Of a stretch of DNA of 64,000 nucleotides, positions 1-64,000 are shown piece after piece. Made by a program: the position numbers and the translations under genes. The DNA lies in the NCBI RefSeq assembly GCF_012932215.1, contig NZ_CP048788.1, positions 3,100,001 through 3,164,000 on the forward strand. The letters run 5' to 3'. The notes under the pieces were generated by a model that did no database searches, was not told the DNA's origin, and was given only the letters and a program-made list of their open reading frames with translations. This stretch comes from Roseobacter ponti. GTDB lineage: Bacteria > Pseudomonadota > Alphaproteobacteria > Rhodobacterales > Rhodobacteraceae. The first letter of the stretch is position 1. Each line of letters starts with the position of its first letter.

Positions 1-1181
1 AGCAGACCTCCCTCGAACTCGTAAATCACGCAACCTGCTTCCAGCAGCCGGCGGTAATAGCTGCGGCTTGCCGCCGCCACGACCCAGCTGTCATTACGCG
101 CGGGAAAGATCAGGGTCACACGAATACCGCGATGCGCCGCAGCGCAAAGCGATTCCAGCAAGGTCGCATCGGGGACAAAATAGGGCGTTGAGATCGTGAT
201 CTCGCTCCGCGCACAGGAAATAAGGCTGGAGAAAAGCTGTGGTGTCGCGCCACGGCGCATCGTCGGACCGTCGCCCACAACCAGCGCCGGGAACCCGCCT
301 TTCCGCTCTGTATCGCCGGATGGCAGTTTGTCGAATTTCTCGCCGGTTGCCGCCGTCCAGTCGTTGATGAACAGCAACTGGTTCTGTGCCACCACCGGCC
401 CTTCAAAGCGCAGCATGATATCGATCCAGGGCGCATATTCCGGCTTCACCCGGAACTCCGGGTCGGCTGCATTCCTGCTGCCGCAATAGGTTATCCGGCC
501 GTCGATCACTGTGATCTTGCGGTGATTGCGCATGTCGAGCCGGCTGGTCAGGATCGTGCGCAGGGGATTGCTGAGCGACAGCGAGACGCCTGTGTGCACG
601 CCGGCATCTGCCATCCGCTTCCACAAAGGGGAGGCGACGAATTTGCGCGATCCCAGACCGTCGGCCAGCGCGCGACAGGTGACCCCGCGCCCGCTTGCAC
701 GCATGAGCGCCTCTGCAATGCGCGTCCCGGTCCGGTCATCAAGCCAGATATAGGTGAGCATATGTACATGCTTTGTCGCACAGTCGATGTCCTGCACCAT
801 GCGGTCCACTGTTTCGTCAGGGGTGGCCATCAGTTCAGCGTGATTGTCCGGCACGGGATGCAGTCCGTTTATCGAAGCGGCATACTTAAACGCGGGCGAA
901 TACGCCGCCTCGATCAGACCGTAACCGGTTTCCGGATCGCCCGGGACGTCTCCGGCAAGCAGCCTGAGATCTGCCACGATCTTTTTGCGTTTGTTACTCG
1001 CCCGATGACCGATTTCGACCTCGCCAAACAGAAAATATGTAGAACTGCCAAGATAGGGTACGAAATTGATCACGATGAACCAGGCAAGCCTCGCCGGCGG
1101 GGACAGGTCATCGCGCAGCAGGATCCGGATCGTGAATGCGACAACAAGCAGAGCGTGGCCGGTGGTCAGTAAAATCAGCAC
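1..1181 (-). CDS. cls: Cardiolipin synthase (phospholipase D family), 3' end outside the window
   Basis: Membrane phospholipid enzyme that condenses phosphatidylglycerol molecules into cardiolipin. About 393 codons are inside the window; the C-terminus lies before base 1. The N-terminus has two hydrophobic segments (residues about 2-22 and 30-50, the PLDc_N region). The motif LADGLGSRKF follows, and the first HKD motif (HRKITVID) is encoded at 501-524, with its His at residue 220. The reading ends in EFEGGLL, just where the second HKD motif begins in this family. The GTG start at 1181 overlaps the stop of the upstream endonuclease-family gene, so the two are probably translationally coupled. 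The family is clear from the first HKD motif and the PLDc_N topology; the second active-site half cannot be seen. Confidence 0.88.
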   Translation of the reverse strand, partial: MLILLTTGHALLVVAFTIRILLRDDLSPPARLAWFIVINFVPYLGSSTYFLFGEVEIGHRASNKRKKIVADLRLLAGDVPGDPETGYGLIEAAYSPAFKYAASINGLHPVPDNHAELMATPDETVDRMVQDIDCATKHVHMLTYIWLDDRTGTRIAEALMRASGRGVTCRALADGLGSRKFVASPLWKRMADAGVHTGVSLSLSNPLRTILTSRLDMRNHRKITVIDGRITYCGSRNAADPEFRVKPEYAPWIDIMLRFEGPVVAQNQLLFINDWTAATGEKFDKLPSGDTERKGGFPALVVGDGPTMRRGATPQLFSSLISCARSEITISTPYFVPDATLLESLCAAAHRGIRVTLIFPARNDSWVVAAASRSYYRRLLEAGCVIYEFEGGL

Positions 1182-1861
1182 TTGCTGCGGTCTCCCGGGA
1201 TGTCAAAGTCCAGAACAACCGGCAAATGATCAGAGGCACGGCGCGCTTTCAGCGATGTGTGGACGCCAAAAGTCAGTGCGGTCACGTCGCCGCACAGAAC
1301 AAATCGGTCCAGCGCGGCCACACGGCGGCTCGCGTGAAAGCTCAGGCCGGGGGTGATCACTTCATGCCCGCCTGCCGGCAGATGCCGGCCCCAGTGATTG
1401 AAATCCCCCGCGATGATGGTGGGAATGCCTGAATTGCCGGCGTGGGCGCAGAGCGCGTGCAGCTGTTGTTTTCTGATGCCTGTGGTCAGTGCCAGATGCG
1501 CGCCGACCACAGCAAAGCCGTTTACATCAAAGTGTGCTGCAATCGCGCCGCGCGGCTCACGCGCCGGCAGGGGGATGCGCTCTGTGCCCGGCGGCCGGAA
1601 ACGTCTGGCCCGGTAAAGGATGGCATTGCCGTGCCAGCCATGGCTCTGACCGCTCAGAGCATGTCTGGCAAGAATAAATCCGTGCTCATCGCGCAGCCGG
1701 TCCAGCGGCAGGACGCCGGGGCGCTGGCCAAGACGTTTGTCCGCCTCCTGAAGCACCACGATGTCCGCCTCTATTTCCCCGATGACATCCACGATCCGGT
1801 GCGGATCACGGCGCCAGTCCAGTCCGACGGCCTTGCGAATGTTGTAGCTTGCAATTCTCAT
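1175..1861 (-). CDS. Endonuclease/exonuclease/phosphatase family protein
   Basis: A 228-aa protein of the EEP (DNase I-like) metal-dependent phosphodiesterase fold. Motifs in order are ASYNIRKAVGLDW at the N-terminus, VVLQEAD (metal-binding Glu), GDFNHWG (catalytic Asp/Asn) and SDHLPVVLDF near the C-terminus (catalytic Asp-His). I chose the ATG at 1861 because the EEP fold begins at once with MRIASYN; the open frame runs 48 codons further upstream without any family similarity. The substrate cannot be told from the sequence. The stop overlaps the GTG start of the cardiolipin synthase gene, and a phospholipid-related role has been suggested for such pairs in other bacteria; here that is inference only. 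Confidence 0.82.
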   Translation of the reverse strand: MRIASYNIRKAVGLDWRRDPHRIVDVIGEIEADIVVLQEADKRLGQRPGVLPLDRLRDEHGFILARHALSGQSHGWHGNAILYRARRFRPPGTERIPLPAREPRGAIAAHFDVNGFAVVGAHLALTTGIRKQQLHALCAHAGNSGIPTIIAGDFNHWGRHLPAGGHEVITPGLSFHASRRVAALDRFVLCGDVTALTFGVHTSLKARRASDHLPVVLDFDIPGDRSKC

Positions 1862-2100
1862 CCGTGACCCGGTGCTCTGGTCCTTTTGTCCCTCCTCATT
1901 CTGGCAGGACGTGCGGGGACATGGAAGCACTGTGCGGCGGCAGGCGAAGGATGACCTGCGAAACCCGGCCCTCACCACTGCCAGGTGCTGAACGAGCAGA
2001 GCCATTTTGCCTGCAGAGACGTGTTATCTGCACCTGAATGGATTGCCACACGCGGCTCTGCCCAGGCATATTGCAGTTGCGCCAGCGCACATTTACGTTC

Positions 2101-2118
2101 ATATTCTAATAAATGAAT
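2101..2118. promoter_or_regulatory. Putative SoxR operator upstream of soxG
   Basis: ATTC (2103-2106), eight bases, GAAT (2115-2118). The wider half sites (ATATTC and TGAATTT) match the palindrome before soxX (12917-12936). It lies 16 bp before the soxG start and would overlap the promoter core. ATTC-N8-GAAT is the motif I recall for the related persulfide repressor SqrR. That SoxR binds here is inference. Confidence 0.6.
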
Positions 2119-2134
2119 TTGTAAGGATGACGCT

Positions 2135-3046
2135 ATGCTGACGCGCAGAGGTGTACTGCAATCTGGTCTTTCATTGTCTGCTCTGGCGGCATTTCCCGGC
2201 CATGCCCGGTCGGACCTGAGCCTCGGGGACGGGGTGTTGACGACCGTCAGTGACGGCAGCCTTGTGCTGCCGGGAGACTTCATCTTTGCTCCGATGCCAA
2301 AGGATGAGCTGGCAGTTGTGCTCCAGGATTTCGATGTATCGCAGGAAAGACTGACACCTGAGTGCAATGTGGCCCTCTACCGCGACGGAGAGAATGTCGT
2401 TCTTTTTGATGTGGGTGCCGGTCCCGACTTCGTGCCGACCGCAGGCAATGTCACTGCGAGCCTCGATGCACTGGGCCTTGCGCCGGAGGATGTCACGCAT
2501 GTCGTCTTCACCCATGCACATCCCGATCACATATGGGGGCTGCTGGATGATTTTGATGAGCCGTTGTTCTACGAGGCAACTTATATGATGGGCGAGGCCG
2601 AATGGGATTACTGGTGGAGCCCGGACACGGTGAACACAATCCAGGCCGAGAGGGTCGCGATGGCCGTTGGCGCAAGGCGCCGGATGGAGGTCATCGAAGG
2701 ATCGGTGCAACTCTTCGGAGACGGTGAGGAAATTCTGCCCGGGATCAGCTCGGTTCTGAGTGCGGGGCACACGCCTGGCCATATGGCCTTTGAGGTGCGC
2801 AACGGATCAGAAAGCGCGATGATCGTTGGCGATGCGATCGGCAATCACCATGTGGCCCTGCGACGGCCCGACTGGCTGAGCGGATCAGACCAGGATCCCG
2901 AGACGGCGGTTAAAGCACGGAAAATGCTGATCGACAGGATCGTCTCCGAACAGCTGCCGGTGATCGGTTTTCACCTTCCCGACGGCGGCATGGGTCGTAT
3001 CGACCAGGGACCGAACGGCTATAAATTCATTTCGGGAGATATCTGA
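2135..3046 (+). CDS. soxG: SoxG-like periplasmic metallo-beta-lactamase-fold hydrolase
   Basis: A 303-aa metallo-beta-lactamase-fold protein. The N-terminus has a Tat-like signal (TRRGVLQSGLSL followed by a hydrophobic stretch), so it should be periplasmic. The metal motif is canonical: THAHPDH near residue 127, then SAGHTPGH, VGDAIG and GFHLPDGG supplying the later His/Asp/His ligands. Length and context fit SoxG of Paracoccus, which accompanies the sox genes and whose exact substrate is not settled. The TGA stop overlaps the ATG of the next gene by one base (TGATG), so the pair is co-translated. A likely SoxR operator lies directly upstream and an AAGGA ribosome site precedes the ATG. The name rests on length, fold and location. 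Confidence 0.68.
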   Translation: MLTRRGVLQSGLSLSALAAFPGHARSDLSLGDGVLTTVSDGSLVLPGDFIFAPMPKDELAVVLQDFDVSQERLTPECNVALYRDGENVVLFDVGAGPDFVPTAGNVTASLDALGLAPEDVTHVVFTHAHPDHIWGLLDDFDEPLFYEATYMMGEAEWDYWWSPDTVNTIQAERVAMAVGARRRMEVIEGSVQLFGDGEEILPGISSVLSAGHTPGHMAFEVRNGSESAMIVGDAIGNHHVALRRPDWLSGSDQDPETAVKARKMLIDRIVSEQLPVIGFHLPDGGMGRIDQGPNGYKFISGDI

Positions 3047-3993
3047 TGCACAGGTTAATCGCCGCCCTCCTTATCTGTCTTCCTGCCGTGCTGGCAGCCA
3101 GCGAGGATATTCCCGATCAGTACCCGGGCTCGCCGCTCTACGCCAAGCCCGTCGAAGTGATCCCGCATGTCTGGTCAGCCATTGGTGCCACCGCGCCGCC
3201 GACCTACGAGAACAGCGGTCACAACAACAACCTGAGCTTTATCGTCACCGGAGACGGTGTGGTCGTTATCAACGGAGGTGCAGCTTATATTCTGGCAGAG
3301 GCTTTGCACGAGGAAATCATGAAAGTGACCGACCAGCCGGTAAAGCTGGTCATTGATGAGAACGGCCAGGGCCATGCCATTCTTGGCAATTCCTACTGGT
3401 CCGAACAGGGTGTACCGATACTCGCGCATGTCGACGCGGCCCATGAAATTGAAGAAAACGGGCCGCGCATTCTGGAGGGTATGAAGCGGTATAACGAAGA
3501 TAAGGCACAAGGCACCTTTGTCGCGGCCCCCACCGAGACCTTTGATGACAAGCGCGTCATCGAGATGGGAGATTTTCGCATCGAAGTTCTGCATCTGGGA
3601 CCGGCGCATGGTCCGGGCGATACCCAGGTCTGGCTGCCGGAACAGGGCCTGGTCATTGCCGGCGATATGGCCTTTCACGAGCGCATGCTGCCCATCTTTG
3701 AGGATACCGTCGCGCTGGACTGGATCGACACCTGGGAGTGCTGCTTTGAGGCGCTGAACGCGACCTATGTCATTCCGGGGCACGGACACCCCACCAATAT
3801 GGCACAGGTCCGGCGGTACACGCGGGACTATCTGGTCTATCTGCGCGAGAAAATCGGCGAGCACCTGGAGAACGGCGGAGATCTGAAGGACGCCTATTAC
3901 GTCGATCAGACCCCTTTTGCCCATCTCGACACCTATGAAGAACTTGCGACCCGCAACGCCGGTCGGATTTATGAACAGATGGAATTTGAGTAA
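3046..3993 (+). CDS. soxH: SoxH-like metallo-hydrolase-fold protein with a changed first metal motif
   Basis: A 315-aa protein with a Sec-type signal (hydrophobic residues 4-18, ending AVLAAS), so probably periplasmic. The metallo-beta-lactamase fold is visible from GDGVVVINGG, LGPAHGPGDTQVW, VIAGDMAFHERM and the late IPGHGHPT. At the position where HxHxDH is expected the protein instead reads DENGQGHAI, keeping only the last His. Zinc binding at site 1 is therefore probably altered. It matches SoxH of Paracoccus in length (about 315 residues) and in following soxG. It may be a redox-linked hydrolase or a protein that has lost hydrolase chemistry. Confidence 0.65.
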   Translation: MHRLIAALLICLPAVLAASEDIPDQYPGSPLYAKPVEVIPHVWSAIGATAPPTYENSGHNNNLSFIVTGDGVVVINGGAAYILAEALHEEIMKVTDQPVKLVIDENGQGHAILGNSYWSEQGVPILAHVDAAHEIEENGPRILEGMKRYNEDKAQGTFVAAPTETFDDKRVIEMGDFRIEVLHLGPAHGPGDTQVWLPEQGLVIAGDMAFHERMLPIFEDTVALDWIDTWECCFEALNATYVIPGHGHPTNMAQVRRYTRDYLVYLREKIGEHLENGGDLKDAYYVDQTPFAHLDTYEELATRNAGRIYEQMEFE

Positions 3994-4121
3994 TCCTGAA
4001 ATAGGAACGCTGTAGCGCATTCCGGAAAGACAATGTTACTGCGGCGTCCGCGCGACCACATCCCCGGAATTTTATTCTCCTGCGCGCAGCTTTGGCGGAA
4101 CAACCTGACCGGCGCACGCGC

Positions 4122-4150
4122 TTGACAATTATCGCGTGAAGCCCAATTTC
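4122..4150 (+). promoter_or_regulatory. Possible sigma-70 promoter for the YeeE/YedE gene
   Basis: A perfect TTGACA box at 4122-4127 is followed after 17 bases by AATTTC (4145-4150), a poor match to TATAAT. It lies about 25 bp before the transporter start. Only the -35 element is convincing. Confidence 0.3.
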
Positions 4151-4173
4151 CGGCACTCTGAGGAGTGCTGCTG

Positions 4174-5220
4174 ATGCTGCTTGAATTATATGACCTGTCG
4201 TTGCCCGTTCACACAATGCACCTGCTGTTCGCTCTGGCGATCGGAGCGGTTTTCGGGGCCTGCGCTCAGATTTCGCGCTTTTGCCTGAGACGTGCCGTCG
4301 CCGGTGAAGATGGCGCGGACGCATCGGCGGCATCGGTCTGGATCTCAGCGCTCGCCGTGGCGATCGGTGTCTTTGCGGCGGCCCGCTTTACCGGTTTTGT
4401 GGACGTTTCAGATCATCGGCTGATGTCCGGGAGCATTCCGGTACTGGCAATCGTAACCGGCGGGTTGCTCTTCGGTGCCGGTATGGTGCTGACACGGGGC
4501 TGCGTATCACGCCTGACAGTGCTCAGCAGCACCGGAAACCTGCGCGCGGTCGTCGTTCTGGCGGTATTTGCACTCGTTGCACACGCAACACTGAAAGGTG
4601 TCCTTGCACCCCTGCGCACAGGGCTGGGGTCGTTTAACGTTGATCTGCCGGTTGGCACGCTTGCATCTGTACCGGGCGTTGCGCCCGCGCTGAGCATTGG
4701 CCTGTTGGGTCTGGCGTTTTATCTGGCACGGTCGAGCGGCACACGTCCCCTGTACATCCTGCTCGGCGGCGTGATCGGGCTGGTTTCGGTCGCAGGATGG
4801 ATGACCACCAGCGTGCTGCTTTTTGACGAGTTCGATCCGCTGCCCGCGCAGTCTGCAGCCTTTACGCTGCCCTGGTCGGACACGCTCTTCTGGTTCATTG
4901 CCTCCTCTTCGATCCCTGCAGGCTTCGGCGCCGGCTTCATCGGTGGCGTCCTGCTGGGCAGCTTTTCAAGCGCTGCGCTGCGCGGTGAACTGGCCCTGCA
5001 GAGCTTCACCGCTCCCTCAGAGACCATCCGTTACATGAGCGGTGGCGCGTTGATGGGTCTCGGGGGTGTTCTCGCCGGCGGCTGCACTGTCGGCGCGGGC
5101 CTGAGCGGTGGTGCCATGCTGAGCATTTCGGCTCTTCTGGCGCTCGGTTCAATCATCACCGGTGCCGCTCTGACCCGACAGTTCCCGGCATTCCGCAGGG
5201 GTGCCCGGGCTGTTGCCTGA
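4174..5220 (+). CDS. YeeE/YedE-family sulfur-compound transporter (SoxT/TsuA-like)
   Basis: A 348-aa inner-membrane protein with about ten hydrophobic segments. It carries the conserved small-residue/Cys motifs of the YeeE/YedE (DUF395) family: RFCLR near residue 40, GGLLFGAGMVLTRGCVSR near residue 100, and GGVLAGGCTVGAGLSGG near the C-terminus. Family members import thiosulfate (TsuA) or related sulfur compounds. With soxGH upstream and a second paralogue at 15235, a role in sulfur-substrate import or in sensing for SoxR is likely. I chose the ATG at 4174 because AGGAG (4161-4165) is well spaced from it; an in-frame GTG at 4165 sits inside that site. Confidence 0.82.
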   Translation: MLLELYDLSLPVHTMHLLFALAIGAVFGACAQISRFCLRRAVAGEDGADASAASVWISALAVAIGVFAAARFTGFVDVSDHRLMSGSIPVLAIVTGGLLFGAGMVLTRGCVSRLTVLSSTGNLRAVVVLAVFALVAHATLKGVLAPLRTGLGSFNVDLPVGTLASVPGVAPALSIGLLGLAFYLARSSGTRPLYILLGGVIGLVSVAGWMTTSVLLFDEFDPLPAQSAAFTLPWSDTLFWFIASSSIPAGFGAGFIGGVLLGSFSSAALRGELALQSFTAPSETIRYMSGGALMGLGGVLAGGCTVGAGLSGGAMLSISALLALGSIITGAALTRQFPAFRRGARAVA

Positions 5221-5814
5221 CACAGCCTCAGCCGTTTCCGGATTTTTCTGAAACAGCGATCCGGCGGGCCTGAATGTCCCTGCATTCTGCGTTCCGGAGA
5301 TCCGGTCATCCGGTCCTCCGGTCACATGATCCCGGACTAAGGCCATGGGATGGCTACTGCGCGCGAGTGTGGCGGATGCCACAAATTCGTCGACGCGTGG
5401 TTTGATGCATCTGCCAGGACAACGCAGTCCCCGGAATCTTCTGCGCAAGCGTTCCCGGAGCCGTCCGTTTCGACACATAGCCAGAGGCGGAAAGCAGCGC
5501 GGAGTCTTTACCGTCCAGATCGGCAAGTTCGGCTTCCGGCATTATATGGTCATGGACGGTGCCCGAGATATTCCGGGGGCCGCCGGCGCCGGCACTGTTA
5601 TATTCCCGCGCCTCGTGCATGGCTGCAGGAACGGCCGGGTGCAGCCCCATGCCCGGACAATCATTGGAGCAACAGACTGTCAAATCGCCCGTTCCGCCAT
5701 AACAACGTGCGTTGAGAAACGCGCCGCGATACCGTTCAAGTTCGGCAAACTCGCGATGATTACCGCTCTCTCTGAGGTCTTCCGGACCCGCGCGGAAAAC
5801 CCACTGATCGTCTG
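5221..5814. other. 594-bp interval without a supportable gene
   Basis: This lies between the 3' ends of the YeeE/YedE gene and the DUF302 gene. Open frames exist on both strands, but none has a recognisable domain, ribosome site or family motif. A CGGCH string in one rightward frame (near 5370) resembles a heme site by chance; nothing else in that frame looks like a cytochrome. In Paracoccus soxE and soxF follow soxD; here I see neither. Confidence 0.5.
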
Positions 5815-6243
5815 TCAGAAAGCGGCAGCCTCTGCGACCAGGTCCGCAAGGAATTCCTCGACCCTGTCCATAGAACCCTGCGGATAGTCGCGGTGACCGA
5901 TGATGACCTCGCCGTCCCGCGACGCCACAAAGATGTTATAGGGGCAGTGCACTATGTTCATCGGGTCTGCTTCCATGACGTCCCGCGACAGGACCGCAGA
6001 ACAGAACAGAAAAACATCTGCCGCTTCAAAAATCACTGTATCGGATCCAAGATCTGCGCCGGTTCGCGCCAGCATTTCGCCCACGTGACTGACATGGTCA
6101 ATGACAAGCCCTTTCGCGACGATCGCGCTTTCGACGGCAAATGTCGCATCCTCAAAGCTGCCGTCATATGGCGTGGTCACCGCCTCCTGTGCGGCAGCGG
6201 TACCCGCTGCGACGGCCAGTAGTCCTGATATCAGATGTTTCAT
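5815..6243 (-). CDS. DUF302 family periplasmic protein
   Basis: A 142-aa protein with a short cleavable signal (KHLISGLLAVAAGTAAAQ) and a DUF302 domain: the TTPYDGSFEDATFAVESAIVAKG N-terminal half is split around the helix-forming region, and the C-terminal half includes NIVHCPYNIFV. Two Cys lie in the mature protein, in FLFCSAV and NIVHCPY. GGAGG lies just before the ATG at 6243; an upstream in-frame start would add unrelated residues. It is the last gene of the leftward sox series, 130 bp after soxD, which suggests a periplasmic accessory role. The function is unknown; DUF302 proteins are common near sulfur and metal genes. Confidence 0.7.
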   Translation of the reverse strand: MKHLISGLLAVAAGTAAAQEAVTTPYDGSFEDATFAVESAIVAKGLVIDHVSHVGEMLARTGADLGSDTVIFEAADVFLFCSAVLSRDVMEADPMNIVHCPYNIFVASRDGEVIIGHRDYPQGSMDRVEEFLADLVAEAAAF

Positions 6244-6373
6244 AGTTCCTCCCGGTATTTTGCCGGACCGCGACGTCACGATTGTGTCGCCGCCTGCCGG
6301 TCTGCAATGTCCCGCTCTCACCTGCTACGGGGTGCAGGCAGCCCTCACGGGCGGCCCTGCTCCGCGCTTATGG

Positions 6374-7666
6374 CTATCCGTCAAAGCTTTTCAGGTAAGC
6401 AATGACGGCGGCGATATCCGCATCATCTTTCAGTCCGGCAAAGCTCATCCGTGTGCCCGGCATATGCTCTTTGGGGTTTTCCAGAAATGCCGCCATCTCT
6501 TCTTCTGTCCAGTTGCGGCCCTCGGTGGCAGCTTCCTCAAAAGCGTCAGAATATTTGAAACCGTCGACAGTGCCAAAGGTGCGACCGGTGACACCGGTCA
6601 GAAGCGGGCCGGAGCGGTTTTTTGCCCCCTCCCCGATCTGGTGACAGGATCTGCACTTACGGAACACCCGCTCCCCGTCTCCGATCAGGGCATCGTCCGA
6701 TGCCGGCGCTTCGGTTCCGGCTTCGGCGTCCTGCGCGGGCACTGCCGTAAAGACCGGGCCGGAGCCGGCTGAAGCGTCGTTCATCACGGACTCGCCCCCG
6801 TCCTCGGGGGTCACATCAAGGAAGGTCGATCGCATGGTGATCGATACCGTTTCCTTGCAGTTCTCCATGCAGGGGTCCACCCGCCACCCGGTGTATTCCC
6901 TCTCAGGCCGGTCATCGACGACAAAGCCGTCGGCGTTGTACATCTCCACATCGGCAAAATTCTCGTGGCTGAGTTCAAAGTCCTCGTCGACGAGGTCATT
7001 GGAATAGAGAATATAGGCAACGATCGCATAGACATCATCATCGCTGAGCGTCTGCGCCTGACCAAAAGGCATAGACCTGTGCACATAATCCCAGACCGTC
7101 GAAAGATACGGCCAGTATGAGCCGACCGTCTTGACCGGATCCTTGCGGGCCAGTGTGTCAAAGCCGCCCGCGAGCACCGGCCAGTTGCCGACACCCTCGG
7201 CAAAATCACCATGACAGGAAGCACAGGCCTCAGCGAACTTTTCCTCGCCGGTGAACACGTCGCCACGGCCTTCGGGCAGACCACGCCCGTCAGGCAGCAC
7301 ATCCACATCCCAGGCGGCGATCTCTTCGGCAAGCGCACTTCGGCCAAGTCCGTATCCGTCACCCGGCTGAGGGGCCGGTGCTGTCAGTGAAAGTCCGCCG
7401 GCCCCGCGTTCTGCCGCAGCGGCCTGAATTTCGCTGACCTTCGCCTCAAGGGCCGCAGCACGGGCAGTTTCTGCGCCGGCGTGTTCTTCGGCCGTCGCAG
7501 CGGCACTTGCGGCGTCGTCGATGCGTGTTTCGATCTGCGCAATTCGTCCCTGCAGAACAGCGACTTCAGCATTTTCGTAATTACGGGCGGAGAAGACGGC
7601 AACCGCCCCGAGCACGATCCCTGTTACACCCAGAGCAGGCAGCAGAATTTCAGGAGACTTCGACAT
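6374..7666 (-). CDS. soxD: SoxD, diheme cytochrome c subunit of sulfane dehydrogenase
   Basis: A 430-aa cytochrome subunit of Sox(CD)2, which takes electrons from oxidation of the SoxY-bound sulfane sulfur. Two heme sites are visible: CASCH at residues 148-152 and CRSCH at 338-342, the latter in a cytochrome c2-like domain with PGTRMSFAGL as the Met-ligand loop. The N-terminus has a hydrophobic segment (residues 8-26) followed by an Ala/Glu-rich coiled-coil stretch (about 30-88), suggesting a membrane anchor with a stalk. The protein is longer than Paracoccus SoxD. ATG 7666 is preceded by AGGGG and overlaps the soxC end by 17 bp; a TTG at 7675 is a less likely start. Confidence 0.93.
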   Translation of the reverse strand: MSKSPEILLPALGVTGIVLGAVAVFSARNYENAEVAVLQGRIAQIETRIDDAASAAATAEEHAGAETARAAALEAKVSEIQAAAAERGAGGLSLTAPAPQPGDGYGLGRSALAEEIAAWDVDVLPDGRGLPEGRGDVFTGEEKFAEACASCHGDFAEGVGNWPVLAGGFDTLARKDPVKTVGSYWPYLSTVWDYVHRSMPFGQAQTLSDDDVYAIVAYILYSNDLVDEDFELSHENFADVEMYNADGFVVDDRPEREYTGWRVDPCMENCKETVSITMRSTFLDVTPEDGGESVMNDASAGSGPVFTAVPAQDAEAGTEAPASDDALIGDGERVFRKCRSCHQIGEGAKNRSGPLLTGVTGRTFGTVDGFKYSDAFEEAATEGRNWTEEEMAAFLENPKEHMPGTRMSFAGLKDDADIAAVIAYLKSFDG

Positions 7667-8924
7667 TTTCAGCAACCCCTTCTGCGTTCACGTACCAGGT
7701 CTGGATACAGTTGTTATGATAAACTGAATTTTCTCCGCGCTGCTCGCGCAGCTGCGTTTTCGTTGGCTGGACATATCCGGTCTCATCCATGGCACGCGAC
7801 TGAAGAAGCATCTCTTCGCCCGACCAGGTCGTATCGAGGTAGAAGCGTGTCAGGGCCTTGCTGTCGCCCTGTTTGCCGAGCCGGGCGGTTTCCCATGACA
7901 TGCCGCCGTCTCTGGAGACGTCAACGCGCGTGATCTGTCCGTGTCCCGACCAGGCGAGACCCGAGATGACCATCGGCCCGTGCCCGTGTCTGACCGGCGA
8001 TTGCGGGCTTGGCGATGTGATCACCGATTTGGCGTCCATCACCCAGGTCCATTTGCGGGCAGTGCCATCTTCATAGACATCGGTGTATTTCGAGGTCTCT
8101 TCACGGCTGCCCACGGCCATATCGGTCACCTCGATCCGGCGCAGCCATTTGACCCACATGTTGCCTTCCCAGCCGGGCACAACCAGCCGCACCGGGTATC
8201 CGTGCTCCATCCGCAGCGCTTCGCCGTTGGCCTTGAAGGCGACCAGGACATCATCCAGCGCTTTTTCCATCGGAATTGACCGGCCGTTAGAGGATGCATC
8301 CGCGCCCTCGACATAAACCCATTTGTCCGCAAGATCGCCCGCAGCCCCGAGCCCCGCCTCGTTCAGCAGTGTGCGCAGGGGAACGCCGGTGTATTCCATG
8401 TTGTGGATCATCCCGTGCGTGAACTGCACGCCGTTGAGCTGGGCACCTGCCCATTCCATACCGGTGTTTGCCGCGCATTCACAGAAATACACGTGGTTTT
8501 CGCGCGGGAACCTTTCGATGTCGGTGTAATCAAACACCAGCGGGGTAGCGACGAGACCGTTGATCATCAGCCGGTAGTCTTCTTTGCGCAGCTCGATTGC
8601 CCCGGAATGATGGCGCTCAAAGGCGCAGCCCTGCGGGGTGATCGTGCCGTCGAGCGCGTGAATTGGGGTGAAGTTGATCGATGAGATCGGTGAGGCGGTC
8701 AGCCACTCCACATTGCGGCGCACCACGTCTTCCTCAAACCGGATCGGCAGGCCATAGGGCGTCTCATCAACACCTGCGCCGGTGTAGATTGCCCAGTCCT
8801 GTGTCTCGGTGATCAGCGGATCCGCTCCGTTGGCACCGGCTGCACCTGCCAGCCCTCCGGCGGCCATTGCGGCACTTCCCCGCAGGAACGCGCGTCTGGA
8901 TGTACTGGTCAGCTTACGATTCAT
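7650..8924 (-). CDS. soxC: SoxC, molybdopterin sulfane dehydrogenase subunit
   Basis: A 424-aa molybdenum-cofactor protein of the sulfite oxidase family, the catalytic half of Sox(CD)2. The N-terminus is a twin-arginine signal (TSRRAFLRGSAAMAAGG). The molybdopterin domain includes YFCECAANTGMEWAGAQ; the first Cys of CECAAN occupies the conserved Mo-ligand Cys position. A C-terminal Mo-co dimerisation domain begins around SPSPQSPVRHG. AGGAG lies before the ATG. It sits 18 bp after soxB, and its end overlaps soxD, so subunit synthesis is coupled. Confidence 0.94.
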   Translation of the reverse strand: MNRKLTSTSRRAFLRGSAAMAAGGLAGAAGANGADPLITETQDWAIYTGAGVDETPYGLPIRFEEDVVRRNVEWLTASPISSINFTPIHALDGTITPQGCAFERHHSGAIELRKEDYRLMINGLVATPLVFDYTDIERFPRENHVYFCECAANTGMEWAGAQLNGVQFTHGMIHNMEYTGVPLRTLLNEAGLGAAGDLADKWVYVEGADASSNGRSIPMEKALDDVLVAFKANGEALRMEHGYPVRLVVPGWEGNMWVKWLRRIEVTDMAVGSREETSKYTDVYEDGTARKWTWVMDAKSVITSPSPQSPVRHGHGPMVISGLAWSGHGQITRVDVSRDGGMSWETARLGKQGDSKALTRFYLDTTWSGEEMLLQSRAMDETGYVQPTKTQLREQRGENSVYHNNCIQTWYVNAEGVAENVEVS

Positions 8925-8942
8925 GCTCCAGGATCTCCTTTC

Positions 8943-10640
8943 TCAGATTCCGGTCACTTCGACGCTGTTGTTCGGTCCGACCACAACGGTTCCGAGCTTG
9001 CGGATATGGCTTTCCACAACGTCCCAGATCTGTGGTCCTTCGGTATCTTCATTGACCGAAGCCCAGCCCGAGACGACATAGGCGCGTTGCGGGTCAATTG
9101 CCTCACCGGTGGAGAGCAGCGTCATATTGCTGATACGCTCACCCTGTGGCCTGCTCACATCGATGCTGTAGCCAAGACCGCCGGTCCGAACCATGTCGCC
9201 ACCCTGCTGGTAGTAGGGATCGGGGTTGAAGATGTTATCGGCGACGTCTTCGAGAATGACTTTGAGGAATTCACCCGTCATCTCGCTGCGGTAGGCTTCG
9301 CCGTACGACATGGAGGTCACGTTCCAGATGTCTTCTCTGGTGATTTCCTGACCCGGAATGAGTGAGGGGCCCCAGCGCACACCGGGGCTCAGTGCAATCT
9401 CCGCATCTCGCTCCGACAGCAATGCATCACAGATCAGATCATCCCAGCTGCCGTTGAAGTTGCCCCGGCGGTAGAGAAGGCTGTCTGTTTTGCCGATCAC
9501 TTCCGACATCTCCGCCTCATAAGGCGCACGCTGCTCATCAATGAGCGCTGTGATGCCGGCATCGGGTTCGATGACATCTGAAAACACCGGGATCAGCTTT
9601 GAGCGGTAGCCCATCATGCGCCCGTCGCGGATATCGAGATCAAGACGGGTCACGAATTTCCCGTTCGAACCGGACGGCAGGATAATGGTGTCTCCGATCA
9701 CCACAGGCTCCGGCAGAGCATCATGGGTATGCCCGGACAGGATCACATCAATGCCGGGCACGATGCCGGCCATCTTCTTATCCACGTCAAAACCGTTGTG
9801 GCTCAGTACGACAACACATTCTGCGCCGGCGGCGCGGACTTCCTCGACCATGGCGGCCATGTTTTCGTCGCGGATGCCAAAAGAGTATTCCGGGAACATC
9901 CATCCCGGGTTGGCGATCGGCATATAGGGGAAAGCCTGTCCGATGACGGCGATCTTTGTCCCACCCCGCTCAAACATCTTATAAGGCTTGAAAAGCTCTG
10001 CAGGCTCGTCCCATTCGGCATCGAAGATATTCTGCCCGAGGGCTGCAAAGGGCAGGCCTTCCACAATCTCCGTCACCCGGTCGCTGCCAAGCGTGAATTC
10101 CCAGTGGAACGTCATTGCGTCAGGCCGCAGGGCGTTCATCACATTTACCATGTCCTGACCGGCGGTCTGTTGGCAGGTGTAAGAGCCGTGCCAGGTATCG
10201 CCGCCATCCAGCAACAGGGCATCCGGTCTGTCAGCGCGGATCGCACTGATCACTGTTGCCATGCGGTCCAGCCCGCCAACCCGACCGTAGCCTTTCGCAA
10301 GCGCAGAGAAATCACCCGAACTCAGCGCATAGTGAGAGGGCGATCCGTCTTTGATCCCGTAAAGTCTGCGGAAATCGGCGCCGGTGACATGCGGTACCTC
10401 GCCCTTGTTTTCCCCCACCCCGATGTTAACCGATGGCTCGCGGAAATAGACCGGTTTCAGCTGTGCGTGAATATCTGTGACGTGGATCAGCGAGACATTC
10501 CCGAAAGTTTCAAACGCCAGCAGATCGTCCTGCGTCAGCGCCTGCTGCGCCGCCAGCCGCGCCCAGTTGCCGAACCCGGCGCCGCCATAGAGAGCGGATG
10601 CCGCCATACCAACCTGCAGAAAATCACGTCTTGAGATCAT
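8943..10640 (-). CDS. soxB: SoxB, dimanganese sulfate thiohydrolase
   Basis: A 565-aa periplasmic enzyme that releases sulfate from the SoxY-linked S-sulfonate. It has a twin-arginine signal (ISRRDFLQVGMAAS). The calcineurin-like/5'-nucleotidase metal motifs are all visible: HVTDIHAQLKP, GGDTWHG, SHNGFDVDK and SGHTHDALPEP. The C-terminal 5'-nucleotidase domain follows (about residues 370-560). Length is normal for the family. It lies 87 bp after soxA, and the gap holds a strong terminator hairpin, so its expression may be lower than that of soxXYZA. No strong ribosome site is obvious before the ATG. Confidence 0.95.
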   Translation of the reverse strand: MISRRDFLQVGMAASALYGGAGFGNWARLAAQQALTQDDLLAFETFGNVSLIHVTDIHAQLKPVYFREPSVNIGVGENKGEVPHVTGADFRRLYGIKDGSPSHYALSSGDFSALAKGYGRVGGLDRMATVISAIRADRPDALLLDGGDTWHGSYTCQQTAGQDMVNVMNALRPDAMTFHWEFTLGSDRVTEIVEGLPFAALGQNIFDAEWDEPAELFKPYKMFERGGTKIAVIGQAFPYMPIANPGWMFPEYSFGIRDENMAAMVEEVRAAGAECVVVLSHNGFDVDKKMAGIVPGIDVILSGHTHDALPEPVVIGDTIILPSGSNGKFVTRLDLDIRDGRMMGYRSKLIPVFSDVIEPDAGITALIDEQRAPYEAEMSEVIGKTDSLLYRRGNFNGSWDDLICDALLSERDAEIALSPGVRWGPSLIPGQEITREDIWNVTSMSYGEAYRSEMTGEFLKVILEDVADNIFNPDPYYQQGGDMVRTGGLGYSIDVSRPQGERISNMTLLSTGEAIDPQRAYVVSGWASVNEDTEGPQIWDVVESHIRKLGTVVVGPNNSVEVTGI

Positions 10641-10688
10641 CTCGGATATCTTTCATTACATATGCGCATGTATGAATGTAATGCGCCG

Positions 10689-10718
10689 AAAAAGGGCCCT
10701 GCGCCGGAACGCAGGGCC
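10689..10718 (-). terminator. Rho-independent terminator between soxA and soxB
   Basis: On the leftward strand a perfect 9-bp GC-rich stem (10695-10703 pairing with 10710-10718, 6-base loop) is followed by a C and five T (10693-10689). It begins 10 bp after the soxA stop and lies 49 bp before the soxB start, inside the sox series. It probably terminates part of the soxXYZA transcript. Confidence 0.85.
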
Positions 10719-10727
10719 TTGTTGCGA

Positions 10728-11558
10728 TCAGTTCCTTACGGAGGGTGTTTCGACGGACAGGCCCTGTCCCCGCGACGCAAGATAAAGCTCAAGCGCTTTG
10801 AATTCAGGACCACCTTCATTGTAAGGCTCTGCACGGATATTTTTCATGCAGCCTTTGAAACGCCCGTGAGACGAGTTCATCTTGGTGTTTTTCAGACGAT
10901 ATGTCGGAAAGCCGTTGATCTGGCCCTGGCTGAGGTGATCCGCGCGGATCATGACACCGTAGTTGTCCTCGTGGCAGTTGGAGCACGACATCTGAAGCTG
11001 ACCGACCGGTGTATAATAGAGCTCTTTGCCCTGCTCCCAGAAGGCGGCAGCCTCGCCGTCAATTGCCACATCCACCGGCATGCCGCGTGACTGGAGCCCG
11101 ATCAGGGCCGTCATCGCCGTCATCTGCCCGCCTGACCATTTCCAGGCGTCTGCCCCCATCCGGTCTGTGCGGCATTCGTTCACCAGCTCTTCCATGGTGA
11201 CAAGTTCGCCGTCTTTGACCTTGGGCAGTGTTGGCCGCAGTCCGGCGAAATCCTCAACGTTCTCATGGCATGAAGAGCAGGATTTGCCTTCCGATCCCTG
11301 AGCGGTCTCCCAAAGATCAATCGCCTGATCCACGAAAACCATACCGGGATTGTCGAAGTCATCCGTCTCAAGATCCTGGGTTTCTTCCGACCGGAACCGC
11401 CAGCCGGAATAGATCGTTTTCACACTTTCCATGTGATCCGGAGCCGCGGTTTCGGTGACCATCTCCTCACCCTCGATCACAAGGCTTTTGCTGTCCTGCG
11501 CCAGACCGACGCCCGCCGCAAAAGTGATGACCGTCGCTATGCCGATTGAAATCCGCAT
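10728..11558 (-). CDS. soxA: SoxA, diheme cytochrome c subunit of SoxXA
   Basis: A 276-aa periplasmic subunit of SoxXA, which couples thiosulfate oxidatively to the SoxY Cys. It has a signal peptide (ISIGIATVITFAAGVGLA). Heme sites are CSSCH at 94-98 and CSNCH at 192-196. The active-site Cys, modified to persulfide in the family, is in GRFKGCMKN (Cys237). ATG 11558 follows GGAGG at good spacing; an in-frame codon seven residues upstream is less likely. It lies 27 bp after soxZ and is followed by a terminator. Confidence 0.95.
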   Translation of the reverse strand: MRISIGIATVITFAAGVGLAQDSKSLVIEGEEMVTETAAPDHMESVKTIYSGWRFRSEETQDLETDDFDNPGMVFVDQAIDLWETAQGSEGKSCSSCHENVEDFAGLRPTLPKVKDGELVTMEELVNECRTDRMGADAWKWSGGQMTAMTALIGLQSRGMPVDVAIDGEAAAFWEQGKELYYTPVGQLQMSCSNCHEDNYGVMIRADHLSQGQINGFPTYRLKNTKMNSSHGRFKGCMKNIRAEPYNEGGPEFKALELYLASRGQGLSVETPSVRN

Positions 11559-11585
11559 GGTTTCCTCCCTGTTTCCCACGCGTTC

Positions 11586-11915
11586 TTACGACACGCTGAT
11601 TGCTTTTGTTTCCTCGTAGACGGACCCGTCATCATCGTACCAGATGAATTTGAACTCGCCTGTTTCAGGAACGATCGCCTCAAACTGGAAGTAGGGGTTC
11701 GTCGAAATCGCAGGCTCGAGCGTCACATCAATGACGTTCTGACCGTTAAATTCTGCAGTAAACCGGTTGATGATCGACCGCGGGATGACGTTGCCGTCAC
11801 TGTCCTTGCGCTGACCACTTTCCATCGTGTGACTGATCAGCGTTTTGATCTCGATGGTCTCGCCGGCAGAAGCCGTTTTCGGGACTTTGACGCGGGGTTT
11901 AACACCAGATGCCAT
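11586..11915 (-). CDS. soxZ: SoxZ, sulfur-carrier partner protein
   Basis: A 109-aa protein without a signal peptide, as in other SoxZ; it travels to the periplasm with Tat-exported SoxY. The whole protein is one immunoglobulin-like SoxZ domain, recognisable from VKVPKTASAGETIEIKTLI, HTMESGQRKD and FIWYDDDGSVYEE. It forms the SoxYZ carrier heterodimer on which all intermediates are bound. It lies 25 bp after soxY with a TCTCCTCG-type ribosome-site complement just before the ATG. Confidence 0.95.
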   Translation of the reverse strand: MASGVKPRVKVPKTASAGETIEIKTLISHTMESGQRKDSDGNVIPRSIINRFTAEFNGQNVIDVTLEPAISTNPYFQFEAIVPETGEFKFIWYDDDGSVYEETKAISVS

Positions 11916-11940
11916 TTTTATCTCTCCTCGTCCGTTCGGA

Positions 11941-12363
11941 TCAGCCGCCGCAGCCGCCGATTGTTACTTTGATATTGGCCGATGCCTTCTGGAACGAACC
12001 GTCTTCCATTTCAGCGATTGCAATCACATTCTGCGTTCTTGCCAGTCTGATCCGTGTCGATGCCGTTCTGGACGCACTGAGCGGCCCGAATTTGAATGTC
12101 GCGACATTCGGCACCGGGTTTCCGTCTGCAAAGAGCACGATGGATACGGCACCCGGAGCACTCACGCCGATCGGCACGGTGTTCCCGTTTTCGGCAATTT
12201 CAGGAGCATCCAGTGTGATGGCACCTTCGCCAAGTTCGGCACCGCCTGTGACTTTTGCGATTTCGTCATCGGTAAGCGACGCGAAGGCGGGCAGTGATCC
12301 CATTGCCATAGCGGCCATACCGGCAGAGCTTGTAATCAGCAGATTACGTCGTGACAGTTTCAT
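11941..12363 (-). CDS. soxY: SoxY, sulfur-carrier protein with C-terminal GGCGG
   Basis: A 140-aa periplasmic carrier. The N-terminus is a twin-arginine signal (LSRRNLLITSSAGMAA), with probable cleavage after AFA. The C-terminus is the flexible swinging arm ending in GGCGG, whose Cys138 binds thiosulfate and all later intermediates. The central domain is the usual Ig-like SoxY fold. It lies 27 bp after soxX in the soxXYZA transcript. Confidence 0.96.
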   Translation of the reverse strand: MKLSRRNLLITSSAGMAAMAMGSLPAFASLTDDEIAKVTGGAELGEGAITLDAPEIAENGNTVPIGVSAPGAVSIVLFADGNPVPNVATFKFGPLSASRTASTRIRLARTQNVIAIAEMEDGSFQKASANIKVTIGGCGG

Positions 12364-12390
12364 TTTGTTCTCCTCGAAAACACGAAGTTA

Positions 12391-12843
12391 TTATTCTTTG
12401 AGAGTCTTGAGATATGCGACCACATCTTCGACCTGCTGCGCGGTCAGAATGCTGGTGCCGGCAAAATCTTCAAGCGGGCGTTCGTAGCCGCTGTCGATGT
12501 AGAACGCGGGCATCATCGTGCCCTCAAACATCATCTTGGCATTGCTGACGATGCCGCGCAGCTGCTCTTCGGTCCAGCGGTCTGCAACCCCGTCCAGAAC
12601 CGGAGCAACCTCACCATGGAAGGATTCCTCGGACAGATCCGAATTTGCATGACATGCAAGACAGTTGCCAAGTTTGCGGTTCGCAAAGACATCGCGGCCG
12701 CTGACCGGATCCCCTGCAGTGCCGGTCAGTGACGCACTGACCACACCTTCTTCAAATTTTACTTCCGACGGCGCGACTTCGTCCGCCATCGCCGGAAAGA
12801 CGACCAGCGCTGCAATTGCAACAATTCCTGTTGTGCGTTTCAT
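12391..12843 (-). CDS. soxX: SoxX, monoheme cytochrome c subunit of SoxXA
   Basis: A 150-aa periplasmic cytochrome with a signal peptide (GIVAIAALVVFPAMA). One heme site CLACH is at residues 61-65, and a Met-rich loop (EGTMMPAFYIDSG) supplies the distal ligand. With SoxA it forms the enzyme that joins thiosulfate to SoxY. ATG 12843 follows GGGAGG; an in-frame start six codons upstream has no support. It is the first gene after a 170-bp region containing the best SoxR-type palindrome, so it heads the structural transcript. Confidence 0.94.
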   Translation of the reverse strand: MKRTTGIVAIAALVVFPAMADEVAPSEVKFEEGVVSASLTGTAGDPVSGRDVFANRKLGNCLACHANSDLSEESFHGEVAPVLDGVADRWTEEQLRGIVSNAKMMFEGTMMPAFYIDSGYERPLEDFAGTSILTAQQVEDVVAYLKTLKE

Positions 12844-12916
12844 GCACCCTCCCTGGGACAATAGTGTTCTTCTTTTTCCGGTACACTAGCGCACACAATC
12901 GAAACAACGCAATATC

Positions 12917-12936
12917 AAATTCATTTTCGTGAATTT
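12917..12936. promoter_or_regulatory. Putative SoxR operator upstream of soxX (wx region)
   Basis: A perfect palindrome with 7-bp arms and a 6-base centre: AAATTCA, TTTTCG, TGAATTT. It contains ATTC-N8-GAAT. It lies 74 bp before the soxX start, in the soxW-soxX gap, where Paracoccus SoxR is known to bind. Binding here is inferred from position and motif. Confidence 0.75.
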
Positions 12937-13013
12937 ATTAACAGGCACACAGCGCATCAGTCGCCGCGCCGGATGCAGGCCAGTGCACTGATTACAATAG
13001 TTTATCCGGAATT

Positions 13014-13592
13014 CTATCGCGTGTCACCGTCATCACGCTCCTGGATCATTCTTGCATGATAACGTTGGAAATCTTCCTCTGAAGTATCAAGGTAGCGCTC
13101 TTCTTTTACCCAGGTCATCAGGTCGAGAGTCGTGCCGGCTGAAAAGGCGCCGGGCATAACCGCGACGGCCTGCTGCTGCGCTGATTTGCTCTCGTCCAGC
13201 GTGGTATCCAGAAAGATCATCGTCGGTGTGAAGAGCACACCCCATTTGCGCAGGGCTTCTTTTTCTGTGAGCTCTTCGCCGTCGGTGTCCACCACTTCGA
13301 TGTCACCGTGCAGGTTCAGCTGCACTGTATAATAGTCTTCCTGAAGAAGCGTATTCACACGCGGGTCGGGAAAGGTGTTCTCGTGCATATCGCGACAGTA
13401 CAGGCAGCCGCGCTGCTCGACCAGGATCAGCATCCTTTTGCCCTCCGCCTGTGCTTCGGCAAAGTCTTCCTGCAGATCCTTGAACGTATCGCGCATCCAG
13501 TCCGCTTTATGCAGACCATCGTCGCCCATTTCGGCAGCATGGGCCGTGAGCGTCATGCCGGCCAGAGCCAGACCAAAGAGTATCGAACGCAT
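13014..13592 (-). CDS. soxW: SoxW, periplasmic thioredoxin
   Basis: A 192-aa thioredoxin-fold protein with a signal peptide (SILFGLALAGMTLTAHA). The active site is CLYC in VEQRGCLYCRDMHENTF, and the cis-Pro is in LFTPTMIFLD. In Paracoccus, SoxV passes electrons across the membrane to SoxW to keep SoxYZ active. GGAGG precedes the ATG at 13592, and the gene is 17 bp after soxV, so soxVW forms one unit. The region to soxX carries a separate operator. Confidence 0.9.
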   Translation of the reverse strand: MRSILFGLALAGMTLTAHAAEMGDDGLHKADWMRDTFKDLQEDFAEAQAEGKRMLILVEQRGCLYCRDMHENTFPDPRVNTLLQEDYYTVQLNLHGDIEVVDTDGEELTEKEALRKWGVLFTPTMIFLDTTLDESKSAQQQAVAVMPGAFSAGTTLDLMTWVKEERYLDTSEEDFQRYHARMIQERDDGDTR

Positions 13593-13609
13593 ATTTTCCT
13601 CCTCCGGAT

Positions 13610-14350
13610 TTATCCGATTGAACTGAACCACGGAATGTTTTCAAGCATCCACTGTGCGATGATATTAATCGTATCCGTCGCAATCAGAATGCCGAAAATG
13701 ATCAGCAGAACGCCCATCAGCTTTTCGACAATGCCCAGATGGCGCCTGAACCGGCGCATCCAGGCCATGAAGGGGCCGACAAACAGAGCGGCCCCGATAA
13801 AGGGCAGTGTCATTCCCAGACCGTAAACAAAGAGCAGGATGGCCCCGTGGGAAGCGGTTTCCTGCCCGGCTGCGGTAAACAGGATCGCCGCCAGAACCGG
13901 TCCCACGCAGGGCGTCCAGCCAAAAGCAAAGGCCAGACCGATCACGTAGGCGCCGACCAGGCCGACCTGTCCTGTGTCTGCGCCGTCGGCCCGGAACTGC
14001 CGGTAGAGTATGCCGATTTTCAGCACCCCCAGAAAGTGCAGCCCCATGGCAATGATGATAGCAGCGGCGATCCATCGCAGAACATCAAAGTATTCGCGGA
14101 CCATCTGCCCGAAGACCGTCGCCGTGGCCCCCAGACCCATAAAGACGGTGATCACTCCAAGGGCAAAACACACCGACGCCAGAACCGCACGGCGACGCAC
14201 GGCACCGGTGATCGGCGCATCTTCCGATATCTGGTTCATTCCGACACCCGCAAGGTAGCTGAGATAGAACGGCACCATCGGCAGAATGCAGGGTGATAAA
14301 AAAGACAGCAGACCCGCGAAAAAGGCGCCCAAAAATGTCACATCGAACAT
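13610..14350 (-). CDS. soxV: SoxV, CcdA-type membrane thiol transporter
   Basis: A 246-aa inner-membrane protein with six hydrophobic segments, the CcdA/DsbD-transmembrane family. Redox Cys are in SFLSPCILPMVP (first helix) and FGWTPCVGPVLA (fourth helix). It moves reducing equivalents from cytoplasmic thioredoxin to SoxW. ATG 14350 follows GGGAG; an ATG 27 bp further upstream has no ribosome site and adds residues not typical of the family. It is divergent from soxS with a shared 79-bp control region. Confidence 0.93.
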   Translation of the reverse strand: MFDVTFLGAFFAGLLSFLSPCILPMVPFYLSYLAGVGMNQISEDAPITGAVRRRAVLASVCFALGVITVFMGLGATATVFGQMVREYFDVLRWIAAAIIIAMGLHFLGVLKIGILYRQFRADGADTGQVGLVGAYVIGLAFAFGWTPCVGPVLAAILFTAAGQETASHGAILLFVYGLGMTLPFIGAALFVGPFMAWMRRFRRHLGIVEKLMGVLLIIFGILIATDTINIIAQWMLENIPWFSSIG

Positions 14351-14375
14351 GCGATCGAGGCTCCCCGCTTGAAAC

Positions 14376-14393
14376 ATTCAAACATTAGATTAT
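14376..14393. promoter_or_regulatory. Putative SoxR operator between soxV and soxS (sv region)
   Basis: ATTC (14376-14379), eight bases, GATT (14388-14391): one mismatch from the ATTC-N8-GAAT sites before soxX and soxG. A second, wider inverted pair, TTCAA (14378-14382) and TTGAA (14396-14400), overlaps it. The site is placed to control both divergent transcripts; SoxR binding in this interval is known in Paracoccus. Confidence 0.6.
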
Positions 14394-14429
14394 GATTGAA
14401 ACACTCCAGGCGTCAATGCAGGGCTGTTC

Positions 14430-14798
14430 GTGTTCAATCTGAAATCCGCAGTAATTTATATTTTTCTGTGTCTGCCGGGATCCGCCTGGGCGGAAACATA
14501 TCTGCTGATGGCAGAAGAACAGGGCTGTTTCTGGTGTCAGAAGTGGGACGAGGAAATTGCCGCGATATATCCGAAGACGGCAGAAGGGCGCGCTGCACCT
14601 TTAAGGCGGTATGATCTGCATGCTGACAGCCCGGATGTGGAATTCGAAAGACGTGTAAGTTTCACGCCCACGTTTATTCTGGTCAGGGATGGTCAGGAAA
14701 CGGGGCGCATCGAAGGGCATCCGGGACCTGACTTTTTCTGGGGCCTGTTGCAGATATTGTTCAATGACGCGGAAATTCCGCTCGACGGAACCGGATAA
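14430..14798 (+). CDS. soxS: SoxS, periplasmic thioredoxin-like protein
   Basis: A 122-aa small thioredoxin with a signal peptide (AVIYIFLCLPGSAWA). The active site CFWC is in EEQGCFWCQKWDEE and the cis-Pro is in SFTPTFILV. In Paracoccus SoxS keeps SoxYZ in the active reduced form. It starts with GTG; only a weak CAGGG precedes it. It is followed after 6 bp by soxR, forming a soxSR(T) unit divergent from soxVW. Confidence 0.9.
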   Translation: MFNLKSAVIYIFLCLPGSAWAETYLLMAEEQGCFWCQKWDEEIAAIYPKTAEGRAAPLRRYDLHADSPDVEFERRVSFTPTFILVRDGQETGRIEGHPGPDFFWGLLQILFNDAEIPLDGTG

Positions 14799-14804
14799 TC
14801 AGAC

Positions 14805-15191
14805 ATGGCACCCCAGGCAGACCCTCATTATGGCACCGGCGATGAGACAACATCCCGTCTGCCGGTTTTTGACCCCGAGATGTGCGCGGAAGACATCGAC
14901 AGGATGATGCAGAACGCGCAGAACGCCGCAAATTTTCTAAAAGCGATCAGCCACGAAGGGCGCCTGATGATCCTGTGTCATCTGGCGACCGGCGAGAAAT
15001 CTGTCACCGAGCTTGAAGATCTTCTTGCCGCACGTCAGGCTGCGGTTTCCCAGCAGTTGTCGAGGCTGCGGCTTGAGGGTCTCGTAAAGCCGCGCAGGGA
15101 TGGCAAGGCGATCTACTACAGCTTGACAGACGACAGGCCGAAGCAAATCATGGAAGTGGTCTATGATCTCTTTTGCCGGGATGCAGACTGA
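14805..15191 (+). CDS. soxR: SoxR, ArsR-family persulfide-responsive repressor
   Basis: A 128-aa winged-helix repressor of the ArsR family. The helix-turn-helix is around SVTELEDLLAARQAAVSQQLSRL (split reading: SVTELEDLL then AAVSQQLSRLRLEG), and the wing around RRDGKAIYYSL. Cys58 (in LMILCHL) and Cys124 (in DLFCRD) occupy the places of the two Cys that form a polysulfide bridge in SqrR/BigR-type sensors; Cys27 is additional. It is expected to repress the sox promoters until sulfane sulfur modifies it. An earlier in-frame Met at residue 26 could be an alternative start. Confidence 0.9.
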   Translation: MAPQADPHYGTGDETTSRLPVFDPEMCAEDIDRMMQNAQNAANFLKAISHEGRLMILCHLATGEKSVTELEDLLAARQAAVSQQLSRLRLEGLVKPRRDGKAIYYSLTDDRPKQIMEVVYDLFCRDAD

Positions 15192-15234
15192 CCGCTCTGC
15201 GTCCGCGTAAGCCGGTCCCGGGGAGGAAATCGGG

Positions 15235-16290
15235 ATGCTGGATTTTTTCGGAGAAGCCGGCTCTGCCGCGCTGATCGGTTTGCTGGGCGGTATTGCCCTT
15301 GGCCTTGCTGCCCGGATCGGGCGCTTTTGCACGCTGGGTGCGATCGAGGACGCTCTTTACGGGTCTGATGACCGGCGGCTTCGCATGTGGGGTATCGCGA
15401 TCGGAGTGGCCATTACCGGCACCCAGTTCGCGATCTCTCTGGAGTATCTGCAGGCAGCGCAAACGACCTATCTCGACCGCATCTGGAACCCGGCCGGCAC
15501 CATCATCGGCGGCCTGCTATTCGGATATGGCATGGCTCTGAGCGGGAACTGCGGGTACGGCGCGCTTGCGCGGCTGGGCGGTGGTGATCTTCGCTCCTTT
15601 GTCATCGTGCTTGTTATGGGGCTCTCGGCTTACTTTGTGATGTCAGGTCCGCTCGCACATGTCCGTGTATGGCTTTTCCCGGTTCAGGAGGGGGCGACAA
15701 CGCCACAGGGGTTCGGACAACTGGCAGAGCAGTTCCTGCGCGTGGATCCGGCCGTCAGCGGGCTGGTTCTGGGGGGCGCGGTCATTCTGCTCGCGCTCAG
15801 CAGCAAAGCGATGCGGGCCTCACCAAAGCATATCTTCTGGGGGGCCGTTGTGGGTATCGCGATTGTCTCGGGATGGATCGGCACCTACTGGATTGCAAAC
15901 GCCGGATTCGACGCGGAACCGGTCGAAACACATACCTTTGCTGCCCCCATCGGAGACACGGTCTTTTATATGATGACGGCCTCCGGCACTGACCTGTCCT
16001 TCAGTGTGGGGTCGGTGCTCGGTGTTGTTCTTGGTGCGGCTGCGGGGTCGTGGTCCAACGGACATTTCCGCTGGGAAGCCTGCGATGACCCGCGCGAGCT
16101 TAAACGGCAGATCATGGGGGCCGCGCTGATGGGCCCGGGCGCGATCCTTGCTGTCGGGTGCAGCGTCGGTCAGGGAGTATCGGCCTTCAGCACCCTGGCC
16201 TATAGCGCGCCGGTTGCTTTCGTCGCGATCTTTCTGGGTGCGAGCATGGGGCTGAAACAGCTGATCACAGGGTTCGCTCCGGCTGAATGA
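15235..16290 (+). CDS. soxT: SoxT, YeeE/YedE-family transporter
   Basis: A 351-aa inner-membrane protein of the YeeE/YedE family with about ten hydrophobic segments. Cys motifs are GRFCTLGA near residue 33, GYGMALSGNCGYGALARLGGG (split over two half helices) near residue 100, and AVGCSVGQGVSAFS near the C-terminus. A strong GGGGAGGAAA lies before the ATG. It directly follows soxR, so it is probably co-transcribed with it. In other sox loci SoxT either imports sulfur compounds or helps relay the thiosulfate signal to SoxR. A paralogue with different Cys context lies at 4174. Confidence 0.86.
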   Translation: MLDFFGEAGSAALIGLLGGIALGLAARIGRFCTLGAIEDALYGSDDRRLRMWGIAIGVAITGTQFAISLEYLQAAQTTYLDRIWNPAGTIIGGLLFGYGMALSGNCGYGALARLGGGDLRSFVIVLVMGLSAYFVMSGPLAHVRVWLFPVQEGATTPQGFGQLAEQFLRVDPAVSGLVLGGAVILLALSSKAMRASPKHIFWGAVVGIAIVSGWIGTYWIANAGFDAEPVETHTFAAPIGDTVFYMMTASGTDLSFSVGSVLGVVLGAAAGSWSNGHFRWEACDDPRELKRQIMGAALMGPGAILAVGCSVGQGVSAFSTLAYSAPVAFVAIFLGASMGLKQLITGFAPAE

Positions 16291-16370
16291 CATCCGTTGG
16301 CTCCGATATCCCACTTATCCGGCCGACAACGAGGATTGACCATCCTGACTGCAGGGCCAAGACTTGACGG

Positions 16371-17900
16371 ATGAACACTGAAACGCCCGCCAAAGAGAGC
16401 CCGCCCTTCTGGTTGCTGATCACGCTGCAAACCGGAATTTCAGCAGCAGGTCTTGTCGTCGAAATTGTCGCCGCCCGGATGATCGCACCGTATGTCGGGA
16501 TGAGCCTCTACACCTGGACGGCCATCATCGCGGTGGTGCTGGCGGGCTTTTCGCTTGGTCACTGGTGGGGTGGCAGGCTGGCCGCACTTCCAACGCGCAC
16601 GGCCATGATGCGGATCGGGTGGGTTCTCGCTGCAGCGGCGGTATTTACCGCCGGCGCCAGCCTTATCCTGCGTCTTGTGGCGCTGCCGGTTCTGCAGTCC
16701 GTTGAAAACCCGCTGACGGCCATATCGTTCATTGCCATCGCCGCATTCTTTCTGCCGTCGCTGTTTGCCGGTGTGCCGGCCCCGGTTCTCGCGGTCGTGG
16801 CGATGCGGGGGCGGCAGCGGTCGGAGGAGGCTCTGGGGGTGATGTTCGCCGCCGGCGCGATGGGTGCGATTGTCGGCACCCTGCTGGCGGGGTTTCTCTT
16901 TATCTCCTGGCTCGGATCGGCGGCGACGCTGCAGATTATGGCGGCGTTTTACGCGGTATCCGCCCTTGTCGTTATCCTGTGCGGACGGGGCGGAAACGCG
17001 ACCCGCGCCGGGGCCGCCGGCACGATTGCCCTCACCGGGTTACTGGCCTGGCACTCTCTCACGGCACCGCCGGTGTGTACTGTTGAAAGCAGCTATTTCT
17101 GTATCCGGAGCGAGACCCTCTCTGCGGACGCGGAGCCCCTCATGCGGGTCATGATCATCGACCATCTCGCCCATGGCATCTCTGCGAAAGACCATCCGGG
17201 CGTGATGTACACCGACCACACTGCCATGCTCGATGCACTGCCCCGGATGAGAATGGGTCACCGGCCGTTCAGCTCTTTTCATATCGGCGGTGGCACATAT
17301 TCGGTGCCGCGCGGATGGGCGTCGCACGGTCTGACTGACATGGTCGTGGCCGAAATCGATCCGGAGGTTACGAAGATGGCAACTGATGCTTTCTGGTTCG
17401 AACCCGCCACAGCCACCGTCCTGCACGAAGATGCAAGACATGCGCTTTTATCAACAGAAAAAGAATATGACGTGATCGTTGGCGATGCCTTCACGGATAT
17501 TGCCGTGCCCGCCCATCTTGTCACACTGGAATTCTTTCAGCTTGTCTCTCAAAGACTGTCGGGGGGCGGCATTTTTGCAATGAATGTGGTTGATAACGTG
17601 GACCGCCTCGCCGCCCTGTCTGCGGTATATAAAACACTTCTGGCGGTCTTTCCCAGCGTAGAGGTCTGGACCAAAGCGCAACCGCCCCGGCCCGGGGAAA
17701 GAAGGGTCTTTGTGATCCTCGCCGGGCAGTCCGACAGCCAGGTTTCCGAAATCACGACAGGCGCGCCTGATCCTGTAACTTTTGCGCCGCTGGCGAGTGC
17801 GTTTCTGAGCGAAACTGTTGCGCGGACGAACGCCCCGTTGCTAACGGACGACTTTGCGCCTGTGGACCGGTTGATGGGGCTCGGCTCCGTACTGGACTAA
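16371..17900 (+). CDS. Fused membrane / spermidine-synthase-like protein
   Basis: A 509-aa two-part protein. Residues 1-230 hold about seven hydrophobic segments; residues 240-509 form a spermidine-synthase-like Rossmann methyltransferase domain. In the latter FHIGGGTYSVPRGWA resembles the glycine-rich SAM loop, VVAEIDPEVTKMA the acidic strand, and VIVGDAFTDIAVPAHL the catalytic-loop region. Such fusions are widespread, and their substrate is unknown; polyamine synthesis should not be assumed. It starts 80 bp after soxT in the same direction and may be read through from it. Confidence 0.8.
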   Translation: MNTETPAKESPPFWLLITLQTGISAAGLVVEIVAARMIAPYVGMSLYTWTAIIAVVLAGFSLGHWWGGRLAALPTRTAMMRIGWVLAAAAVFTAGASLILRLVALPVLQSVENPLTAISFIAIAAFFLPSLFAGVPAPVLAVVAMRGRQRSEEALGVMFAAGAMGAIVGTLLAGFLFISWLGSAATLQIMAAFYAVSALVVILCGRGGNATRAGAAGTIALTGLLAWHSLTAPPVCTVESSYFCIRSETLSADAEPLMRVMIIDHLAHGISAKDHPGVMYTDHTAMLDALPRMRMGHRPFSSFHIGGGTYSVPRGWASHGLTDMVVAEIDPEVTKMATDAFWFEPATATVLHEDARHALLSTEKEYDVIVGDAFTDIAVPAHLVTLEFFQLVSQRLSGGGIFAMNVVDNVDRLAALSAVYKTLLAVFPSVEVWTKAQPPRPGERRVFVILAGQSDSQVSEITTGAPDPVTFAPLASAFLSETVARTNAPLLTDDFAPVDRLMGLGSVLD

Positions 17901-17991
17901 CGCGGCGGCAAGCTGAACTGCAAAAGTGCTGCGGTGTATCGTCCGGCGCCCTGCCGGTCACGCCGGAGGCCTCGCAGCAGATTGCCGGCTT

Positions 17992-18300
17992 CTACATCTG
18001 TGCGGCGATCAGGAGCGTCACGCGGGGTGGTTCAGAAGTTCGTTGTTGCGTCATCCGCCGGCGCGCCACCTGCAGTTTCAGATATGCCGCCTCCAGCCGC
18101 ATTCTTGCGCGTTCGCGTTTTTCATAAAGTCTGCGGATGGTCGAACCCGGGTCTCCGATGACCCACCGCCCGGGTTTGCTCTCCGCGGGAAACCAGGCCC
18201 TCACGTCGCGGACAGCTATGGTCCAGGCCTGATCAGCCGCCTGATACCGCAGATAGGCGCGCTGCAGAACGCGTCGTCTCAGGGCAATATCGGTATGCAT
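17992..18300 (-). CDS. Hypothetical 102-aa basic helical protein
   Basis: No family is recognised. The protein is rich in Arg, Lys and Ala and should be mostly alpha-helical, with RLYEKRERARMRLEAAYLK forming an amphipathic, probably coiled segment. GGAGGG lies at good distance before the ATG at 18300, which supports translation and this start. It follows the cbpM gene in the same direction (46 bp), so it may belong to the same transcript as the CbpA/CbpM pair. Confidence 0.55.
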   Translation of the reverse strand: MHTDIALRRRVLQRAYLRYQAADQAWTIAVRDVRAWFPAESKPGRWVIGDPGSTIRRLYEKRERARMRLEAAYLKLQVARRRMTQQRTSEPPRVTLLIAAQM

Positions 18301-18346
18301 CTTTCCCTCCTTTGTCGTCGGCACTCAGGATAAGACGCGGTCAGCG

Positions 18347-18697
18347 TCAGCCGTCCCTGTCCTGCGTGTCTCCGTGAATGTTCCGGAAGGTCGCAACGAC
18401 CGTCTGTCTGACCTCTTCGGGTTGCTTTTCAACAGCCTCTGACAGTGATTTCAGCTCCCTCCGGGTCTGGTGCAGCCGGTCCAGCAACGGCAGGATCACC
18501 GGCAGAGCATCAGCAGGAAGCGACATATCTTTTCTCAGATCACACAGAAGTCTGATGCGCGCGATGTCCACGTTATCGAACACCGGTCCGCGCGCGCTCT
18601 GAGCCGGACGGACCCAGCCTTCACGGACCCATACGCGCAACTCTCTCAGACTGAGGCGCCTGACCTGCGCCACGACCGTCTCTTCATCAAAGCTCAT
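18347..18697 (-). CDS. CbpM-like chaperone modulator
   Basis: A 116-aa protein with a MerR-like helix-turn-helix at the N-terminus (VRRLSLRELRVWVREGWVRP) and a C-terminal helical part. This is the arrangement of CbpM, which binds the J-domain of CbpA and blocks it. The start codon overlaps the stop of the upstream DnaJ-like gene (ATGA), the usual cbpA-cbpM coupling, and this is the main support for the call. Residue-level similarity is modest. Confidence 0.75.
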   Translation of the reverse strand: MSFDEETVVAQVRRLSLRELRVWVREGWVRPAQSARGPVFDNVDIARIRLLCDLRKDMSLPADALPVILPLLDRLHQTRRELKSLSEAVEKQPEEVRQTVVATFRNIHGDTQDRDG

Positions 18698-19626
18698 TGT
18701 GTCCTCCGCAGGTCTTTGCGCGGATCAAAGCCGCAGTGATCGCGCCATTGCGTCGCGATTTCTTCCATTCGGGTGTCTGTTTTGTCGGGCAACACAATCC
18801 GGAGACGCACAAACTGATCTCCCCGGCCGCCTTTGCTCTTTGCTGTGCCCCGGCCCTTTAGACGGAGACGGTGGCCGGAAGAAATGCCTTTTGGGATCGT
18901 CACGGACACGGCGCCGTCAATGGTCGGTACGCCGACTTTGCCCCCGAGGACCGCTTCATCAAAGGTGATCGGCAGTTCGACCTCGATGTTATCGCCGTCG
19001 CGCACGAATTCAGGATGCGCGCGCACTGAGACCGTTACAAACGCATCGCCCGCCGGGCCCTGTCCGAAACCCGGAGATCCTTTGCCACGCAGGCGCAGCG
19101 TCTGCCCGTCCCTGATCCCGGGCGGGATCGATATCTCGATACCTTTGCCGTCCGGCATCGTCACGCTGCGTGTCGCGCCACGGGCCGCATCCAGGAAATC
19201 AACATCGATATGATAGCGGACATCAGCACCGCGCGCATGAAACTCCCGCTGCCCGGCACCACTGCCGAAACCGCGGCGCCCGAACAGCCCCGAAAACAGA
19301 TCGGACTCGGCATCAAACCCGCCCCGTTCCGCATCCGGGTCGTATCTGCGCCCGCCCTCCTGTCCTGCGTACTGGTGATAATACTGCCGCTCCTGGCGCT
19401 CCTGCCCGCTGGCATCGATTTCACCGGCATCAAAGCGTCTGCGTTTTTCGGGATCACTCAAAAGATCATTCGCGGCGGCCACCGCCTGGAATTCCGCCTG
19501 CTTTTCCGCATCACCCGGGTGCAGATCCGGGTGCAGCTTCCTGGCAAGCCTGCGATACGCCTTTTTGATCTCATCCTGCGTGGCTGTCTTTGCTACACCC
19601 AGGGTTTTGTACGGATCGTCACTCAT
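18694..19626 (-). CDS. cbpA: CbpA-type DnaJ co-chaperone
   Basis: A 310-aa J-protein. The N-terminal J-domain (residues 4-70) has the HPD motif in LARKLHPDLHPGD. A Gly/Phe-rich linker follows (FSGLFGRRGFGSGAG), then two C-terminal substrate-binding domains (from about residue 125). There is no Cys-rich zinc finger, so it is CbpA type rather than DnaJ. It activates DnaK; partner inhibition comes from the coupled CbpM-like gene. Confidence 0.88.
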   Translation of the reverse strand: MSDDPYKTLGVAKTATQDEIKKAYRRLARKLHPDLHPGDAEKQAEFQAVAAANDLLSDPEKRRRFDAGEIDASGQERQERQYYHQYAGQEGGRRYDPDAERGGFDAESDLFSGLFGRRGFGSGAGQREFHARGADVRYHIDVDFLDAARGATRSVTMPDGKGIEISIPPGIRDGQTLRLRGKGSPGFGQGPAGDAFVTVSVRAHPEFVRDGDNIEVELPITFDEAVLGGKVGVPTIDGAVSVTIPKGISSGHRLRLKGRGTAKSKGGRGDQFVRLRIVLPDKTDTRMEEIATQWRDHCGFDPRKDLRRTQ

Positions 19627-19719
19627 CTCTCAGGGTCCATCCCATATCTTTCACCTGCACCGCGCCGGGCAGCACATCTGATCCGGTCTTCGGCGCAGTC
19701 CGGTGCTGCGGTCACCGGA

Positions 19720-20460
19720 TTATTGCGCGATCCAGACCTTTGCCTCCTCCAGATCAGCGAGATCAAAGACCATAACTTCGGTCGGCATCAGCATCCCGAA
19801 AATCTTCGCGGAATGCCTGATCCATTCCTGATCGGTCACCAGCGCCAGTTTGGAAAATGTCCTCAGGTGTGAAAAGCCAAATCTGAGATCATCCCACATC
19901 GCGCCGGGAGAATACCCGTCGAACCAGGTACCGAGAACGCAGATCATTTTCAGTTTATCGTGCCCTTTCGCGCGGCGCTCAATCAGCGGCACAAGCGTGC
20001 CGGAATAGTCCTGCGAGGTAATCAGCCCCCTGATATCGATGCCAACGACATCGCGCGGCAGCCCGTCCATTTCGACGATGGCGCCGGGATGATCCTCTTC
20101 AGTCTGCGCCCACGCGACCGCGTCATCTGTCGCGTCTTCGTTGAACCGCCGCACCTTCGCCTGCACAAAATGATCCACAAAAAGCCGTGCCAGCCACAGC
20201 AGTTTGCTGTCACTTACAATGGCAACTTTCCGGACGAGGCTGTGATGTCCCTGCACAAATTTCAGGTGCTTTTTCAGTGCGCTGAAATCCGCCCAGAAGG
20301 GCGCGCTTTTCGTTTGCAGAACGAGGTTCGGGACGCGGTCGGTCTCATTGATATAATCGTTTATCTTCCGGCTGAGCCCGTCGATGTCTTCGGCGCGAAG
20401 AGGTCCGTCCGGCGTGATCACCGCAATGTTTTCGCGCGGACGGATATCTGTGGTCAGCAT
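19720..20460 (-). CDS. Protein with two SpoIIAA-like (STAS-type) domains
   Basis: A 246-aa cytoplasmic protein made of two tandem SpoIIAA-like domains of about 120 residues each. The first begins at IAVITPDGPLRAEDIDGL, and the second at PRDVVGIDIRGLITSQDY. Each shows the strand-helix pattern with FWADFSALKKHLKFV / MWDDLRFGFSHLRTF and ends in a VMVFD-type strand. Domains of this family are thought to bind lipids or serve stress signalling; the function is unproven. A single-domain relative is at 34114. It lies between uspA and cbpA. Confidence 0.7.
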   Translation of the reverse strand: MLTTDIRPRENIAVITPDGPLRAEDIDGLSRKINDYINETDRVPNLVLQTKSAPFWADFSALKKHLKFVQGHHSLVRKVAIVSDSKLLWLARLFVDHFVQAKVRRFNEDATDDAVAWAQTEEDHPGAIVEMDGLPRDVVGIDIRGLITSQDYSGTLVPLIERRAKGHDKLKMICVLGTWFDGYSPGAMWDDLRFGFSHLRTFSKLALVTDQEWIRHSAKIFGMLMPTEVMVFDLADLEEAKVWIAQ

Positions 20461-20523
20461 ACGCGTGTCTCCCTTTTATCAACGGGTGGCCGTGCCGGAA
20501 AGAACGGTGCCCGGAACTGGCCC

Positions 20524-20931
20524 TTACCTTACCACATGTACGGCACAGGCCGCATGTCTTACGACATGTGATGCCGTTGATCCGAGAAAATAATCTTTCA
20601 CGCCCGGACGGTGAGAGGCGATTATGATGAGATCATTGCCGTACTGCCCGGCATAATCAAGAATTGTGCGCCCGGAATGCCCTTCCAGAATTACGCCCTC
20701 TGCGCCCGGCAGATGCTGTGCGAGGCGGTCCATTTCCTGATGGAGCGTCACACGTAATTCCTTTTGCAGATTCTCAGTAACAAAGGATTTCGCATAGCCG
20801 GGCAGACGTTCGATCACATGAAGAAAAGTGATTTTTGAGCCTGGCGAAGCGAGCAGGCCGGCCAGTTTGACAGGCGCGCTTTTATCATGGTCGTTGTCGA
20901 ATAAGACCGGCACGAGGATGTTGTTGTACAT
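20524..20931 (-). CDS. Universal stress protein (UspA family)
   Basis: A 135-aa single-domain Usp. It begins MYNNILVPVLFD, and the nucleotide-binding segment near the C-terminus is IIIASHRPGVKDYFLGSTASHVVRHA, seen as the G-x2-G-x9-G-S/T pattern with changes (SHRPG and FLGSTAS). GGAAGG precedes the ATG at 20931; an upstream in-frame codon adds nine residues without support. An FNR-like box lies 53 bp upstream, consistent with induction at low oxygen. Confidence 0.85.
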   Translation of the reverse strand: MYNNILVPVLFDNDHDKSAPVKLAGLLASPGSKITFLHVIERLPGYAKSFVTENLQKELRVTLHQEMDRLAQHLPGAEGVILEGHSGRTILDYAGQYGNDLIIIASHRPGVKDYFLGSTASHVVRHAACAVHVVR

Positions 20932-20984
20932 GGTATTTTCCTTCCCGATGATCGCCATTTATGGCGCGAAATTTCGCCCGGGCA

Positions 20985-20998
20985 TTGTTTCAGATCAA
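20985..20998. promoter_or_regulatory. FNR/FixK-like box upstream of uspA
   Basis: TTGTT-TCAG-ATCAA, one mismatch from TTGAT-N4-ATCAA, 53 bp before the uspA start codon. The position fits a class II activation site. Confidence 0.6.
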
Positions 20999-21084
20999 TT
21001 CACCGGGCCGGTCCCTTTCAGGTCTGTCAGGTTTCAGGCCCTGAACGGCCTGCTCTCACGGGCCGCAGTGACCTGCATAGGGGA

Positions 21085-21098
21085 TTGAGATTGATCAA
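21085..21098. promoter_or_regulatory. FNR/FixK-like box on the phaC side
   Basis: TTGAG-ATTG-ATCAA, one mismatch from the consensus. It is 289 bp from the phaC ATG, unusually far, so either the leader is long or the site serves uspA as a second, upstream box. Confidence 0.45.
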
Positions 21099-21387
21099 TG
21101 TCCGCCCGGCCGGGCCCGGTAACCATTGACCAGCGGAAGGCCCGGATGTCTGAAAGCACTCTGAATACCGGCCGGACCGGATGACTGACTGGCACCGGGA
21201 CAATCAGGATTTGCTCTGCCGGGCGAGCCATCACCCTGTAGGCGGGTTCTGCAACGGGTGCGATGAGGGGCCGGACGCATCGGGCGCACCGACGCGCCGC
21301 GAAAGGCAGCGCAGTTGGTGCAGCATATCCCGCAAACGCCGTGGGACGTGGTTCCACAGGCAAAGGTGCCATCGAAAGGCTGAGAGC

Positions 21388-22926
21388 ATGACCGACTCTG
21401 AACGAAAACGCCTTGATCCGGCGTGGCACGCGATGCTCGGTCAGGTCGCAGGTGGGATCTCGCCGGCTGCGCTGATCAATGCCGGTGTCGACCGGGCACT
21501 GCATCTGGCTGCGTCACCTGACAAGCAATCAGAACTGCTCGGAGAGGATCTGTCAGGCCTCGCGGCGACAGATCCTTCCGGAGATGCGCGATTTTCTGAT
21601 CCGGCCTGGACGACCTTTCCCGCAAAGGCCCTGGCACAAGGCTAGCTTTCGGCGCAGAACTGGTGGGACCTTGCCACGCGGGATATCCGGGGCGTGGATC
21701 CAATTCATGCGAATATCGTGAATTTTGCCACGCGACAGTGGCTGGACATGTTTTCTCCTGCAAATTTTGCGCTGACCAATCCCCAGGTGATGCAGCGCAC
21801 CCGCGAAGAAGCCGGAGAGAACCTGATCCGGGGCGCCTGGTACTGGATGGAAGACCTGGACCGCCTGATTTCGCAGCATCCCCGCCGGCTCAGTGCCTTC
21901 ACTGTGGGCGGGGATCTGGGCACGACACCCGGAGACGTGATGCTGCGCAACGGCCTGATTGAGCTGATCCGGTATCGCCCGATAACCGGCGGGGTTCACG
22001 CCCAACCAATCCTGATCGTGCCTGCGTGGATCATGAAATTCTATATTCTGGACCTCACGCAGCAGCGTTCGCTGGTCGCCTATCTGCGCGATCAGGGCTT
22101 CGAGGTTTATATCATCTCGTGGAAATACCCCGACGAAGAGGATGCAGGCCGGTCGATGCAGGACTACGTTGATCCTGGCGTTCGGGCCGCGATTGAGACA
22201 ATCAGATCCGGCGATGCCCCCGCTCTTCATGCGGTCGGATACTGTCTGGACGGCACGTTGCTGGCGATCGTGGCCGCCGCCATGGCGCGCGACGGCGACC
22301 AATCCCTGTGCTCCGTCAGCCTGCTTGCCTCACAGGTCGATTTCTCCGAACCCGGGGAACCTGGCCTGTTCATAAACGAAAGCCAGGTCGCCTTTCTGGA
22401 AGACATGATGGCAGTGCGCGGCTATCTCAGAGCGGATCAGATGGCCGATGCGTTTCAGCTGCTGCGGTCAAACGATCTGATCTGGAGCCGGGTGATCCGG
22501 CATTACCTGCTGGCTGAGCGCACGCCCGACAACCCTCTGATGGCCTGGAACACGGATGCCACCCGCATGCCTGCGCGGATGCATTCGGAATATCTGCGGC
22601 GCCTGTTTCTGCACAACGACCTGGCAAAGGGCCGGTTTACGGTTGACGATGCTTCGGTGGCGCTTCCCGATATCCGCTGCCCGGTATACTGCGTGGCGAC
22701 AGAAACCGATCATGTCTCGCCCTGGGAATCGGTCTACCGGCTTTTGCTGCTGAAGGACACGGAGGTGACTTTTGTGCTGACCAACGGCGGGCACAACGGC
22801 GGGATCCTGTCCGAGCCCGGTCATCCGGGCCGGTATTTCCGGACAGGTCACAAAGCGGAAGGTGATCCCTACATCACCGCCACAAAATGGCTCGACCGTC
22901 ATGCGCCGCAGGACGGGTCGTGGTAG
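21388..22926 (+). pseudogene. phaC: PHA synthase interrupted by an in-frame TAG
   Basis: Poly(3-hydroxyalkanoate) polymerase, 513 codons from ATG 21388 to the stop at 22924. Codon 86 (21643-21645) is TAG. The reading on both sides is continuous in one frame: FSDPAWTTFP...LAQG, stop, LSAQNWWDLATRDIRGV, which is the normal conserved run of the family. The lipase box is GYCLDG (Cys at 22243-22245), where GYCxGG is usual: a Gly to Asp change. The later Asp (ETDHVSPW) and His (NGGHNGG) are intact. Translation could restart at a GTG at 21694, giving a 410-residue piece. It is most likely a decaying gene; a sequencing error at one base cannot be excluded. Confidence 0.8.
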
Positions 22927-23031
22927 GAAAACTGGTCAGACTGGCTCAGAAATCAAAGTCGCGGCCGGAAAAGTGCGCGCGCTTTGCCCGGGAAGGCCCT
23001 CGGCGCTGCACCCGGCCGCTATATCTTCGGG

Positions 23032-24249
23032 TATGCCCGGAGACATTGCACAGATCACTGCGGCCTACACGGAAATGGCGGGTAAAGGATTGCGGACATC
23101 GCGCTCGCCCGCCGCCATACAGGCACACCGCAGATCGTTGAAGAAGAGCTTACGTTTCTGGGGCTGGTCGGCCTGATTGATCCGCCGCGCGCCGAAGTGC
23201 GGGGCGCGATTGCCTCGGCAGGATCCGCCGGCATCCGCGTGATTATGATCACCGGAGACAGCCCTGTCACCGCCAGGGCCATCGCAGAACAGCTCTCACT
23301 TACCGTGACACAGGCGCTGACCGGGCCGGAGCCTGACGCGCTTGATGAGACGGCTCTGCTGGAAACGCTTTCCGGTGACGTGCTCTTTGCCCGCACGCGG
23401 CCCGAGCAGAAAATGCGGATCGTCGCAGCGCTGCAGTCGCAGGACCAGATCGTTGCCATGACCGGTGACGGGGTCAATGACGCCCCTGCCCTCAAGCAGG
23501 CGGATATCGGCGTATCGATGGGCATCCGGGGCACGGATGTGGCGCGCGATGCCTCTGATCTGGTGCTGCTGGATGACAACTTTGCCACCATCGTCCGCGC
23601 CATCGGTGAAGGTCGTCGCCAGTTCGCCAACGTCCGTAAGTTTGTGCGCTACCTGCTGTCATCAAATGCAGGCGAGGTGATCGCTCTCATGGTCAATATC
23701 GCAATCGGTGGCCCGCTGGTTTTTCTCGCCACTCAGATCCTCTGGATGAACCTTGTCACCGATGGGGTGACAGCCGTGGCGCTGGGTCTGGAAAAGGCTG
23801 AACCGGATCATATGCAGCACCCGCCGCGCGACAAACACGATGCCATACTGGGGTACCGCGGCATTGCCACGATAATCGTGCTGGGCCTCTATACCGGGTT
23901 GTCGAGCCTGTGGATTTTCTTTCACCTGATGGATCAGGGTGTGGATCTGGCACGCACCACCGCCTTTACCGCCATGGTGGTTTTTGAAAAAGTGAGCGTC
24001 TTTGCCTTTCGGTCACTGCGCCTGCCCGGATCGCGCATCGGCTGGTTCAGCAACCCGTTTTTGCTCTGTGCTCTTGCCCTGACACTGGGCGCGCAGGTGC
24101 TGGCGATCTACTGGCCGCCGCTGCAGACCCTGTTGCATACCGTACCGGTCGGGCTTGCGGAATGGCAGTGGATTGCCCTTTTCGCCCCGCCGGTTCTGAT
24201 CCTGCCCGAGGCTTTCAAACTGCTGCGCGTGCGCGGTCAGCGCACATAA
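23032..24249 (+). pseudogene. Remnant of a P2-type cation-transporting ATPase
   Basis: Only the C-terminal third remains: ITGDSPVTARA, TGDGVNDAPALKQADIG (the P-domain hinge) and the six C-terminal membrane segments, including LWMNLVTDGV. The membrane helices 1-4, actuator domain and DKTGT phosphorylation site are absent; PHA synthase lies directly upstream. The first recognisable residues (GDIAQITAAYTEMAGKGLR, from about 23041) are in a different frame from ALARRHTGTPQIVEEELTFLG, so one base is missing near 23096. An open frame from a GTG at 23197 could make 350 residues but no working pump. The 3' end overlaps the convergent antiporter gene by 13 bp. Confidence 0.82.
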
Positions 24250-25274
24250 TAATAGGCGATCAGGCTGCCACCAAAGGTCAGCAGCACAAGGATCGAATCG
24301 AGGCCAACACTGCCAAGCCTGGGCTTGCGCCGCACGATCAGACCGGAGAGAAAAATCGCCGTCACCGCGATCCCGAAAGCCAGCGACAGTGTCACCGTGC
24401 GCGAGACATCCTGCAGGATCGGGCCTGAGCGAAACAGGATATCAGCGGGAAATACCAGCACGAGCATAATCAGGTTGCTGCCGAAAATATTCGAAATCGC
24501 CATCGTAAAGGCGCCGATGCGCACGGCCGTAATGCTGGTCGTCAGTTCCGGAAGAGAGGTCGCACCTGCAAGCAGGGTCGCTCCGATGAACCCCGTGCCA
24601 AGCCCCGACTGCTCTGCGATCCGCCCGGCAAAGACTACCAGCAGCAGCCCGAAGATCAGGATCCCGAAACAGGCAACAACCGCCTGTACGATGAGAAGCC
24701 GGTTGCCCGTCCCGGCCAGACCGGAAGGTGCAGGAAAGGGAAGCGGTTCCGGGTCCGGCAGATCGACCGGCACCCAGTCGCTGGCGTCATCGTATTTACG
24801 AAGCAACCAGATCGACCCGCCATAAATCAGCGCGATCAGCACACTGCCCGGGCCGATCTGAAAAAAAGATATAGTTTCGCCAAGGTTGATCACGATCAGT
24901 GTCACCGAGAGCATCATCACAAGAAGCGTGGCTTCGAGGGCATGATTGGCTTTGCGCGGGTACCCGGTAATCGCGCGTTTTGTCCAGAAATCCGACGTCG
25001 CGAGAATTGCGGTTTGCAGGGCGATCCCGCCAAAAAGGTTATTGAGCACCAGATCGCGGGACTGCTGCACAGCGGCGGTGAGCGTCGTGGCAACCTCCGG
25101 AAGGGATGTGGCAAGTGACAGCACCAGCAGCCCCATGAGTGATCTGGCAAGCCGGTACCGGTCGGCCAGCGCATCGGCCAGCCAGGCCAGCCGCGCTCCT
25201 GCCACCCAGACCACGCCCGCACTGAGCGCAAAGCACAGGATGCTCAGCAGAAAGGAGGTGGCGGGAACCTGCAT
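24237..25274 (-). CDS. CaCA-family sodium/calcium exchanger-like membrane protein
   Basis: A 345-aa membrane protein with about ten hydrophobic segments in two inverted halves. Each half carries the alpha-repeat of the family: SLATSLPEVATTLTAA with LNNLFGGIALQ in the first, and GATSLPELTTSITAVR with SNIFGSNLIMLV in the second. The Glu of each repeat is the expected cation ligand. It probably exchanges Ca2+ or another cation for Na+ or H+. It converges on the broken P-type ATPase. Confidence 0.85.
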   Translation of the reverse strand: MQVPATSFLLSILCFALSAGVVWVAGARLAWLADALADRYRLARSLMGLLVLSLATSLPEVATTLTAAVQQSRDLVLNNLFGGIALQTAILATSDFWTKRAITGYPRKANHALEATLLVMMLSVTLIVINLGETISFFQIGPGSVLIALIYGGSIWLLRKYDDASDWVPVDLPDPEPLPFPAPSGLAGTGNRLLIVQAVVACFGILIFGLLLVVFAGRIAEQSGLGTGFIGATLLAGATSLPELTTSITAVRIGAFTMAISNIFGSNLIMLVLVFPADILFRSGPILQDVSRTVTLSLAFGIAVTAIFLSGLIVRRKPRLGSVGLDSILVLLTFGGSLIAYYYVR

Positions 25275-25356
25275 GGCGGTGTTTTATCAGAGGCCCCGCG
25301 AGGGTAATTTGACATGCCTCAATGCGGATCGGATGCGCGGGCTTCAGACTGCTCAG

Positions 25357-26073
25357 ATGACACCAGAACACGGACACAGCCCTCAGGAAATCGCAGCCCG
25401 CCTGTCTGCAGGCAGCAGCAACAATTACCTGAAAGATATGATCTATGGCGGGATTGATGGCGGGGTCACGACCTTTGCCATCGTTGCAGGTGTCGCCGGC
25501 GCCGGTCTCTCTCATGGTATCATTGTCACGCTGGGGATTGCCAACATTCTGGCAGATGGCTTTTCGATGGCGGCCAGTAATTACGCCGGAACCAAGGCCG
25601 AAGTTGATGACCGCAAGCGCATTATCCGTATCGAGGAACGCCATATCGAACACCATCGGGAGGGGGAGCTGGAGGAGCTGCGCCAGATCCTTGCACAGCG
25701 CGGTTTGTCAGGTCAGGTCCTCGATGAGGCGACGCGGGAAATCTCGGAGAACAAAGAAAAGTGGGTCGCGCTGATGCTCACAGACGAATACGGGCTCACG
25801 CGGGATGCCCCCCACCCGATGCGCGCGGCGCTTGCAACTTTTGCCGCCTTTCTGCTGGCGGGCTCAATCCCGCTCATTCCGTTTGTCACCGGGATGGAAC
25901 CCGCTTTTGAGATATCGGTGCTTGCCACGCTGCTGACCTTTTTCCTGATCGGCACGGGCAAGAGCCGCTGGTCCCTGTCGGCCTGGTGGTGGTCGGGCGC
26001 GGAAACACTCCTGATCGGCGCACTTGCAGCCCTGATCGCTTACGGCGTCGGCGGGCTTTTTGCGCACGGCTGA
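25357..26073 (+). CDS. VIT1/CCC1-family metal transporter-like protein
   Basis: A 238-aa membrane protein of the VIT1/CCC1 (DUF125) family, which moves Fe2+ or Mn2+. The first helices are recognised from DMIYGGIDGGVTTFAIVAGV, ILADGFSMAASNYAG; a cytoplasmic helical insertion rich in Glu/His follows (RIEERHIEHHREGELEELR), then three C-terminal helices. The start is uncertain: ATG 25357 gives the usual HSPQEIAAR lead-in, and ATG 25333 would add eight residues. It diverges from the antiporter gene. Confidence 0.82.
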   Translation: MTPEHGHSPQEIAARLSAGSSNNYLKDMIYGGIDGGVTTFAIVAGVAGAGLSHGIIVTLGIANILADGFSMAASNYAGTKAEVDDRKRIIRIEERHIEHHREGELEELRQILAQRGLSGQVLDEATREISENKEKWVALMLTDEYGLTRDAPHPMRAALATFAAFLLAGSIPLIPFVTGMEPAFEISVLATLLTFFLIGTGKSRWSLSAWWWSGAETLLIGALAALIAYGVGGLFAHG

Positions 26074-26089
26074 GCCGGACCGGTTCGGA

Positions 26090-26103
26090 TTGAGCAGGAT
26101 CAA
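26090..26103. promoter_or_regulatory. FNR/FixK-like box upstream of the site-2 protease gene
   Basis: TTGAG-CAGG-ATCAA, one mismatch from the consensus, 48 bp before ATG 26152. Confidence 0.55.
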
Positions 26104-26151
26104 ACCGATGGTCTGCCAAGCCGCTAAAATTCCCTCAGCGACGAGGTTTTA

Positions 26152-27303
26152 ATGTTTTCAGATTCCATCAGACTGTTTTCGCTCGATGGGTTCGAGATCA
26201 GGCTGGATAAAAGCTGGCTGCTTATTGCGGCACTGATCACATGGAGCCTCGCACAGCAGTACTTTCCACAGACCTTCCCGGATCAGACACCGGGCACATA
26301 TCTGGTCATGGGTCTCTTTGCCTGTCTTTGCTTTTTCGGATCACTGCTGCTTCACGAACTGGCCCATTCTGTTGTGGCCCGGCGCTTTGGCATCGGTGTG
26401 AAGAGCATAACTCTGTTTCTCTTTGGCGGTGTTGCGGAACTGGCCTCCGAACCCGACCGGCCACGGGTTGAGTTCTGGATCGCGGTCGCGGGCCCGGCCA
26501 TGAGCCTTTTCCTGGCATTCGGTTTCTGGATCTTCGGAGCCTTTACAGAGCTTGCGCTGAGGCAAAGCCCGATACCGGTTGTGCTTCACTATCTTGCACT
26601 GATCAATTTTGTTCTGGCCCTTTTCAACCTCGTGCCGGCCTTTCCGCTGGACGGCGGGCGGATCCTGCGCGCAGCCCTCTGGCACCGCACCGGGGATGTC
26701 CTCAGAGCAACCGAAACAGCCGCGCGCTCAGGCACATTCTTTGCTTTTCTGCTGATGACCTTTGGCGTTTTATCGCTCTTTCAGGGGGCAGTTTTTGCCG
26801 GTTTCTGGTACATCCTGATTGGCGGTTTCGTACTGATGGCTGCCCGGTCGAGCTATCAGACGCAACTGGCAGAAGCGGTTTTTGACCACAAGACAGTTGC
26901 CATGCTGATGACGCCCGATCCGGTGACCACGCGCCCGGATGTGACACTTGATGAGTTCGTAAACCACATAATGATCGACCGCCGCGCGAGCTTTGTGCCG
27001 GTCGTCGAAAACGGCGTTCTGCTCGGGCACATGGACCACCGCGTGCTCGAGGGGATTGATCGCGAAAACTGGCCCGGCATGCATGTCGACGACATCTTTG
27101 CCGGGCTCACCGCCGAGGCCTCGGTCGCGCCTTACATGCCGGTCAAAGACCTGATGGCGCTGATCGCACAGACCGGGCGGCGCAAGTTCATGGTGGTAGA
27201 AGATCACCGGTTGTGCGGCGTAATCACACTGTCGGATGTTATCCGTTATCTGAGGGTAAGCGATCTGCTCATGCACCGGCAGAACAGGACGACGAAAACA
27301 TGA
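26152..27303 (+). CDS. Site-2-protease-like M50 membrane metalloprotease with CBS domains
   Basis: A 383-aa membrane protein. The zinc site is HELAHS (about residues 66-71), and the third ligand is in NLVPAFPLDGGRILRA near residue 165. About six hydrophobic segments span residues 15-240. The C-terminal 120 residues are a pair of CBS domains (MLMTPDPVTTRPDVTLDEF; KFMVVEDHRLCGVITLSDV), which usually bind adenine nucleotides. It is the rhomboid-unrelated S2P group with C-terminal CBS. An FNR-like box is upstream, and the stop overlaps the next gene's start (ATGA). Confidence 0.87.
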   Translation: MFSDSIRLFSLDGFEIRLDKSWLLIAALITWSLAQQYFPQTFPDQTPGTYLVMGLFACLCFFGSLLLHELAHSVVARRFGIGVKSITLFLFGGVAELASEPDRPRVEFWIAVAGPAMSLFLAFGFWIFGAFTELALRQSPIPVVLHYLALINFVLALFNLVPAFPLDGGRILRAALWHRTGDVLRATETAARSGTFFAFLLMTFGVLSLFQGAVFAGFWYILIGGFVLMAARSSYQTQLAEAVFDHKTVAMLMTPDPVTTRPDVTLDEFVNHIMIDRRASFVPVVENGVLLGHMDHRVLEGIDRENWPGMHVDDIFAGLTAEASVAPYMPVKDLMALIAQTGRRKFMVVEDHRLCGVITLSDVIRYLRVSDLLMHRQNRTTKT

Positions 27304-27878
27304 CACGTGTACTGATCGTGCAGGGCCACCCGGATGGCGAAGAACAGCACCTGTGCCACGCGATTGCAGAGGCCTACCGGTCCGCCGCGGAAGATGCCGG
27401 GCACCGTGTGACCGTCATAAATATTGCCGTTGGAGACATTCCATGCCTGCGGTCGAAGGCTGAATGGGAGGGGTCTGATCTTCCGCAGGTGGCGGTCACC
27501 GGGCAAAAGGCAGTTCAGGATGCTGAACACATCGTTCTGATTTACCCGTTGTGGATGGGTGACGTGCCCGCGATGCTGAAGGCATGGCTGGAGCAGGTGC
27601 TGCGCAAGGGCTTTGCCTTTGAAATGTCCGGGCGGACCTGGCGTCCGGCGCTCGCAGGCAGATCCGCGCGTGTCATCGTTACGATGGGCATGCCCGGGGC
27701 GGCCTACAGGTGGTTCTATATGGCACATTCTCTGCGCAGCCTTGACCGCAACATCCTCAGGTTCTGTGGTTTCCGGCCGGTCAGGCGGAGTATTTTCGGA
27801 AACGCCGAAGACCCGTCAGGAAAAGCTCAGGCAAAGATGCTGAAAACGGCGGCGCGTCTTGGTGCGCGTGCGCAATAG
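27300..27878 (+). CDS. NAD(P)H-dependent oxidoreductase, flavodoxin-like fold
   Basis: A 192-aa protein of the NQO1/MdaB-like flavodoxin-fold group. MTRVLIVQGHPDGEE is the FMN/FAD phosphate loop, LIYPLWMGDVPAMLKAWLEQVL the core helix, and VTMGMPGAAYRWFY the substrate loop. Likely it reduces quinones with NAD(P)H in the cytoplasm. ATG 27300 overlaps the TGA of the protease gene, so the two are coupled; the open frame extends upstream only as a shadow of the protease end. Confidence 0.82.
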   Translation: MTRVLIVQGHPDGEEQHLCHAIAEAYRSAAEDAGHRVTVINIAVGDIPCLRSKAEWEGSDLPQVAVTGQKAVQDAEHIVLIYPLWMGDVPAMLKAWLEQVLRKGFAFEMSGRTWRPALAGRSARVIVTMGMPGAAYRWFYMAHSLRSLDRNILRFCGFRPVRRSIFGNAEDPSGKAQAKMLKTAARLGARAQ

Positions 27879-28069
27879 CGCTTTGCCCTGCGGTGCCTGA
27901 TACGTGCGGGAAGGAAATCGCGCCGGCAGAGCCCCGGATCGGATCAGTGCGGCCACTTACATCCCACGGGGCCCCGCCCGGGCAATCCCACGCCCGACAC
28001 CCGCTCGCGCAGTTCGGGCTTGCCCGACCGCACAGGCAACTGGCAGACTCATCGCAAAGAAAGAGCGAC

Positions 28070-29620
28070 ATGCACAGCGATCCACATGACAGCGCAATTC
28101 TCGACACTCTGCTGATGGCCGCGCCAGACGCGATTGTGATCTGTGATCAGACCGGAAAAATCCTGCGGGCCAGTGCGGCGGCACACAGTACATTCGGCTA
28201 TGAGCCCGGAGAACTGACGGGCCGCAACGTGCGGATCCTGATGCCGGAGACGCTGGGCACCCTGCACGACGGCTATATCGCGCGGCATATCGCAACAGGC
28301 GAGGTGCGCATTCTGGATGCAATGCGCGATGTTGAAGGGCGTCGCAAAGACGGATCATCCGTGCCGCTGCAGATTACCCTTGGTGGTATTGACGCGGGCG
28401 GCGCGCAGCATTTCACAGCCGTCATGCACGATCTGACCCGGCGCAGGGCCACGCAGAATGCCCTGTCGCGATCACAGCGCATGGATGCCATCGGACAGAT
28501 GACCGGCGGGATCGCACATGATTTCAACAATATCCTGACCCTGCTGATCGGTAACCTGGAGCTGCTGGAACTGCGGGGTCTGACCGACCGCCAGGCAGGA
28601 CCGGTCGCCGATGCGCTGCATGCAGCACAGCTCGGCGCGGATCTGACGCAGCGGCTGATGGCGTTCGCCCGCAGGAGCGATCTCAGGCCGGTGATGACCG
28701 ATCTGCGCGCGCCTTGCGGCGAGACTCTGCGCATCCTGAAAGGCAGCCTTGGCGAAAACTACACAGTTCGCACGGATTTTGCCGAAGATGCGGATATGGT
28801 GATGATTGACCCGGTACAGTTTCAGTCGGCGCTCACAAACCTGGTCTTCAACGCGCGCGACGCGATGGGGGCGTCGGGCGATCTGCTGATCTCTCTGAGC
28901 AATGTCACGATCGATGACACCTATGTCGCCCAGGAAACCGGCATCCGCTATGGCCGCTATGTCCGCCTGTCGGTCGGCGACAACGGCGCGGGCATGGACG
29001 AAGAAGCACAAAAACGTGCCTTTGAGCCGTTTTTCACCACCAAATCAGATGCAGGCGGCACCGGGCTCGGGCTGGCCACAGTCTATGGCTTTGTCAGGCA
29101 GTCGGGCGGACATGTGACGCTTTACAGTGAACCGGGTCTGGGATCGAACTTCGGCCTCTATTTTCCGGCAGTGCACAGTGATGCTGAAACCGTGGAAAAA
29201 ACCGGCGCGCGCGCGACAGACACCCCTGTCAGGATCGCCGACAGCCAGATGGTGCTCGTCGTCGAAGATAACCCCAGGGTGCGCAAACTCTCCGTGGAGC
29301 GGATCCGAGATCTGGGATTCTCCGTTGAGGAGGCAGCGAGCGGTGACAGTGCATATCTGATGCTGAAAGAGGGGCTGCCGGTCGATATTGTATTCTCTGA
29401 TCTGGTGATGCCGGGCCGTTTGAGCGGGTACGACCTTGCTGCAAAAATCGCAGATGAGTTTCCGCAGATCAGGGTCCTGCTGACCTCCGGGTATGCCAGC
29501 GACGTTGTGACCAGCCGGATGGCTCAGGGCCAGGTTTTTGACATCCTGCACAAACCCTACCGACAGGCGGAACTGGCACGCAGACTTCAGGTGCTGCTGG
29601 ATCCGCCGGCGGGCGGCTGA
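28070..29620 (+). CDS. Hybrid FixL-like PAS histidine kinase with C-terminal receiver
   Basis: A 516-aa soluble sensor kinase. Residues 8-120 are a PAS domain with the FixL signature: His66 in TLHDGYIARH and Arg86 in DAMRDVEG are 20 residues apart, the same spacing as the heme His and O2-contact Arg of FixL. Residues 135-375 are the kinase: His150 in GGIAHDFNN, then DNGAGMD and GGTGLGLATVYG. Residues 395-516 are a receiver with phosphoacceptor Asp444 (FSDLVMPG). No membrane segment is seen. The 3' end overlaps the convergent response-regulator gene by 34 bp. Arrangement and neighbours resemble hFixL of Rhizobium. Heme binding is inferred. ATG 28070 was chosen at the family start; the ribosome site is weak. 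Confidence 0.85.
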   Translation: MHSDPHDSAILDTLLMAAPDAIVICDQTGKILRASAAAHSTFGYEPGELTGRNVRILMPETLGTLHDGYIARHIATGEVRILDAMRDVEGRRKDGSSVPLQITLGGIDAGGAQHFTAVMHDLTRRRATQNALSRSQRMDAIGQMTGGIAHDFNNILTLLIGNLELLELRGLTDRQAGPVADALHAAQLGADLTQRLMAFARRSDLRPVMTDLRAPCGETLRILKGSLGENYTVRTDFAEDADMVMIDPVQFQSALTNLVFNARDAMGASGDLLISLSNVTIDDTYVAQETGIRYGRYVRLSVGDNGAGMDEEAQKRAFEPFFTTKSDAGGTGLGLATVYGFVRQSGGHVTLYSEPGLGSNFGLYFPAVHSDAETVEKTGARATDTPVRIADSQMVLVVEDNPRVRKLSVERIRDLGFSVEEAASGDSAYLMLKEGLPVDIVFSDLVMPGRLSGYDLAAKIADEFPQIRVLLTSGYASDVVTSRMAQGQVFDILHKPYRQAELARRLQVLLDPPAGG

Positions 29621-30366
29621 AGCGTTTCGACATCACAGGCAAAGCTGTACCCGATCCCGCGGACCGTCCTGATCAGTCTGGGCTTTGAAGGATCGCGCTC
29701 AATCTTTTTGCGCAGCCGCGCCACCTGATTGTCTATGGTCCGGTCCAGCGGGCTCCATTCAAGCCCCCCGGTCAGATCCATCAGCTGATCGCGCGACAAC
29801 ACCCGTCCCGGCCGTTCGAGAAAAACACTCAGCAGCCGGAAGTCTCCGCTGGTCAGACCGCAGTCTTCGCCCCTGCGGTCTGTCAGTTCAAACCGGTCCG
29901 TTTTCGCAACCATCCCGTCAAACGTAAAATATGTGCCACTCGCAGGATCATTATCTCCGGTGCCCTCCGACGGGTCGGGCTGTTTAGCAGCTGCGGTGAC
30001 GGCCGAACGGCGCAGAACGCTCCTGATCCGCGCGATGACTTCGCGGACATGAAACGGCTTGGTGATGTAGTCATCAGCGCCGACCTCCAGGCCGACCACG
30101 CGGTCAATCACGTCATCCCGGCCACTGACCACGATGATCGGCATCTGAGCGGTCTGCCGGATTTCGCGCGCCAGATCTATGCCATTGTCCGCACCCAGGT
30201 GGACGTCAAGCGTGATCAGGCTCACGGTCTCTGTGTCAATGATCCGGCGTACGTCATCCGCGTTTTCGGCTTCCAGCACAGCAAATCCGTCATCCTCCAG
30301 CAGATTGCGCAGAAGCGATCGGATTTTAGGGTCGTCATCGACCACTAGGATTGTCTGATGTGTCAC
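29587..30366 (-). CDS. OmpR/PhoB-type response regulator (FxkR-like)
   Basis: A 259-aa regulator. The receiver has ILVVDDDPKIR, phosphoacceptor Asp54 (LITLDVHLG) and YITKPFH. The C-terminal winged helix includes LTSGDFRLLSVFLERPGR and ends in RLIRTVRGIGYSF. I placed the start at GTG 30366, where the receiver begins; the frame is open 40 codons further but without similarity. It lies between the hybrid FixL-like kinase and the FixK-like gene, the position and family of FxkR in Rhizobium, which replaces FixJ downstream of hFixL. That equivalence is inferred. A 47-residue Pro/Asp/Gly-rich linker separates the two domains. Confidence 0.82.
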   Translation of the reverse strand: MTHQTILVVDDDPKIRSLLRNLLEDDGFAVLEAENADDVRRIIDTETVSLITLDVHLGADNGIDLAREIRQTAQMPIIVVSGRDDVIDRVVGLEVGADDYITKPFHVREVIARIRSVLRRSAVTAAAKQPDPSEGTGDNDPASGTYFTFDGMVAKTDRFELTDRRGEDCGLTSGDFRLLSVFLERPGRVLSRDQLMDLTGGLEWSPLDRTIDNQVARLRKKIERDPSKPRLIRTVRGIGYSFACDVETLQPPAGGSSST

Positions 30367-30453
30367 AAGCGGAACCCGGGCGGCGTCAAAGAATATGCCC
30401 CAGAAAGCTGAGACAACAAAATCAAAGCCCTGTTCCTGCCACCGGAACCGGGC

Positions 30454-30469
30454 GATACATTTTGATACA
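30454..30469 (+). promoter_or_regulatory. Direct repeat GATACA-N4-GATACA upstream of the FixK-like gene
   Basis: Two identical GATACA hexamers separated by TTTT (11-bp phasing between starts is 10), 78 bp before the FixK-like start. OmpR/PhoB regulators bind such direct repeats, and the Rhizobium FxkR K-box, as I recall it, is a similar hexamer-N4-hexamer. It is a candidate target of the neighbouring response regulator. Confidence 0.55.
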
Positions 30470-30547
30470 AAAATCTGCCCCACCACAATACGCCGGATTA
30501 CATCGGGCAGCCAGGGTCATTGTGAGATGATACGGGGGATCGCTCAG

Positions 30548-31219
30548 ATGTATGTCACTATACCGACCGAACACTTTGAAACACTGCCGCCGGCGGCGCT
30601 GCCTGCACGCAGACCCGGAACACCGGAAACGACCCGGAACGCCGGATCATACCTCTTTTTTGAAGGGGATGAGGTGAAATGGCTCTATCAGGTGGTCTCG
30701 GGCGTCCTGCGCCTGACGCGGCTGCTCGAGGACGGACGACGCCAGGTCATCGCTTTCGGGTATCCGGGCGATATCGTCGGATTTCCCTCCGGTGGCCTGC
30801 ATCACACGGACTGCGATGTGCTTGTGGATGCCCGCCTGCGCGTTTTCCGCCGCTCGGCGCTTGAAAGCTGCGTCGGTAACCCGGAACTGCACCGGCAACT
30901 CCTTCAGGCGGCACTGGGTGAAATCAGCGCGATGCAGGATCATTTTATGATGCTCGGGCGCAAGTCAGCCGCCGAAAAGCTCGCGTCTTTCCTGCACGTT
31001 CTCTTTGAGCGCGTCGGGGAGGAGACAGACGGCAAAAGGCAGATTGTTCTGCCCATGAGCCGGTCTGATATTGCCGACTTCCTGGGCCTGACCACCGAAA
31101 CGGTGAGCCGTACACTCACTCAGATGCGCAAGAGCAGGATCATTGACGTGGAAGACATCTACAGGGTCGTGGTTCTGCGTCCGGACGCGTTGCTGAAGCT
31201 CTCTGTGGGTAACCGCTGA
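30548..31219 (+). CDS. FixK-like Crp/Fnr transcription regulator
   Basis: A 223-aa Crp/Fnr protein. The cyclic-nucleotide-like beta barrel (residues 30-120) contains FEGDEVKWLYQVVSG and FGYPGDIVGFPS; a dimer helix follows; the C-terminal helix-turn-helix is SRSDIADFLGLTTETVSRTL. The recognition helix reads E-TVSR, the FNR/FixK type expected to read TTGAT-N4-ATCAA. The N-terminal Cys cluster of FNR is absent, so it should not carry a 4Fe-4S cluster, which favours FixK. ATG 30548 has GGGGGA at good spacing; an upstream ATG at 30527 lacks it. Confidence 0.83.
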   Translation: MYVTIPTEHFETLPPAALPARRPGTPETTRNAGSYLFFEGDEVKWLYQVVSGVLRLTRLLEDGRRQVIAFGYPGDIVGFPSGGLHHTDCDVLVDARLRVFRRSALESCVGNPELHRQLLQAALGEISAMQDHFMMLGRKSAAEKLASFLHVLFERVGEETDGKRQIVLPMSRSDIADFLGLTTETVSRTLTQMRKSRIIDVEDIYRVVVLRPDALLKLSVGNR

Positions 31220-31300
31220 GGGCGGCGTTATCTCATCCGGCCGCGCCACGAAGCATGCCGCGCACCGGACCGTCATGATCTGTCGTCCCCTGGCCGCGTT

Positions 31301-32482
31301 TCAGTCTTCAACCGGCTTCATATCAACATCGAGCGCCTGACCCGGATTACCGAGCAGAAACAGAAAGAGCGCCTTTGTCATGGCACCAATTCCCAGCAGC
31401 ACAAGCGTATAATTGGCGACCCAGCCCACGAAGGGAATGAAATTCAGCAGTGCGATCAGACAGATGGCCGCAGCAAAGACTGCAAGCCTGAGCGCGTTTC
31501 CGGGCGCGTCCTGCCCCCCCAGTGCGCGCCACAGATGCATGGCAACGCTGTAAGCTCCCAGCGCATATCCCAGCGTCCAGGCCAGTACGATGCACAGCAC
31601 TGCGACCGGCACGAAGGGCAGGCCGATGATTGTCAGTGCCGTAATCGGCACTATCCCGAAAAGCACCGAAAGTCCCAGAACACCCAGCAGCATGGCCTGC
31701 CCGGGCGCCGATGCCACATGCCGACGCAGATTTTCCAGCCGGCGCGGCATAAAGCCCAGCATCAGCGCACCCAGAACAACGAAAAACAGCAGTGAGATTA
31801 CAAAACTCAGAAAGGCCGACGCAAAGGTTGGCAGCACAGGCATATCTTCGCGCATGTCTTTCAGATCGTCCCAGCCTCGGACGGCCGTGAAACGCTCGAA
31901 TACCACCCGTCCGGCGGGGGCCACGCGTTCCGGCACGGAGATTTTGTCGCCGGAACGATATGTCAGAGTACCGCCGACGACGGCATCGGGGCCAAACGAG
32001 ATCGACCCGGCGAGCACCTGCATGTCGCCTTCCACAGCGGCATTCAGGATGACATCGCGACCGGCAACGGTCAGCGCCCCGGCCACGGGGCCTTCGATTG
32101 TGACACTGTTGCCCGCAAGCCGGACGTTGCCCGCTGTGGCCGCCCCCCGCTCTGTGCGCACTGAAAATCCGGCAGCGGTGAGGTCGCTGGCGACAGCACC
32201 CCTTACCACGACGGTGGCGCCGAGAGCGTAGAGATCCTCGGCCACATCGGCGTTTACGGAGACGTCGAACCCGTGAACATGCAGATCCCCCTGGGCTGCA
32301 CCACGCGCAGATACTGAACGGGCGGACATAAACGTATCACCGCCTGTGGAAATCGTTTCGCTCAGCACCTTGCCTGAAAAAAACGTATCACCACCGTTTT
32401 CGACTAGTTCAGCCGTCGCAGTTGCCGGCAGAGCGAATACGAAAAGTGCAAGGAAAGTCAGAATTATCCCGGGCATTTGCAT
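31301..32482 (-). CDS. Bactofilin-like polymer-forming protein with membrane domain
   Basis: A 393-aa two-part protein. After a signal sequence (GIILTFLALFVFALPATATA), residues 25-190 form repeated short beta strands typical of bactofilin-like right-handed helices (GNVRLAGNSVTIEGPV, GDMQVLAGSISFG). Residues 225-370 hold four or five hydrophobic segments. This combination is known from uncharacterised 'polymer-forming' membrane proteins; the function is unknown. AAGGGA precedes ATG 32482. A perfect FNR/FixK box lies 64 bp upstream. Confidence 0.7.
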   Translation of the reverse strand: MQMPGIILTFLALFVFALPATATAELVENGGDTFFSGKVLSETISTGGDTFMSARSVSARGAAQGDLHVHGFDVSVNADVAEDLYALGATVVVRGAVASDLTAAGFSVRTERGAATAGNVRLAGNSVTIEGPVAGALTVAGRDVILNAAVEGDMQVLAGSISFGPDAVVGGTLTYRSGDKISVPERVAPAGRVVFERFTAVRGWDDLKDMREDMPVLPTFASAFLSFVISLLFFVVLGALMLGFMPRRLENLRRHVASAPGQAMLLGVLGLSVLFGIVPITALTIIGLPFVPVAVLCIVLAWTLGYALGAYSVAMHLWRALGGQDAPGNALRLAVFAAAICLIALLNFIPFVGWVANYTLVLLGIGAMTKALFLFLLGNPGQALDVDMKPVED

Positions 32483-32546
32483 GGCGGATCCCTTCTGCAG
32501 CAGCGGTAAGCCGAGCCCTTCCATACCGGACGGCAGATAAAATCGA

Positions 32547-32560
32547 TTGATCGGAATCAA
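32547..32560. promoter_or_regulatory. Perfect FNR/FixK box upstream of the bactofilin-like gene
   Basis: TTGAT-CGGA-ATCAA, an exact match, 64 bp before ATG 32482. Confidence 0.8.
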
Positions 32561-32691
32561 TCAGTCGCGGCCCCCGCAGTTGACCCTGTGGCAAATATCG
32601 CCACGCGATCGAAGTTCACTTGCGCCACGGCCCTGCGCAAAGGAACAGGCGAACACGATATACCGGTTCTTCTGACCGGGGGCCTGTCGGG

Positions 32692-33867
32692 TCATCCCCG
32701 CCCCTCGGGCAGCGTTTCCGCCTGCACCCGCCGGACGGCCAAAAGTGCAACAGGTGGCCCGAGGATTTCAAAGACAACAGTTGCGGCGATGGTGATCGCC
32801 ATGATCCGGTCGGACCAGTGAGGAAACTGTTCGCCCGCAACCAGTGCCATTCCCACGGCGACACCTGCCTGCGGCAGCAAGGCGGGACCGTACCACGCCG
32901 CCTCCGCAGACGGCACACCCGCGATCCTGGCACCGGCGTAGCCACCGATCAGACGGGCCGCGACCCTGAGTACCATAAAGAGCCCGCCGGTCAGCCCCAG
33001 CGTCCTGAGCACCTGAGGATCCAGAGATGCCCCGGCCAGAAGGAAAAAGAGGAGCATGAACGGCCACTGAATGTTCTCAATCTCATGAAACGCCCGTTCG
33101 TGATGACGCGCAAAATTTGTGACGATGGCGCCCGCTGTCATTCCGGCGATCAGAAAGGAGACTTCGAGCCAGAGCGCAAGGCCCGCCGTGAGAAACACGA
33201 TCCCGATGGCCTCGGCCTGCAGGGGCTCTCCCGGTGTCAGCCGCCCGGTCAGACCAGAGGCGAGGCCACCAATCGCAAGGCCCAGCGCCACAGCACCGCC
33301 AAGGTCACAAAGCACGCCTGAGAGTACGAGGCGCCAGCCCTCAGCCTGTCCGGCCAGAATAAGCACGAGGCTGAAGAGTACCAGCCCCCATGCATCATCA
33401 ATGGCCACGATGCCCCTGAGCGTATCGGTAAACCCGCTGACCACCCCGGACTGGCGGATAACGTCAGACATTGCGGCAGGCGCGGTGGCGGTCGCGATGG
33501 CACCGAGGATCAGCGCCAGCCCGGGCGGAACGCCTGCCAGCACCAGACCGACGGAGATAATCACCAGGGTAAAGGCGACAATCGCCAGAGAGATCGTCAG
33601 TATCGCTCTCCCGTGTTGCTGCAGGTTCTTTTTCGTCAGAGCACCGCCCAGCAGAAAGGCGACCATCGACAATGCGATGATGGAGATCGCGTCAAACCAC
33701 AAAGCCACCTCTCCGGGTATCAGTCCTGATCCTGCATTGCCCATCAGCAGCCCGAGCAGCAAAAGCATGGTGACACGGGGCAACCGTGTCAGTCGGCCCA
33801 GCTGATCCGCGGCAAGACCTGCCAGAAAAAGCAGCCCCAGTATGATGAAGGTGGAAGCATGGTCCAT
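32692..33867 (-). CDS. CPA2-type cation:proton antiporter
   Basis: A 391-aa membrane protein with about twelve hydrophobic segments, Na+/H+ exchanger family. The ion-site motif of the unwound helix is AIDDAWGLVLFSLVL (paired Asp) and a second conserved run is FLIAGMTAGAIVTNFA. There is no C-terminal TrkA/NAD-binding domain, so it is a short form. ATG 33867 begins the first helix; a GTG at 33906 is possible. Its end comes 210 bp before the FNR box of the next leftward gene. Confidence 0.83.
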   Translation of the reverse strand: MDHASTFIILGLLFLAGLAADQLGRLTRLPRVTMLLLLGLLMGNAGSGLIPGEVALWFDAISIIALSMVAFLLGGALTKKNLQQHGRAILTISLAIVAFTLVIISVGLVLAGVPPGLALILGAIATATAPAAMSDVIRQSGVVSGFTDTLRGIVAIDDAWGLVLFSLVLILAGQAEGWRLVLSGVLCDLGGAVALGLAIGGLASGLTGRLTPGEPLQAEAIGIVFLTAGLALWLEVSFLIAGMTAGAIVTNFARHHERAFHEIENIQWPFMLLFFLLAGASLDPQVLRTLGLTGGLFMVLRVAARLIGGYAGARIAGVPSAEAAWYGPALLPQAGVAVGMALVAGEQFPHWSDRIMAITIAATVVFEILGPPVALLAVRRVQAETLPEGRG

Positions 33868-34042
33868 CGTCGCGAATGTGCTTTCGTTCTGAAGCTGCCG
33901 GGTCACACCGGTTGGTTAGCCGCCACCATCCGCCCCTTGCGTCGGGCGGTATCATCGCTGACCTTCCCGGCCGGGGTTAATATCTCAGTCACCCGAATGC
34001 TCAGGCACTGAGCGATCCTGCAGCAAACTCATTCTGTGCCGG

Positions 34043-34056
34043 TTGATATACGTCAA
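34043..34056. promoter_or_regulatory. FNR/FixK-like box upstream of the SpoIIAA-like gene
   Basis: TTGAT-ATAC-GTCAA, one mismatch from the consensus, 57 bp before ATG 34114. Confidence 0.6.
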
Positions 34057-34113
34057 AAGAAACCGGTTCAGGATCGACTAAGATCGCAGCACCGTCACAG
34101 AGAGGATCTCAAC

Positions 34114-34533
34114 ATGCTCAGCGTATCGAAACCGTCCGCGAACCGCCTGGATCTGAGTTTTTCAGGGACGCTCGATGCAGATCAGATGCGCATCGCACTG
34201 GATACGCTGATTGAACAGTCAGACGGAATCTCCGGCGGGACAATGCTATACAGAATTTCTGATTTTCAGTTGCCGACGCTCGGCGCCCTGGCGGTGGAGT
34301 TCCGTCACCTGCCGGAACTGCTCAGCCTTGCCGGCAGGTTTGAAAAATGCGCTGTGCTCTCAGATGAGGGATGGATCCGAACCGCCGCAGAAATCGAAGG
34401 CGCGATCATACCGTCGCTCGAAATTAAAGGTTTCCCGCTTTCTGCAGAAGAAGAAGCAGAGACATGGCTTGCAGGCACTGATCCCGGTGCGGATGAAGAT
34501 GACGCAGAAGAAGCGGAAAACTTTCCCGTCTGA
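34114..34533 (+). CDS. SpoIIAA-like (STAS-type) single-domain protein
   Basis: A 139-aa protein with one SpoIIAA-like domain (residues 1-120): RLDLSFSGTLDADQMRIAL, the helix ALAVEFRHLPELL, and a final strand region IIPSLEIKGF. It ends in an acidic tail rich in Glu and Asp. It is related in fold to each half of the protein at 19720. GAGAGGA precedes ATG 34114. The upstream FNR-like box suggests low-oxygen induction. Biochemical role unknown. Confidence 0.7.
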   Translation: MLSVSKPSANRLDLSFSGTLDADQMRIALDTLIEQSDGISGGTMLYRISDFQLPTLGALAVEFRHLPELLSLAGRFEKCAVLSDEGWIRTAAEIEGAIIPSLEIKGFPLSAEEEAETWLAGTDPGADEDDAEEAENFPV

Positions 34534-34667
34534 CCGCCCGGTCATTTGGCGGACATCCCGCGATCTGCCTCGCGATTGTGTCGGTGAGTTCTGCGTTTTG
34601 CGTACCTGAGGAGGGTCGCACATCGCAACCATCAAAAGGCGGAATGCCGCAGACCCGGTCCCCGGGA

Positions 34668-34943
34668 TCAGTCCGCACCCCGCGCCGCTTCAGGGTGCTC
34701 GGCAATAAATCCACGCAACACGGCAAAGAGTTCATGCGCGTGGACTGCGTTGCCATCGTGCAGGGCGGCGCGGATATCCTCGCAGATCATCTCATTCACC
34801 CGTTGCGGGCCATGGTGCACCTTCATCATATAATTGCCCATCAGTGTCGCGTCATAGGCTGTGACGTGTTCATGCTCTGCAAGTGCGTCGATTTCCGCGC
34901 GGGTCAGCGCTGACATGTCTTCGATATCTTCCAGAGTTATCAT
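34668..34943 (-). CDS. Conserved-looking 91-aa cytoplasmic protein of unknown function
   Basis: No family is recognised. The protein is acidic and helical (ALTRAEIDALAEHEHVTAYD; GNAVHAHELFAVLRGF), without Cys or membrane segment, and His-rich (7 His in 91 residues). It shares a perfect FNR/FixK box, 59 bp upstream, with the divergent cytochrome c gene. This placement is the best evidence that it is expressed. A ligand- or metal-binding role would be a guess. Confidence 0.6.
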   Translation of the reverse strand: MITLEDIEDMSALTRAEIDALAEHEHVTAYDATLMGNYMMKVHHGPQRVNEMICEDIRAALHDGNAVHAHELFAVLRGFIAEHPEAARGAD

Positions 34944-35002
34944 TGTTTTATTCCTCCGCCCGAAAAGACCCCGCCAGTTTATGGTCCGCGTCCGGCGTGC
35001 GA

Positions 35003-35016
35003 TTGATCAGTATCAA
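35003..35016. promoter_or_regulatory. Perfect FNR/FixK box in a divergent promoter
   Basis: TTGAT-CAGT-ATCAA, an exact match, almost equidistant from the two divergent starts (59 bp to 34943, 61 bp to 35078). It can serve both. Confidence 0.82.
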
Positions 35017-35077
35017 AGTGTCGCTGCTCCGCTGGTCGTATCCTTGTATTCTGCTGGTTTAGCCCGAGGATAAAGAT

Positions 35078-35506
35078 ATGCGGCCGATCACCGTCACAGC
35101 GTTGTTTGCCTTGCCCGTTCTGCCAGTCCTCATTGCCTGCAGCGACCCGGCAGGAGAGATGCAGATGATGCCAACCAGAGCGGACGGAGCCGCGTTTTTT
35201 GCGCAGAACTGCGTATCCTGCCATGGTGCGGACGGGCGCGGCGCGGGCGTTGCAGGCCGGGAACTTTCCGCGAAACCCACTGATCTGACAACACTGAGCG
35301 CTCAGAACGGTGGCGAATTTCCGGCCGCGCGGACACTGAGCTATATCTATGGCGACACGCGCAACAGCCACCTCTCCCGCGTGATGCCGGAGTTCGGCGC
35401 CGACATGGCGGACGATCTTGTTCCGGTCGAAATCGACGGTGTCCTGACACCGACGCCGCGCGAACTGGCGGGCTTGCTGGCCTATCTGGAAAGCATTCAG
35501 AAATAA
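35078..35506 (+). CDS. Lipoprotein monoheme cytochrome c
   Basis: A 142-aa c-type cytochrome. The N-terminus is a lipoprotein signal ending in LIAC (Cys21), so it should be anchored in the periplasmic face of a membrane. The heme site is CVSCH in FAQNCVSCHGADGRG (residues 45-49), and the Met ligand is probably in RVMPEFG. It may pass electrons in low-oxygen respiration. The perfect FNR/FixK box 61 bp upstream supports this. Confidence 0.85.
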   Translation: MRPITVTALFALPVLPVLIACSDPAGEMQMMPTRADGAAFFAQNCVSCHGADGRGAGVAGRELSAKPTDLTTLSAQNGGEFPAARTLSYIYGDTRNSHLSRVMPEFGADMADDLVPVEIDGVLTPTPRELAGLLAYLESIQK

Positions 35507-35610
35507 GCGCATCGCTGTTTTTTCGCCCCGGGCGTCCGGCCGGCGCCCTGAAGATCAGCGATGCCCGTACATGCAATACCAGGTTTCGCGCGCCTCCTGA
35601 CCGCACCGAA

Positions 35611-35624
35611 TTGATCCAGCGCAA
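35611..35624. promoter_or_regulatory. Degenerate FNR-like box upstream of the HlyD gene
   Basis: TTGAT-CCAG-CGCAA: one perfect half site and a second half with two mismatches. It is 59 bp before ATG 35684, the same distance as the better boxes nearby. Confidence 0.3.
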
Positions 35625-35683
35625 AACGGCCCGGTTGCCCGGGCAGTAGAATTCGCACGGCCCCTGACAGCGGATGGAAACGC

Positions 35684-36679
35684 ATGAAACAGTGGAGAAA
35701 CATCGCTCTGATCGCCGCAGCGCTTGTAATTGCAGGCGCCACGGCAGTCATGGTCTTGCAGAAAGATAACGGCGCACTGCCACCTGGCTTTGTCCGGGGC
35801 AATGGCCGGATTGAGGCAGAACAGGTCGACATCGCGCCATCGGTGGCGGGCCGCGTGGCACAGGTTCTGGCCACGGAGGGCAGCATGGTCTCCCCCGCAG
35901 ATGTGCTTGTCCGGATGGATACAGACGAGCTTTCTGCGGCGCTGGATCGGGCTGCCGCCGAAGTTGCTCTGGCGCGCCAGACAAAAGCCGAAGCCGAGGC
36001 AGTCGTGGTACAGCGCGAGAGCGAACAGCGCCGCGCGGCGCATGAACTGGAGCGTGCCACCGCTTTGCTGAAAAGCAACAACATTCCCGAAACTCTCTTT
36101 GAGGATCGTGATACCGAATTTCAGGTCGCTGACGCTGTTCTGGGCGCTGCAAAGGCACGGGTAGCGACCGAGGGAAGCCGGATCGTTGCAGCGCAGGCAG
36201 AGATGCGGCGGATCCGGACACAGATCGAGGACAGCTCTCTCACAGCGCCGGTGGCAGGTCGTGTGCTCTATCGCCTTGCCGAACCTGGCGAAGTTGTGCC
36301 CGCCGGTGGGCCGATCCTGACGCTTCTGAGCCTGCAGAACATCTATATGGACGTCTTTCTGCCCGCCCGGGAGGCTGGGCTGCTGCCTGTTGGCGCCGAG
36401 GCACGTATCGTGCTGGACGCGCTGCCGGACTATGCAATTCCGGCGCAGGTCACATTCGTATCGCCCGAAGCACAGTTCACGCCAAAACAGGTCGAAACCC
36501 TGAGTGAGCGTGAACAGCTGGTCTTTCGTGTGCGCGTGCGTATCCCCGAAGATCTGGTCCGCGAACGCATCAGGCACGTAAAGACCGGCCTGCGCGGCAT
36601 CGCCGTAATCCGCCTCAGTCCTGACAGCGCCTGGCCCGACGCGCTTGAAAGGCGCATTCCGCCTGAGTTGTTCGAATGA
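35684..36679 (+). CDS. HlyD-family membrane fusion protein (YhiI-like)
   Basis: A 331-aa periplasmic adaptor anchored by an N-terminal helix (NIALIAAALVIAGATAVMVL). It has the biotinyl-lipoyl-like halves (GRIEAEQVDIAPSVAGRV and LTAPVAGRVLYRLAEPGE) flanking a helical hairpin with long Ala/Glu-rich heptads (residues 85-180). It joins the inner-membrane exporter encoded by the next two genes to an outer-membrane channel. The stop overlaps the next start (ATGA). Confidence 0.86.
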   Translation: MKQWRNIALIAAALVIAGATAVMVLQKDNGALPPGFVRGNGRIEAEQVDIAPSVAGRVAQVLATEGSMVSPADVLVRMDTDELSAALDRAAAEVALARQTKAEAEAVVVQRESEQRRAAHELERATALLKSNNIPETLFEDRDTEFQVADAVLGAAKARVATEGSRIVAAQAEMRRIRTQIEDSSLTAPVAGRVLYRLAEPGEVVPAGGPILTLLSLQNIYMDVFLPAREAGLLPVGAEARIVLDALPDYAIPAQVTFVSPEAQFTPKQVETLSEREQLVFRVRVRIPEDLVRERIRHVKTGLRGIAVIRLSPDSAWPDALERRIPPELFE

Positions 36680-39366
36680 CTGCCGGGGCCGATGGTATCC
36701 GCATCCGTGGTGTCTCGCACCGGTACAGCAGGCACACCGCGCTTGATGATCTGTCGCTGGATCTGCCTGCGGGCTGCCTGATCGGGCTGATCGGCCCTGA
36801 TGGTGTCGGCAAGTCAACGCTTCTGGGCCTGATTTCGGGCGCCAGAAAGCTTCAGTCCGGAACGATCAGGGTTCTCGGCGGCGCAATTGACGATCATGCG
36901 CACCGCAAGCTTATCTGTCCTGCGATCGCTTTCATGCCGCAGGGTCTGGGACGCAATCTTTATGCGGAACTGTCCGTGCGGGAAAACCTGGAATTCTTTT
37001 CGCGGCTCTTCGGTCAGAATGAACAGGAGCGCAACCTCCGGATCAGCGCACTCTTGTCTGCGACGGGGCTGGTGCCCTTTGCCGACCGTCTGACGGGCCG
37101 GCTTTCGGGCGGAATGAAACAGAAACTGGGCCTGTGCTGCGCACTGATCCACGACCCGCAACTGCTGGTGCTGGACGAACCGACGACGGGAGTTGATCCG
37201 CTTTCCCGGCGCCAGTTCTGGGCCATGATCGCGGCAATCCGCGAGGATAATCCGTCCCTCTCGGTTCTGGTATCGACGGCCTATATGGACGAGGCGGAGC
37301 GCTTTGACCGTATTGTCGCAATGGATGCGGGCCGGGTACTGTTTCAGGGCAGCCCCGATGCGCTCAGGGGCAGTGCCGATACCCTTGAGTCTGCCTACCG
37401 CCTGCAGCGTTCGGGCGCGCAGGATGCAGCTTTGCCGGTGGACACCCTCCCCCGCGCGACAGTTCCTGATCCTGTGATCATCGCGCACAGGCTCACACGC
37501 AGGTTCGGCGATTTTACGGCTGTCGACAAGGTCAGTTTTTCGATCAATCGCGGCGAAATTTTCGGTTTTCTGGGGTCAAATGGCTGCGGCAAATCAACAA
37601 CGATGAAAATGATGACAGGTCTGCTGCCCACCAGCGATGGCGAGGCGTCCCTTTTTGGCGAACCGGTGGATGCCCGCGATCCGGAAACCCGCCGCAACAT
37701 CGGTTATATGAGCCAGGCGTTCTCGCTTTACGGAGAACTGACGGTGCAGCAGAATCTGCGCCTGCATGCCCGTATTTTCGAAATCAGGGATCAGCAGGCC
37801 CGGATCACTGCGCTGACAGAACGCTTCGGTCTGAACGCGCATTCTGACAGTCTTGCGGCGACCCTGCCGGCTGGCATCAAACAGCGCCTGTCCCTGGCGG
37901 TCGCGGTTATTCACCGGCCCCGCGTGCTGATCCTTGATGAGCCTACATCCGGGGTTGATCCGGAAGCGCGGGATACATTCTGGGCACTGCTGGTTGAGCT
38001 TTCGCGTGATGAGGGTGTGACAATCTTCGTCTCCACCCATTTCATGGCCGAAGCTGAAAGATGTGACCGCGTGTCTTTCATGCACGCAGGCCGCGTCCTT
38101 GCTGAGGGTACGCCGGACGCCCTGATCGCGGCACAGAAAGCAGAGAACCTGGAAGGGGCATTTATCTCCGTTCTGGAGGCTGCTGCCCCCCCTTCGCGGG
38201 TGGTCGCACCGGTTCTTACGATCGGCACTGCAAAAAGCTCATCGGAGGGCAGCCTGACCCGCGCCTTCGCCTACGCACGGCGTGAGACAGTCGAAGTTCT
38301 GCGCGATCGCGTGCGACTTGCCTTTGCTTTTCTGGGGTCCGCCATCCTCATGCTTGTTTTCTGCTTCGGCATCACGCTGGATATCGATGAGCTGAAGTAT
38401 ACCGTTCTGGATCTGTCTCAGAGCCCCGAAAGCCGCGCCTACATCGCGGAATTTGACGGATCCCGCTATTTTTCGCCGGGGCCAGCAGTGACCAGCGCTG
38501 CGGAAGGCCGCAGTCAGCTGAGATCGGGCGAGGTTTCACTGGTTGTGGAACTGCCCCCCGACTTCGGGCGTCGGGTGCGTGCGGGCGAGGCGACGGAGGT
38601 TCTGGCGACTGTCGACGGCGCGATCCCGTTCAAAGGCGAGACAACGGAAGGATATGTCGCCGGGCTGCACCAGACCTTTCTGGAGCTTCAGGCGGTTGAG
38701 CGCGGCCTTGAGCCCGCGCAGATCGCGCGCATTGAGCCGCGTTTCAGGTATAATCAGAGCTTTGAAAGTATCGCCGCCATGGCGCCGGCAATGCCCGCAA
38801 TTCTGCTGATCATGCTGCCTGCGGTGCTGACGGCTGTCAGCGTCGCGCGGGAGCGTGAGCTGGGCTCCATCACTAACTTTTATGTGACCCCGACCACCCG
38901 GCTTGAGTTTCTGACGGGCAAGCAGATGCCCTATATCATCATCGCTTACGCGAACTTTCTGCTGCTGACCGCCATGACCGTGTTTCTTTTTGATGTACCA
39001 CTGAAAGGAAACCCTTTGCCGCTGGCTGCCGGTGCAGCACTCTATATCTGGGCCACCACGTCCTTCGGGCTGCTGATCGCGACTATGACCTCCAGTCAGG
39101 TCGCTGCAACCTTTGCTACGGCGATTGCCTCTGTTGTGCCAACCATCCAGTTTTCCGGTCTGCTGCAGCCGGTATCGACGCTGGAAGGCGCCGCCCGGAC
39201 GATCGGCGCGCTCTGGCCGTCTTCATACTTTCTCCACCTCAGCGTCGGCGCTTTTACCAAAGGTCTGAGCTGGGAGGCGCTCACTCCGGACATCCTGGCA
39301 CTGGCGTTTTTCGGGCCCGTCTTTACAGGCCTCGCCGCGCTCTCGCTTCGCTCGCAGGACAAATGA
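36676..39366 (+). CDS. RbbA-like fused ABC transporter: two ATPase domains plus permease
   Basis: An 896-aa protein. ATPase domain 1 (residues 10-235) has GPDGVGKST, LSGGMKQKL and LLVLDEPTTGVDP. Domain 2 (270-505) has GSNGCGKST, a signature LPAGIKQRLS in place of LSGG, and VLILDEPTSGVDP. The rest (530-896) is an ABC-2-type permease with one N-terminal helix, a periplasmic loop and about five C-terminal helices. Order HlyD-RbbA-YhhJ is the known exporter operon. E. coli RbbA has also been called ribosome-associated; transport is the better inference here. Confidence 0.87.
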   Translation: MTAGADGIRIRGVSHRYSRHTALDDLSLDLPAGCLIGLIGPDGVGKSTLLGLISGARKLQSGTIRVLGGAIDDHAHRKLICPAIAFMPQGLGRNLYAELSVRENLEFFSRLFGQNEQERNLRISALLSATGLVPFADRLTGRLSGGMKQKLGLCCALIHDPQLLVLDEPTTGVDPLSRRQFWAMIAAIREDNPSLSVLVSTAYMDEAERFDRIVAMDAGRVLFQGSPDALRGSADTLESAYRLQRSGAQDAALPVDTLPRATVPDPVIIAHRLTRRFGDFTAVDKVSFSINRGEIFGFLGSNGCGKSTTMKMMTGLLPTSDGEASLFGEPVDARDPETRRNIGYMSQAFSLYGELTVQQNLRLHARIFEIRDQQARITALTERFGLNAHSDSLAATLPAGIKQRLSLAVAVIHRPRVLILDEPTSGVDPEARDTFWALLVELSRDEGVTIFVSTHFMAEAERCDRVSFMHAGRVLAEGTPDALIAAQKAENLEGAFISVLEAAAPPSRVVAPVLTIGTAKSSSEGSLTRAFAYARRETVEVLRDRVRLAFAFLGSAILMLVFCFGITLDIDELKYTVLDLSQSPESRAYIAEFDGSRYFSPGPAVTSAAEGRSQLRSGEVSLVVELPPDFGRRVRAGEATEVLATVDGAIPFKGETTEGYVAGLHQTFLELQAVERGLEPAQIARIEPRFRYNQSFESIAAMAPAMPAILLIMLPAVLTAVSVARERELGSITNFYVTPTTRLEFLTGKQMPYIIIAYANFLLLTAMTVFLFDVPLKGNPLPLAAGAALYIWATTSFGLLIATMTSSQVAATFATAIASVVPTIQFSGLLQPVSTLEGAARTIGALWPSSYFLHLSVGAFTKGLSWEALTPDILALAFFGPVFTGLAALSLRSQDK

Positions 39367-40490
39367 TGCGTCGGGTGCGCTGTATTTTCTGGCTCGGTCT
39401 GAAAGAGATGATGAGCCTGCGCCGCGACCGGGTGATGATGGCGCTGCTGTTGTGGTCATTCACGCTCTCTCCTGTGATGGAAGCGACGGGTGTTGCCACA
39501 TCGGTAAACAATGCCTCGATCGCATTTGCTGATGAAGACAACTCCCAGCTGTCTAGAAGCCTTGCCGCAGCGTTCTTTCCGCCTGAGTTTCAGCCTGTGG
39601 TTCCGATCCTGCCGGGCACTGGTGCCACGCGGATGGATGCAGGCGATTTCCTCTTCGTGGTTGCTGTGCCTCCCGGTTTTGAAAAGGACGTGCGCGCAGG
39701 TCGCGCGCCCGGGCTTCAGGTCCTGATTGATGCAACCGCAATGGAACAGGCCGGGATCGGTGCGACCTATATCACCAGCATTCTGAGCGCTGAGCTCAGG
39801 CGCTTTTCCATCGGCGCGGATCTGGTCAGCCCCCAACCCGTCGACCTTATTGTGCACAGCGCTTTCAACCCAAACCGTGACACCGTCCGTTTTGCCGGAA
39901 TCGTCGCCCTGATCGGTCAGATCATGTGGCTGACCACCATCCTCACCGGGGCGGCGATGATCCGGGAACGCGAACACGGAACCATCGGGCATCTGCTCGC
40001 CATGCCTCTCGCACCTTTTGATATCGCCATGGCAAAGATCTGGGCGAATGCCGCTGTCGTGCTTGTGGCGACCGGCCTGTCACTCTTCTTTGTCATGCAG
40101 GGCGCGCTCGGGGTCACGATTGCCGGGTCAAAAATGCTCTTTCTGGCGGGGACGGCATTATTTCTTTTCACAGCTACTGCCCTTGGCGTTTTTCTGGCAA
40201 CGCTTGCGCGCTCAATGGCGCAGTTTGCGCTCCTCGTAATGCTGACGATCCTGCCGATGCTGATGCTCTCCGGGGGCGAGACCCCGGTTGAAAGCCAGCC
40301 CGCCTGGCTGCAGGCCGGGACACTGTTGCTGCCCTCCCGCCACTATATGGCAGCCAGCCAGGCCATCGCTTTCAAGGGTGCCGGGGTTGAGACGGTCTGG
40401 CCGGAATTTATCTGGATGGCGCTGCTTGGTGCATTGCTTCTCGTGGTAAGCCTGCTGCTTTTCAGGAGATCGGTCGCGCAGGAGGGCTGA
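39363..40490 (+). CDS. ABC-2-type permease (YhhJ-like)
   Basis: A 375-aa inner-membrane permease: one helix near the N-terminus (MMALLLWSFTLSPVMEA), a large periplasmic domain (residues 40-180) and five C-terminal helices (IVALIGQIMWLTTILTGAAM onward, REREHGTIGHLLAMPL in between). It pairs with the permease part of the upstream RbbA-like protein. Start and stop overlap that gene (ATGA). Substrate unknown. Confidence 0.85.
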   Translation: MMRRVRCIFWLGLKEMMSLRRDRVMMALLLWSFTLSPVMEATGVATSVNNASIAFADEDNSQLSRSLAAAFFPPEFQPVVPILPGTGATRMDAGDFLFVVAVPPGFEKDVRAGRAPGLQVLIDATAMEQAGIGATYITSILSAELRRFSIGADLVSPQPVDLIVHSAFNPNRDTVRFAGIVALIGQIMWLTTILTGAAMIREREHGTIGHLLAMPLAPFDIAMAKIWANAAVVLVATGLSLFFVMQGALGVTIAGSKMLFLAGTALFLFTATALGVFLATLARSMAQFALLVMLTILPMLMLSGGETPVESQPAWLQAGTLLLPSRHYMAASQAIAFKGAGVETVWPEFIWMALLGALLLVVSLLLFRRSVAQEG

Positions 40491-40811
40491 GCCTGTCTGT
40501 CGCCCCCATATGCCCCGCAGCCTGTCATGTGCCGGGACGGGAACCGGTCATTCCGGGCCCGGATGATCCTGATCAATGCCGGTACCCCTGCATTGGTATC
40601 AATATGCGCTGGCGATCCTGTCTTCAAACCCAGCATCCGGGATATTCACAGTGTATGTGACCGATTTTTCCACCGCATCTTCTGATCCGGCACCACGGGA
40701 CACAGGCCTTCGCCGCCCGGGCAAGACGGGTGCAGCCGGCCCTCTCATGATACCTGCTGAAGCGCTACCGGACAGAGCAATGTCGTCCACCAGCGCGACC
40801 CGGAGCTCATA
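40491..40811. other. 321-bp interval before the flavin reductase gene
   Basis: No gene is supported. It holds an FNR-like box at 40563-40576. Short frames exist on both strands, but none has a ribosome site or a recognisable motif. Confidence 0.5.
40563..40576. promoter_or_regulatory. FNR/FixK-like box upstream of the reductase gene
   Basis: ATGAT-CCTG-ATCAA, one mismatch from the consensus, 235 bp before ATG 40812. Use for that gene would imply a long leader. Confidence 0.45.
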
Positions 40812-42149
40812 ATGGCGCTGCATTCCCGCCATGCTCCGCTCCTGCTGGTGCTTTTCTATCTCGCAACGGCCTGCCTGCCGCTGGTTCTGTCCTGGGCGTC
40901 CGGCATGCCGCCACGAGGCGTGCGCAACGATATCGCCTCAGGTCTCGGACTGCTTGCCTTTGCGATGATCCTTGCGGAATTCGTTCTGTCCGGCAGGTTC
41001 CGCATCATCTCGTCAGGGGTCGGGCTCGATGTGACCATCCGTTTTCACCAGCTGATGGCGCGCACTGCGCTGGCCTTCGCTCTGCTGCATCCTTTTGCCT
41101 ACCAGTGGCTGCCCGGGCCCGCCCGCCCCTGGGATCCGACGCGCGAGCTCACTCTTTCGGGTGATTTCTCTGCGCTCTTTACCGGCGTCGCGGCTTTCGT
41201 GCTGCTTCCTGCATTTGTCATCGTTTCAATGAAACATGACGATCTCGGGTACAGATATGAGTTCTGGCGCCTGACGCACGGGCTCGGCGCGCTGTTGATC
41301 GCCGGCCTGCTGTTGCATCACACGCTGTACGCCGGGCGTTACAGTGCAGATCCCGTCATGGTCGCGATGTGGGTGGTGATGACGGCAGTTGCGGCGTCTT
41401 CGCTGTTCGTAGTCTATGTCGTTAAACCGCTCTGGCAGAGACTGCACCCCTGGCGGGTATCCGCGATTGAACAGCTCTCCGAACGTCAATGGGGCGTCAC
41501 GATCTCACCCGTCGGGCACCCGGGTGTTGCGTTCAGAGCCGGGCAGTTCGTCTGGCTTAATATCGGCCGATCGCCATTTTCACTGAACGAAAACCCGTTT
41601 TCGATAAGTTCGGCACCCGCCGCCGGGCCTGATCTGGGGTTTGTCATCAAAGAACTGGGCGATTTCACCTCGACGCTCGAAACAGTGCGCGTTGGCGAGA
41701 GAGCATATATTGACGGGCCCTATGGCACACTGACAGTCCTGGACCGGCACGAGCCGGGGATCGCCATGATCGCCGGAGGCGTGGGCATTGCCCCCATGCT
41801 CAGCATCCAGCGCGAGCTTGAACGGTCCGGTGATCCGCGCCGGACGGTCCTGATTTATGGCAACCGCACCGAAGATCAGATCGTTTTCAGGGACGAACTC
41901 GAGGCCCGGGCGCTTGCTGATATGTCCGATGTGATCTTCGTGCTGCGCGAACCTGATGAGACATGGGCAGGGCCGGTCGGACTGATCGACGCTGGACTGA
42001 TTGCGCAAACCTTTGATCAGAATCAGTTCGACACCTGGCTCTTTGTACTCTGCGGCCCTCCGGCGATGATGACCGCAATCGAAGAAACACTTCTGGCGTC
42101 AGGTGTCTCTTCCGACCGCATCCTGTCAGAGAGGTTCCGCTATGATTAA
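40812..42149 (+). CDS. Ferric-reductase-like transmembrane flavoprotein
   Basis: A 445-aa membrane reductase. Residues 1-210 hold six hydrophobic segments of the ferric-reductase-like (b-type heme) domain, with candidate heme His in RFHQLMARTAL, LLHPFAYQWL and RLTHGLGALL / LLLHHTLYAG. The C-terminal half is a ferredoxin-NADP reductase module: NPFSISSAP (flavin), GPYGTL, GGVGIAPMLS (NAD(P)H) and FVLCGPPAMM. It would carry electrons from NAD(P)H across the membrane. A 35-residue membrane gene overlaps its end. Confidence 0.85.
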   Translation: MALHSRHAPLLLVLFYLATACLPLVLSWASGMPPRGVRNDIASGLGLLAFAMILAEFVLSGRFRIISSGVGLDVTIRFHQLMARTALAFALLHPFAYQWLPGPARPWDPTRELTLSGDFSALFTGVAAFVLLPAFVIVSMKHDDLGYRYEFWRLTHGLGALLIAGLLLHHTLYAGRYSADPVMVAMWVVMTAVAASSLFVVYVVKPLWQRLHPWRVSAIEQLSERQWGVTISPVGHPGVAFRAGQFVWLNIGRSPFSLNENPFSISSAPAAGPDLGFVIKELGDFTSTLETVRVGERAYIDGPYGTLTVLDRHEPGIAMIAGGVGIAPMLSIQRELERSGDPRRTVLIYGNRTEDQIVFRDELEARALADMSDVIFVLREPDETWAGPVGLIDAGLIAQTFDQNQFDTWLFVLCGPPAMMTAIEETLLASGVSSDRILSERFRYD

Positions 42150-42249
42150 ACGGTTTCTGCGGCTCACCGAAGATCACAGGGTTTTCTGGACGGTGCTTGC
42201 GGTCAACGCCGCCCTGATCGCTGCGCTTGTCGCCTTTGCGCTTCGCTGA
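42142..42249 (+). CDS. 35-aa single-helix membrane protein
   Basis: The ATG overlaps the last codons of the reductase gene (TATGATTAA), so translation is probably coupled. The product is MIKRFLRLTEDHRVFWTV followed by a hydrophobic helix of about 17 residues (LAVNAALIAALVAFALR). The basic N-terminus should stay in the cytoplasm. It may be a small subunit or stabiliser of the reductase. Size is far below the usual detection limit; coupling and the clear helix support it. No family is recognised. Confidence 0.6.
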   Translation: MIKRFLRLTEDHRVFWTVLAVNAALIAALVAFALR

Positions 42250-42312
42250 CAGGTTACCCGGCTGGCCACGGGCCCTGGGCCGCCCGTTGCTCCGAGATCA
42301 GGGCCGCCCGGG

Positions 42313-43959
42313 TCAACTGCCTTCGAGCCGCAGCTTCGGGGACAGGGCGGCGGGATCCGTTTTCAGATGCAGGATCGCGGGCAGTCCGCTGCTGCGCGCC
42401 TCAGCAAAAGCGGGTGCGAATTCTGCCGTATTCGTCACCGTCGCGCCAAACCCGCCGTAAGTCCTCGCCAGCGCTGCAAAGTCAGGGTTTTTCATCATGG
42501 TTCCCGACGGGCGGCCCGGGTAGTGCCGCTGCTGGTGCATCCGGATCGTACCGTACATGCCATTGTCGCAGATGATCACGATCACCGATGCCCCCTGATC
42601 GCAGGCGGTGCCGAATTCCTGGCTCACCATCTGAAAGCAGCCATCACCGGCGAGACAGATCACCTCCCGGTCCGGATGCTGTAACCGGGCGGCAATGGCG
42701 GCGGGCAGCCCATAGCCCATCGACCCCGATGTCGGCGCAAGCTGCGTGCGCCAGCCCCGGTACCGGTAATACCGGTGCAGCCAGGCCGAGTAGTTGCCTG
42801 CCCCGTTGGTCAGGATCGCGTCATCGGGCAGCACCGCGTTCAGATGTGCGATGACCTCCTCCATTTTCAGCGCGCCGGGTGTCTCCTGCGGTTCCTGCCA
42901 GGCGTCGTAAGAGGCGCGGGCGCGGGTCAGCCGGTCGCCACCGTCGCGGTCTGTCGCCAGATCAAGCAGTTGCTGTATCACCGGGCCGGGCCGGGCCACG
43001 ACCGCCAGCGCCGGGCGGTAGACGCGGCCGATCTCTGAGGGGTCCGCGTGGATATGGATCAGCTGCTGGTCGGGCACCGGCGGGGTCAGCAGCGAATAGC
43101 CGGAGGTCGTCATCTCGCCCAGCCGTGCGCCAAGCGCAAGGATCACATCCGCCTCGCGCACCATCTCCGCGAGCGCCGGATTGATCCCGATCCCGACATC
43201 GCCGACGTAATTCGGATGCCGGTTGTCCAGATAATCCTGACAGCGAAACGAGGCACCAACCGGCAGGCCCATTTTTGCCGCAAAAGCACCAAGCGCCCTG
43301 GCCGCGTGCCCATCCCATCCTCCGCCGCCGACGATCACCATCGGGCGCTGTGCTGCGGCCAGTTTATTAACGACAGCTTTCAGGTCATCTTCTGCGGCTT
43401 TGCCCGACGGGAGGGTCGCTGCAGCAACCGCGGCGCCTTCCACCGGCCCGGAAAGCATGTCTTCCGGCAGTGCCAGAACAACCGGTCCCGGTCTGCCCGA
43501 CTGCGCCACGTGAAAGGCATGGCTGATATATTCGGGGATCCTGTCGGCACGGTCGATCTGTGCCACCCACTTGGCTAGTGGCCCGAACATGGCGCGGTAA
43601 TCCACCTCCTGAAAGGCTTCGCGGTCGCGCTGGTCGCTGGCGACCTGGCCCACGAAAAGGATCATCGGCGTACTGTCCTGAAAGGCCACATGCACGCCTG
43701 AACTGGCATTGGTGGCGCCCGGTCCGCGCGTGACAAAGGCTATGCCGGGACGGCCGGTCAGCTTGCCCGTTGCCTCGGCCATCATCGCAGCCCCGCCTTC
43801 CTGGCGGGCGACGACCACGTCGATATTCGCATCATACAACCCGTCAAGGGCGGCCAGAAAGCTTTCGCCGGGAATACAGAAGACACGTTCCACGCCCTGA
43901 GCTGCCAGACATTGCGTGAGAAGAGCGCCGCCGTGCAGCGTTGATGGGGCATCTTTCAT
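42313..43959 (-). CDS. Thiamine-diphosphate-dependent enzyme (acetolactate synthase large-subunit-like)
   Basis: A 548-aa cytoplasmic ThDP enzyme with the usual three domains. The catalytic Glu is in VARQEGGAAMMAEA, the middle Rossmann-like domain is around GGGGWDGHAARALG, and the ThDP/Mg2+ motif is GDGCFQMVSQEFGTA...ICDNG (split over about 30 residues). No acetolactate synthase small subunit is nearby, so it is more likely an orphan paralogue in sugar-acid metabolism than an ilvB. It diverges from the cupin gene. Confidence 0.8.
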   Translation of the reverse strand: MKDAPSTLHGGALLTQCLAAQGVERVFCIPGESFLAALDGLYDANIDVVVARQEGGAAMMAEATGKLTGRPGIAFVTRGPGATNASSGVHVAFQDSTPMILFVGQVASDQRDREAFQEVDYRAMFGPLAKWVAQIDRADRIPEYISHAFHVAQSGRPGPVVLALPEDMLSGPVEGAAVAAATLPSGKAAEDDLKAVVNKLAAAQRPMVIVGGGGWDGHAARALGAFAAKMGLPVGASFRCQDYLDNRHPNYVGDVGIGINPALAEMVREADVILALGARLGEMTTSGYSLLTPPVPDQQLIHIHADPSEIGRVYRPALAVVARPGPVIQQLLDLATDRDGGDRLTRARASYDAWQEPQETPGALKMEEVIAHLNAVLPDDAILTNGAGNYSAWLHRYYRYRGWRTQLAPTSGSMGYGLPAAIAARLQHPDREVICLAGDGCFQMVSQEFGTACDQGASVIVIICDNGMYGTIRMHQQRHYPGRPSGTMMKNPDFAALARTYGGFGATVTNTAEFAPAFAEARSSGLPAILHLKTDPAALSPKLRLEGS

Positions 43960-44265
43960 CTGTCGTGATCCTTTCGGGCCGGGTGTGCGCAGGTGGTACT
44001 CTGCCGGACGTTTGCCCCCTCCGCCAGACGAATTTGACCGAAGCCATCAGAGACACCCGCACAGTCGGGCGTCAGACATATCCGCAATCCTCTTTCCCGA
44101 CCCGCAGGCTGATGCACCTGCATAAGGGCCGGAGACGGAGGGCCTTTCAGCCCCCCGGAAGACCCGACCGGAAGCTGATCGCGCCCTGCCGCTCAGAAAC
44201 TCTTCTTTGCACATATGCTCTGTCGGGCTAGCCTCGGGAGAGCGAACACCAGTGGAGGGATCCAT
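43960..44265. other. 306-bp divergent region between the ThDP enzyme and cupin genes
   Basis: No gene, clear operator or terminator is seen. It should hold both promoters. A GGAGGG ribosome site for the cupin gene lies at its right end. Confidence 0.5.
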
Positions 44266-44823
44266 ATGACAACGCCGGAAAGCTACACTTCGCGCCCGAC
44301 AGACCGGATACCGAACAGCAGGTTTCCGCTTCTTGTGCATCGAAACGGAGTGCCGGGTGGCGGCGAGGAGGCACTGCTGGATCGGTTCCGGTCGAACGGC
44401 TGGCTCAACAACTGGCGGTATCCGGGCATTTATACCTACGCGCATTACCATTCGACGACACATGAATGCCTCGGCTGCGCATCGGGCTGGATGGAGATCG
44501 TGATCTTTGGCAAAGGGGGCACGAAAATCCGCGTAGAGGCCGGAGATGTGGTCGTCATGCCCGCCGGGGTCTCGCACGAAATGGTCGGGAACTCCGACGA
44601 CAACCTGATGGTCGGCGGCTATCCGGACGGGCGGGACTGGGACAATATCCAGGAAGAGTTCATCACCCGCGAGGATTTCCGCGCGGCGGCCAAGCGCATT
44701 ATGATGCTGCCGATACCCGATCTTGATCCGGTCACCGGCGCGCCGCTGCAAAGCTGGATTGAGGCCCCCTCTTCGGTCGATGCCGATCTCAATGACTATC
44801 GCGACGGACTTGATCCGGAATAG
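44266..44823 (+). CDS. Cupin-domain protein
   Basis: A 185-aa cytoplasmic cupin. Motif 1 fits the metal-binding pattern exactly: HYHSTTHECLGCASG (H-x-H-x4-E-x6-G), and motif 2 is GDVVVMPAGVSHEMVGN. The four ligands His, His, Glu, His are present, so a Mn/Fe/Ni site is expected. GGAGGGA lies before ATG 44266. A sugar-isomerase or dioxygenase role is possible, suggested only by the neighbouring lactonase and sugar transporter. It converges on the SMP-30 gene. Confidence 0.78.
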   Translation: MTTPESYTSRPTDRIPNSRFPLLVHRNGVPGGGEEALLDRFRSNGWLNNWRYPGIYTYAHYHSTTHECLGCASGWMEIVIFGKGGTKIRVEAGDVVVMPAGVSHEMVGNSDDNLMVGGYPDGRDWDNIQEEFITREDFRAAAKRIMMLPIPDLDPVTGAPLQSWIEAPSSVDADLNDYRDGLDPE

Positions 44824-44858
44824 GTTATGTCTCAGCCTCTGCGCGCGCCGACAGGGGC

Positions 44859-45764
44859 TCAGCAGCCCTGCGTGTTCAGATAGACAGCGCGCAGCGTTGT
44901 GGTGGCGCAGATAATGAGGCGATTGCGCTTGATCCCGCCGAACTCGACGTTGGCCACAACCTCACCGGTGAGGATTTTGCCGATAAGGTCGCCTTCAGAC
45001 GTGTAGCAATGCACCCCGTCACCCGCAGAGGTCCAGATGTTGCCGTCCAGATCAAGGCGGAAACCGTCAAAAAGACCCGCTCCGCATTCCGCAAAGACCT
45101 CTCCGCCGGACAGCGCGCCATCAGCTGAGACATCGAAAACGCGGATGTGATGCGGTCCGTTTTCCACATGGGTGGCACCGGTATCCGCGATATAGAGCCG
45201 GCTTTCGTCCGGCGAAAAGGCCAGCCCGTTCGGTTTGACGAAATCGCTGGCGACGGCTTTGACCGCGCCGCTCTCCGGATCGATCCGGTAGACCAGTGAG
45301 GCGCCGATTTCGCTTTCGGCACTGTCGCCCTCGTACTCACTGTCGATGCCATAGGTCGGATCGGTGAACCAGACACTGCCATCCGATTTCACCACCACAT
45401 CATTGGGGGAGTTCAGGCGCTTGCCCTCATACTCAGCGGCCAGCGTGCTCACCGAGCCGTCAAATTCGATCCGGCTTATCCTGCGACCCTGGTGCTCGCA
45501 GGACACAAGCCGGCCCTGACGGTCGCGCGTGTGTCCGTTGTGATACCCGCAGCCGGTGGCGAATTCAGAGACGACGCCATCGGTTTCGTCATAGCGCAGC
45601 ACACGGTTGTTGGGGATATCGGACCAGAGCAGATACTTACCGGCGGGAAAATAAACCGGCCCTTCGGCCCAGCGGGTCCCGGTATAAAGCGTTTCCATAT
45701 GAACATTCTGCATCACGTATTTTGTAAAGCGCGGATCGATGACCTCGAATTCGGGCATCAGCAT
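44859..45764 (-). CDS. SMP-30/gluconolactonase-family lactonase
   Basis: A 301-aa six-bladed beta-propeller hydrolase. Metal-site motifs are WAEGPVYFP (Glu), LNSPNDVVVKSDGSVWFTDP (Asn, split as read) and KPNGLAFSPDESRLYIADT (Asn/Asp). The family opens sugar lactones with Ca2+ or Zn2+. It is the last gene of the leftward sugar ABC operon, 12 bp after the second permease. AGGAGG precedes ATG 45764; the open frame continues far upstream without similarity. Confidence 0.86.
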   Translation of the reverse strand: MLMPEFEVIDPRFTKYVMQNVHMETLYTGTRWAEGPVYFPAGKYLLWSDIPNNRVLRYDETDGVVSEFATGCGYHNGHTRDRQGRLVSCEHQGRRISRIEFDGSVSTLAAEYEGKRLNSPNDVVVKSDGSVWFTDPTYGIDSEYEGDSAESEIGASLVYRIDPESGAVKAVASDFVKPNGLAFSPDESRLYIADTGATHVENGPHHIRVFDVSADGALSGGEVFAECGAGLFDGFRLDLDGNIWTSAGDGVHCYTSEGDLIGKILTGEVVANVEFGGIKRNRLIICATTTLRAVYLNTQGC

Positions 45765-45775
45765 GGTGTCGCCTC

Positions 45776-46756
45776 CTATTGCCGTTCCTGCCGGCCCCTG
45801 TCGTAGAACAGAAGCATGAGAATAATCACAGAACCATAGATCACCTGGCGGCCTGCTTCCGGCATCTGCATGATCGACAGCACCGAGTTCAGGAGCACGA
45901 TAAGAATAACCCCCACAAGGGTGCCGAGATACCGACCCCGGCCGCCGAGGATATGCGTGCCACCGATCACAACAGCGGCGATGGCGGGCAGAAGATAGGC
46001 GTCCCCCATCCCCTGGTAGGCTTTGGTCGAATACCCGGCGAGCAGCGTGCCGCTGAGCCCGGCCATCATCCCGCAAAGGCCAAAAGCGAAAACAATTACC
46101 CAGCGCGTCGGCGCGCCGGCCAGATATGCCGCGGATTCGCGGTTGCCGATGGCAAAAATATATCGTCCCACCGGCGTTTTACGCAGGATAAAGACGACCA
46201 CCACCGAGACGGCGGCCCACACAAAGAGCGCCACCGGGATACCGAGTATCTTGCCGACGGCCAGATACTGCATCAGCGGCGTGGCTGCCGTCTGCGGCGC
46301 AAAGCCCCCGGTATAGGCGACCATCAGGCCGCGCATCACCGCATTGACCCCAAGCGTGAAAATCATCGAAGGGATGCGCAGATAGGCGACCCCCAGCCCG
46401 TTCACCAGACCGACCGCGAGGCCCACGCTGAGCCCGACGGGCAGCGCTGCAGCCCCGCCAAAAGCCGTAGCCATCATCGCCGAGGCGGCCACCGTCCATG
46501 GCACCGAGAGATCGATATGCCCCAGCAGGATCACCAGCATCATACCGGCCGCGACGATGCCCAGAAAAGAACCCACCTGCAGCTGTTGCAGCATGTAACC
46601 AGGCGAGAGAAGCGTCGCGGTGCCCTGGGTCACCAGCGTATAGGCAGTGCCGATTGCAAGGATCACCACGATGAACCCGGAGGCAATCACAATGGGCTTG
46701 TTCTCCGGCGTCCAGAGGCGGCTTTTCACTTTGGGCATGGTGTCGGTTGCTGTCAT
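45776..46756 (-). CDS. CUT2-type sugar ABC transporter permease 2 (RbsC-like)
   Basis: A 326-aa inner-membrane permease of the ribose/xylose group, with about nine hydrophobic segments. The family's conserved runs are seen: GLVNGLGVAYLRIPSMIFTLG, NRESAAYLAGAPTRWV (the contact loop to the ATPase) and AIAAVVIGGTHILGGRGR. It follows the first permease by 5 bp, with the ribosome site overlapping that gene's stop. Confidence 0.88.
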   Translation of the reverse strand: MTATDTMPKVKSRLWTPENKPIVIASGFIVVILAIGTAYTLVTQGTATLLSPGYMLQQLQVGSFLGIVAAGMMLVILLGHIDLSVPWTVAASAMMATAFGGAAALPVGLSVGLAVGLVNGLGVAYLRIPSMIFTLGVNAVMRGLMVAYTGGFAPQTAATPLMQYLAVGKILGIPVALFVWAAVSVVVVFILRKTPVGRYIFAIGNRESAAYLAGAPTRWVIVFAFGLCGMMAGLSGTLLAGYSTKAYQGMGDAYLLPAIAAVVIGGTHILGGRGRYLGTLVGVILIVLLNSVLSIMQMPEAGRQVIYGSVIILMLLFYDRGRQERQ

Positions 46757-46761
46757 GATTG

Positions 46762-47817
46762 CTACCTGAAAAGCTCAAGCGTATTTTTAATGCGTAAGAC
46801 GCTCAAAGCACCGATGCTGACCGCCCCCAGCAACACGACGCCTTCAAAAAGCGGCTGCAGCAGCGGATCGATGTCGAAAATACGAAAATTGAAAGAGATG
46901 GTGCGCAGAACCAGCGCGCCGAATATAGAACCGATCGCCGTGCCCACCCCGCCCAGCAGAGATGTGCCGCCGATCACCACGGCTGCGATTGAGTTGAGTG
47001 TATAAGCCCCCGCCTGCGGGATATCGGCATTGCCCGAGGAGGTCTGCAGCGTCAGGTATATGCCGCCGACACCCGCAAAAAACCCACCCAGCGTGAAAGC
47101 CGCAATCTTGGCCCGGTCAATCGGCAGACCGGACATATAGGCCGCACTTTCGCCCGAACCGATCGCATAGACGGTCCTGCCCGTCACCGACCGCGAAAAC
47201 GGCACCCAGACGAAAAGCGCCACGATAACCAGCAGAAGTGCCGGTACAGGGAGCCAGGCGACCGGCTGAAACCAGGCCGCCTCGCCGTTCTCAAAAAACC
47301 CGTAAGTCGCGGCGATCTCATAGAGATCATTGGTCATCACCCAGGCCAGATCCCCGTCTACGTCACCGCCCGGTGTCGGACGCAGAAATAGTGCCAGCCC
47401 CATGAAGATCGCCCCCGTTGCGAGTGTCGCGATGATCGGCTGAATGCGTCCGTAGACCACCACGCAGCCGTTCACGAAACCGCAAAGCGCCCCGGTCAGA
47501 AGGCAGACTATAAAGCCGAAAATAATCTCGAGCGGGCTGCCGTTGAGCAGGTGACTGGCCAGCGTATTGACCAGTGTCATCACCGCCCCCACCGACAGAT
47601 CGAGCCCGCCCATCAGAACCGGTACCGTCTGCGCCATGGCGACCATCACGAGCGCAAAGACCTCGTTGGCATTCTGGATATAGACAGCGGTGGAAAAGCC
47701 ACGCGGGTGGTTGCTGTTGTAGAAAACATAGAACAGCAGAAATATCGCGATCACTGTGATCAGCGGAGCCCTCTGGCGCAGAATGATCGACAGATCAGAT
47801 TTTCGCGTATGGCTCAT
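46762..47817 (-). CDS. CUT2-type sugar ABC transporter permease 1 (RbsC-like)
   Basis: A 351-aa inner-membrane permease. About ten hydrophobic segments; family runs are GGLDLSVGAVMTL, GFVNGCVVVYGRIQPIIATL, GSGESAAYMSGLPIDR and SIAAVVIGGTSLLGGVG. The insertion with a Trp-rich loop (residues about 135-175) is longer than in permease 2. Its start overlaps the ATPase gene's stop (ATGA). The two unlike permeases probably form a heterodimer. Confidence 0.88.
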   Translation of the reverse strand: MSHTRKSDLSIILRQRAPLITVIAIFLLFYVFYNSNHPRGFSTAVYIQNANEVFALVMVAMAQTVPVLMGGLDLSVGAVMTLVNTLASHLLNGSPLEIIFGFIVCLLTGALCGFVNGCVVVYGRIQPIIATLATGAIFMGLALFLRPTPGGDVDGDLAWVMTNDLYEIAATYGFFENGEAAWFQPVAWLPVPALLLVIVALFVWVPFSRSVTGRTVYAIGSGESAAYMSGLPIDRAKIAAFTLGGFFAGVGGIYLTLQTSSGNADIPQAGAYTLNSIAAVVIGGTSLLGGVGTAIGSIFGALVLRTISFNFRIFDIDPLLQPLFEGVVLLGAVSIGALSVLRIKNTLELFR

Positions 47818-49379
47818 TGGGCGGCTTCCTCGATATTCAGGGCGCTGGAAATAATGTTGCGTTCGGTGATCTCCGGCCCTGCAAGCTCGCGCACGATCTG
47901 CCCGTCATACATGACAGCCACCCGGTCACAGCAGCCGATCAGTTCTTCGTAATCTGTGGAATAGAGCACGATTGCGGCCCCCTCTCTCGCAAGCTCGCGC
48001 AGGAGCAGATAGATTTCCTGTTTGGTACCAACGTCAATGCCGCGGGTGGGGTCATTGAGCAGAATGATCTTCGGGTCTGTCATCAGCCACTTGGCGATGA
48101 CAACCTTCTGCTGGTTGCCCCCTGAGAGGGTTGAAACCGCATCGGATTTATCGCCGATTTTGATCTGCATCCGCCGGACAGCCTCAGCGACGGAACGGTC
48201 CAGCGCGTTCTGATCCAGCATGACGCCGTTAGACACCCGGCTGAGCGATGCGATCGCAAGATTATCGGAGATCGACATGGGCAGCATGAGCCCTTCGGTT
48301 TTGCGGTCCTCGGGCACGAGGGCGATGTCCACGCCGGCGCGTTTGGCATCGATGGGCGAGCGGATGCTCACCGGTTTGCCATTGATCTCAATCGTGCCGG
48401 AGGTGCTTTTGAGCACGCCGAAAAGCCCCAGCAGCAGCTCTTTCTGACCTTGGCCGTCGAGCCCTCCAAGCCCCACGATCTCGCCTTTTCGCACCGAGAG
48501 ATCGATACCCTGCAGGACATTTTCCCAGGCGAAATCTCTGACCTGCAGGACCGGCGGCACGGCCCCCTGTGCTGTGAGGTCTTTGTCCGGCTTGGGCGGG
48601 AAATGGGCCGAAATCTCGCGGCCGATCATCATCTGAACAATCTCCTCAGCGGACCTCGTGCCCTGCCGGAAGGTTTCCACATTCTGACCGTTGCGAAACA
48701 CCGAGCACATATCGGCCACCGCTTCGATCTCGTGCATGCGGTGTGAAATACTGAGGATAGAAATACCGTCATCGCGCAGCCTGCGCAGGATCTCGAAGAC
48801 GCGTTCCACATCCGAGGCCGTCAGCGCCGAGGTCGCCTCATCAAGGATCAGAACGGTCGGATCTTTGGCCAGTGCCTTTGCAATTTCGACCATCTGGCGG
48901 CGCGAAAGCGGCAGATCGCGCACCCTGTTGAGCGGATTCACATCCTCGCAACCGATCCGCGCGAGCAACTCCTCTGCGCGCCTGTTCTGGGCTCTTTTGT
49001 CGATCAGACCGAACCGGCGCGGCGGATCGGCGATCATGATGTTATCTGCCACGCTGAGGTCGGGCATCAGCGACAGTTCCTGAAAAATGCACACGATGCC
49101 CGCGTCATTTGCGGCCGACGGTCCCGAAAAGGTAACCTCTCTGCCGTCAAGCATCATCCGCCCCTCATCCGGGGTCACAACGCCCGACATAATCTTGATC
49201 AGCGTGGATTTTCCGGCACCGTTTTCACCGAGCACAGCATGGATCGAGCCCAGATCGCAGGAGAAGTTTACATTCTCCAGGGCCGTCACTCCGCCGTAGC
49301 GTTTCGTAATTCCTGTCAGAGACATATGTGCGGAAGGAGCGGTTTTGAGGCCGTCGTCCGTCTGGCCGTCAGGTGTCAT
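47814..49379 (-). CDS. CUT2-type sugar ABC transporter ATPase (RbsA-like)
   Basis: A 521-aa protein of two fused ATPase domains. Domain 1 has GENGAGKSTLIKIMSG, LSRRQMVEIAKAL and VLILDEATSALT. Domain 2 has the expected degenerate Walker A (GGLDGQGQKELLLG), LSGGNQQKVVIAKWL and IILLNDPTRGIDVGTK. ATG 49379 follows AAGGGC; an earlier in-frame codon adds 14 residues. A hairpin separates it from the binding-protein gene. Confidence 0.9.
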   Translation of the reverse strand: MTPDGQTDDGLKTAPSAHMSLTGITKRYGGVTALENVNFSCDLGSIHAVLGENGAGKSTLIKIMSGVVTPDEGRMMLDGREVTFSGPSAANDAGIVCIFQELSLMPDLSVADNIMIADPPRRFGLIDKRAQNRRAEELLARIGCEDVNPLNRVRDLPLSRRQMVEIAKALAKDPTVLILDEATSALTASDVERVFEILRRLRDDGISILSISHRMHEIEAVADMCSVFRNGQNVETFRQGTRSAEEIVQMMIGREISAHFPPKPDKDLTAQGAVPPVLQVRDFAWENVLQGIDLSVRKGEIVGLGGLDGQGQKELLLGLFGVLKSTSGTIEINGKPVSIRSPIDAKRAGVDIALVPEDRKTEGLMLPMSISDNLAIASLSRVSNGVMLDQNALDRSVAEAVRRMQIKIGDKSDAVSTLSGGNQQKVVIAKWLMTDPKIILLNDPTRGIDVGTKQEIYLLLRELAREGAAIVLYSTDYEELIGCCDRVAVMYDGQIVRELAGPEITERNIISSALNIEEAAQ

Positions 49380-49417
49380 AAAAGCCCTTAATCCCGTCTC
49401 TGCTGCCCACAAACTCT

Positions 49418-49439
49418 GCACCGCGCCGGGACGCGGTGC
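49418..49439 (-). terminator. Hairpin between binding-protein and ATPase genes
   Basis: A perfect 8-bp stem (49418-49425 with 49432-49439, 6-base loop). On the leftward strand no T-run follows closely. Such hairpins often protect the binding-protein message or reduce read-through. Confidence 0.45.
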
Positions 49440-49464
49440 AAAGAAGTTTTATCTGATCAGGTGA

Positions 49465-50601
49465 TCAGTTGTTATCAGCCGACTTTGCCATGATCTCGCG
49501 GGCTGTGATGTTCACGCCGCAGGGCGGGAATTCATTCACCGTAAAGAAGTTGTCGGTGAGATCAGGCCAGAAGTTTTTGCCGGCTTCCATCTCGTCGTAA
49601 TCAGCAAAGGGGATCGGCACAGAGATCAGCTGTGGCATGACGTTGCCGTCAAGAGCTGCGAGGGCTGCCTTCATCGCGATGGCGACCATGCCGGGCGACT
49701 GCCCGATTGACGTGCCTTTAAGACCCTGCGGCCCGTATTCAGCAAGCAGTTTGCGATAGCCGTTCTCGCTTTCACCGGCAATCGGGACCAGCGGATGGCC
49801 GGCATCCAGCATCGCGCGGACCGCACCGGTGGTGCCGCCCTGTACGACCACGCCGTCGAACTCCTTGTGCACGGCGATCGCATCAGCGGTCACTTTCTGT
49901 GCTGTACCGTCATCCCAGTTGCCGACGACCTCGACGATGTCCCAGTCACCCGAGGGCTCCATGAGTTCGCGGAAACCGATGTGCCGGTCGCGGTCCACCG
50001 AGTTGCCCTGGAGACCCCGCACTTCGAGAATCTTGCCGGAGGTTTTGTCGCCCAGCTGTTCCATCAGCCAGCGCGCGTACATCCGGCCCATCTCGAGCTG
50101 GTCTTCGTTGACCTGCATGACCTTGTCGGTGTCGAGCACGTTGTCAAAGGGCACGACCACCACGTCATTGCGGTCAGCAAGCCGGATCACCCGATCAAAA
50201 CCTTCGGGCGAGACCGCGATCGTCACGATGGCGTCAAACCCCTGGTTGATGAAATCCTCGATGGCGCCCAGCTGTGCTGCAACGTCCGTGCCGGTTGAGA
50301 CCACCTTGAACTCCTCGATCTGCGAGGCGATATCCTCCTGCTCGGCAAAGGCCTTGGCGGTCTGGATCATCTGAATGCGCCAGGTGTTGCCGACGAACCC
50401 GTTGACGACCGCGATCTTGTGCGGTCCGTCGCGCGGCTCCCACTGCATGTATTTGATCTCGTCGTTCCAGGGTGCAAAGCACGCCGGATCATGCCCGGGC
50501 CCTTCGACGTTTTCAGGCCCTGCAAAGGCTGCCGTGGACAGCATCAGACCACCGGCCAGCGTGGCGCAGCCCGCGATTTCGCGTATTCCGTAAAATTTCA
50601 T
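49465..50601 (-). CDS. Sugar ABC transporter substrate-binding protein (RbsB-like)
   Basis: A 378-aa periplasmic protein with a signal peptide (IAGCATLAGGLMLSTAAFAG). The periplasmic-binding domain (type 1) begins at HKIAVVNGFVGNTWR; INQGFDAIVTIAVSPEGFDRV, GKILEVRGLQGN and FDGVVVQGGTTGAVRAM are family runs. GGGAGG precedes the ATG. It is the first gene of the transporter operon, after the GntR gene. The sugar is not revealed by the sequence. Confidence 0.88.
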   Translation of the reverse strand: MKFYGIREIAGCATLAGGLMLSTAAFAGPENVEGPGHDPACFAPWNDEIKYMQWEPRDGPHKIAVVNGFVGNTWRIQMIQTAKAFAEQEDIASQIEEFKVVSTGTDVAAQLGAIEDFINQGFDAIVTIAVSPEGFDRVIRLADRNDVVVVPFDNVLDTDKVMQVNEDQLEMGRMYARWLMEQLGDKTSGKILEVRGLQGNSVDRDRHIGFRELMEPSGDWDIVEVVGNWDDGTAQKVTADAIAVHKEFDGVVVQGGTTGAVRAMLDAGHPLVPIAGESENGYRKLLAEYGPQGLKGTSIGQSPGMVAIAMKAALAALDGNVMPQLISVPIPFADYDEMEAGKNFWPDLTDNFFTVNEFPPCGVNITAREIMAKSADNN

Positions 50602-50668
50602 TTTTATCGTCCTCCCAGTTTGAAACTTGTCGTCTTTCCTTGTCGTCTCCTCCGGCCAGGGTCTTGCG

Positions 50669-51391
50669 TCAGCTGGTCCTGCCAGGCTGCGGGCCCGTGC
50701 CTTTTTCCTTTGATGCTTCGTTAAAAATCGCCGTTATGTTTCGCCCGAGCTGATGCAGGTGTTCTTCGACACCTGCCTGAGCACGGTCAGCATCCCGCGC
50801 GCGCAGTGCCTTAAGGATCTGCGTGTGCTGGGCCTGCATCAGAGGCCTTCCGCTGATCGACTGCGTGGACAGAAACCGGGTGCGGTAGAGGCGTGCGTTA
50901 AGGAGGCTGTGCGTCTCGATCAGAGTCGCGTTGCCGGAGGCCTCGACGATCTGCCTGTGAAACGCCATGTCCAGCTCGAAGAATTCCAGCTCACCGCGCC
51001 GGGTGCCGGATATCTCCATCTCATCAAGCAATCGCTGCAGATCCGTGAGAGCCTCTTGCGATATATGCTTCGCGGCGAGGCGCGCGCCGTGCGCCTCCAC
51101 CAGCCGGTGAACCTCCAGAAGCTCCAGAATGTCGGACAGGCCGGGGCTGGCCACCCGCGGCCGGCGGTTGGGGGTGATGGTGATCAGCCCTTCGCGGCCC
51201 AGCAACTGCAGCGCCTCACGCATCGGCGTGCGCGAGACACCCAGCTTTTCGGAAAGCACCCGTTCCACCAGCACCTCGCCCGGGGCCAGATCGCCCAGCA
51301 AAATCCAGTTCCGCAACCGGTCCACCACCTGGGCGGAGAGGGTCAGCGGAATGATCCTGCCCTCTTCGTATTCTGTTCGTTTGGGCATCAT
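50669..51391 (-). CDS. GntR-family regulator, FCD (FadR-like) subfamily
   Basis: A 240-aa repressor-type protein. The winged helix (residues 10-78) includes VLVERVLSEKLGVSRTPMREALQLLGREGLI (read in two parts), and the C-terminal FCD domain is helical with metal-ligand-type residues in ELDMAFHRQIVEASGN (Asp, His) and MQAQHTQILKAL (His). The start is uncertain between ATG 51391, ATG 51388 and GTG 51406. It probably controls the sugar transporter and lactonase genes that follow in the same direction. Confidence 0.83.
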   Translation of the reverse strand: MMPKRTEYEEGRIIPLTLSAQVVDRLRNWILLGDLAPGEVLVERVLSEKLGVSRTPMREALQLLGREGLITITPNRRPRVASPGLSDILELLEVHRLVEAHGARLAAKHISQEALTDLQRLLDEMEISGTRRGELEFFELDMAFHRQIVEASGNATLIETHSLLNARLYRTRFLSTQSISGRPLMQAQHTQILKALRARDADRAQAGVEEHLHQLGRNITAIFNEASKEKGTGPQPGRTS

Positions 51392-51428
51392 ACCGGTGAA
51401 AAGCACTCCGGAAGGTTAGAGCAGATTA

Positions 51429-51451
51429 GGTATACACTTTGACAGTACACC
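51429..51451. promoter_or_regulatory. Probable GntR operator upstream of its own gene
   Basis: GGTATAC, nine bases, GTACACC: a 7-bp inverted repeat with one mismatch, 38 bp before the regulator's start. FadR-type regulators bind GT-N-AC repeats of this sort. Autoregulation is inferred. Confidence 0.5.
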
Positions 51452-51705
51452 GAATTTCCACCAAATCAATTCTTCTGATTGACCGCAGTGACCGAGCAGG
51501 GATCAGCGAACTTTCCTGACCGAGTACGCAGCGAATAAGCAATCCGAGGCGACGAACAGTGGCGAAGCAGCTCTTTCGGGATGCGACGACTGAAGCAAAA
51601 AAACACCGTCTTCTACGAAGATGAATGTGAGTGAAATGGACTCCGACATGGTCTACGGCTCCAAGCAGTTGCTAAAAGCTGGAGTAAAACCACAGGGATA
51701 GATGA
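51452..51705. other. Gene-free interval before the left att repeat
   Basis: 254 bp between the GntR operator and the left att repeat. No gene, repeat or RNA is recognised. Confidence 0.5.
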
Positions 51706-51726
51706 AGGGATGGTGCCCGGGGGCGG
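51706..51726 (+). repeat. Left att repeat (21 bp)
   Basis: Identical to 53074-53094. It repeats the last tRNA-Phe bases (complement of CCCCGGGCACCA and a few more) plus five bases beyond the CCA. Confidence 0.8.
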
Positions 51727-51845
51727 TGTTCTATTCCCGTTACAGGCACCCTCTTCCGGTCTCCCGTCAGCCAAATAAGGGGTAGCAGCAGGGGCGTTGG
51801 ACGGTCAACAGGCGCGTTTTGTACTACCATTTGTTCTACCATGAC

Positions 51846-51928
51846 CCCTACAGCCCCTCAGCGCTCCCTACAGCCTCAGTGCGGTTCCGCGGGCGTACTC
51901 ACATTGACCCCTGCAGATACCCCTACAG
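51846..51928 (+). repeat. Four short CCCTRCAG repeats
   Basis: CCCTACAG at 51846-51853, 51866-51873 and 51921-51928; CCCTGCAG at 51909-51916. An inverted copy, CTGTAGGG, is at 53070-53077, touching the right att repeat. These may be integrase arm-binding sites. A frame is open across the region, so repetition in a coding sequence is an alternative. Confidence 0.4.
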
Positions 51929-52017
51929 ATCGCTTCAGCTACCCCTCTGGCCCACCAAGCGCATGGGGGGAAATCGCAAGAGCCTCGCTATTGATAAGGC
52001 TCTCGCATTTTTCTGGC

Positions 52018-52218
52018 TCAGATGACCCTGAAGTATGTCGCGTCAGGATCGGGGCTGAAGGTGATGCTGAAGGCATCGTTGTAGCGGCTTCCAGTCGATG
52101 CGACCTCAGTTGCACCACAGTCCGCCATAGCTTCCCTGAAGGCTTCATGCTTGCGGATCGTTCTGTTGAAGTTGGCTCTGTTGGTGATACCCAGTTGCGC
52201 CATCATGTCTTTGAACAT
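52018..52218 (-). CDS. Small hypothetical protein inside the element relic
   Basis: A 66-aa protein with no recognised family. The N-terminal half is helical and basic (ITNRANFNRTIRKHEAFREAM), resembling a small DNA-binding helix pair; this is a weak impression. No ribosome site precedes the ATG. It may be a fragment of a longer element gene. Confidence 0.35.
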   Translation of the reverse strand: MFKDMMAQLGITNRANFNRTIRKHEAFREAMADCGATEVASTGSRYNDAFSITFSPDPDATYFRVI

Positions 52219-52350
52219 CAGGGATGGGGGAAAATGCGGTCGCGAGGCTAATAGGTAGACCGCTCAGACATGCGACCCCTGAAACATCCCGGGCTTGCTG
52301 ATGGGGCAGAGGGGGGAGGCCCCATGAGGTATCCCTTACGGGTCCCCTGT

Positions 52351-53016
52351 TCAGCAAGTGGCCATTACGGGTCCCCCTATGGGAAGTGGCTGCCGATCTT
52401 CAACCCCAGCTTTGCGGTCGTAGTAGACCCCTGTGAAGGGATTGTTCAGACTGATCCCTGTCTCGGAAGCCGCGAAGTTGGTGACCGACCGGACGGTGCC
52501 AAATATGCGAGTGATACTACTCCCTGTAAGACCTCTGGCAAGAAGCGCATCTCTGAAGGCATTGGCATCAGTCTTGGTGTATTCGGTCAGGCCTTTGTCT
52601 CCGCAAGCGTCGATGACATAGCCACATGAGCGTTCTGCTGCCCTATGGAAGGTCGCAGGTCGTCCCAGACCCTTGAGGCGCAGATAGATAGCTACGGCTT
52701 CCGTAAGCGTTACTGTGCTTGCTGCCCCGCCATCTGAAGCAATGTGCGCATTGTCTGCTTGTCGACCAAGACCCATGCGAAGGAGATGCTTTCCCGGGAC
52801 GTCCACATCCTGAATGCGAAGGTGGTACCAATGCTCATCAAGCTGTTGGGCTGCTCTTAATGCTCGTGATCTTGCCACGACCTTTGATCGCGTCCTGAGC
52901 GAAAAGGATATTTTCTTGCTCGTATAGTGTCGTCTCAGGTCGCTTGGGACCCTGCGTGTGAAGTAGAAAAACCCTCGTTTTACAAATGTGAAAGGGCACG
53001 AATTGTTCTCCAGCAT
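52351..53016 (-). pseudogene. Truncated tyrosine-type integrase
   Basis: A 221-residue frame. The N-terminal 190 residues are typical of phage/island integrases: FVKRGFFYFTRRVPSDLRRH at the start, and the SAM-like core-binding domain around TEYTKTDANAFRDALLARGL, ITRIFGTVRSVTNFA and NPFTGVYY. After residue 200 the similarity ends (VEDRQPLPIGG), and the catalytic domain with its R-H-R-Y residues is missing in all frames downstream. It can therefore not recombine DNA. It starts 58 bp from the right att repeat, the usual place. Confidence 0.8.
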
Positions 53017-53073
53017 GTACTACCGCTCCAGTCAGCTCCAGTTAAAGCTGAAGGGAAACAGATGTTTACCTGT

Positions 53074-53094
53074 AGGGATGGTGCCCGGGGGCGG
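53074..53094 (+). repeat. Right att repeat (21 bp), overlapping tRNA-Phe 3' end
   Basis: Identical to 51706-51726. Sixteen bases lie in the tRNA gene (53079-53094), and five lie just beyond its CCA end. Confidence 0.8.
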
Positions 53095-53153
53095 AATCGA
53101 ACCACCGACACGAGGATTTTCAATCCACTGCTCTACCCCTGAGCTACCCGGGC
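53079..53153 (-). tRNA. tRNA-Phe (GAA)
   Basis: 75 nt including an encoded CCA. The acceptor stem GCCCGGG pairs with CCCGGGC before A-CCA. D-arm GCTCAGGGGTAGAGC, anticodon loop TTGAAAA (anticodon GAA), and T-loop TTCGATT are all regular. One U-U pair is in the anticodon stem. Its 3' end is the target of the element relic, and integration preserved a complete gene. Confidence 0.96.
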
Positions 53154-53404
53154 ACGGGAACCACTTGCATGGCTGGGTGAGCGCGGTTCTATGGGGTTGA
53201 CGGCCTGCTGTCCAGTGCCTTTTTCGCGCCCCGCAATGCTCTGTTCCGCACCACCCGCCGCAGACCACAGAGGTCGTCAGGTGGCAGCTTTCAGAGGCCG
53301 GCGACAACGATGATAATTTGGGCAATCCCCCGTGCAAACGCAGCCCGGGCAAATGAAATCCGTCAGGTGGTTGTAGCCGGGCAAGGGTCCGGTATGCTCG
53401 CGCT

Positions 53405-54832
53405 ATGGCAGATACAAAAAAGCACTACGATGAAATGTTCCGCGCGGACGGGACAACGCACCCTCCCTATCAGGACTATGAGCAATGGTTCAGCGGCCAG
53501 GATGCGGCGCGCCTCGAGGCGAAATCCGAAGAGGCGGAAGCCTTTTTCCGGCGCACAGGCATCACGTTTAACGTCTATGGCGACGCCGAAGCACAGGAGC
53601 GGCTGATCCCGTTTGATCTGGTGCCGCGCATCCTGTCGAACCGTGAATGGACAAGGCTGTCAAAAGGGATCGACCAGCGGGTGCGCGCCATCAACGCATT
53701 TATCCTCGACATCTATAACCGGCAGGAAATCCTGCGCGCAGGGCGGATCCCGATAGAGCTGATCGCCAACAACGAGGCCTTCCTGCCGCAGATGATGGGC
53801 TTTTCCCCGCCCGGCAATGTCTACACCAATATCGTGGGCACCGACATCGTGCGCACCGGTGAGGACGATTTCTTTGTGCTGGAAGACAATGCGCGAACAC
53901 CCTCAGGCGTCTCCTACATGCTGGAGAACCGCGAGACGATGCTGCAGATGTTTCCCGAGCTTTTCTCCAGAATTAAAGTGCAGCCGGTCAGCGATTACCC
54001 CAAAAACCTCCGGGCATCACTGGCAGCCTGCGCGCCGCCGGCCTGCACCGGCAAACCGACGGTGGCCGTGCTCACGCCTGGCATTCACAATTCAGCCTAT
54101 TTCGAACATTCCTTTCTCGCCGATCAGATGGGTGCGGAGCTGGTGGAAGGGCATGACCTGAGGGTCGTGGACGGGCGCATCGCGATGCGGACCACGCGGG
54201 GCTATAAGGTGATCGACGTACTCTACCGGCGGATTGATGACAACTTTCTCGACCCGCTGAGCTTTAACCCGACGAGTCTTCTGGGCGTGCCGGGTATAAT
54301 GGATGTATACCGCGCGGGCGGTATTACCATCGCAAACGCCCCGGGGGCGGGCATCGCAGACGACAAGGCAATTTATTCCTACATGCCTGAGATCGTTGAG
54401 TTTTATACTGGTGAAAAGGCCCTGCTGCGCAACGTAGAAACCTATCGCTGTGCAGAGCCGGAAATGCTGAAATACGTGCTCGATAATCTCAAGGACCTGG
54501 TGGTCAAAGAGGTGCATGGCTCGGGTGGCTACGGCATGCTCGTCGGCCCGGCAGCCAGCAAAAAGGAACTTGAAGCCTTCCGCGAAAAGCTGATCGCACG
54601 ACCGGGCGCCTATATCGCGCAGCCGACGCTGTCGCTCTCAACGGTGCCCATCTTTGTGGATCAGGGGCTGGCGCCACGGCACGTGGACCTGCGCCCCTAT
54701 GTGCTGGTAAGCCCGAAGGGTGTGGACATCACACCGGGCGGGCTGACACGCGTGGCACTGACCGAAGGATCGCTCGTGGTAAACTCAAGCCAGGGCGGCG
54801 GTACAAAAGATACATGGGTTCTGGAGGACTGA
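53405..54832 (+). CDS. Circularly permuted ATP-grasp protein (type 2)
   Basis: A 475-aa protein of the circularly permuted ATP-grasp family, predicted to form amide or peptide-like bonds using ATP. Recognisable runs are HYDEMFRADGTTHPPYQDY at the N-terminus, DFFVLEDNARTPSGVSYMLE (Asp/Glu/Asn of the ATP site, as read), VLYRRIDDNFLDPL, GIADDKAIYSYMPEIVEFY, VKEVHGSGGYGMLVGP (glycine-rich loop) and VDLRPYVLV. It is the first gene of a four-gene series with alpha-E, transglutaminase and Anbu genes. The peptide product is unknown. Confidence 0.88.
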   Translation: MADTKKHYDEMFRADGTTHPPYQDYEQWFSGQDAARLEAKSEEAEAFFRRTGITFNVYGDAEAQERLIPFDLVPRILSNREWTRLSKGIDQRVRAINAFILDIYNRQEILRAGRIPIELIANNEAFLPQMMGFSPPGNVYTNIVGTDIVRTGEDDFFVLEDNARTPSGVSYMLENRETMLQMFPELFSRIKVQPVSDYPKNLRASLAACAPPACTGKPTVAVLTPGIHNSAYFEHSFLADQMGAELVEGHDLRVVDGRIAMRTTRGYKVIDVLYRRIDDNFLDPLSFNPTSLLGVPGIMDVYRAGGITIANAPGAGIADDKAIYSYMPEIVEFYTGEKALLRNVETYRCAEPEMLKYVLDNLKDLVVKEVHGSGGYGMLVGPAASKKELEAFREKLIARPGAYIAQPTLSLSTVPIFVDQGLAPRHVDLRPYVLVSPKGVDITPGGLTRVALTEGSLVVNSSQGGGTKDTWVLED

Positions 54833-54833
54833 T

Positions 54834-55775
54834 ATGCTCGGCAAAACAGCAGGCGGCCTCTACTGGATGTTCCGGTTCCTGGAACGCAGTGAAAACACCG
54901 CGCGCCTTCTCGAGGCGGGGTTCCGGATGGCGCTCACACGATCGAAAGATACCGAAAGCGAATGGAAATCCGTGGTTGCCACCTCGGGCGCCCAGGCCGG
55001 ATACAGCAAAAAATACGACAGCTTCACCGACCTGCAGGTCATCGACTATCTGCTGCGTGATGAGGATAACCCCTCAAGCGTGATTTCGGTGACAGGTGCG
55101 GCGCGCGACAATGCGCGTCTGGTGCGTACGGCCCTGACCACCGAGGTCTGGGAGGCGGTTAACGATAACTGGATGACGCTGCGCGATCACCTGTCAGAGC
55201 CGGTGACACCGATCGACCTGCCCGCGACGCTGGCGCTGATCCGTAAACAGAGTGCCCTGGTGCGCGGGGCGCTCTACGGCACCATGCTGCGCAATGATAT
55301 CTATGATTTCGCGCGCATCGGCACATTCATCGAACGCGCCGACAACACCGCACGGATCATCGACGTTAAATACTACACGCTGCTGCCGTCTGCCTCGTCG
55401 GTGGGTTCCTCGCTGGACAACGTGCAGTGGGAGATGATCCTGCGGTCGGTCTCGGCGCACAGGTGTTTCCGCTGGCTCGACGAACAGGAGATGACCGCCA
55501 CGGCGATTGCCGAATTCCTGCTCTTTGACAAACGTCTGCCCCGGTCTCTGGCCTTCTGCGTGAAACAGACCACAGAGAACCTCGCCTATCTGGCGGATGA
55601 ATACGACATGCGTCACCGGAGCCATGACATGGCCGACAGAATGCGGCGCCGGCTGAAGTCCGGCACCATCAACGAGGTGTTCGATACCGGCCTGCACGAA
55701 TACATCAGCGGATTCATCCGCGACAACAACACCCTCGCAGCGCAGATCGAAGAAGACTACAGGTTCATTGGCTGA
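54834..55775 (+). CDS. Alpha-E domain protein
   Basis: A 313-aa all-helical protein of the alpha-E (DUF403) family. It begins MLGKTAGGLYWMFRFLERSE; other family runs are AARDNARLVRTALTTEVWE, FIERADNTARIIDVKYY and PRSLAFCVKQTTENL. The Arg/Glu-rich helices are the conserved core. It starts 1 bp after the ATP-grasp stop, so the pair is coupled, as in other genomes. Its biochemical role is unproven. Confidence 0.88.
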   Translation: MLGKTAGGLYWMFRFLERSENTARLLEAGFRMALTRSKDTESEWKSVVATSGAQAGYSKKYDSFTDLQVIDYLLRDEDNPSSVISVTGAARDNARLVRTALTTEVWEAVNDNWMTLRDHLSEPVTPIDLPATLALIRKQSALVRGALYGTMLRNDIYDFARIGTFIERADNTARIIDVKYYTLLPSASSVGSSLDNVQWEMILRSVSAHRCFRWLDEQEMTATAIAEFLLFDKRLPRSLAFCVKQTTENLAYLADEYDMRHRSHDMADRMRRRLKSGTINEVFDTGLHEYISGFIRDNNTLAAQIEEDYRFIG

Positions 55776-55787
55776 AGGAAATTTACC

Positions 55788-56585
55788 ATGCTGCTGACTG
55801 TCAGCCATTCGACACATTACACTTATGACCAGCCTGTGGATTACGGGTTGCAGCAGGTCCGCCTGACCCCGCGCAACTGGGACATGCAGGAGGTACTGAG
55901 CTGGGATCTCACGATTGAAGGCGGAGACATCGAGACGTCCTACCTTGATCACAACGGCACAACCGTGCACCTTGTGTCCGCCGGGCGCGGGTCGGAGGCG
56001 GTTACCATCACAGCCTCAGGTGAAGTGCAGACCATCAATACTGCCGGGGTACTCGGGCCGGTCTATGGCCCCGCGCCGCTGTGGTATTTCTGTACGCAGA
56101 CTGAACTGACAACTCCCGGCGAGGGCATCACCGCCCTTGCCCACGGGCTCAGAGATGCCTCAGACAAACTGAGTGCGCTACATGCGCTTTCGGGTTCGAT
56201 CATCGTCGCGGCACCCTACCAGACAGGCGAAACCTGGTCCACGACCACCGCCGAACAGGCTCTGACCGGTGGTGGCGGCGTGTGTCAGGACCACGCGCAG
56301 ATCTTTGTCTCGGCTGCACGGGCCGCCGGCATTCCTGCGCGTTATGTGAGCGGGTATCTGATGATGGACGACCGGATTGATCAGGATGCCAGCCACGCCT
56401 GGGCCGAGGCCCATGTCGAGGGGCTGGGCTGGGTCGGTTTTGATGTGTCAAACTGTATCAGCCCGGATGAGCGCTACATCCGGCTGGGATCAGGTCTGGA
56501 TTACCGCGATGCGGCCCCGGTCTCGGGTGTCAGACTGGGCGATGCAAAGGAATCGATGATTGTATCACTGCAGGTACAGCAGTAA
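55788..56585 (+). CDS. Transglutaminase-like cysteine peptidase
   Basis: A 265-aa protein with the bacterial N-terminal transglutaminase domain (SHSTHYTYDQPVDYGLQQVR) and a transglutaminase core: Cys in GGGVCQDHAQIFV, His in DASHAWAEAHV and Asp in GFDVSNC. The triad is complete. It has no signal peptide, so it acts in the cytoplasm, probably to cleave or transfer peptide bonds made by the ATP-grasp partner. GGAAA lies before the ATG. Confidence 0.88.
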   Translation: MLLTVSHSTHYTYDQPVDYGLQQVRLTPRNWDMQEVLSWDLTIEGGDIETSYLDHNGTTVHLVSAGRGSEAVTITASGEVQTINTAGVLGPVYGPAPLWYFCTQTELTTPGEGITALAHGLRDASDKLSALHALSGSIIVAAPYQTGETWSTTTAEQALTGGGGVCQDHAQIFVSAARAAGIPARYVSGYLMMDDRIDQDASHAWAEAHVEGLGWVGFDVSNCISPDERYIRLGSGLDYRDAAPVSGVRLGDAKESMIVSLQVQQ

Positions 56586-56624
56586 GGCATATGCTGCAGT
56601 GCAGCCTTCTTACCGGATGATTCC

Positions 56625-57365
56625 ATGACATATTGCGTCGGCCTTCTTCTCGACAACGGGCTGGTTTTCATGTCCGACACCCGCACAAATGCGGGCTTCG
56701 ACAACTTTTCGCGAACCCGCAAAATGTTCAGCTGGGACGTTCCCGGTGAACGCCACATCACGCTGATGACTGCTGGCAACCTCGCGACGACCCAGGCGCT
56801 CGTGAGCCTGATTGAGGAACGTGTCAAAGCCGCCGACGACCGCGATCCGTCGATCCTGCGGGCGCCGTCGATGTTCCAGATCGCCAGGCTTGTCGGCTCC
56901 ACTCTGAAAGAGGTCATCGCCGACAGCGCGCCCATCGGCCCGCGCGGCGATGCCTCGTCTTTTCAGGCAACTGTCATTGTCGGAGGTCAGGTCAAAGGCA
57001 GCCCGCCGACGATGTTCATGATCTATCCGGAAGGCAACTTCATCGAAGTCACGGCCGAGACGCCGTTTTTTCAGATCGGTGAAACCAAATACGGCCGGCC
57101 CATTCTGGTGCGCGCCTATGACAGCCACATGAGTTTCGGGGATGCGGTCAAGCTGTTGCTGGTGTCTTTTGACTCGACCACCGCCTCGAACCTGTCGGTG
57201 GGTCCGCCCTTTGATCTGATGGTCTATAAAAACGATACCTTCATGCCCGAAGTCGAGCTGCGCATTGAAGAGGACGACCCCGTCTATGAGAGCATCTCAA
57301 ACGGCTGGGGAAATGCGCTGCGCACCGCGTTTGAGCAGCTGCCAACCTATGATCTGAAGGCCTGA
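56625..57365 (+). CDS. Anbu-type proteasome homologue (Ntn hydrolase)
   Basis: A 246-aa protein of the proteasome beta-subunit fold (Anbu group). The Met is followed directly by Thr2 (TYCVGLLLDNGLVFMSDTRT), the expected N-terminal nucleophile after Met removal. Asp18-type and Lys33-type residues of the family (SDTRTN; TRKMFSWDV) are in place. Last of the ATP-grasp/alpha-E/transglutaminase/Anbu series. Anbu particles have been described as helical or ring-like oligomers; peptidase activity is uncertain. Confidence 0.88.
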   Translation: MTYCVGLLLDNGLVFMSDTRTNAGFDNFSRTRKMFSWDVPGERHITLMTAGNLATTQALVSLIEERVKAADDRDPSILRAPSMFQIARLVGSTLKEVIADSAPIGPRGDASSFQATVIVGGQVKGSPPTMFMIYPEGNFIEVTAETPFFQIGETKYGRPILVRAYDSHMSFGDAVKLLLVSFDSTTASNLSVGPPFDLMVYKNDTFMPEVELRIEEDDPVYESISNGWGNALRTAFEQLPTYDLKA

Positions 57366-57368
57366 GGC

Positions 57369-57569
57369 CTAGTGCGGCCTGTCCGCACCGGGCTCTTTGC
57401 GCGCAGCCTCGTCAAGTGCCTGTTCAAGGTCATCGAAATCGTCCGGATCACCTGACGGCACGGCATAGCTGCCGTTGAACCAGCGCGCGAGATCCAGATC
57501 CGCACAACGTTTCGAGCAGAAGGGGCGCGTTTCTTTCACGGTCGGTTTGCTGCAGATCGGACAGCTCAT
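57369..57569 (-). CDS. yacG: YacG, zinc-binding DNA gyrase inhibitor family
   Basis: A 66-aa protein with a Cys4 zinc site: CPIC at residues 3-6 and CSKRC at residues 18-22, followed by ADLDLARWFNGSYAVP, the family signature. In E. coli YacG binds GyrB and inhibits gyrase. The start overlaps the RNase gene's stop (ATGA). It converges on the Anbu gene with a 3-bp gap. Confidence 0.9.
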   Translation of the reverse strand: MSCPICSKPTVKETRPFCSKRCADLDLARWFNGSYAVPSGDPDDFDDLEQALDEAARKEPGADRPH

Positions 57570-58588
57570 GCGATCATCTCGCTCAGGGGCAGTCTGGCGC
57601 GTTTGCGCTGAAGTTCGTAGTGTCCCAGAGGTGTCCAGCCAACCAGCGCGGTCTCAACCGTATCGCTGCGGAACGCCTGACGCAATGCGCTCTCAAAGCT
57701 GCGCCGGTCCTTTTTAGGCATCGGTGCAAGGTCCAGCACAACCTGTCCGCCGAGCCCGCGCAGTCTCAGCGCCCGTGGCAGAGCACGCGCGCAGGCCAGA
57801 TTGGCCTTGAGACCGGCGGCAAGCGAAGCGTCATTGCCCGTGTTAACATCCACAGCGACCAGCGCGCGTGTCGGTTCGACATACATCGATGCGCCGGCTT
57901 CGAGAGGCTCGCGGGGGCCGCGCAGCGCATCGATTGCCTCGGCGACGCCCTGCACTTCAAAGCCACCGGGGTCGGTTGATACGTCGGCCGGATCAACCCA
58001 TTCCCGCCAGGCCAGTGCATGCGGTCCGTCGCCTTCCGCCAGGGTCTCCATGCCGGTGCCACCGTCTTCTGCCACTCTGCGGGCAAGCGTTGCCATAGCC
58101 TCAATATCAGCGGCGATCTCATCTTCATCGACCCCTTCACAGGAGGAGCGCAGAATCAACCCGGTTGCGGTACCACCAAGTGTGTCATGGGCAATTTCCA
58201 GCAGCCGGTCGCGCTCGGCTTCATCCCGGATCGACCGGCTGATGTTAAGACCGGGTGCATCGGGCGTGATAATCGCATAGCGGCTTTTGAACAGCAGCTT
58301 CTGCGTCACCGGCAACGCTTTGCCAGGCTCCGCATAGCCGGAGACCTGCACAAGCAGCGACTGACCCGGCGCAAGCCCTCTGACCTGGCGCAGAAACGCC
58401 GGCCCGTCGGGTGTTTTCAGAAACATGCCGCCCTGCCCTTTAACGGGCCGGTCAGCGACAGCGCGATAGACCGTACCTGTGCGCGGCAGATCGGAATCGA
58501 TCAGCAGATCATCCAGTTTACCATCGATCATCAGGGCTGCGGCCTCGCGGCCCTGCCAGTGATCCAGAATGATGCTGCGACCCTTCAT
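57566..58588 (-). CDS. Ribonuclease E/G family protein, short form
   Basis: A 340-aa protein of the RNase E/G family, shorter than E. coli RNase G (about 490). The S1-like N-terminal part is reduced; the DNase-like catalytic core is present, with the catalytic Asp run [19 protein letters not shown] and the second Asp in [12 protein letters not shown] Cys pair for the zinc link is not seen. It is probably an rRNA- or mRNA-processing enzyme, or a paralogue with narrower use. ATG 58588 overlaps the maf stop (ATGA). Confidence 0.85.
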
Positions 58589-59151
58589 GCCAGCCCTTTC
58601 AGTCCTGCCGCGCGCAGCAGATTTGCAGTTTCCGCCAGCGGCAGTCCGACGATGCCGGTAAATGACCCGCTGATCCACGGGATCAGCATCCCCGCGGGGC
58701 CCTGAATGCCGTATCCACCGGCCTTGCCCTGCCAGTCGTTGCTGGAGATATAGGACCGGATTTCCGGCTCGGAGAGCGTTTTCATACGCACTGTGCTGAC
58801 CACGTCTTTTTCGCGGATCATCTCGCCGCAGCGCACCGCGACCGCTGTGATGACCCGGTGCCTGCGTCCCGAAAGCGCGCGCAGAAAGGCTTCGGCCTCC
58901 GTCGCATCCGCCGGTTTTCCCAGAATGCGACGCCCCAGCGCAACGGTTGTATCCGCACAAAGCACAATGTCATCCGGACCGGAGGGCACGGCTGCCGCTT
59001 TTTCGCGCGCCATACGGGCACAATAGGGTCTCGGCAGTTCTCGCGGATGTGGCTCTTCATCTATGTCCGGTGCACGGATTTCATCCGGCGCAACGCCGAT
59101 CTGCGCCAGCAATTCCTTGCGGCGCGGTGATCCGGAACCGAGAATAAACAA
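58585..59151 (-). CDS. maf: Maf-family nucleotide pyrophosphatase
   Basis: A 188-aa cytoplasmic enzyme that hydrolyses non-canonical nucleoside triphosphates. It begins [18 protein letters not shown], the family signature (S-x-S-PRR). Further runs are [18 protein letters not shown] (catalytic Asp) and [11 protein letters not shown]. It is 3 bp from infA and coupled to the RNase gene. Length is normal for the family. Confidence 0.92.
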
Positions 59152-59154
59152 GGG

Positions 59155-59373
59155 TTACTTGAAGCGGTAGTTGATCCGACCCTTCGTCAGATCATAGGGG
59201 GTCATCTCGACCTGTACCTTGTCGCCGGCGAGAACTCGGATGCGGTTTTTGCGCATTTTACCTGCCGTATGTGCGATAATTTCATGGCCGTTTTCAAGCT
59301 CGACCCTGAATGTCGCATTCGGCAGGAGTTCCTTGACGACACCGGGAAATTCGAGCGTATCTTCCTTGGCCAT
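59155..59373 (-). CDS. infA: Translation initiation factor IF-1
   Basis: A 72-aa single S1/OB-fold protein: [38 protein letters not shown] and [10 protein letters not shown] are near-universal IF-1 runs. It binds the ribosomal A site during initiation. It heads the infA-maf-RNase-yacG series. A perfect 6-bp hairpin (59393-59410) lies in the leader just before the ribosome site and may affect expression. Confidence 0.97.
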
Positions 59374-59452
59374 GGTTTCTCCTGATTTGCACGTCCGCCT
59401 TGCTGCGGACGCCGCTTAGATGCGCCTGTTTGCAGGGTTTTTCAAGGGGCAT

Positions 59453-60328
59453 TCAGCGCAGGGAGACTTTTTGCGGCGGACCGTCCCTGCCCGGCTGTTC
59501 CGTCCAGTGGGTCCGGTTTAGCACAACCCCATCTGCCCGGACATGGGCGATTTTTTCAGGCTCGACGTCGGCATAGGTCCAGCCGGGGCGACCGATCTCT
59601 CCCACGGCAAGCACACCGTTTGCGGGAAATCCTGTATCCGGTGGTCCGAAAATGCCGCCCGCACCGGTTGTGGTGTCGACCGCATCCGACCAGGGCGCCT
59701 CGCCCACCAGCGACGACATGACCGTGACGCACTGGTTTTCCAGCGCCCGCGCCATCGCACCGATGCGAACGCGCCAGTAGCCGGTCAGCGCCTCGGTACA
59801 GGAAGGCACAAGGATAAGATCGCAGTCCGTCAGCGCACGCCCCAGAAGTGGGAATTCGCAGTCATAACAAATCAGTACGCCGATTTTCCCCAGTGCTGTT
59901 TCAAAGATCTGCAACGGGCCGCCGCCGGTTACATTCCACGGGTCACGCTCAAAGCGCGTCATTATCTGTTTGTCCTGCACTCCGATGCCGCCGCCGGGCG
60001 AAAAGAACCGTGCGCGGTTGACGGGCCGGGTCGGTGTCGCGGCCGGGCCGGAAGCCGCGAGGATATACACCCCGTGCTCTGCGGCCAGTTTTGCGTGCAG
60101 AGCATCCGCATCGGCCAGCCGGTCCGAGACGGCAAAGAGCGAGGCTTCAAGATCGCCGGCCACGTCCCTGCCCGCCAGGGTCGCAAGTTCCATTGCGCCG
60201 TATTCGGGGAAAACCAGCAGCTGCGCGGATTGCGCAACTGCCTCAGCGACCCACGCGGAAATTTTGTCTTCGTACTGCGCCCGGGATGTCAGAAAATCGA
60301 GGGGGTAGGCGGCGGCTGCGATTTTCAT
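59453..60328 (-). CDS. Carbon-nitrogen hydrolase (nitrilase superfamily)
   Basis: A 291-aa cytoplasmic amidase/nitrilase-fold protein. The Glu-Lys-Cys triad is visible: Glu in LVFPEYGAMEL, Lys in GVQDKQIMTRFE and Cys in VLICYDCEFPLLG. A second conserved Glu lies in SCTEALTGYWR. The substrate is likely a small amide; it cannot be told from the sequence. It diverges from the LysR gene with a 143-bp gap. Confidence 0.85.
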   Translation of the reverse strand: MKIAAAAYPLDFLTSRAQYEDKISAWVAEAVAQSAQLLVFPEYGAMELATLAGRDVAGDLEASLFAVSDRLADADALHAKLAAEHGVYILAASGPAATPTRPVNRARFFSPGGGIGVQDKQIMTRFERDPWNVTGGGPLQIFETALGKIGVLICYDCEFPLLGRALTDCDLILVPSCTEALTGYWRVRIGAMARALENQCVTVMSSLVGEAPWSDAVDTTTGAGGIFGPPDTGFPANGVLAVGEIGRPGWTYADVEPEKIAHVRADGVVLNRTHWTEQPGRDGPPQKVSLR

Positions 60329-60471
60329 GGTGTGATTCCTGTATCCCGGTCAGCCGCATCGTTGGAGAAAAACTCTACGCCTGCAAGGCGATTCACCCGG
60401 ATGCAGGCAGCGCGTGCTTGACCTTGAGGGCGCGGAGTTGCAGGACAGGTCGCAGGCGCCGGAGGACAGTG

Positions 60472-61443
60472 ATGAGCACCAAGGGGATTACAATTCGCGG
60501 CCTTGAGGTATTTGAGGCGCTCGCCGCCTCGGGATCCGTGGCCCGTGCCGCAGAGCGCACGGGGCTGAGCCAGCCTTCGGTAAGCCAGCAGCTGCGCAAT
60601 CTTGAGACAGCGCTGGATGTGGAACTGGTCGATCACAGCAGACGGCCGATGCAGCTCACCCCTGCGGGGAAGCTCTTCCGGGCGCGGGTGGAAAATGCGC
60701 TCTCGGAAATACGTGCCGCCCGGAGCGAACTTACGGTGATGGATCTGGCACATGTCACCTCGCTCAGCATTGGTATCATCGACGACTTTGATGACAACAT
60801 AACGCCGCGGCTGGCGACGATCCTCGCAGACAGCCTTACCGGGTGCCGTTTTCGCATGATCACCGCCTCAAGCCACGAGCTTGCCACCCTGATCGCGGAC
60901 AAAGAGCTTCAGCTTGCGATCAGCGCCAGAACCGGCGACATACCGGATGGCATCATCGAATACCCGCTCGCGCGCGACCCGTTCATGATCGTGGCGCCGC
61001 GCGGCCATTCCATTTCAGCAGATAACCCGCCCGCCCCGGACGAGCTGCCGTTTCTGCGCTATGAAAAGCAACAACTGATCAGCGCGCAGATAGAGGCGCA
61101 ACTGGAGCGCACCGGGATCAGCTATCCTGACCGCTTCGAGATCGGAAGCCACCTTGCCCTGATGGCCATGGTTGCGCGCGGCATCGGCTGGACCATCACA
61201 ACGCCGCTGGGATACATGCGCGCGCATCGGTTTCACAGCGAAATACAGCCCGCACCGTTGCCGTTTGAACCCTTCTCACGGCAGATCTCGCTGTTCACCA
61301 CCGATGACTGGGCCGGAACAGTGCCTGATGATATTGCCCGCACAATGCGGCGCCTGCTGAAAAACCAGATGATCGCCCCGGCGCTGTCAGAGCTGCCGTT
61401 TCTGGCGGGCGCGCTTACCATCCTTGGCGGGCATGACGACTGA
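60472..61443 (+). CDS. LysR-family transcription regulator
   Basis: A 323-aa regulator. The N-terminal winged helix (residues 5-65) reads IRGLEVFEALAASGSVARAAERTGLSQPSVSQQLRNLE across two helices; the effector domain starts near residue 95 (SLSIGIIDDFDDNITPRL). ATG 60472 follows GGAGGA. Divergence from the nitrilase gene makes control of that gene likely. Confidence 0.87.
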   Translation: MSTKGITIRGLEVFEALAASGSVARAAERTGLSQPSVSQQLRNLETALDVELVDHSRRPMQLTPAGKLFRARVENALSEIRAARSELTVMDLAHVTSLSIGIIDDFDDNITPRLATILADSLTGCRFRMITASSHELATLIADKELQLAISARTGDIPDGIIEYPLARDPFMIVAPRGHSISADNPPAPDELPFLRYEKQQLISAQIEAQLERTGISYPDRFEIGSHLALMAMVARGIGWTITTPLGYMRAHRFHSEIQPAPLPFEPFSRQISLFTTDDWAGTVPDDIARTMRRLLKNQMIAPALSELPFLAGALTILGGHDD

Positions 61444-61480
61444 TGCCGCGCAGGAGCGCCGGATTTAGGGACATGAACTT

Positions 61481-62173
61481 ATGCAGAAAATAGTCATTCT
61501 TACCGGCGCCGGGATCTCAGCCGAAAGCGGTCTTGGCACGTTTCGTGCCGAAGACGGTCTCTGGGCAGAGCACCGTGTCGAGGACGTCGCCACTCCTGAA
61601 GGGTTTGCGCGCGATCCGCACCTGGTGGTGAATTTCTACAATGCGCGCCGGGAACAGGCAGCCGCCGCAGTCCCGAATGACGGTCACAAAGCACTGGTGA
61701 AACTGGAAGCCGCGTTTCCGGGAGAGGTGGTTCTGATCACCCAGAACGTCGACGATCTGCACGAACGGGCCGGTATGGGGCGTGTCATTCACATGCACGG
61801 CGCTTTGAAATCAGCCCTTTGTGCAGCCTGCGATCACCGCTGGGAAGCGCCGCTGGTTATGGCGCCCGGCGATGCCTGCCCGAAATGCGCGGCTCCTGCG
61901 GCACGGCCTGATATCGTGTGGTTTGGCGAAATGCCTTATGACATGGAGGAAATTTTCGACCATCTGGCGGAGGCCGAGCTTTTTGCCTCAGTCGGGACCT
62001 CCGGGAACGTTTATCCGGCAGCGGGGTTCGTGGCCGAGGCCCGCCGGAACGGAGCGCAGGCGGTGGAGTTCAATCTCGAGCCTTCCGCTGTGGGCAGCCA
62101 GTTCGAAGATATAAGGCTCGGGCCCGCGACAAAGACGCTGCCTGTCTGGGTGGATGAGATCCTCGCCCGCTGA
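61481..62173 (+). CDS. cobB: Sir2-family NAD-dependent protein deacylase (CobB-like)
   Basis: A 230-aa sirtuin that removes acyl groups from lysine using NAD+. Motifs are TGAGISAESGLGTFR, TQNVDDLHERAG, the catalytic His in IHMHGALKS, four zinc Cys (CAACDHRW; CPKCAAP), and GTSGNVYPAAGF. Class III (SIRT5-like) features include Tyr/Arg in ENFYNARRE-type context (VNFYNARRE), suggesting desuccinylase ability. 37 bp after the LysR gene. Confidence 0.9.
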   Translation: MQKIVILTGAGISAESGLGTFRAEDGLWAEHRVEDVATPEGFARDPHLVVNFYNARREQAAAAVPNDGHKALVKLEAAFPGEVVLITQNVDDLHERAGMGRVIHMHGALKSALCAACDHRWEAPLVMAPGDACPKCAAPAARPDIVWFGEMPYDMEEIFDHLAEAELFASVGTSGNVYPAAGFVAEARRNGAQAVEFNLEPSAVGSQFEDIRLGPATKTLPVWVDEILAR

Positions 62174-62205
62174 GTGCGTTGTATCTGAACACCACGCAGA
62201 AACGC

Positions 62206-62231
62206 AAAAACCCCGCCCTTGCCGGACGGGG
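62206..62231 (-). terminator. Rho-independent terminator after rpmB
   Basis: On the leftward strand an 8-bp GC-rich stem (62211-62218 with 62224-62231, one G-T pair) is followed by five T (62210-62206). It lies 26 bp after the rpmB stop. Confidence 0.85.
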
Positions 62232-62256
62232 TTCTGAAACCCGGATTATCAGGCGA

Positions 62257-62556
62257 TCAGCTGAGTACTTCTGCCGTGTCGGAGGATTTGGCAATCGCCT
62301 TTTTGACCTTCAGCGCGCTGGCCGAAAGATCGCCGTCTTTGGCTTTCTCAAGGAACTTGTCCAGACCGCCACGGTGATCCACGGTGCGCAGTGCAGCCGC
62401 CGAGATGCGGAACTTGAACGCGCGGCCCAGTGCTTCGGACTGCAGGGTCACATCGTTCAGGTTCGGCAGAAAGCGACGGCGTGTTTTGTTATTGGCGTGG
62501 CTGACATTGTTGCCAGTCATCGGGCCTTTTCCGGTCAGTTCGCATACGCGCGACAT
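62257..62556 (-). CDS. rpmB: 50S ribosomal protein L28
   Basis: A 99-aa ribosomal protein: [20 protein letters not shown] at the N-terminus, then [20 protein letters not shown]. The alphaproteobacterial C-terminal extension is present. It stands alone with its own terminator. Confidence 0.97.
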
Positions 62557-62698
62557 GGTGTCATCCTTTGTTCACTGGTCGTCCCGGCGGTCCGGTCAAC
62601 GACAAAAGGGGGCAGCCCTGAGACCACGCCCCGGAAATTCGTTTGCTGGCTTTAGTGGGAATCGCGCAAAGCGTCAACCCGGAGGCTGTGCGTTTTCA

Positions 62699-63685
62699 TC
62701 ACTTTGCTGCCCGCCGCATACCCAGTTCCGACAGAAACCCGGAGGCGGCTGCACCAGGGGCCATGTCACCAGACGCGACCTTTTCGGCGAAACCGGCCAG
62801 TGCGGCACGGGCCTGCGGTGTTTCAAGCTCTGCCAGGACTGCATTTCTGACTTCCTGATGAAACCAGTATCGCGCCTGAGCCCTGCGTGTTCTGTCCCAG
62901 AACCCGTTGTCGCGGCGCCAGTCTGTGAGTTCGTTAAGGTCCTGCCATACCCTGTCCAGACCGTGCTCTTCGAGGGCCGAAACCATTACCGCGCGGGGAA
63001 ACCCGTCAGGATCCTGCGGACGTTTGCGCAGGAGCCGGAGTGCGCCCGCATAATCGGCACAGGTGCGCTGTGCTGCGGCTTTCAGATCACCGTCTGCCTT
63101 GTTCACAACGATCATATCCGCGATTTCCATGATGCCGCGTTTGACGCCCTGCAACTCATCGCCGCCCGCCGGCGCCAGCAACAGCAAAAAGACGTCCGAC
63201 ATTTCCGCCACAACGGTCTCGGACTGCCCCACGCCCACCGTTTCGATCAGCACCACGTCAAACCCGGCGGCTTCGCACAGGGCCACCGCCTCGCGGGACC
63301 GGCGCGCGACACCACCCAGATGTGTCTGGCTGGGAGAGGGCCGGATAAACGCAGCAGGGTCGCGCGCGAGGCGGTCCATACGGGTTTTGTCGCCCAGAAT
63401 AGAGCCTCCGGTGCGGGTCGACGACGGATCAACTGCCAGTACCGCGACTTTCAGCGCCCTGCCCGTGAGCATCATCCCGAAGCTCTCGATAAAGGTTGAT
63501 TTGCCCACGCCCGGCGTGCCCGACAGCCCGATCCGCAAAGCCTCACGGTCTTTGGGCAGCGCCTCCATCAGCTCAATCGCCTGCGTGCGGTGATCGGCAC
63601 GTGCGCTCTCGACAAGCGTTATGGCACGCGCCAGCGCGCGACGCTCTCCGGCCGCCGTGCGTCGTGCAAGTTCCGCGATGTCCAT
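62699..63685 (-). CDS. meaB: MeaB, methylmalonyl-CoA mutase-associated GTPase
   Basis: A 328-aa G3E P-loop GTPase that loads and protects the B12 cofactor of methylmalonyl-CoA mutase. Motifs: Walker [45 protein letters not shown] and the NKAD base-recognition motif in VVNKADGD. Length is normal. No mutase gene is in the window. Confidence 0.93.
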
Positions 63686-63782
63686 CTGGTCTCAGCCCCG
63701 GCAAGTACCCGGACGTTTTCCGGCAGTCCCCGCGAAATGTCCAGAGCCTCGCCCCCCCGGGTTTTTCGCGTTAAGCAGGGCC

Positions 63783-64000
63783 ATGCCCGCCGACCTGCCC
63801 ATCGATGTGATCCTGCCTGACGTGACACGCGTGCTCTCGCGTGACCGCCGGGTGGTGCTGCAGGCCCCGCCCGGGGCGGGCAAGACAACACGTGTGCCGC
63901 TGGCAATTCTGACCGCCGGCATAACACCGGGACGCATTCTGATGCTCGAGCCCCGCAGGCTGGCCGCGCGCGCTGCCGCAGAACGCTTGGCGCAGACCCT
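63783..64000 (+). CDS. hrpB: HrpB-like ATP-dependent helicase, 5' end only
   Basis: The first 72 codons of a DExH-box helicase; it continues beyond the window. It starts [19 protein letters not shown], with Walker A in [18 protein letters not shown] and motif Ia in [16 protein letters not shown]. These runs are typical of HrpB. The ATG at 63783 is 97 bp from the divergent meaB start. Confidence 0.88.

Follow-up and report, generated by a model that had tools for sequence, protein, structure and literature searches.

Does a PAS kinase lying beside an OmpR-type response regulator and a Crp/Fnr gene in Roseobacter ponti belong to an oxygen-responsive circuit of the hFixL-FxkR-FixK type? The part drawn on here of a survey of 50 alphaproteobacterial genomes lists FxkR orthologues in R. 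etli, R. leguminosarum and S. meliloti, reports FxkR in Rhizobiaceae only with the cascade arising in a Rhizobiaceae ancestor, and credits the Rhodobacterales with FnrN only (PMC4999443). We analysed 64,000 nucleotides of contig NZ_CP048788.1 (positions 3,100,001 to 3,164,000; referred to as the window), and our data suggest that the three genes (the cassette) probably make up such a low-oxygen relay, here in an alphaproteobacterium of Rhodobacterales type and linked to a gene island for stress and ion transport (Table 1).

Table 1. Features of the window, with positions counted from its first nucleotide (aa, residues of the protein; box, FNR/FixK-type box)
Feature	Position	Strand	Remarks
Universal stress protein gene	20524-20958	-	
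Box TTGTTTCAGATCAA, 1 mismatch	20985-20998	.	26 nt before universal stress protein gene
Na/Ca exchanger gene	24237-25274	-	
Weak box TTGACATGCCTCAA, 2 mismatches	25309-25322	.	34 nt before Na/Ca exchanger gene
Box TTGAGCAGGATCAA, 1 mismatch	26090-26103	.	48 nt before M50-CBS gene
M50 metalloprotease with CBS domains, predicted target	26152-27303	+	Pfam; upstream box
hFixL-like soluble hybrid histidine kinase, 516 aa	28070-29620	+	Pfam, PDB FixL matches, alignments, residue check
Kinase domains	PAS about aa 11-127, HATPase aa 247-367, receiver aa 395-506		Pfam
Kinase residues	His66, Arg86 (PAS); His150; Asp444 (receiver)		His150, phospho-acceptor in HDFNN
FxkR-type OmpR-family response regulator, 259 aa, GTG start	29587-30366	-	Pfam domains; tree with FxkR
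Regulator residues	Asp10/Asp11, Asp54, Lys103		Acidic pair; Asp54, phospho-acceptor
K-box-like operator GATACA-TTTT-GATACA (GATACATTTTGATACA), toward Crp gene	30454-30469	+	Motif scans; kept in relatives
FixK-like Crp/Fnr regulator, alternative start 30548	30527-31219	+	Pfam, PDB match (FixK2)
Bactofilin-like gene	31301-32482	-	Start inferred
Perfect box TTGATCGGAATCAA	32547-32560	.	Before bactofilin-like gene
Box TTGATATACGTCAA, 1 mismatch	34043-34056	.	Before SpoIIAA-like gene (ATG about 34114, inferred)
Divergent ORF	34668-34943	-	Box TTGATCAGTATCAA 59 nt before
Perfect box TTGATCAGTATCAA	35003-35016	.	61 nt before cytochrome c gene
Cytochrome c gene	35078-35506	+	

Gene layout and the sensor kinase

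The side-by-side arrangement of the three genes, claimed in an earlier sequence-only reading of this DNA, was borne out in both positions and domains. The kinase and regulator genes are convergent and their 3' ends overlap by 34 bp; GTG 30366 is the most probable start of the regulator. The Crp ORF extends upstream to 30395, across the operator, and this upstream stretch is probably non-coding; the gene starts at ATG 30527 or ATG 30548, 57 and 78 nt from the operator, respectively.

As had been proposed, the kinase is a hybrid: Pfam predicts PAS, HisKA, HATPase and C-terminal receiver domains, the HisKA match (26.7 bits) being slightly below the Pfam cut-off (26.9), and the phospho-residues are in place. 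The highest hydrophobicity of any 19-mer is 1.43 and hence there is no evident membrane segment. His66 and Arg86 are 20 residues apart, the spacing noted earlier, and each aligns with its counterpart in FixL of B. japonicum and R. meliloti, which we take to be H200 for the His and R220 for the Arg, with their heme and O2 roles. Comparison with solved structures likewise agrees with the FixL assignment, since the nearest are heme FixL (E 4.5e-26 and 5.7e-22), followed by heme DosP and others in the PDB, and in the whole genome the kinase PAS alone matched at E≤0.001. The NCBIfam FixL, FixK and OmpR models all scored under their cut-offs. LOV/flavin domains are marked by an NCRFLQ-type motif, and a PAS domain of this kind was rejected because no such motif was found on reading the sequence.

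By homology, the PAS domain is a candidate heme-binding O2 sensor. The competing view keeps the wiring as proposed and has the PAS domain, without heme or useful O2 binding, sensing another cue. It draws on the loop preceding Arg86, which reads ILDAMR in place of IIGxGR and is the most altered among the aligned kinases, and on the cassette kinases of L044, L220 and L226, which have lost the PAS His, such that heme is not universal among cassette kinases. The window kinase, however, keeps both His66 and Arg86, the best structural relatives of its PAS domain are heme FixL, and both residues are highly conserved across cassettes (His in 13/14 and 34/36, Arg in 13/14 and 35/36 kinases of the first and second sets, respectively); we consider a cue other than O2 rather improbable.

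The regulator, its operator and their recurrence

The regulator, which has Pfam receiver and Trans_reg_C domains, was placed by phylogeny where the sequence-only reading would have it, sharing a clade of 18 rows (98/96) with FxkR9 of R. johnstonii. Also in this clade are Terrirubrum and the corresponding R. etli and S. meliloti proteins; seven further Trans_reg_C proteins from the R. ponti genome and another 23 Rhodobacteraceae-type regulators lie outside it. A wider quick tree took in 42 of 80 loci from a contig scan with the regulator alignment; here 22/23 FxkR-group rows fall in a 23-row fork (SH-aLRT 91) together with L137, and 23/23 in a 26-row group (SH-aLRT 95) with three others inside. 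The contig scan, using two generic OmpR patterns, gave at least 80 loci and is no census, because the matches listed are mostly unrelated OmpR regulators.

The spacer between the divergent regulator and Crp genes carries a tandem repeat that was absent from the earlier reading. It differs from the published FxkR K-box, GTTACA-N4-GTTACA, at two positions, both being position 2 of a half-site, and GATACA-TTTT-GATACA occurs once in the 3.96-Mb genome. The motif GWTACA-N4-GWTACA matches once in the window compared with none in 100 dinucleotide shuffles. With three mismatches allowed, strict GTTACA-N4-GTTACA gave 10 window matches against 14.7 expected, and loose K-box matches are therefore meaningless.

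FxkR-type regulators were detected with a regulator profile in 43/292 sampled Rhodobacterales genomes (39 examined at the locus and four already in the first set). All 39 profile-picked loci have a divergent Crp gene and 37 an adjacent kinase (36 convergent, one cut by the locus end), the loci being incompletely independent in that several share a genus and L234 and L236 are near copies. GWTACA-N4-GWTACA with at most one mismatch was found in 12/16 spacers of the first set (eight perfect), and the 39 loci, although picked by regulator profile alone, gave 36 such boxes (23 perfect and 13 one-mismatch), each read in the orientation of the Crp gene. Perfect boxes number 24 in 11,101 bp of spacers vs none in 741,322 bp of flanks, and a reversed-motif control gave none in either. 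Sites with at least two mismatches were not counted as boxes (L038, L043, L045 and L046; L228, L232 and L239): L043 has no box (four mismatches), and the two to three mismatches in the L228, L232 and L239 spacers were frequently reached by shuffled spacers. Since sister-clade regulators (L052, L054, L059 and L060) also carry GWTACA-N4-GWTACA upstream of their own genes, the box is not exclusive to FxkR.

Such genes are common, with 42 first-look regulator candidates in the same genome, and an ordinary OmpR regulator, a PAS kinase and a Crp gene might be chance neighbours with no common circuit. The trio, however, recurs at 37 of 39 independently picked loci with the box in the common spacer; we rejected chance co-location on these grounds and regard it as extremely unlikely. 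The operator, which is conserved and to which the regulator is predicted to bind, is the decisive new evidence for the relay.

The Crp protein and boxes before neighbouring genes

The Crp protein had been described as Cys-less, which is incorrect: it has Cys96 and Cys115. It lacks, however, the N-terminal Cys cluster of the FnrL-type protein encoded in the same genome, and for this reason a role as FNR-type direct O2 sensor was rejected. Its recognition helix, LGLTTETVSR, is of the FNR kind, and its best PDB match is FixK2 (E 4.3e-35) vs FNR (4.7e-25). Among the cassette Crp proteins tested, 19/20 form one clade (97/100), separate from a clade (95/96) of fixK9a, fixK9b and an S. meliloti protein.

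With respect to control of the surrounding genes, the sequence-only reading holds in part: FNR/FixK-type boxes (TTGAT-N4-ATCAA) stand at conserved distances before several neighbours, and either the cassette Crp protein or FnrL may bind them. Orthologues of the M50-CBS gene have an upstream box with at most one mismatch in 11/22 cases (10/12 sites at 49-58 nt), those of the Na/Ca exchanger gene in 6/9 at 34-35 nt, and bactofilin-like orthologues have an upstream box in 13/23 (seven perfect). A predicted box was found before 0/5 PhaC, 0/17 Ca-ATPase and 1/17 VIT1 orthologues. Of 37 relatives in which a kinase was matched, 17 have such a box before the kinase gene itself, pointing to a positive loop; the window kinase has none. 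Between 18 and 42 kb, limits chosen after the sites were known, there are eight boxes with at most one mismatch, two of them without a clear upstream position; the box at 24886 falls within the Na/Ca exchanger gene and that at 21085 within a family-less ORF. Over the whole window, boxes with up to two mismatches number 29 vs 19.8 expected, equalled in 3/100 shuffles; as loose boxes are only weakly above chance, our case relies on perfect and one-mismatch boxes and on the relatives.

The island boxes might instead serve FnrL, with the cassette Crp protein having another or smaller target set. The FnrL-type protein, which has the Cys cluster, adjoins ccoN and a perfect box, shares the ETVSR recognition helix with the cassette Crp protein and could bind the same boxes; moreover, only two of the 13 perfect TTGAT-N4-ATCAA boxes in the genome lie in the window. 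Perfect boxes nevertheless cluster near cassettes: the first cassette set has 10 in 192 kb and the cassette loci have 37 over 752 kb, compared with none over 422 kb around control regulators from the same family, and we regard FnrL as a possible but less probable owner of the island boxes.

Proposed relay and comparison with known systems

Together, the PAS relatives, the FxkR clade and the K-box support, at the sequence level, the earlier reading as an hFixL-FxkR-FixK-type relay. The PAS heme, with His66 as ligand and Arg86 contacting O2, would hold the kinase off in air. At low O2, His150 would be phosphorylated and the phosphate passed to regulator Asp54, while the kinase's own receiver, via Asp444, may tune or drain the signal; these residues are in place. 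The regulator would bind the conserved tandem GATACA-N4-GATACA and turn on the divergent Crp gene, and the Crp protein, lacking the cysteines that normally bind an FNR-type iron-sulfur cluster, would activate neighbours via TTGAT-N4-ATCAA, the enrichment of which is observed.

With what resembles the relay of root-nodule bacteria, and a matching operator, present in a marine-type bacterium beside stress and ion-transport genes, this kind of relay appears to be more widely distributed than nitrogen fixation, and the presence of regulator, operator and architecture across the Rhodobacterales argues for a wider, perhaps older circuit. We lean, by a small measure, towards an old, mobile alphaproteobacterial low-oxygen switch independent of nitrogen fixation. 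Such a switch would have a near single-purpose regulator, its sole perfect site in this genome being the Crp promoter, a half-site that has drifted with lineage, rhizobia having GTTACA, Rhodobacterales GATACA or GTTACA and other families GTCACA, and an output that depends on lineage, i.e. the stress/ion-transport island in some and cbb3 oxidase in others; cbb3 oxidase genes adjoin the cassette in L037, L038, L237, L248, L250 and L253. Operator and sensor occur in many natural forms, among them kinases that lost the heme His, with which the evolution of the relay outside symbiosis could be probed.

Compared with FnrL/FnrN, the cassette Crp protein shares box type and recognition helix but not the N-terminal Cys cluster, and the genome has a separate FnrL-type protein. 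With FixLJ-FixK of Sinorhizobium and Bradyrhizobium the locus shares a predicted heme-PAS-type kinase and a Crp output nearest FixK2 in the PDB, whereas its regulator is OmpR-type rather than of FixJ type and its kinase is hybrid. The hFixL-FxkR-FixK cascade of R. johnstonii (leguminosarum) 3841 pRL9 and R. etli differs in kinase size (641 aa in hFixL9 vs 516 aa with one PAS here), in its half-site (GTTACA vs GATACA) and in that here the kinase is convergent with the regulator, the neighbours are stress and ion-transport genes, nifH gave no match above cut-off, and the Crp lineage is separate from fixK9a/fixK9b and did not group with rhizobial FixKf in the tree. Common to both are an OmpR-family regulator of the same clade, a tandem K-box between divergent fxkR and fixK and, in the parts of the two reports drawn on here (PMC7888657, PMC4999443), a hybrid PAS kinase, a Crp/Fnr output with TTGAT-N4-ATCAA boxes and an FnrN/FnrL protein in the same genome.

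The cassette and its sensor kinase

The hybrid kinase, OmpR-type regulator and Crp/Fnr genes were all found side by side, as the sequence-only reading had it (see the table). The convergent kinase and regulator genes overlap by 34 bp, and a spacer of approximately 160 bp separates the regulator and Crp genes, which are transcribed divergently. At the level of sequence our data uphold the proposed FixL/FxkR/FixK-type cascade and add its putative operator; sensing, phosphotransfer and regulon membership of the relay are predicted.

Features of the cassette and its surroundings (window positions)
Feature	Position	Strand	Remark
Hybrid kinase	28070-29620	+	Present
OmpR-type regulator	29587-30366	-	Present
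K-box-like repeat GATACA-TTTT-GATACA	30454-30469		In regulator/Crp spacer
Crp/Fnr gene	30527-31219	+	Present
Bactofilin-like gene	31301-32482		FNR/FixK box upstream
FNR/FixK box			48 nt before M50-CBS gene
FNR/FixK box, two mismatches			34 nt before Na/Ca exchanger gene
FNR/FixK boxes			Before universal stress protein, cytochrome c and SpoIIAA-like genes

Searching the PDB with the PAS domain (phmmer) gave 15 sequences at E≤0.01, with FixL of R. meliloti (4.5e-26) and B. japonicum (5.7e-22) at the top, followed by one multi-sensor kinase and then YddU/DosP heme-PAS entries. In the alignment with the FixL heme-PAS, His66 and Arg86 fall on the FixL His and Arg positions, the heme ligand and the O2-contact Arg. 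Of 14 aligned cassette kinases, 13 retain His as well as Arg and only that of locus L044 (7989-9464 of the locus) departs; in 36 further kinases (from 39 loci, omitting one kinase truncated at the edge of its locus and two loci without an adjacent kinase) His is present in 34 and Arg in 35; Arg replaces His in L220 while the PAS region is missing in L226. The loop preceding Arg86, ILDAMR, departs from that of other cassette kinases, so the O2 affinity could differ. The window kinase was the sole match in a PAS-domain search of the genome (E≤0.001), and all matches of the whole kinase to NCBIfam were under cut-off (FixL model, 166 bits vs 850).

The regulator and its operator

Among the matches listed, the best named plasmid relatives of the regulator were from Tropicibacter oceani (60%), Sulfitobacter sp. 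DSM 110093 (54%), Terrirubrum (53%) and R. etli p42f (46%). In a 48-row tree one clade (98/96) unites 14 Rhodobacterales cassette regulators with Terrirubrum, R. johnstonii FxkR9 (identified from coordinates in the available text of PMC7888657 and the sequence record) and the counterparts from R. etli and S. meliloti, assigned here by similarity and position; outside this clade are seven further Trans_reg_C proteins from the same genome, as well as 23 additional regulators. In a wider quick tree (69 rows) a 26-row group (SH-aLRT 95) takes in all 23 FxkR-group rows together with three lacking that label (L109, L135 and L137), and the clade is therefore not strictly exclusive.

The K-box, the tandem FxkR operator, is given as GTTACA-N4-GTTACA in the available text of PMC7888657 and PMC4999443. 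With this in mind the window repeat was spotted by eye; it is the single occurrence in the genome of the relaxed motif GWTACA-N4-GWTACA, which appeared in 0/100 window shuffles. Since W was picked after the site had been seen, the relatives provide the real test. The 16 spacers of the first set held eight perfect boxes, four with one mismatch, three with two and one with four, where shuffled spacers gave at most one mismatch in 0-0.5% of trials and two in 2-8%. With the regulator profile, 69 of 292 Rhodobacterales genomes passed the E-value limit and 43 scored at least 341 bits (next score, 278); four of these were already available, and the other 39 form the test loci. The Crp gene is divergent from and adjoins the regulator in all 39 (L250 with a 1.2-kb gap), and the spacer boxes comprise 23 perfect, 13 with one mismatch, one with two and two with three. 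Across these loci, padded spacers (11,101 bp) contain 24 perfect boxes vs none in the remaining 741,322 bp, and in R. johnstonii a box also lies upstream of fixK9a. The motif is not private to FxkR, being present upstream of the own genes of four sister-clade OmpR regulators (L052, L054, L059 and L060), which adjoin HAMP-type kinases and metal genes.

In L044 (Ala for the heme His), L220 and L226 the cassette persists, as does a box with at most one mismatch, and their kinases represent natural sensor variants. In L222 and L249 an FxkR-type regulator, the Crp gene and the box are there, but no kinase lies next to them.

The Crp protein and its predicted targets

The Crp protein had been described as Cys-less; it does contain cysteines, but not the FNR-type cluster. 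Its best PDB match is FixK2 (4.3e-35), with FNR behind (4.7e-25). Of the 20 cassette Crp proteins in a 33-row tree, 19 group together (97/100), separate from rhizobial fixK9a/fixK9b, and as deeper links are unsettled in this tree we name the protein FixK-like, not FixKf.

Perfect FNR/FixK boxes (TTGAT-N4-ATCAA) number 10 in 192 kb of first-set loci and 37 in 752 kb of the test set (24/39 loci), vs none in 422 kb of control loci from the same family (0/23); a control motif with swapped half-sites occurs three times in the test set and as often in the control loci. Box-to-start distances recur: they are 49-58 nt for 10/12 M50-CBS sites, 34-35 nt in 6/9 Na/Ca exchanger loci and 58-65 nt in 4/4 ccoG. 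Boxes precede the kinase gene in 17/37 relatives (none in the window), are scarce upstream of VIT1 (1/17), the regulator (1/39) and the Crp gene (5/39), and are absent upstream of PhaC (0/5) and Ca-ATPase (0/17). The genome's FnrL-type protein, a separate Crp/Fnr regulator, adjoins ccoN, where there is a perfect box, and FnrL could thus bind the same island sites as well.

The gene for the bactofilin-like protein (membrane-anchored, no Pfam match, resemblance judged by eye) recurs next to many cassettes and is preceded by a conserved FNR/FixK box.

Distribution and comparison with known systems

Contig C2, the second of this genome (approximately 101 kb), has bchL and bchX matches that exceed curated cut-offs and is probably a photosynthesis plasmid of an aerobic phototroph; nifH gave no match above cut-off in the genome. 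Across Alphaproteobacteria 9/385 genomes pass a stricter profile limit, three from the window's family (its own genome included) and six from four other families. Four of these six have a divergent Crp gene within the stretch retrieved, with GTCACA-N4-GTCACA in three spacers (L255, L256 and L258), a third half-site form, and GGTACA-N4-GTTACA in one.

Our literature search, covering titles and abstract openings with subscription journals mostly outside, gave no report of FxkR in Rhodobacterales. The available text of PMC4999443 limits FxkR orthologues to R. etli, R. leguminosarum and S. meliloti and gives Rhodobacterales FnrN alone, and that of PMC2908626 describes FixK as generally restricted to Rhizobiales.
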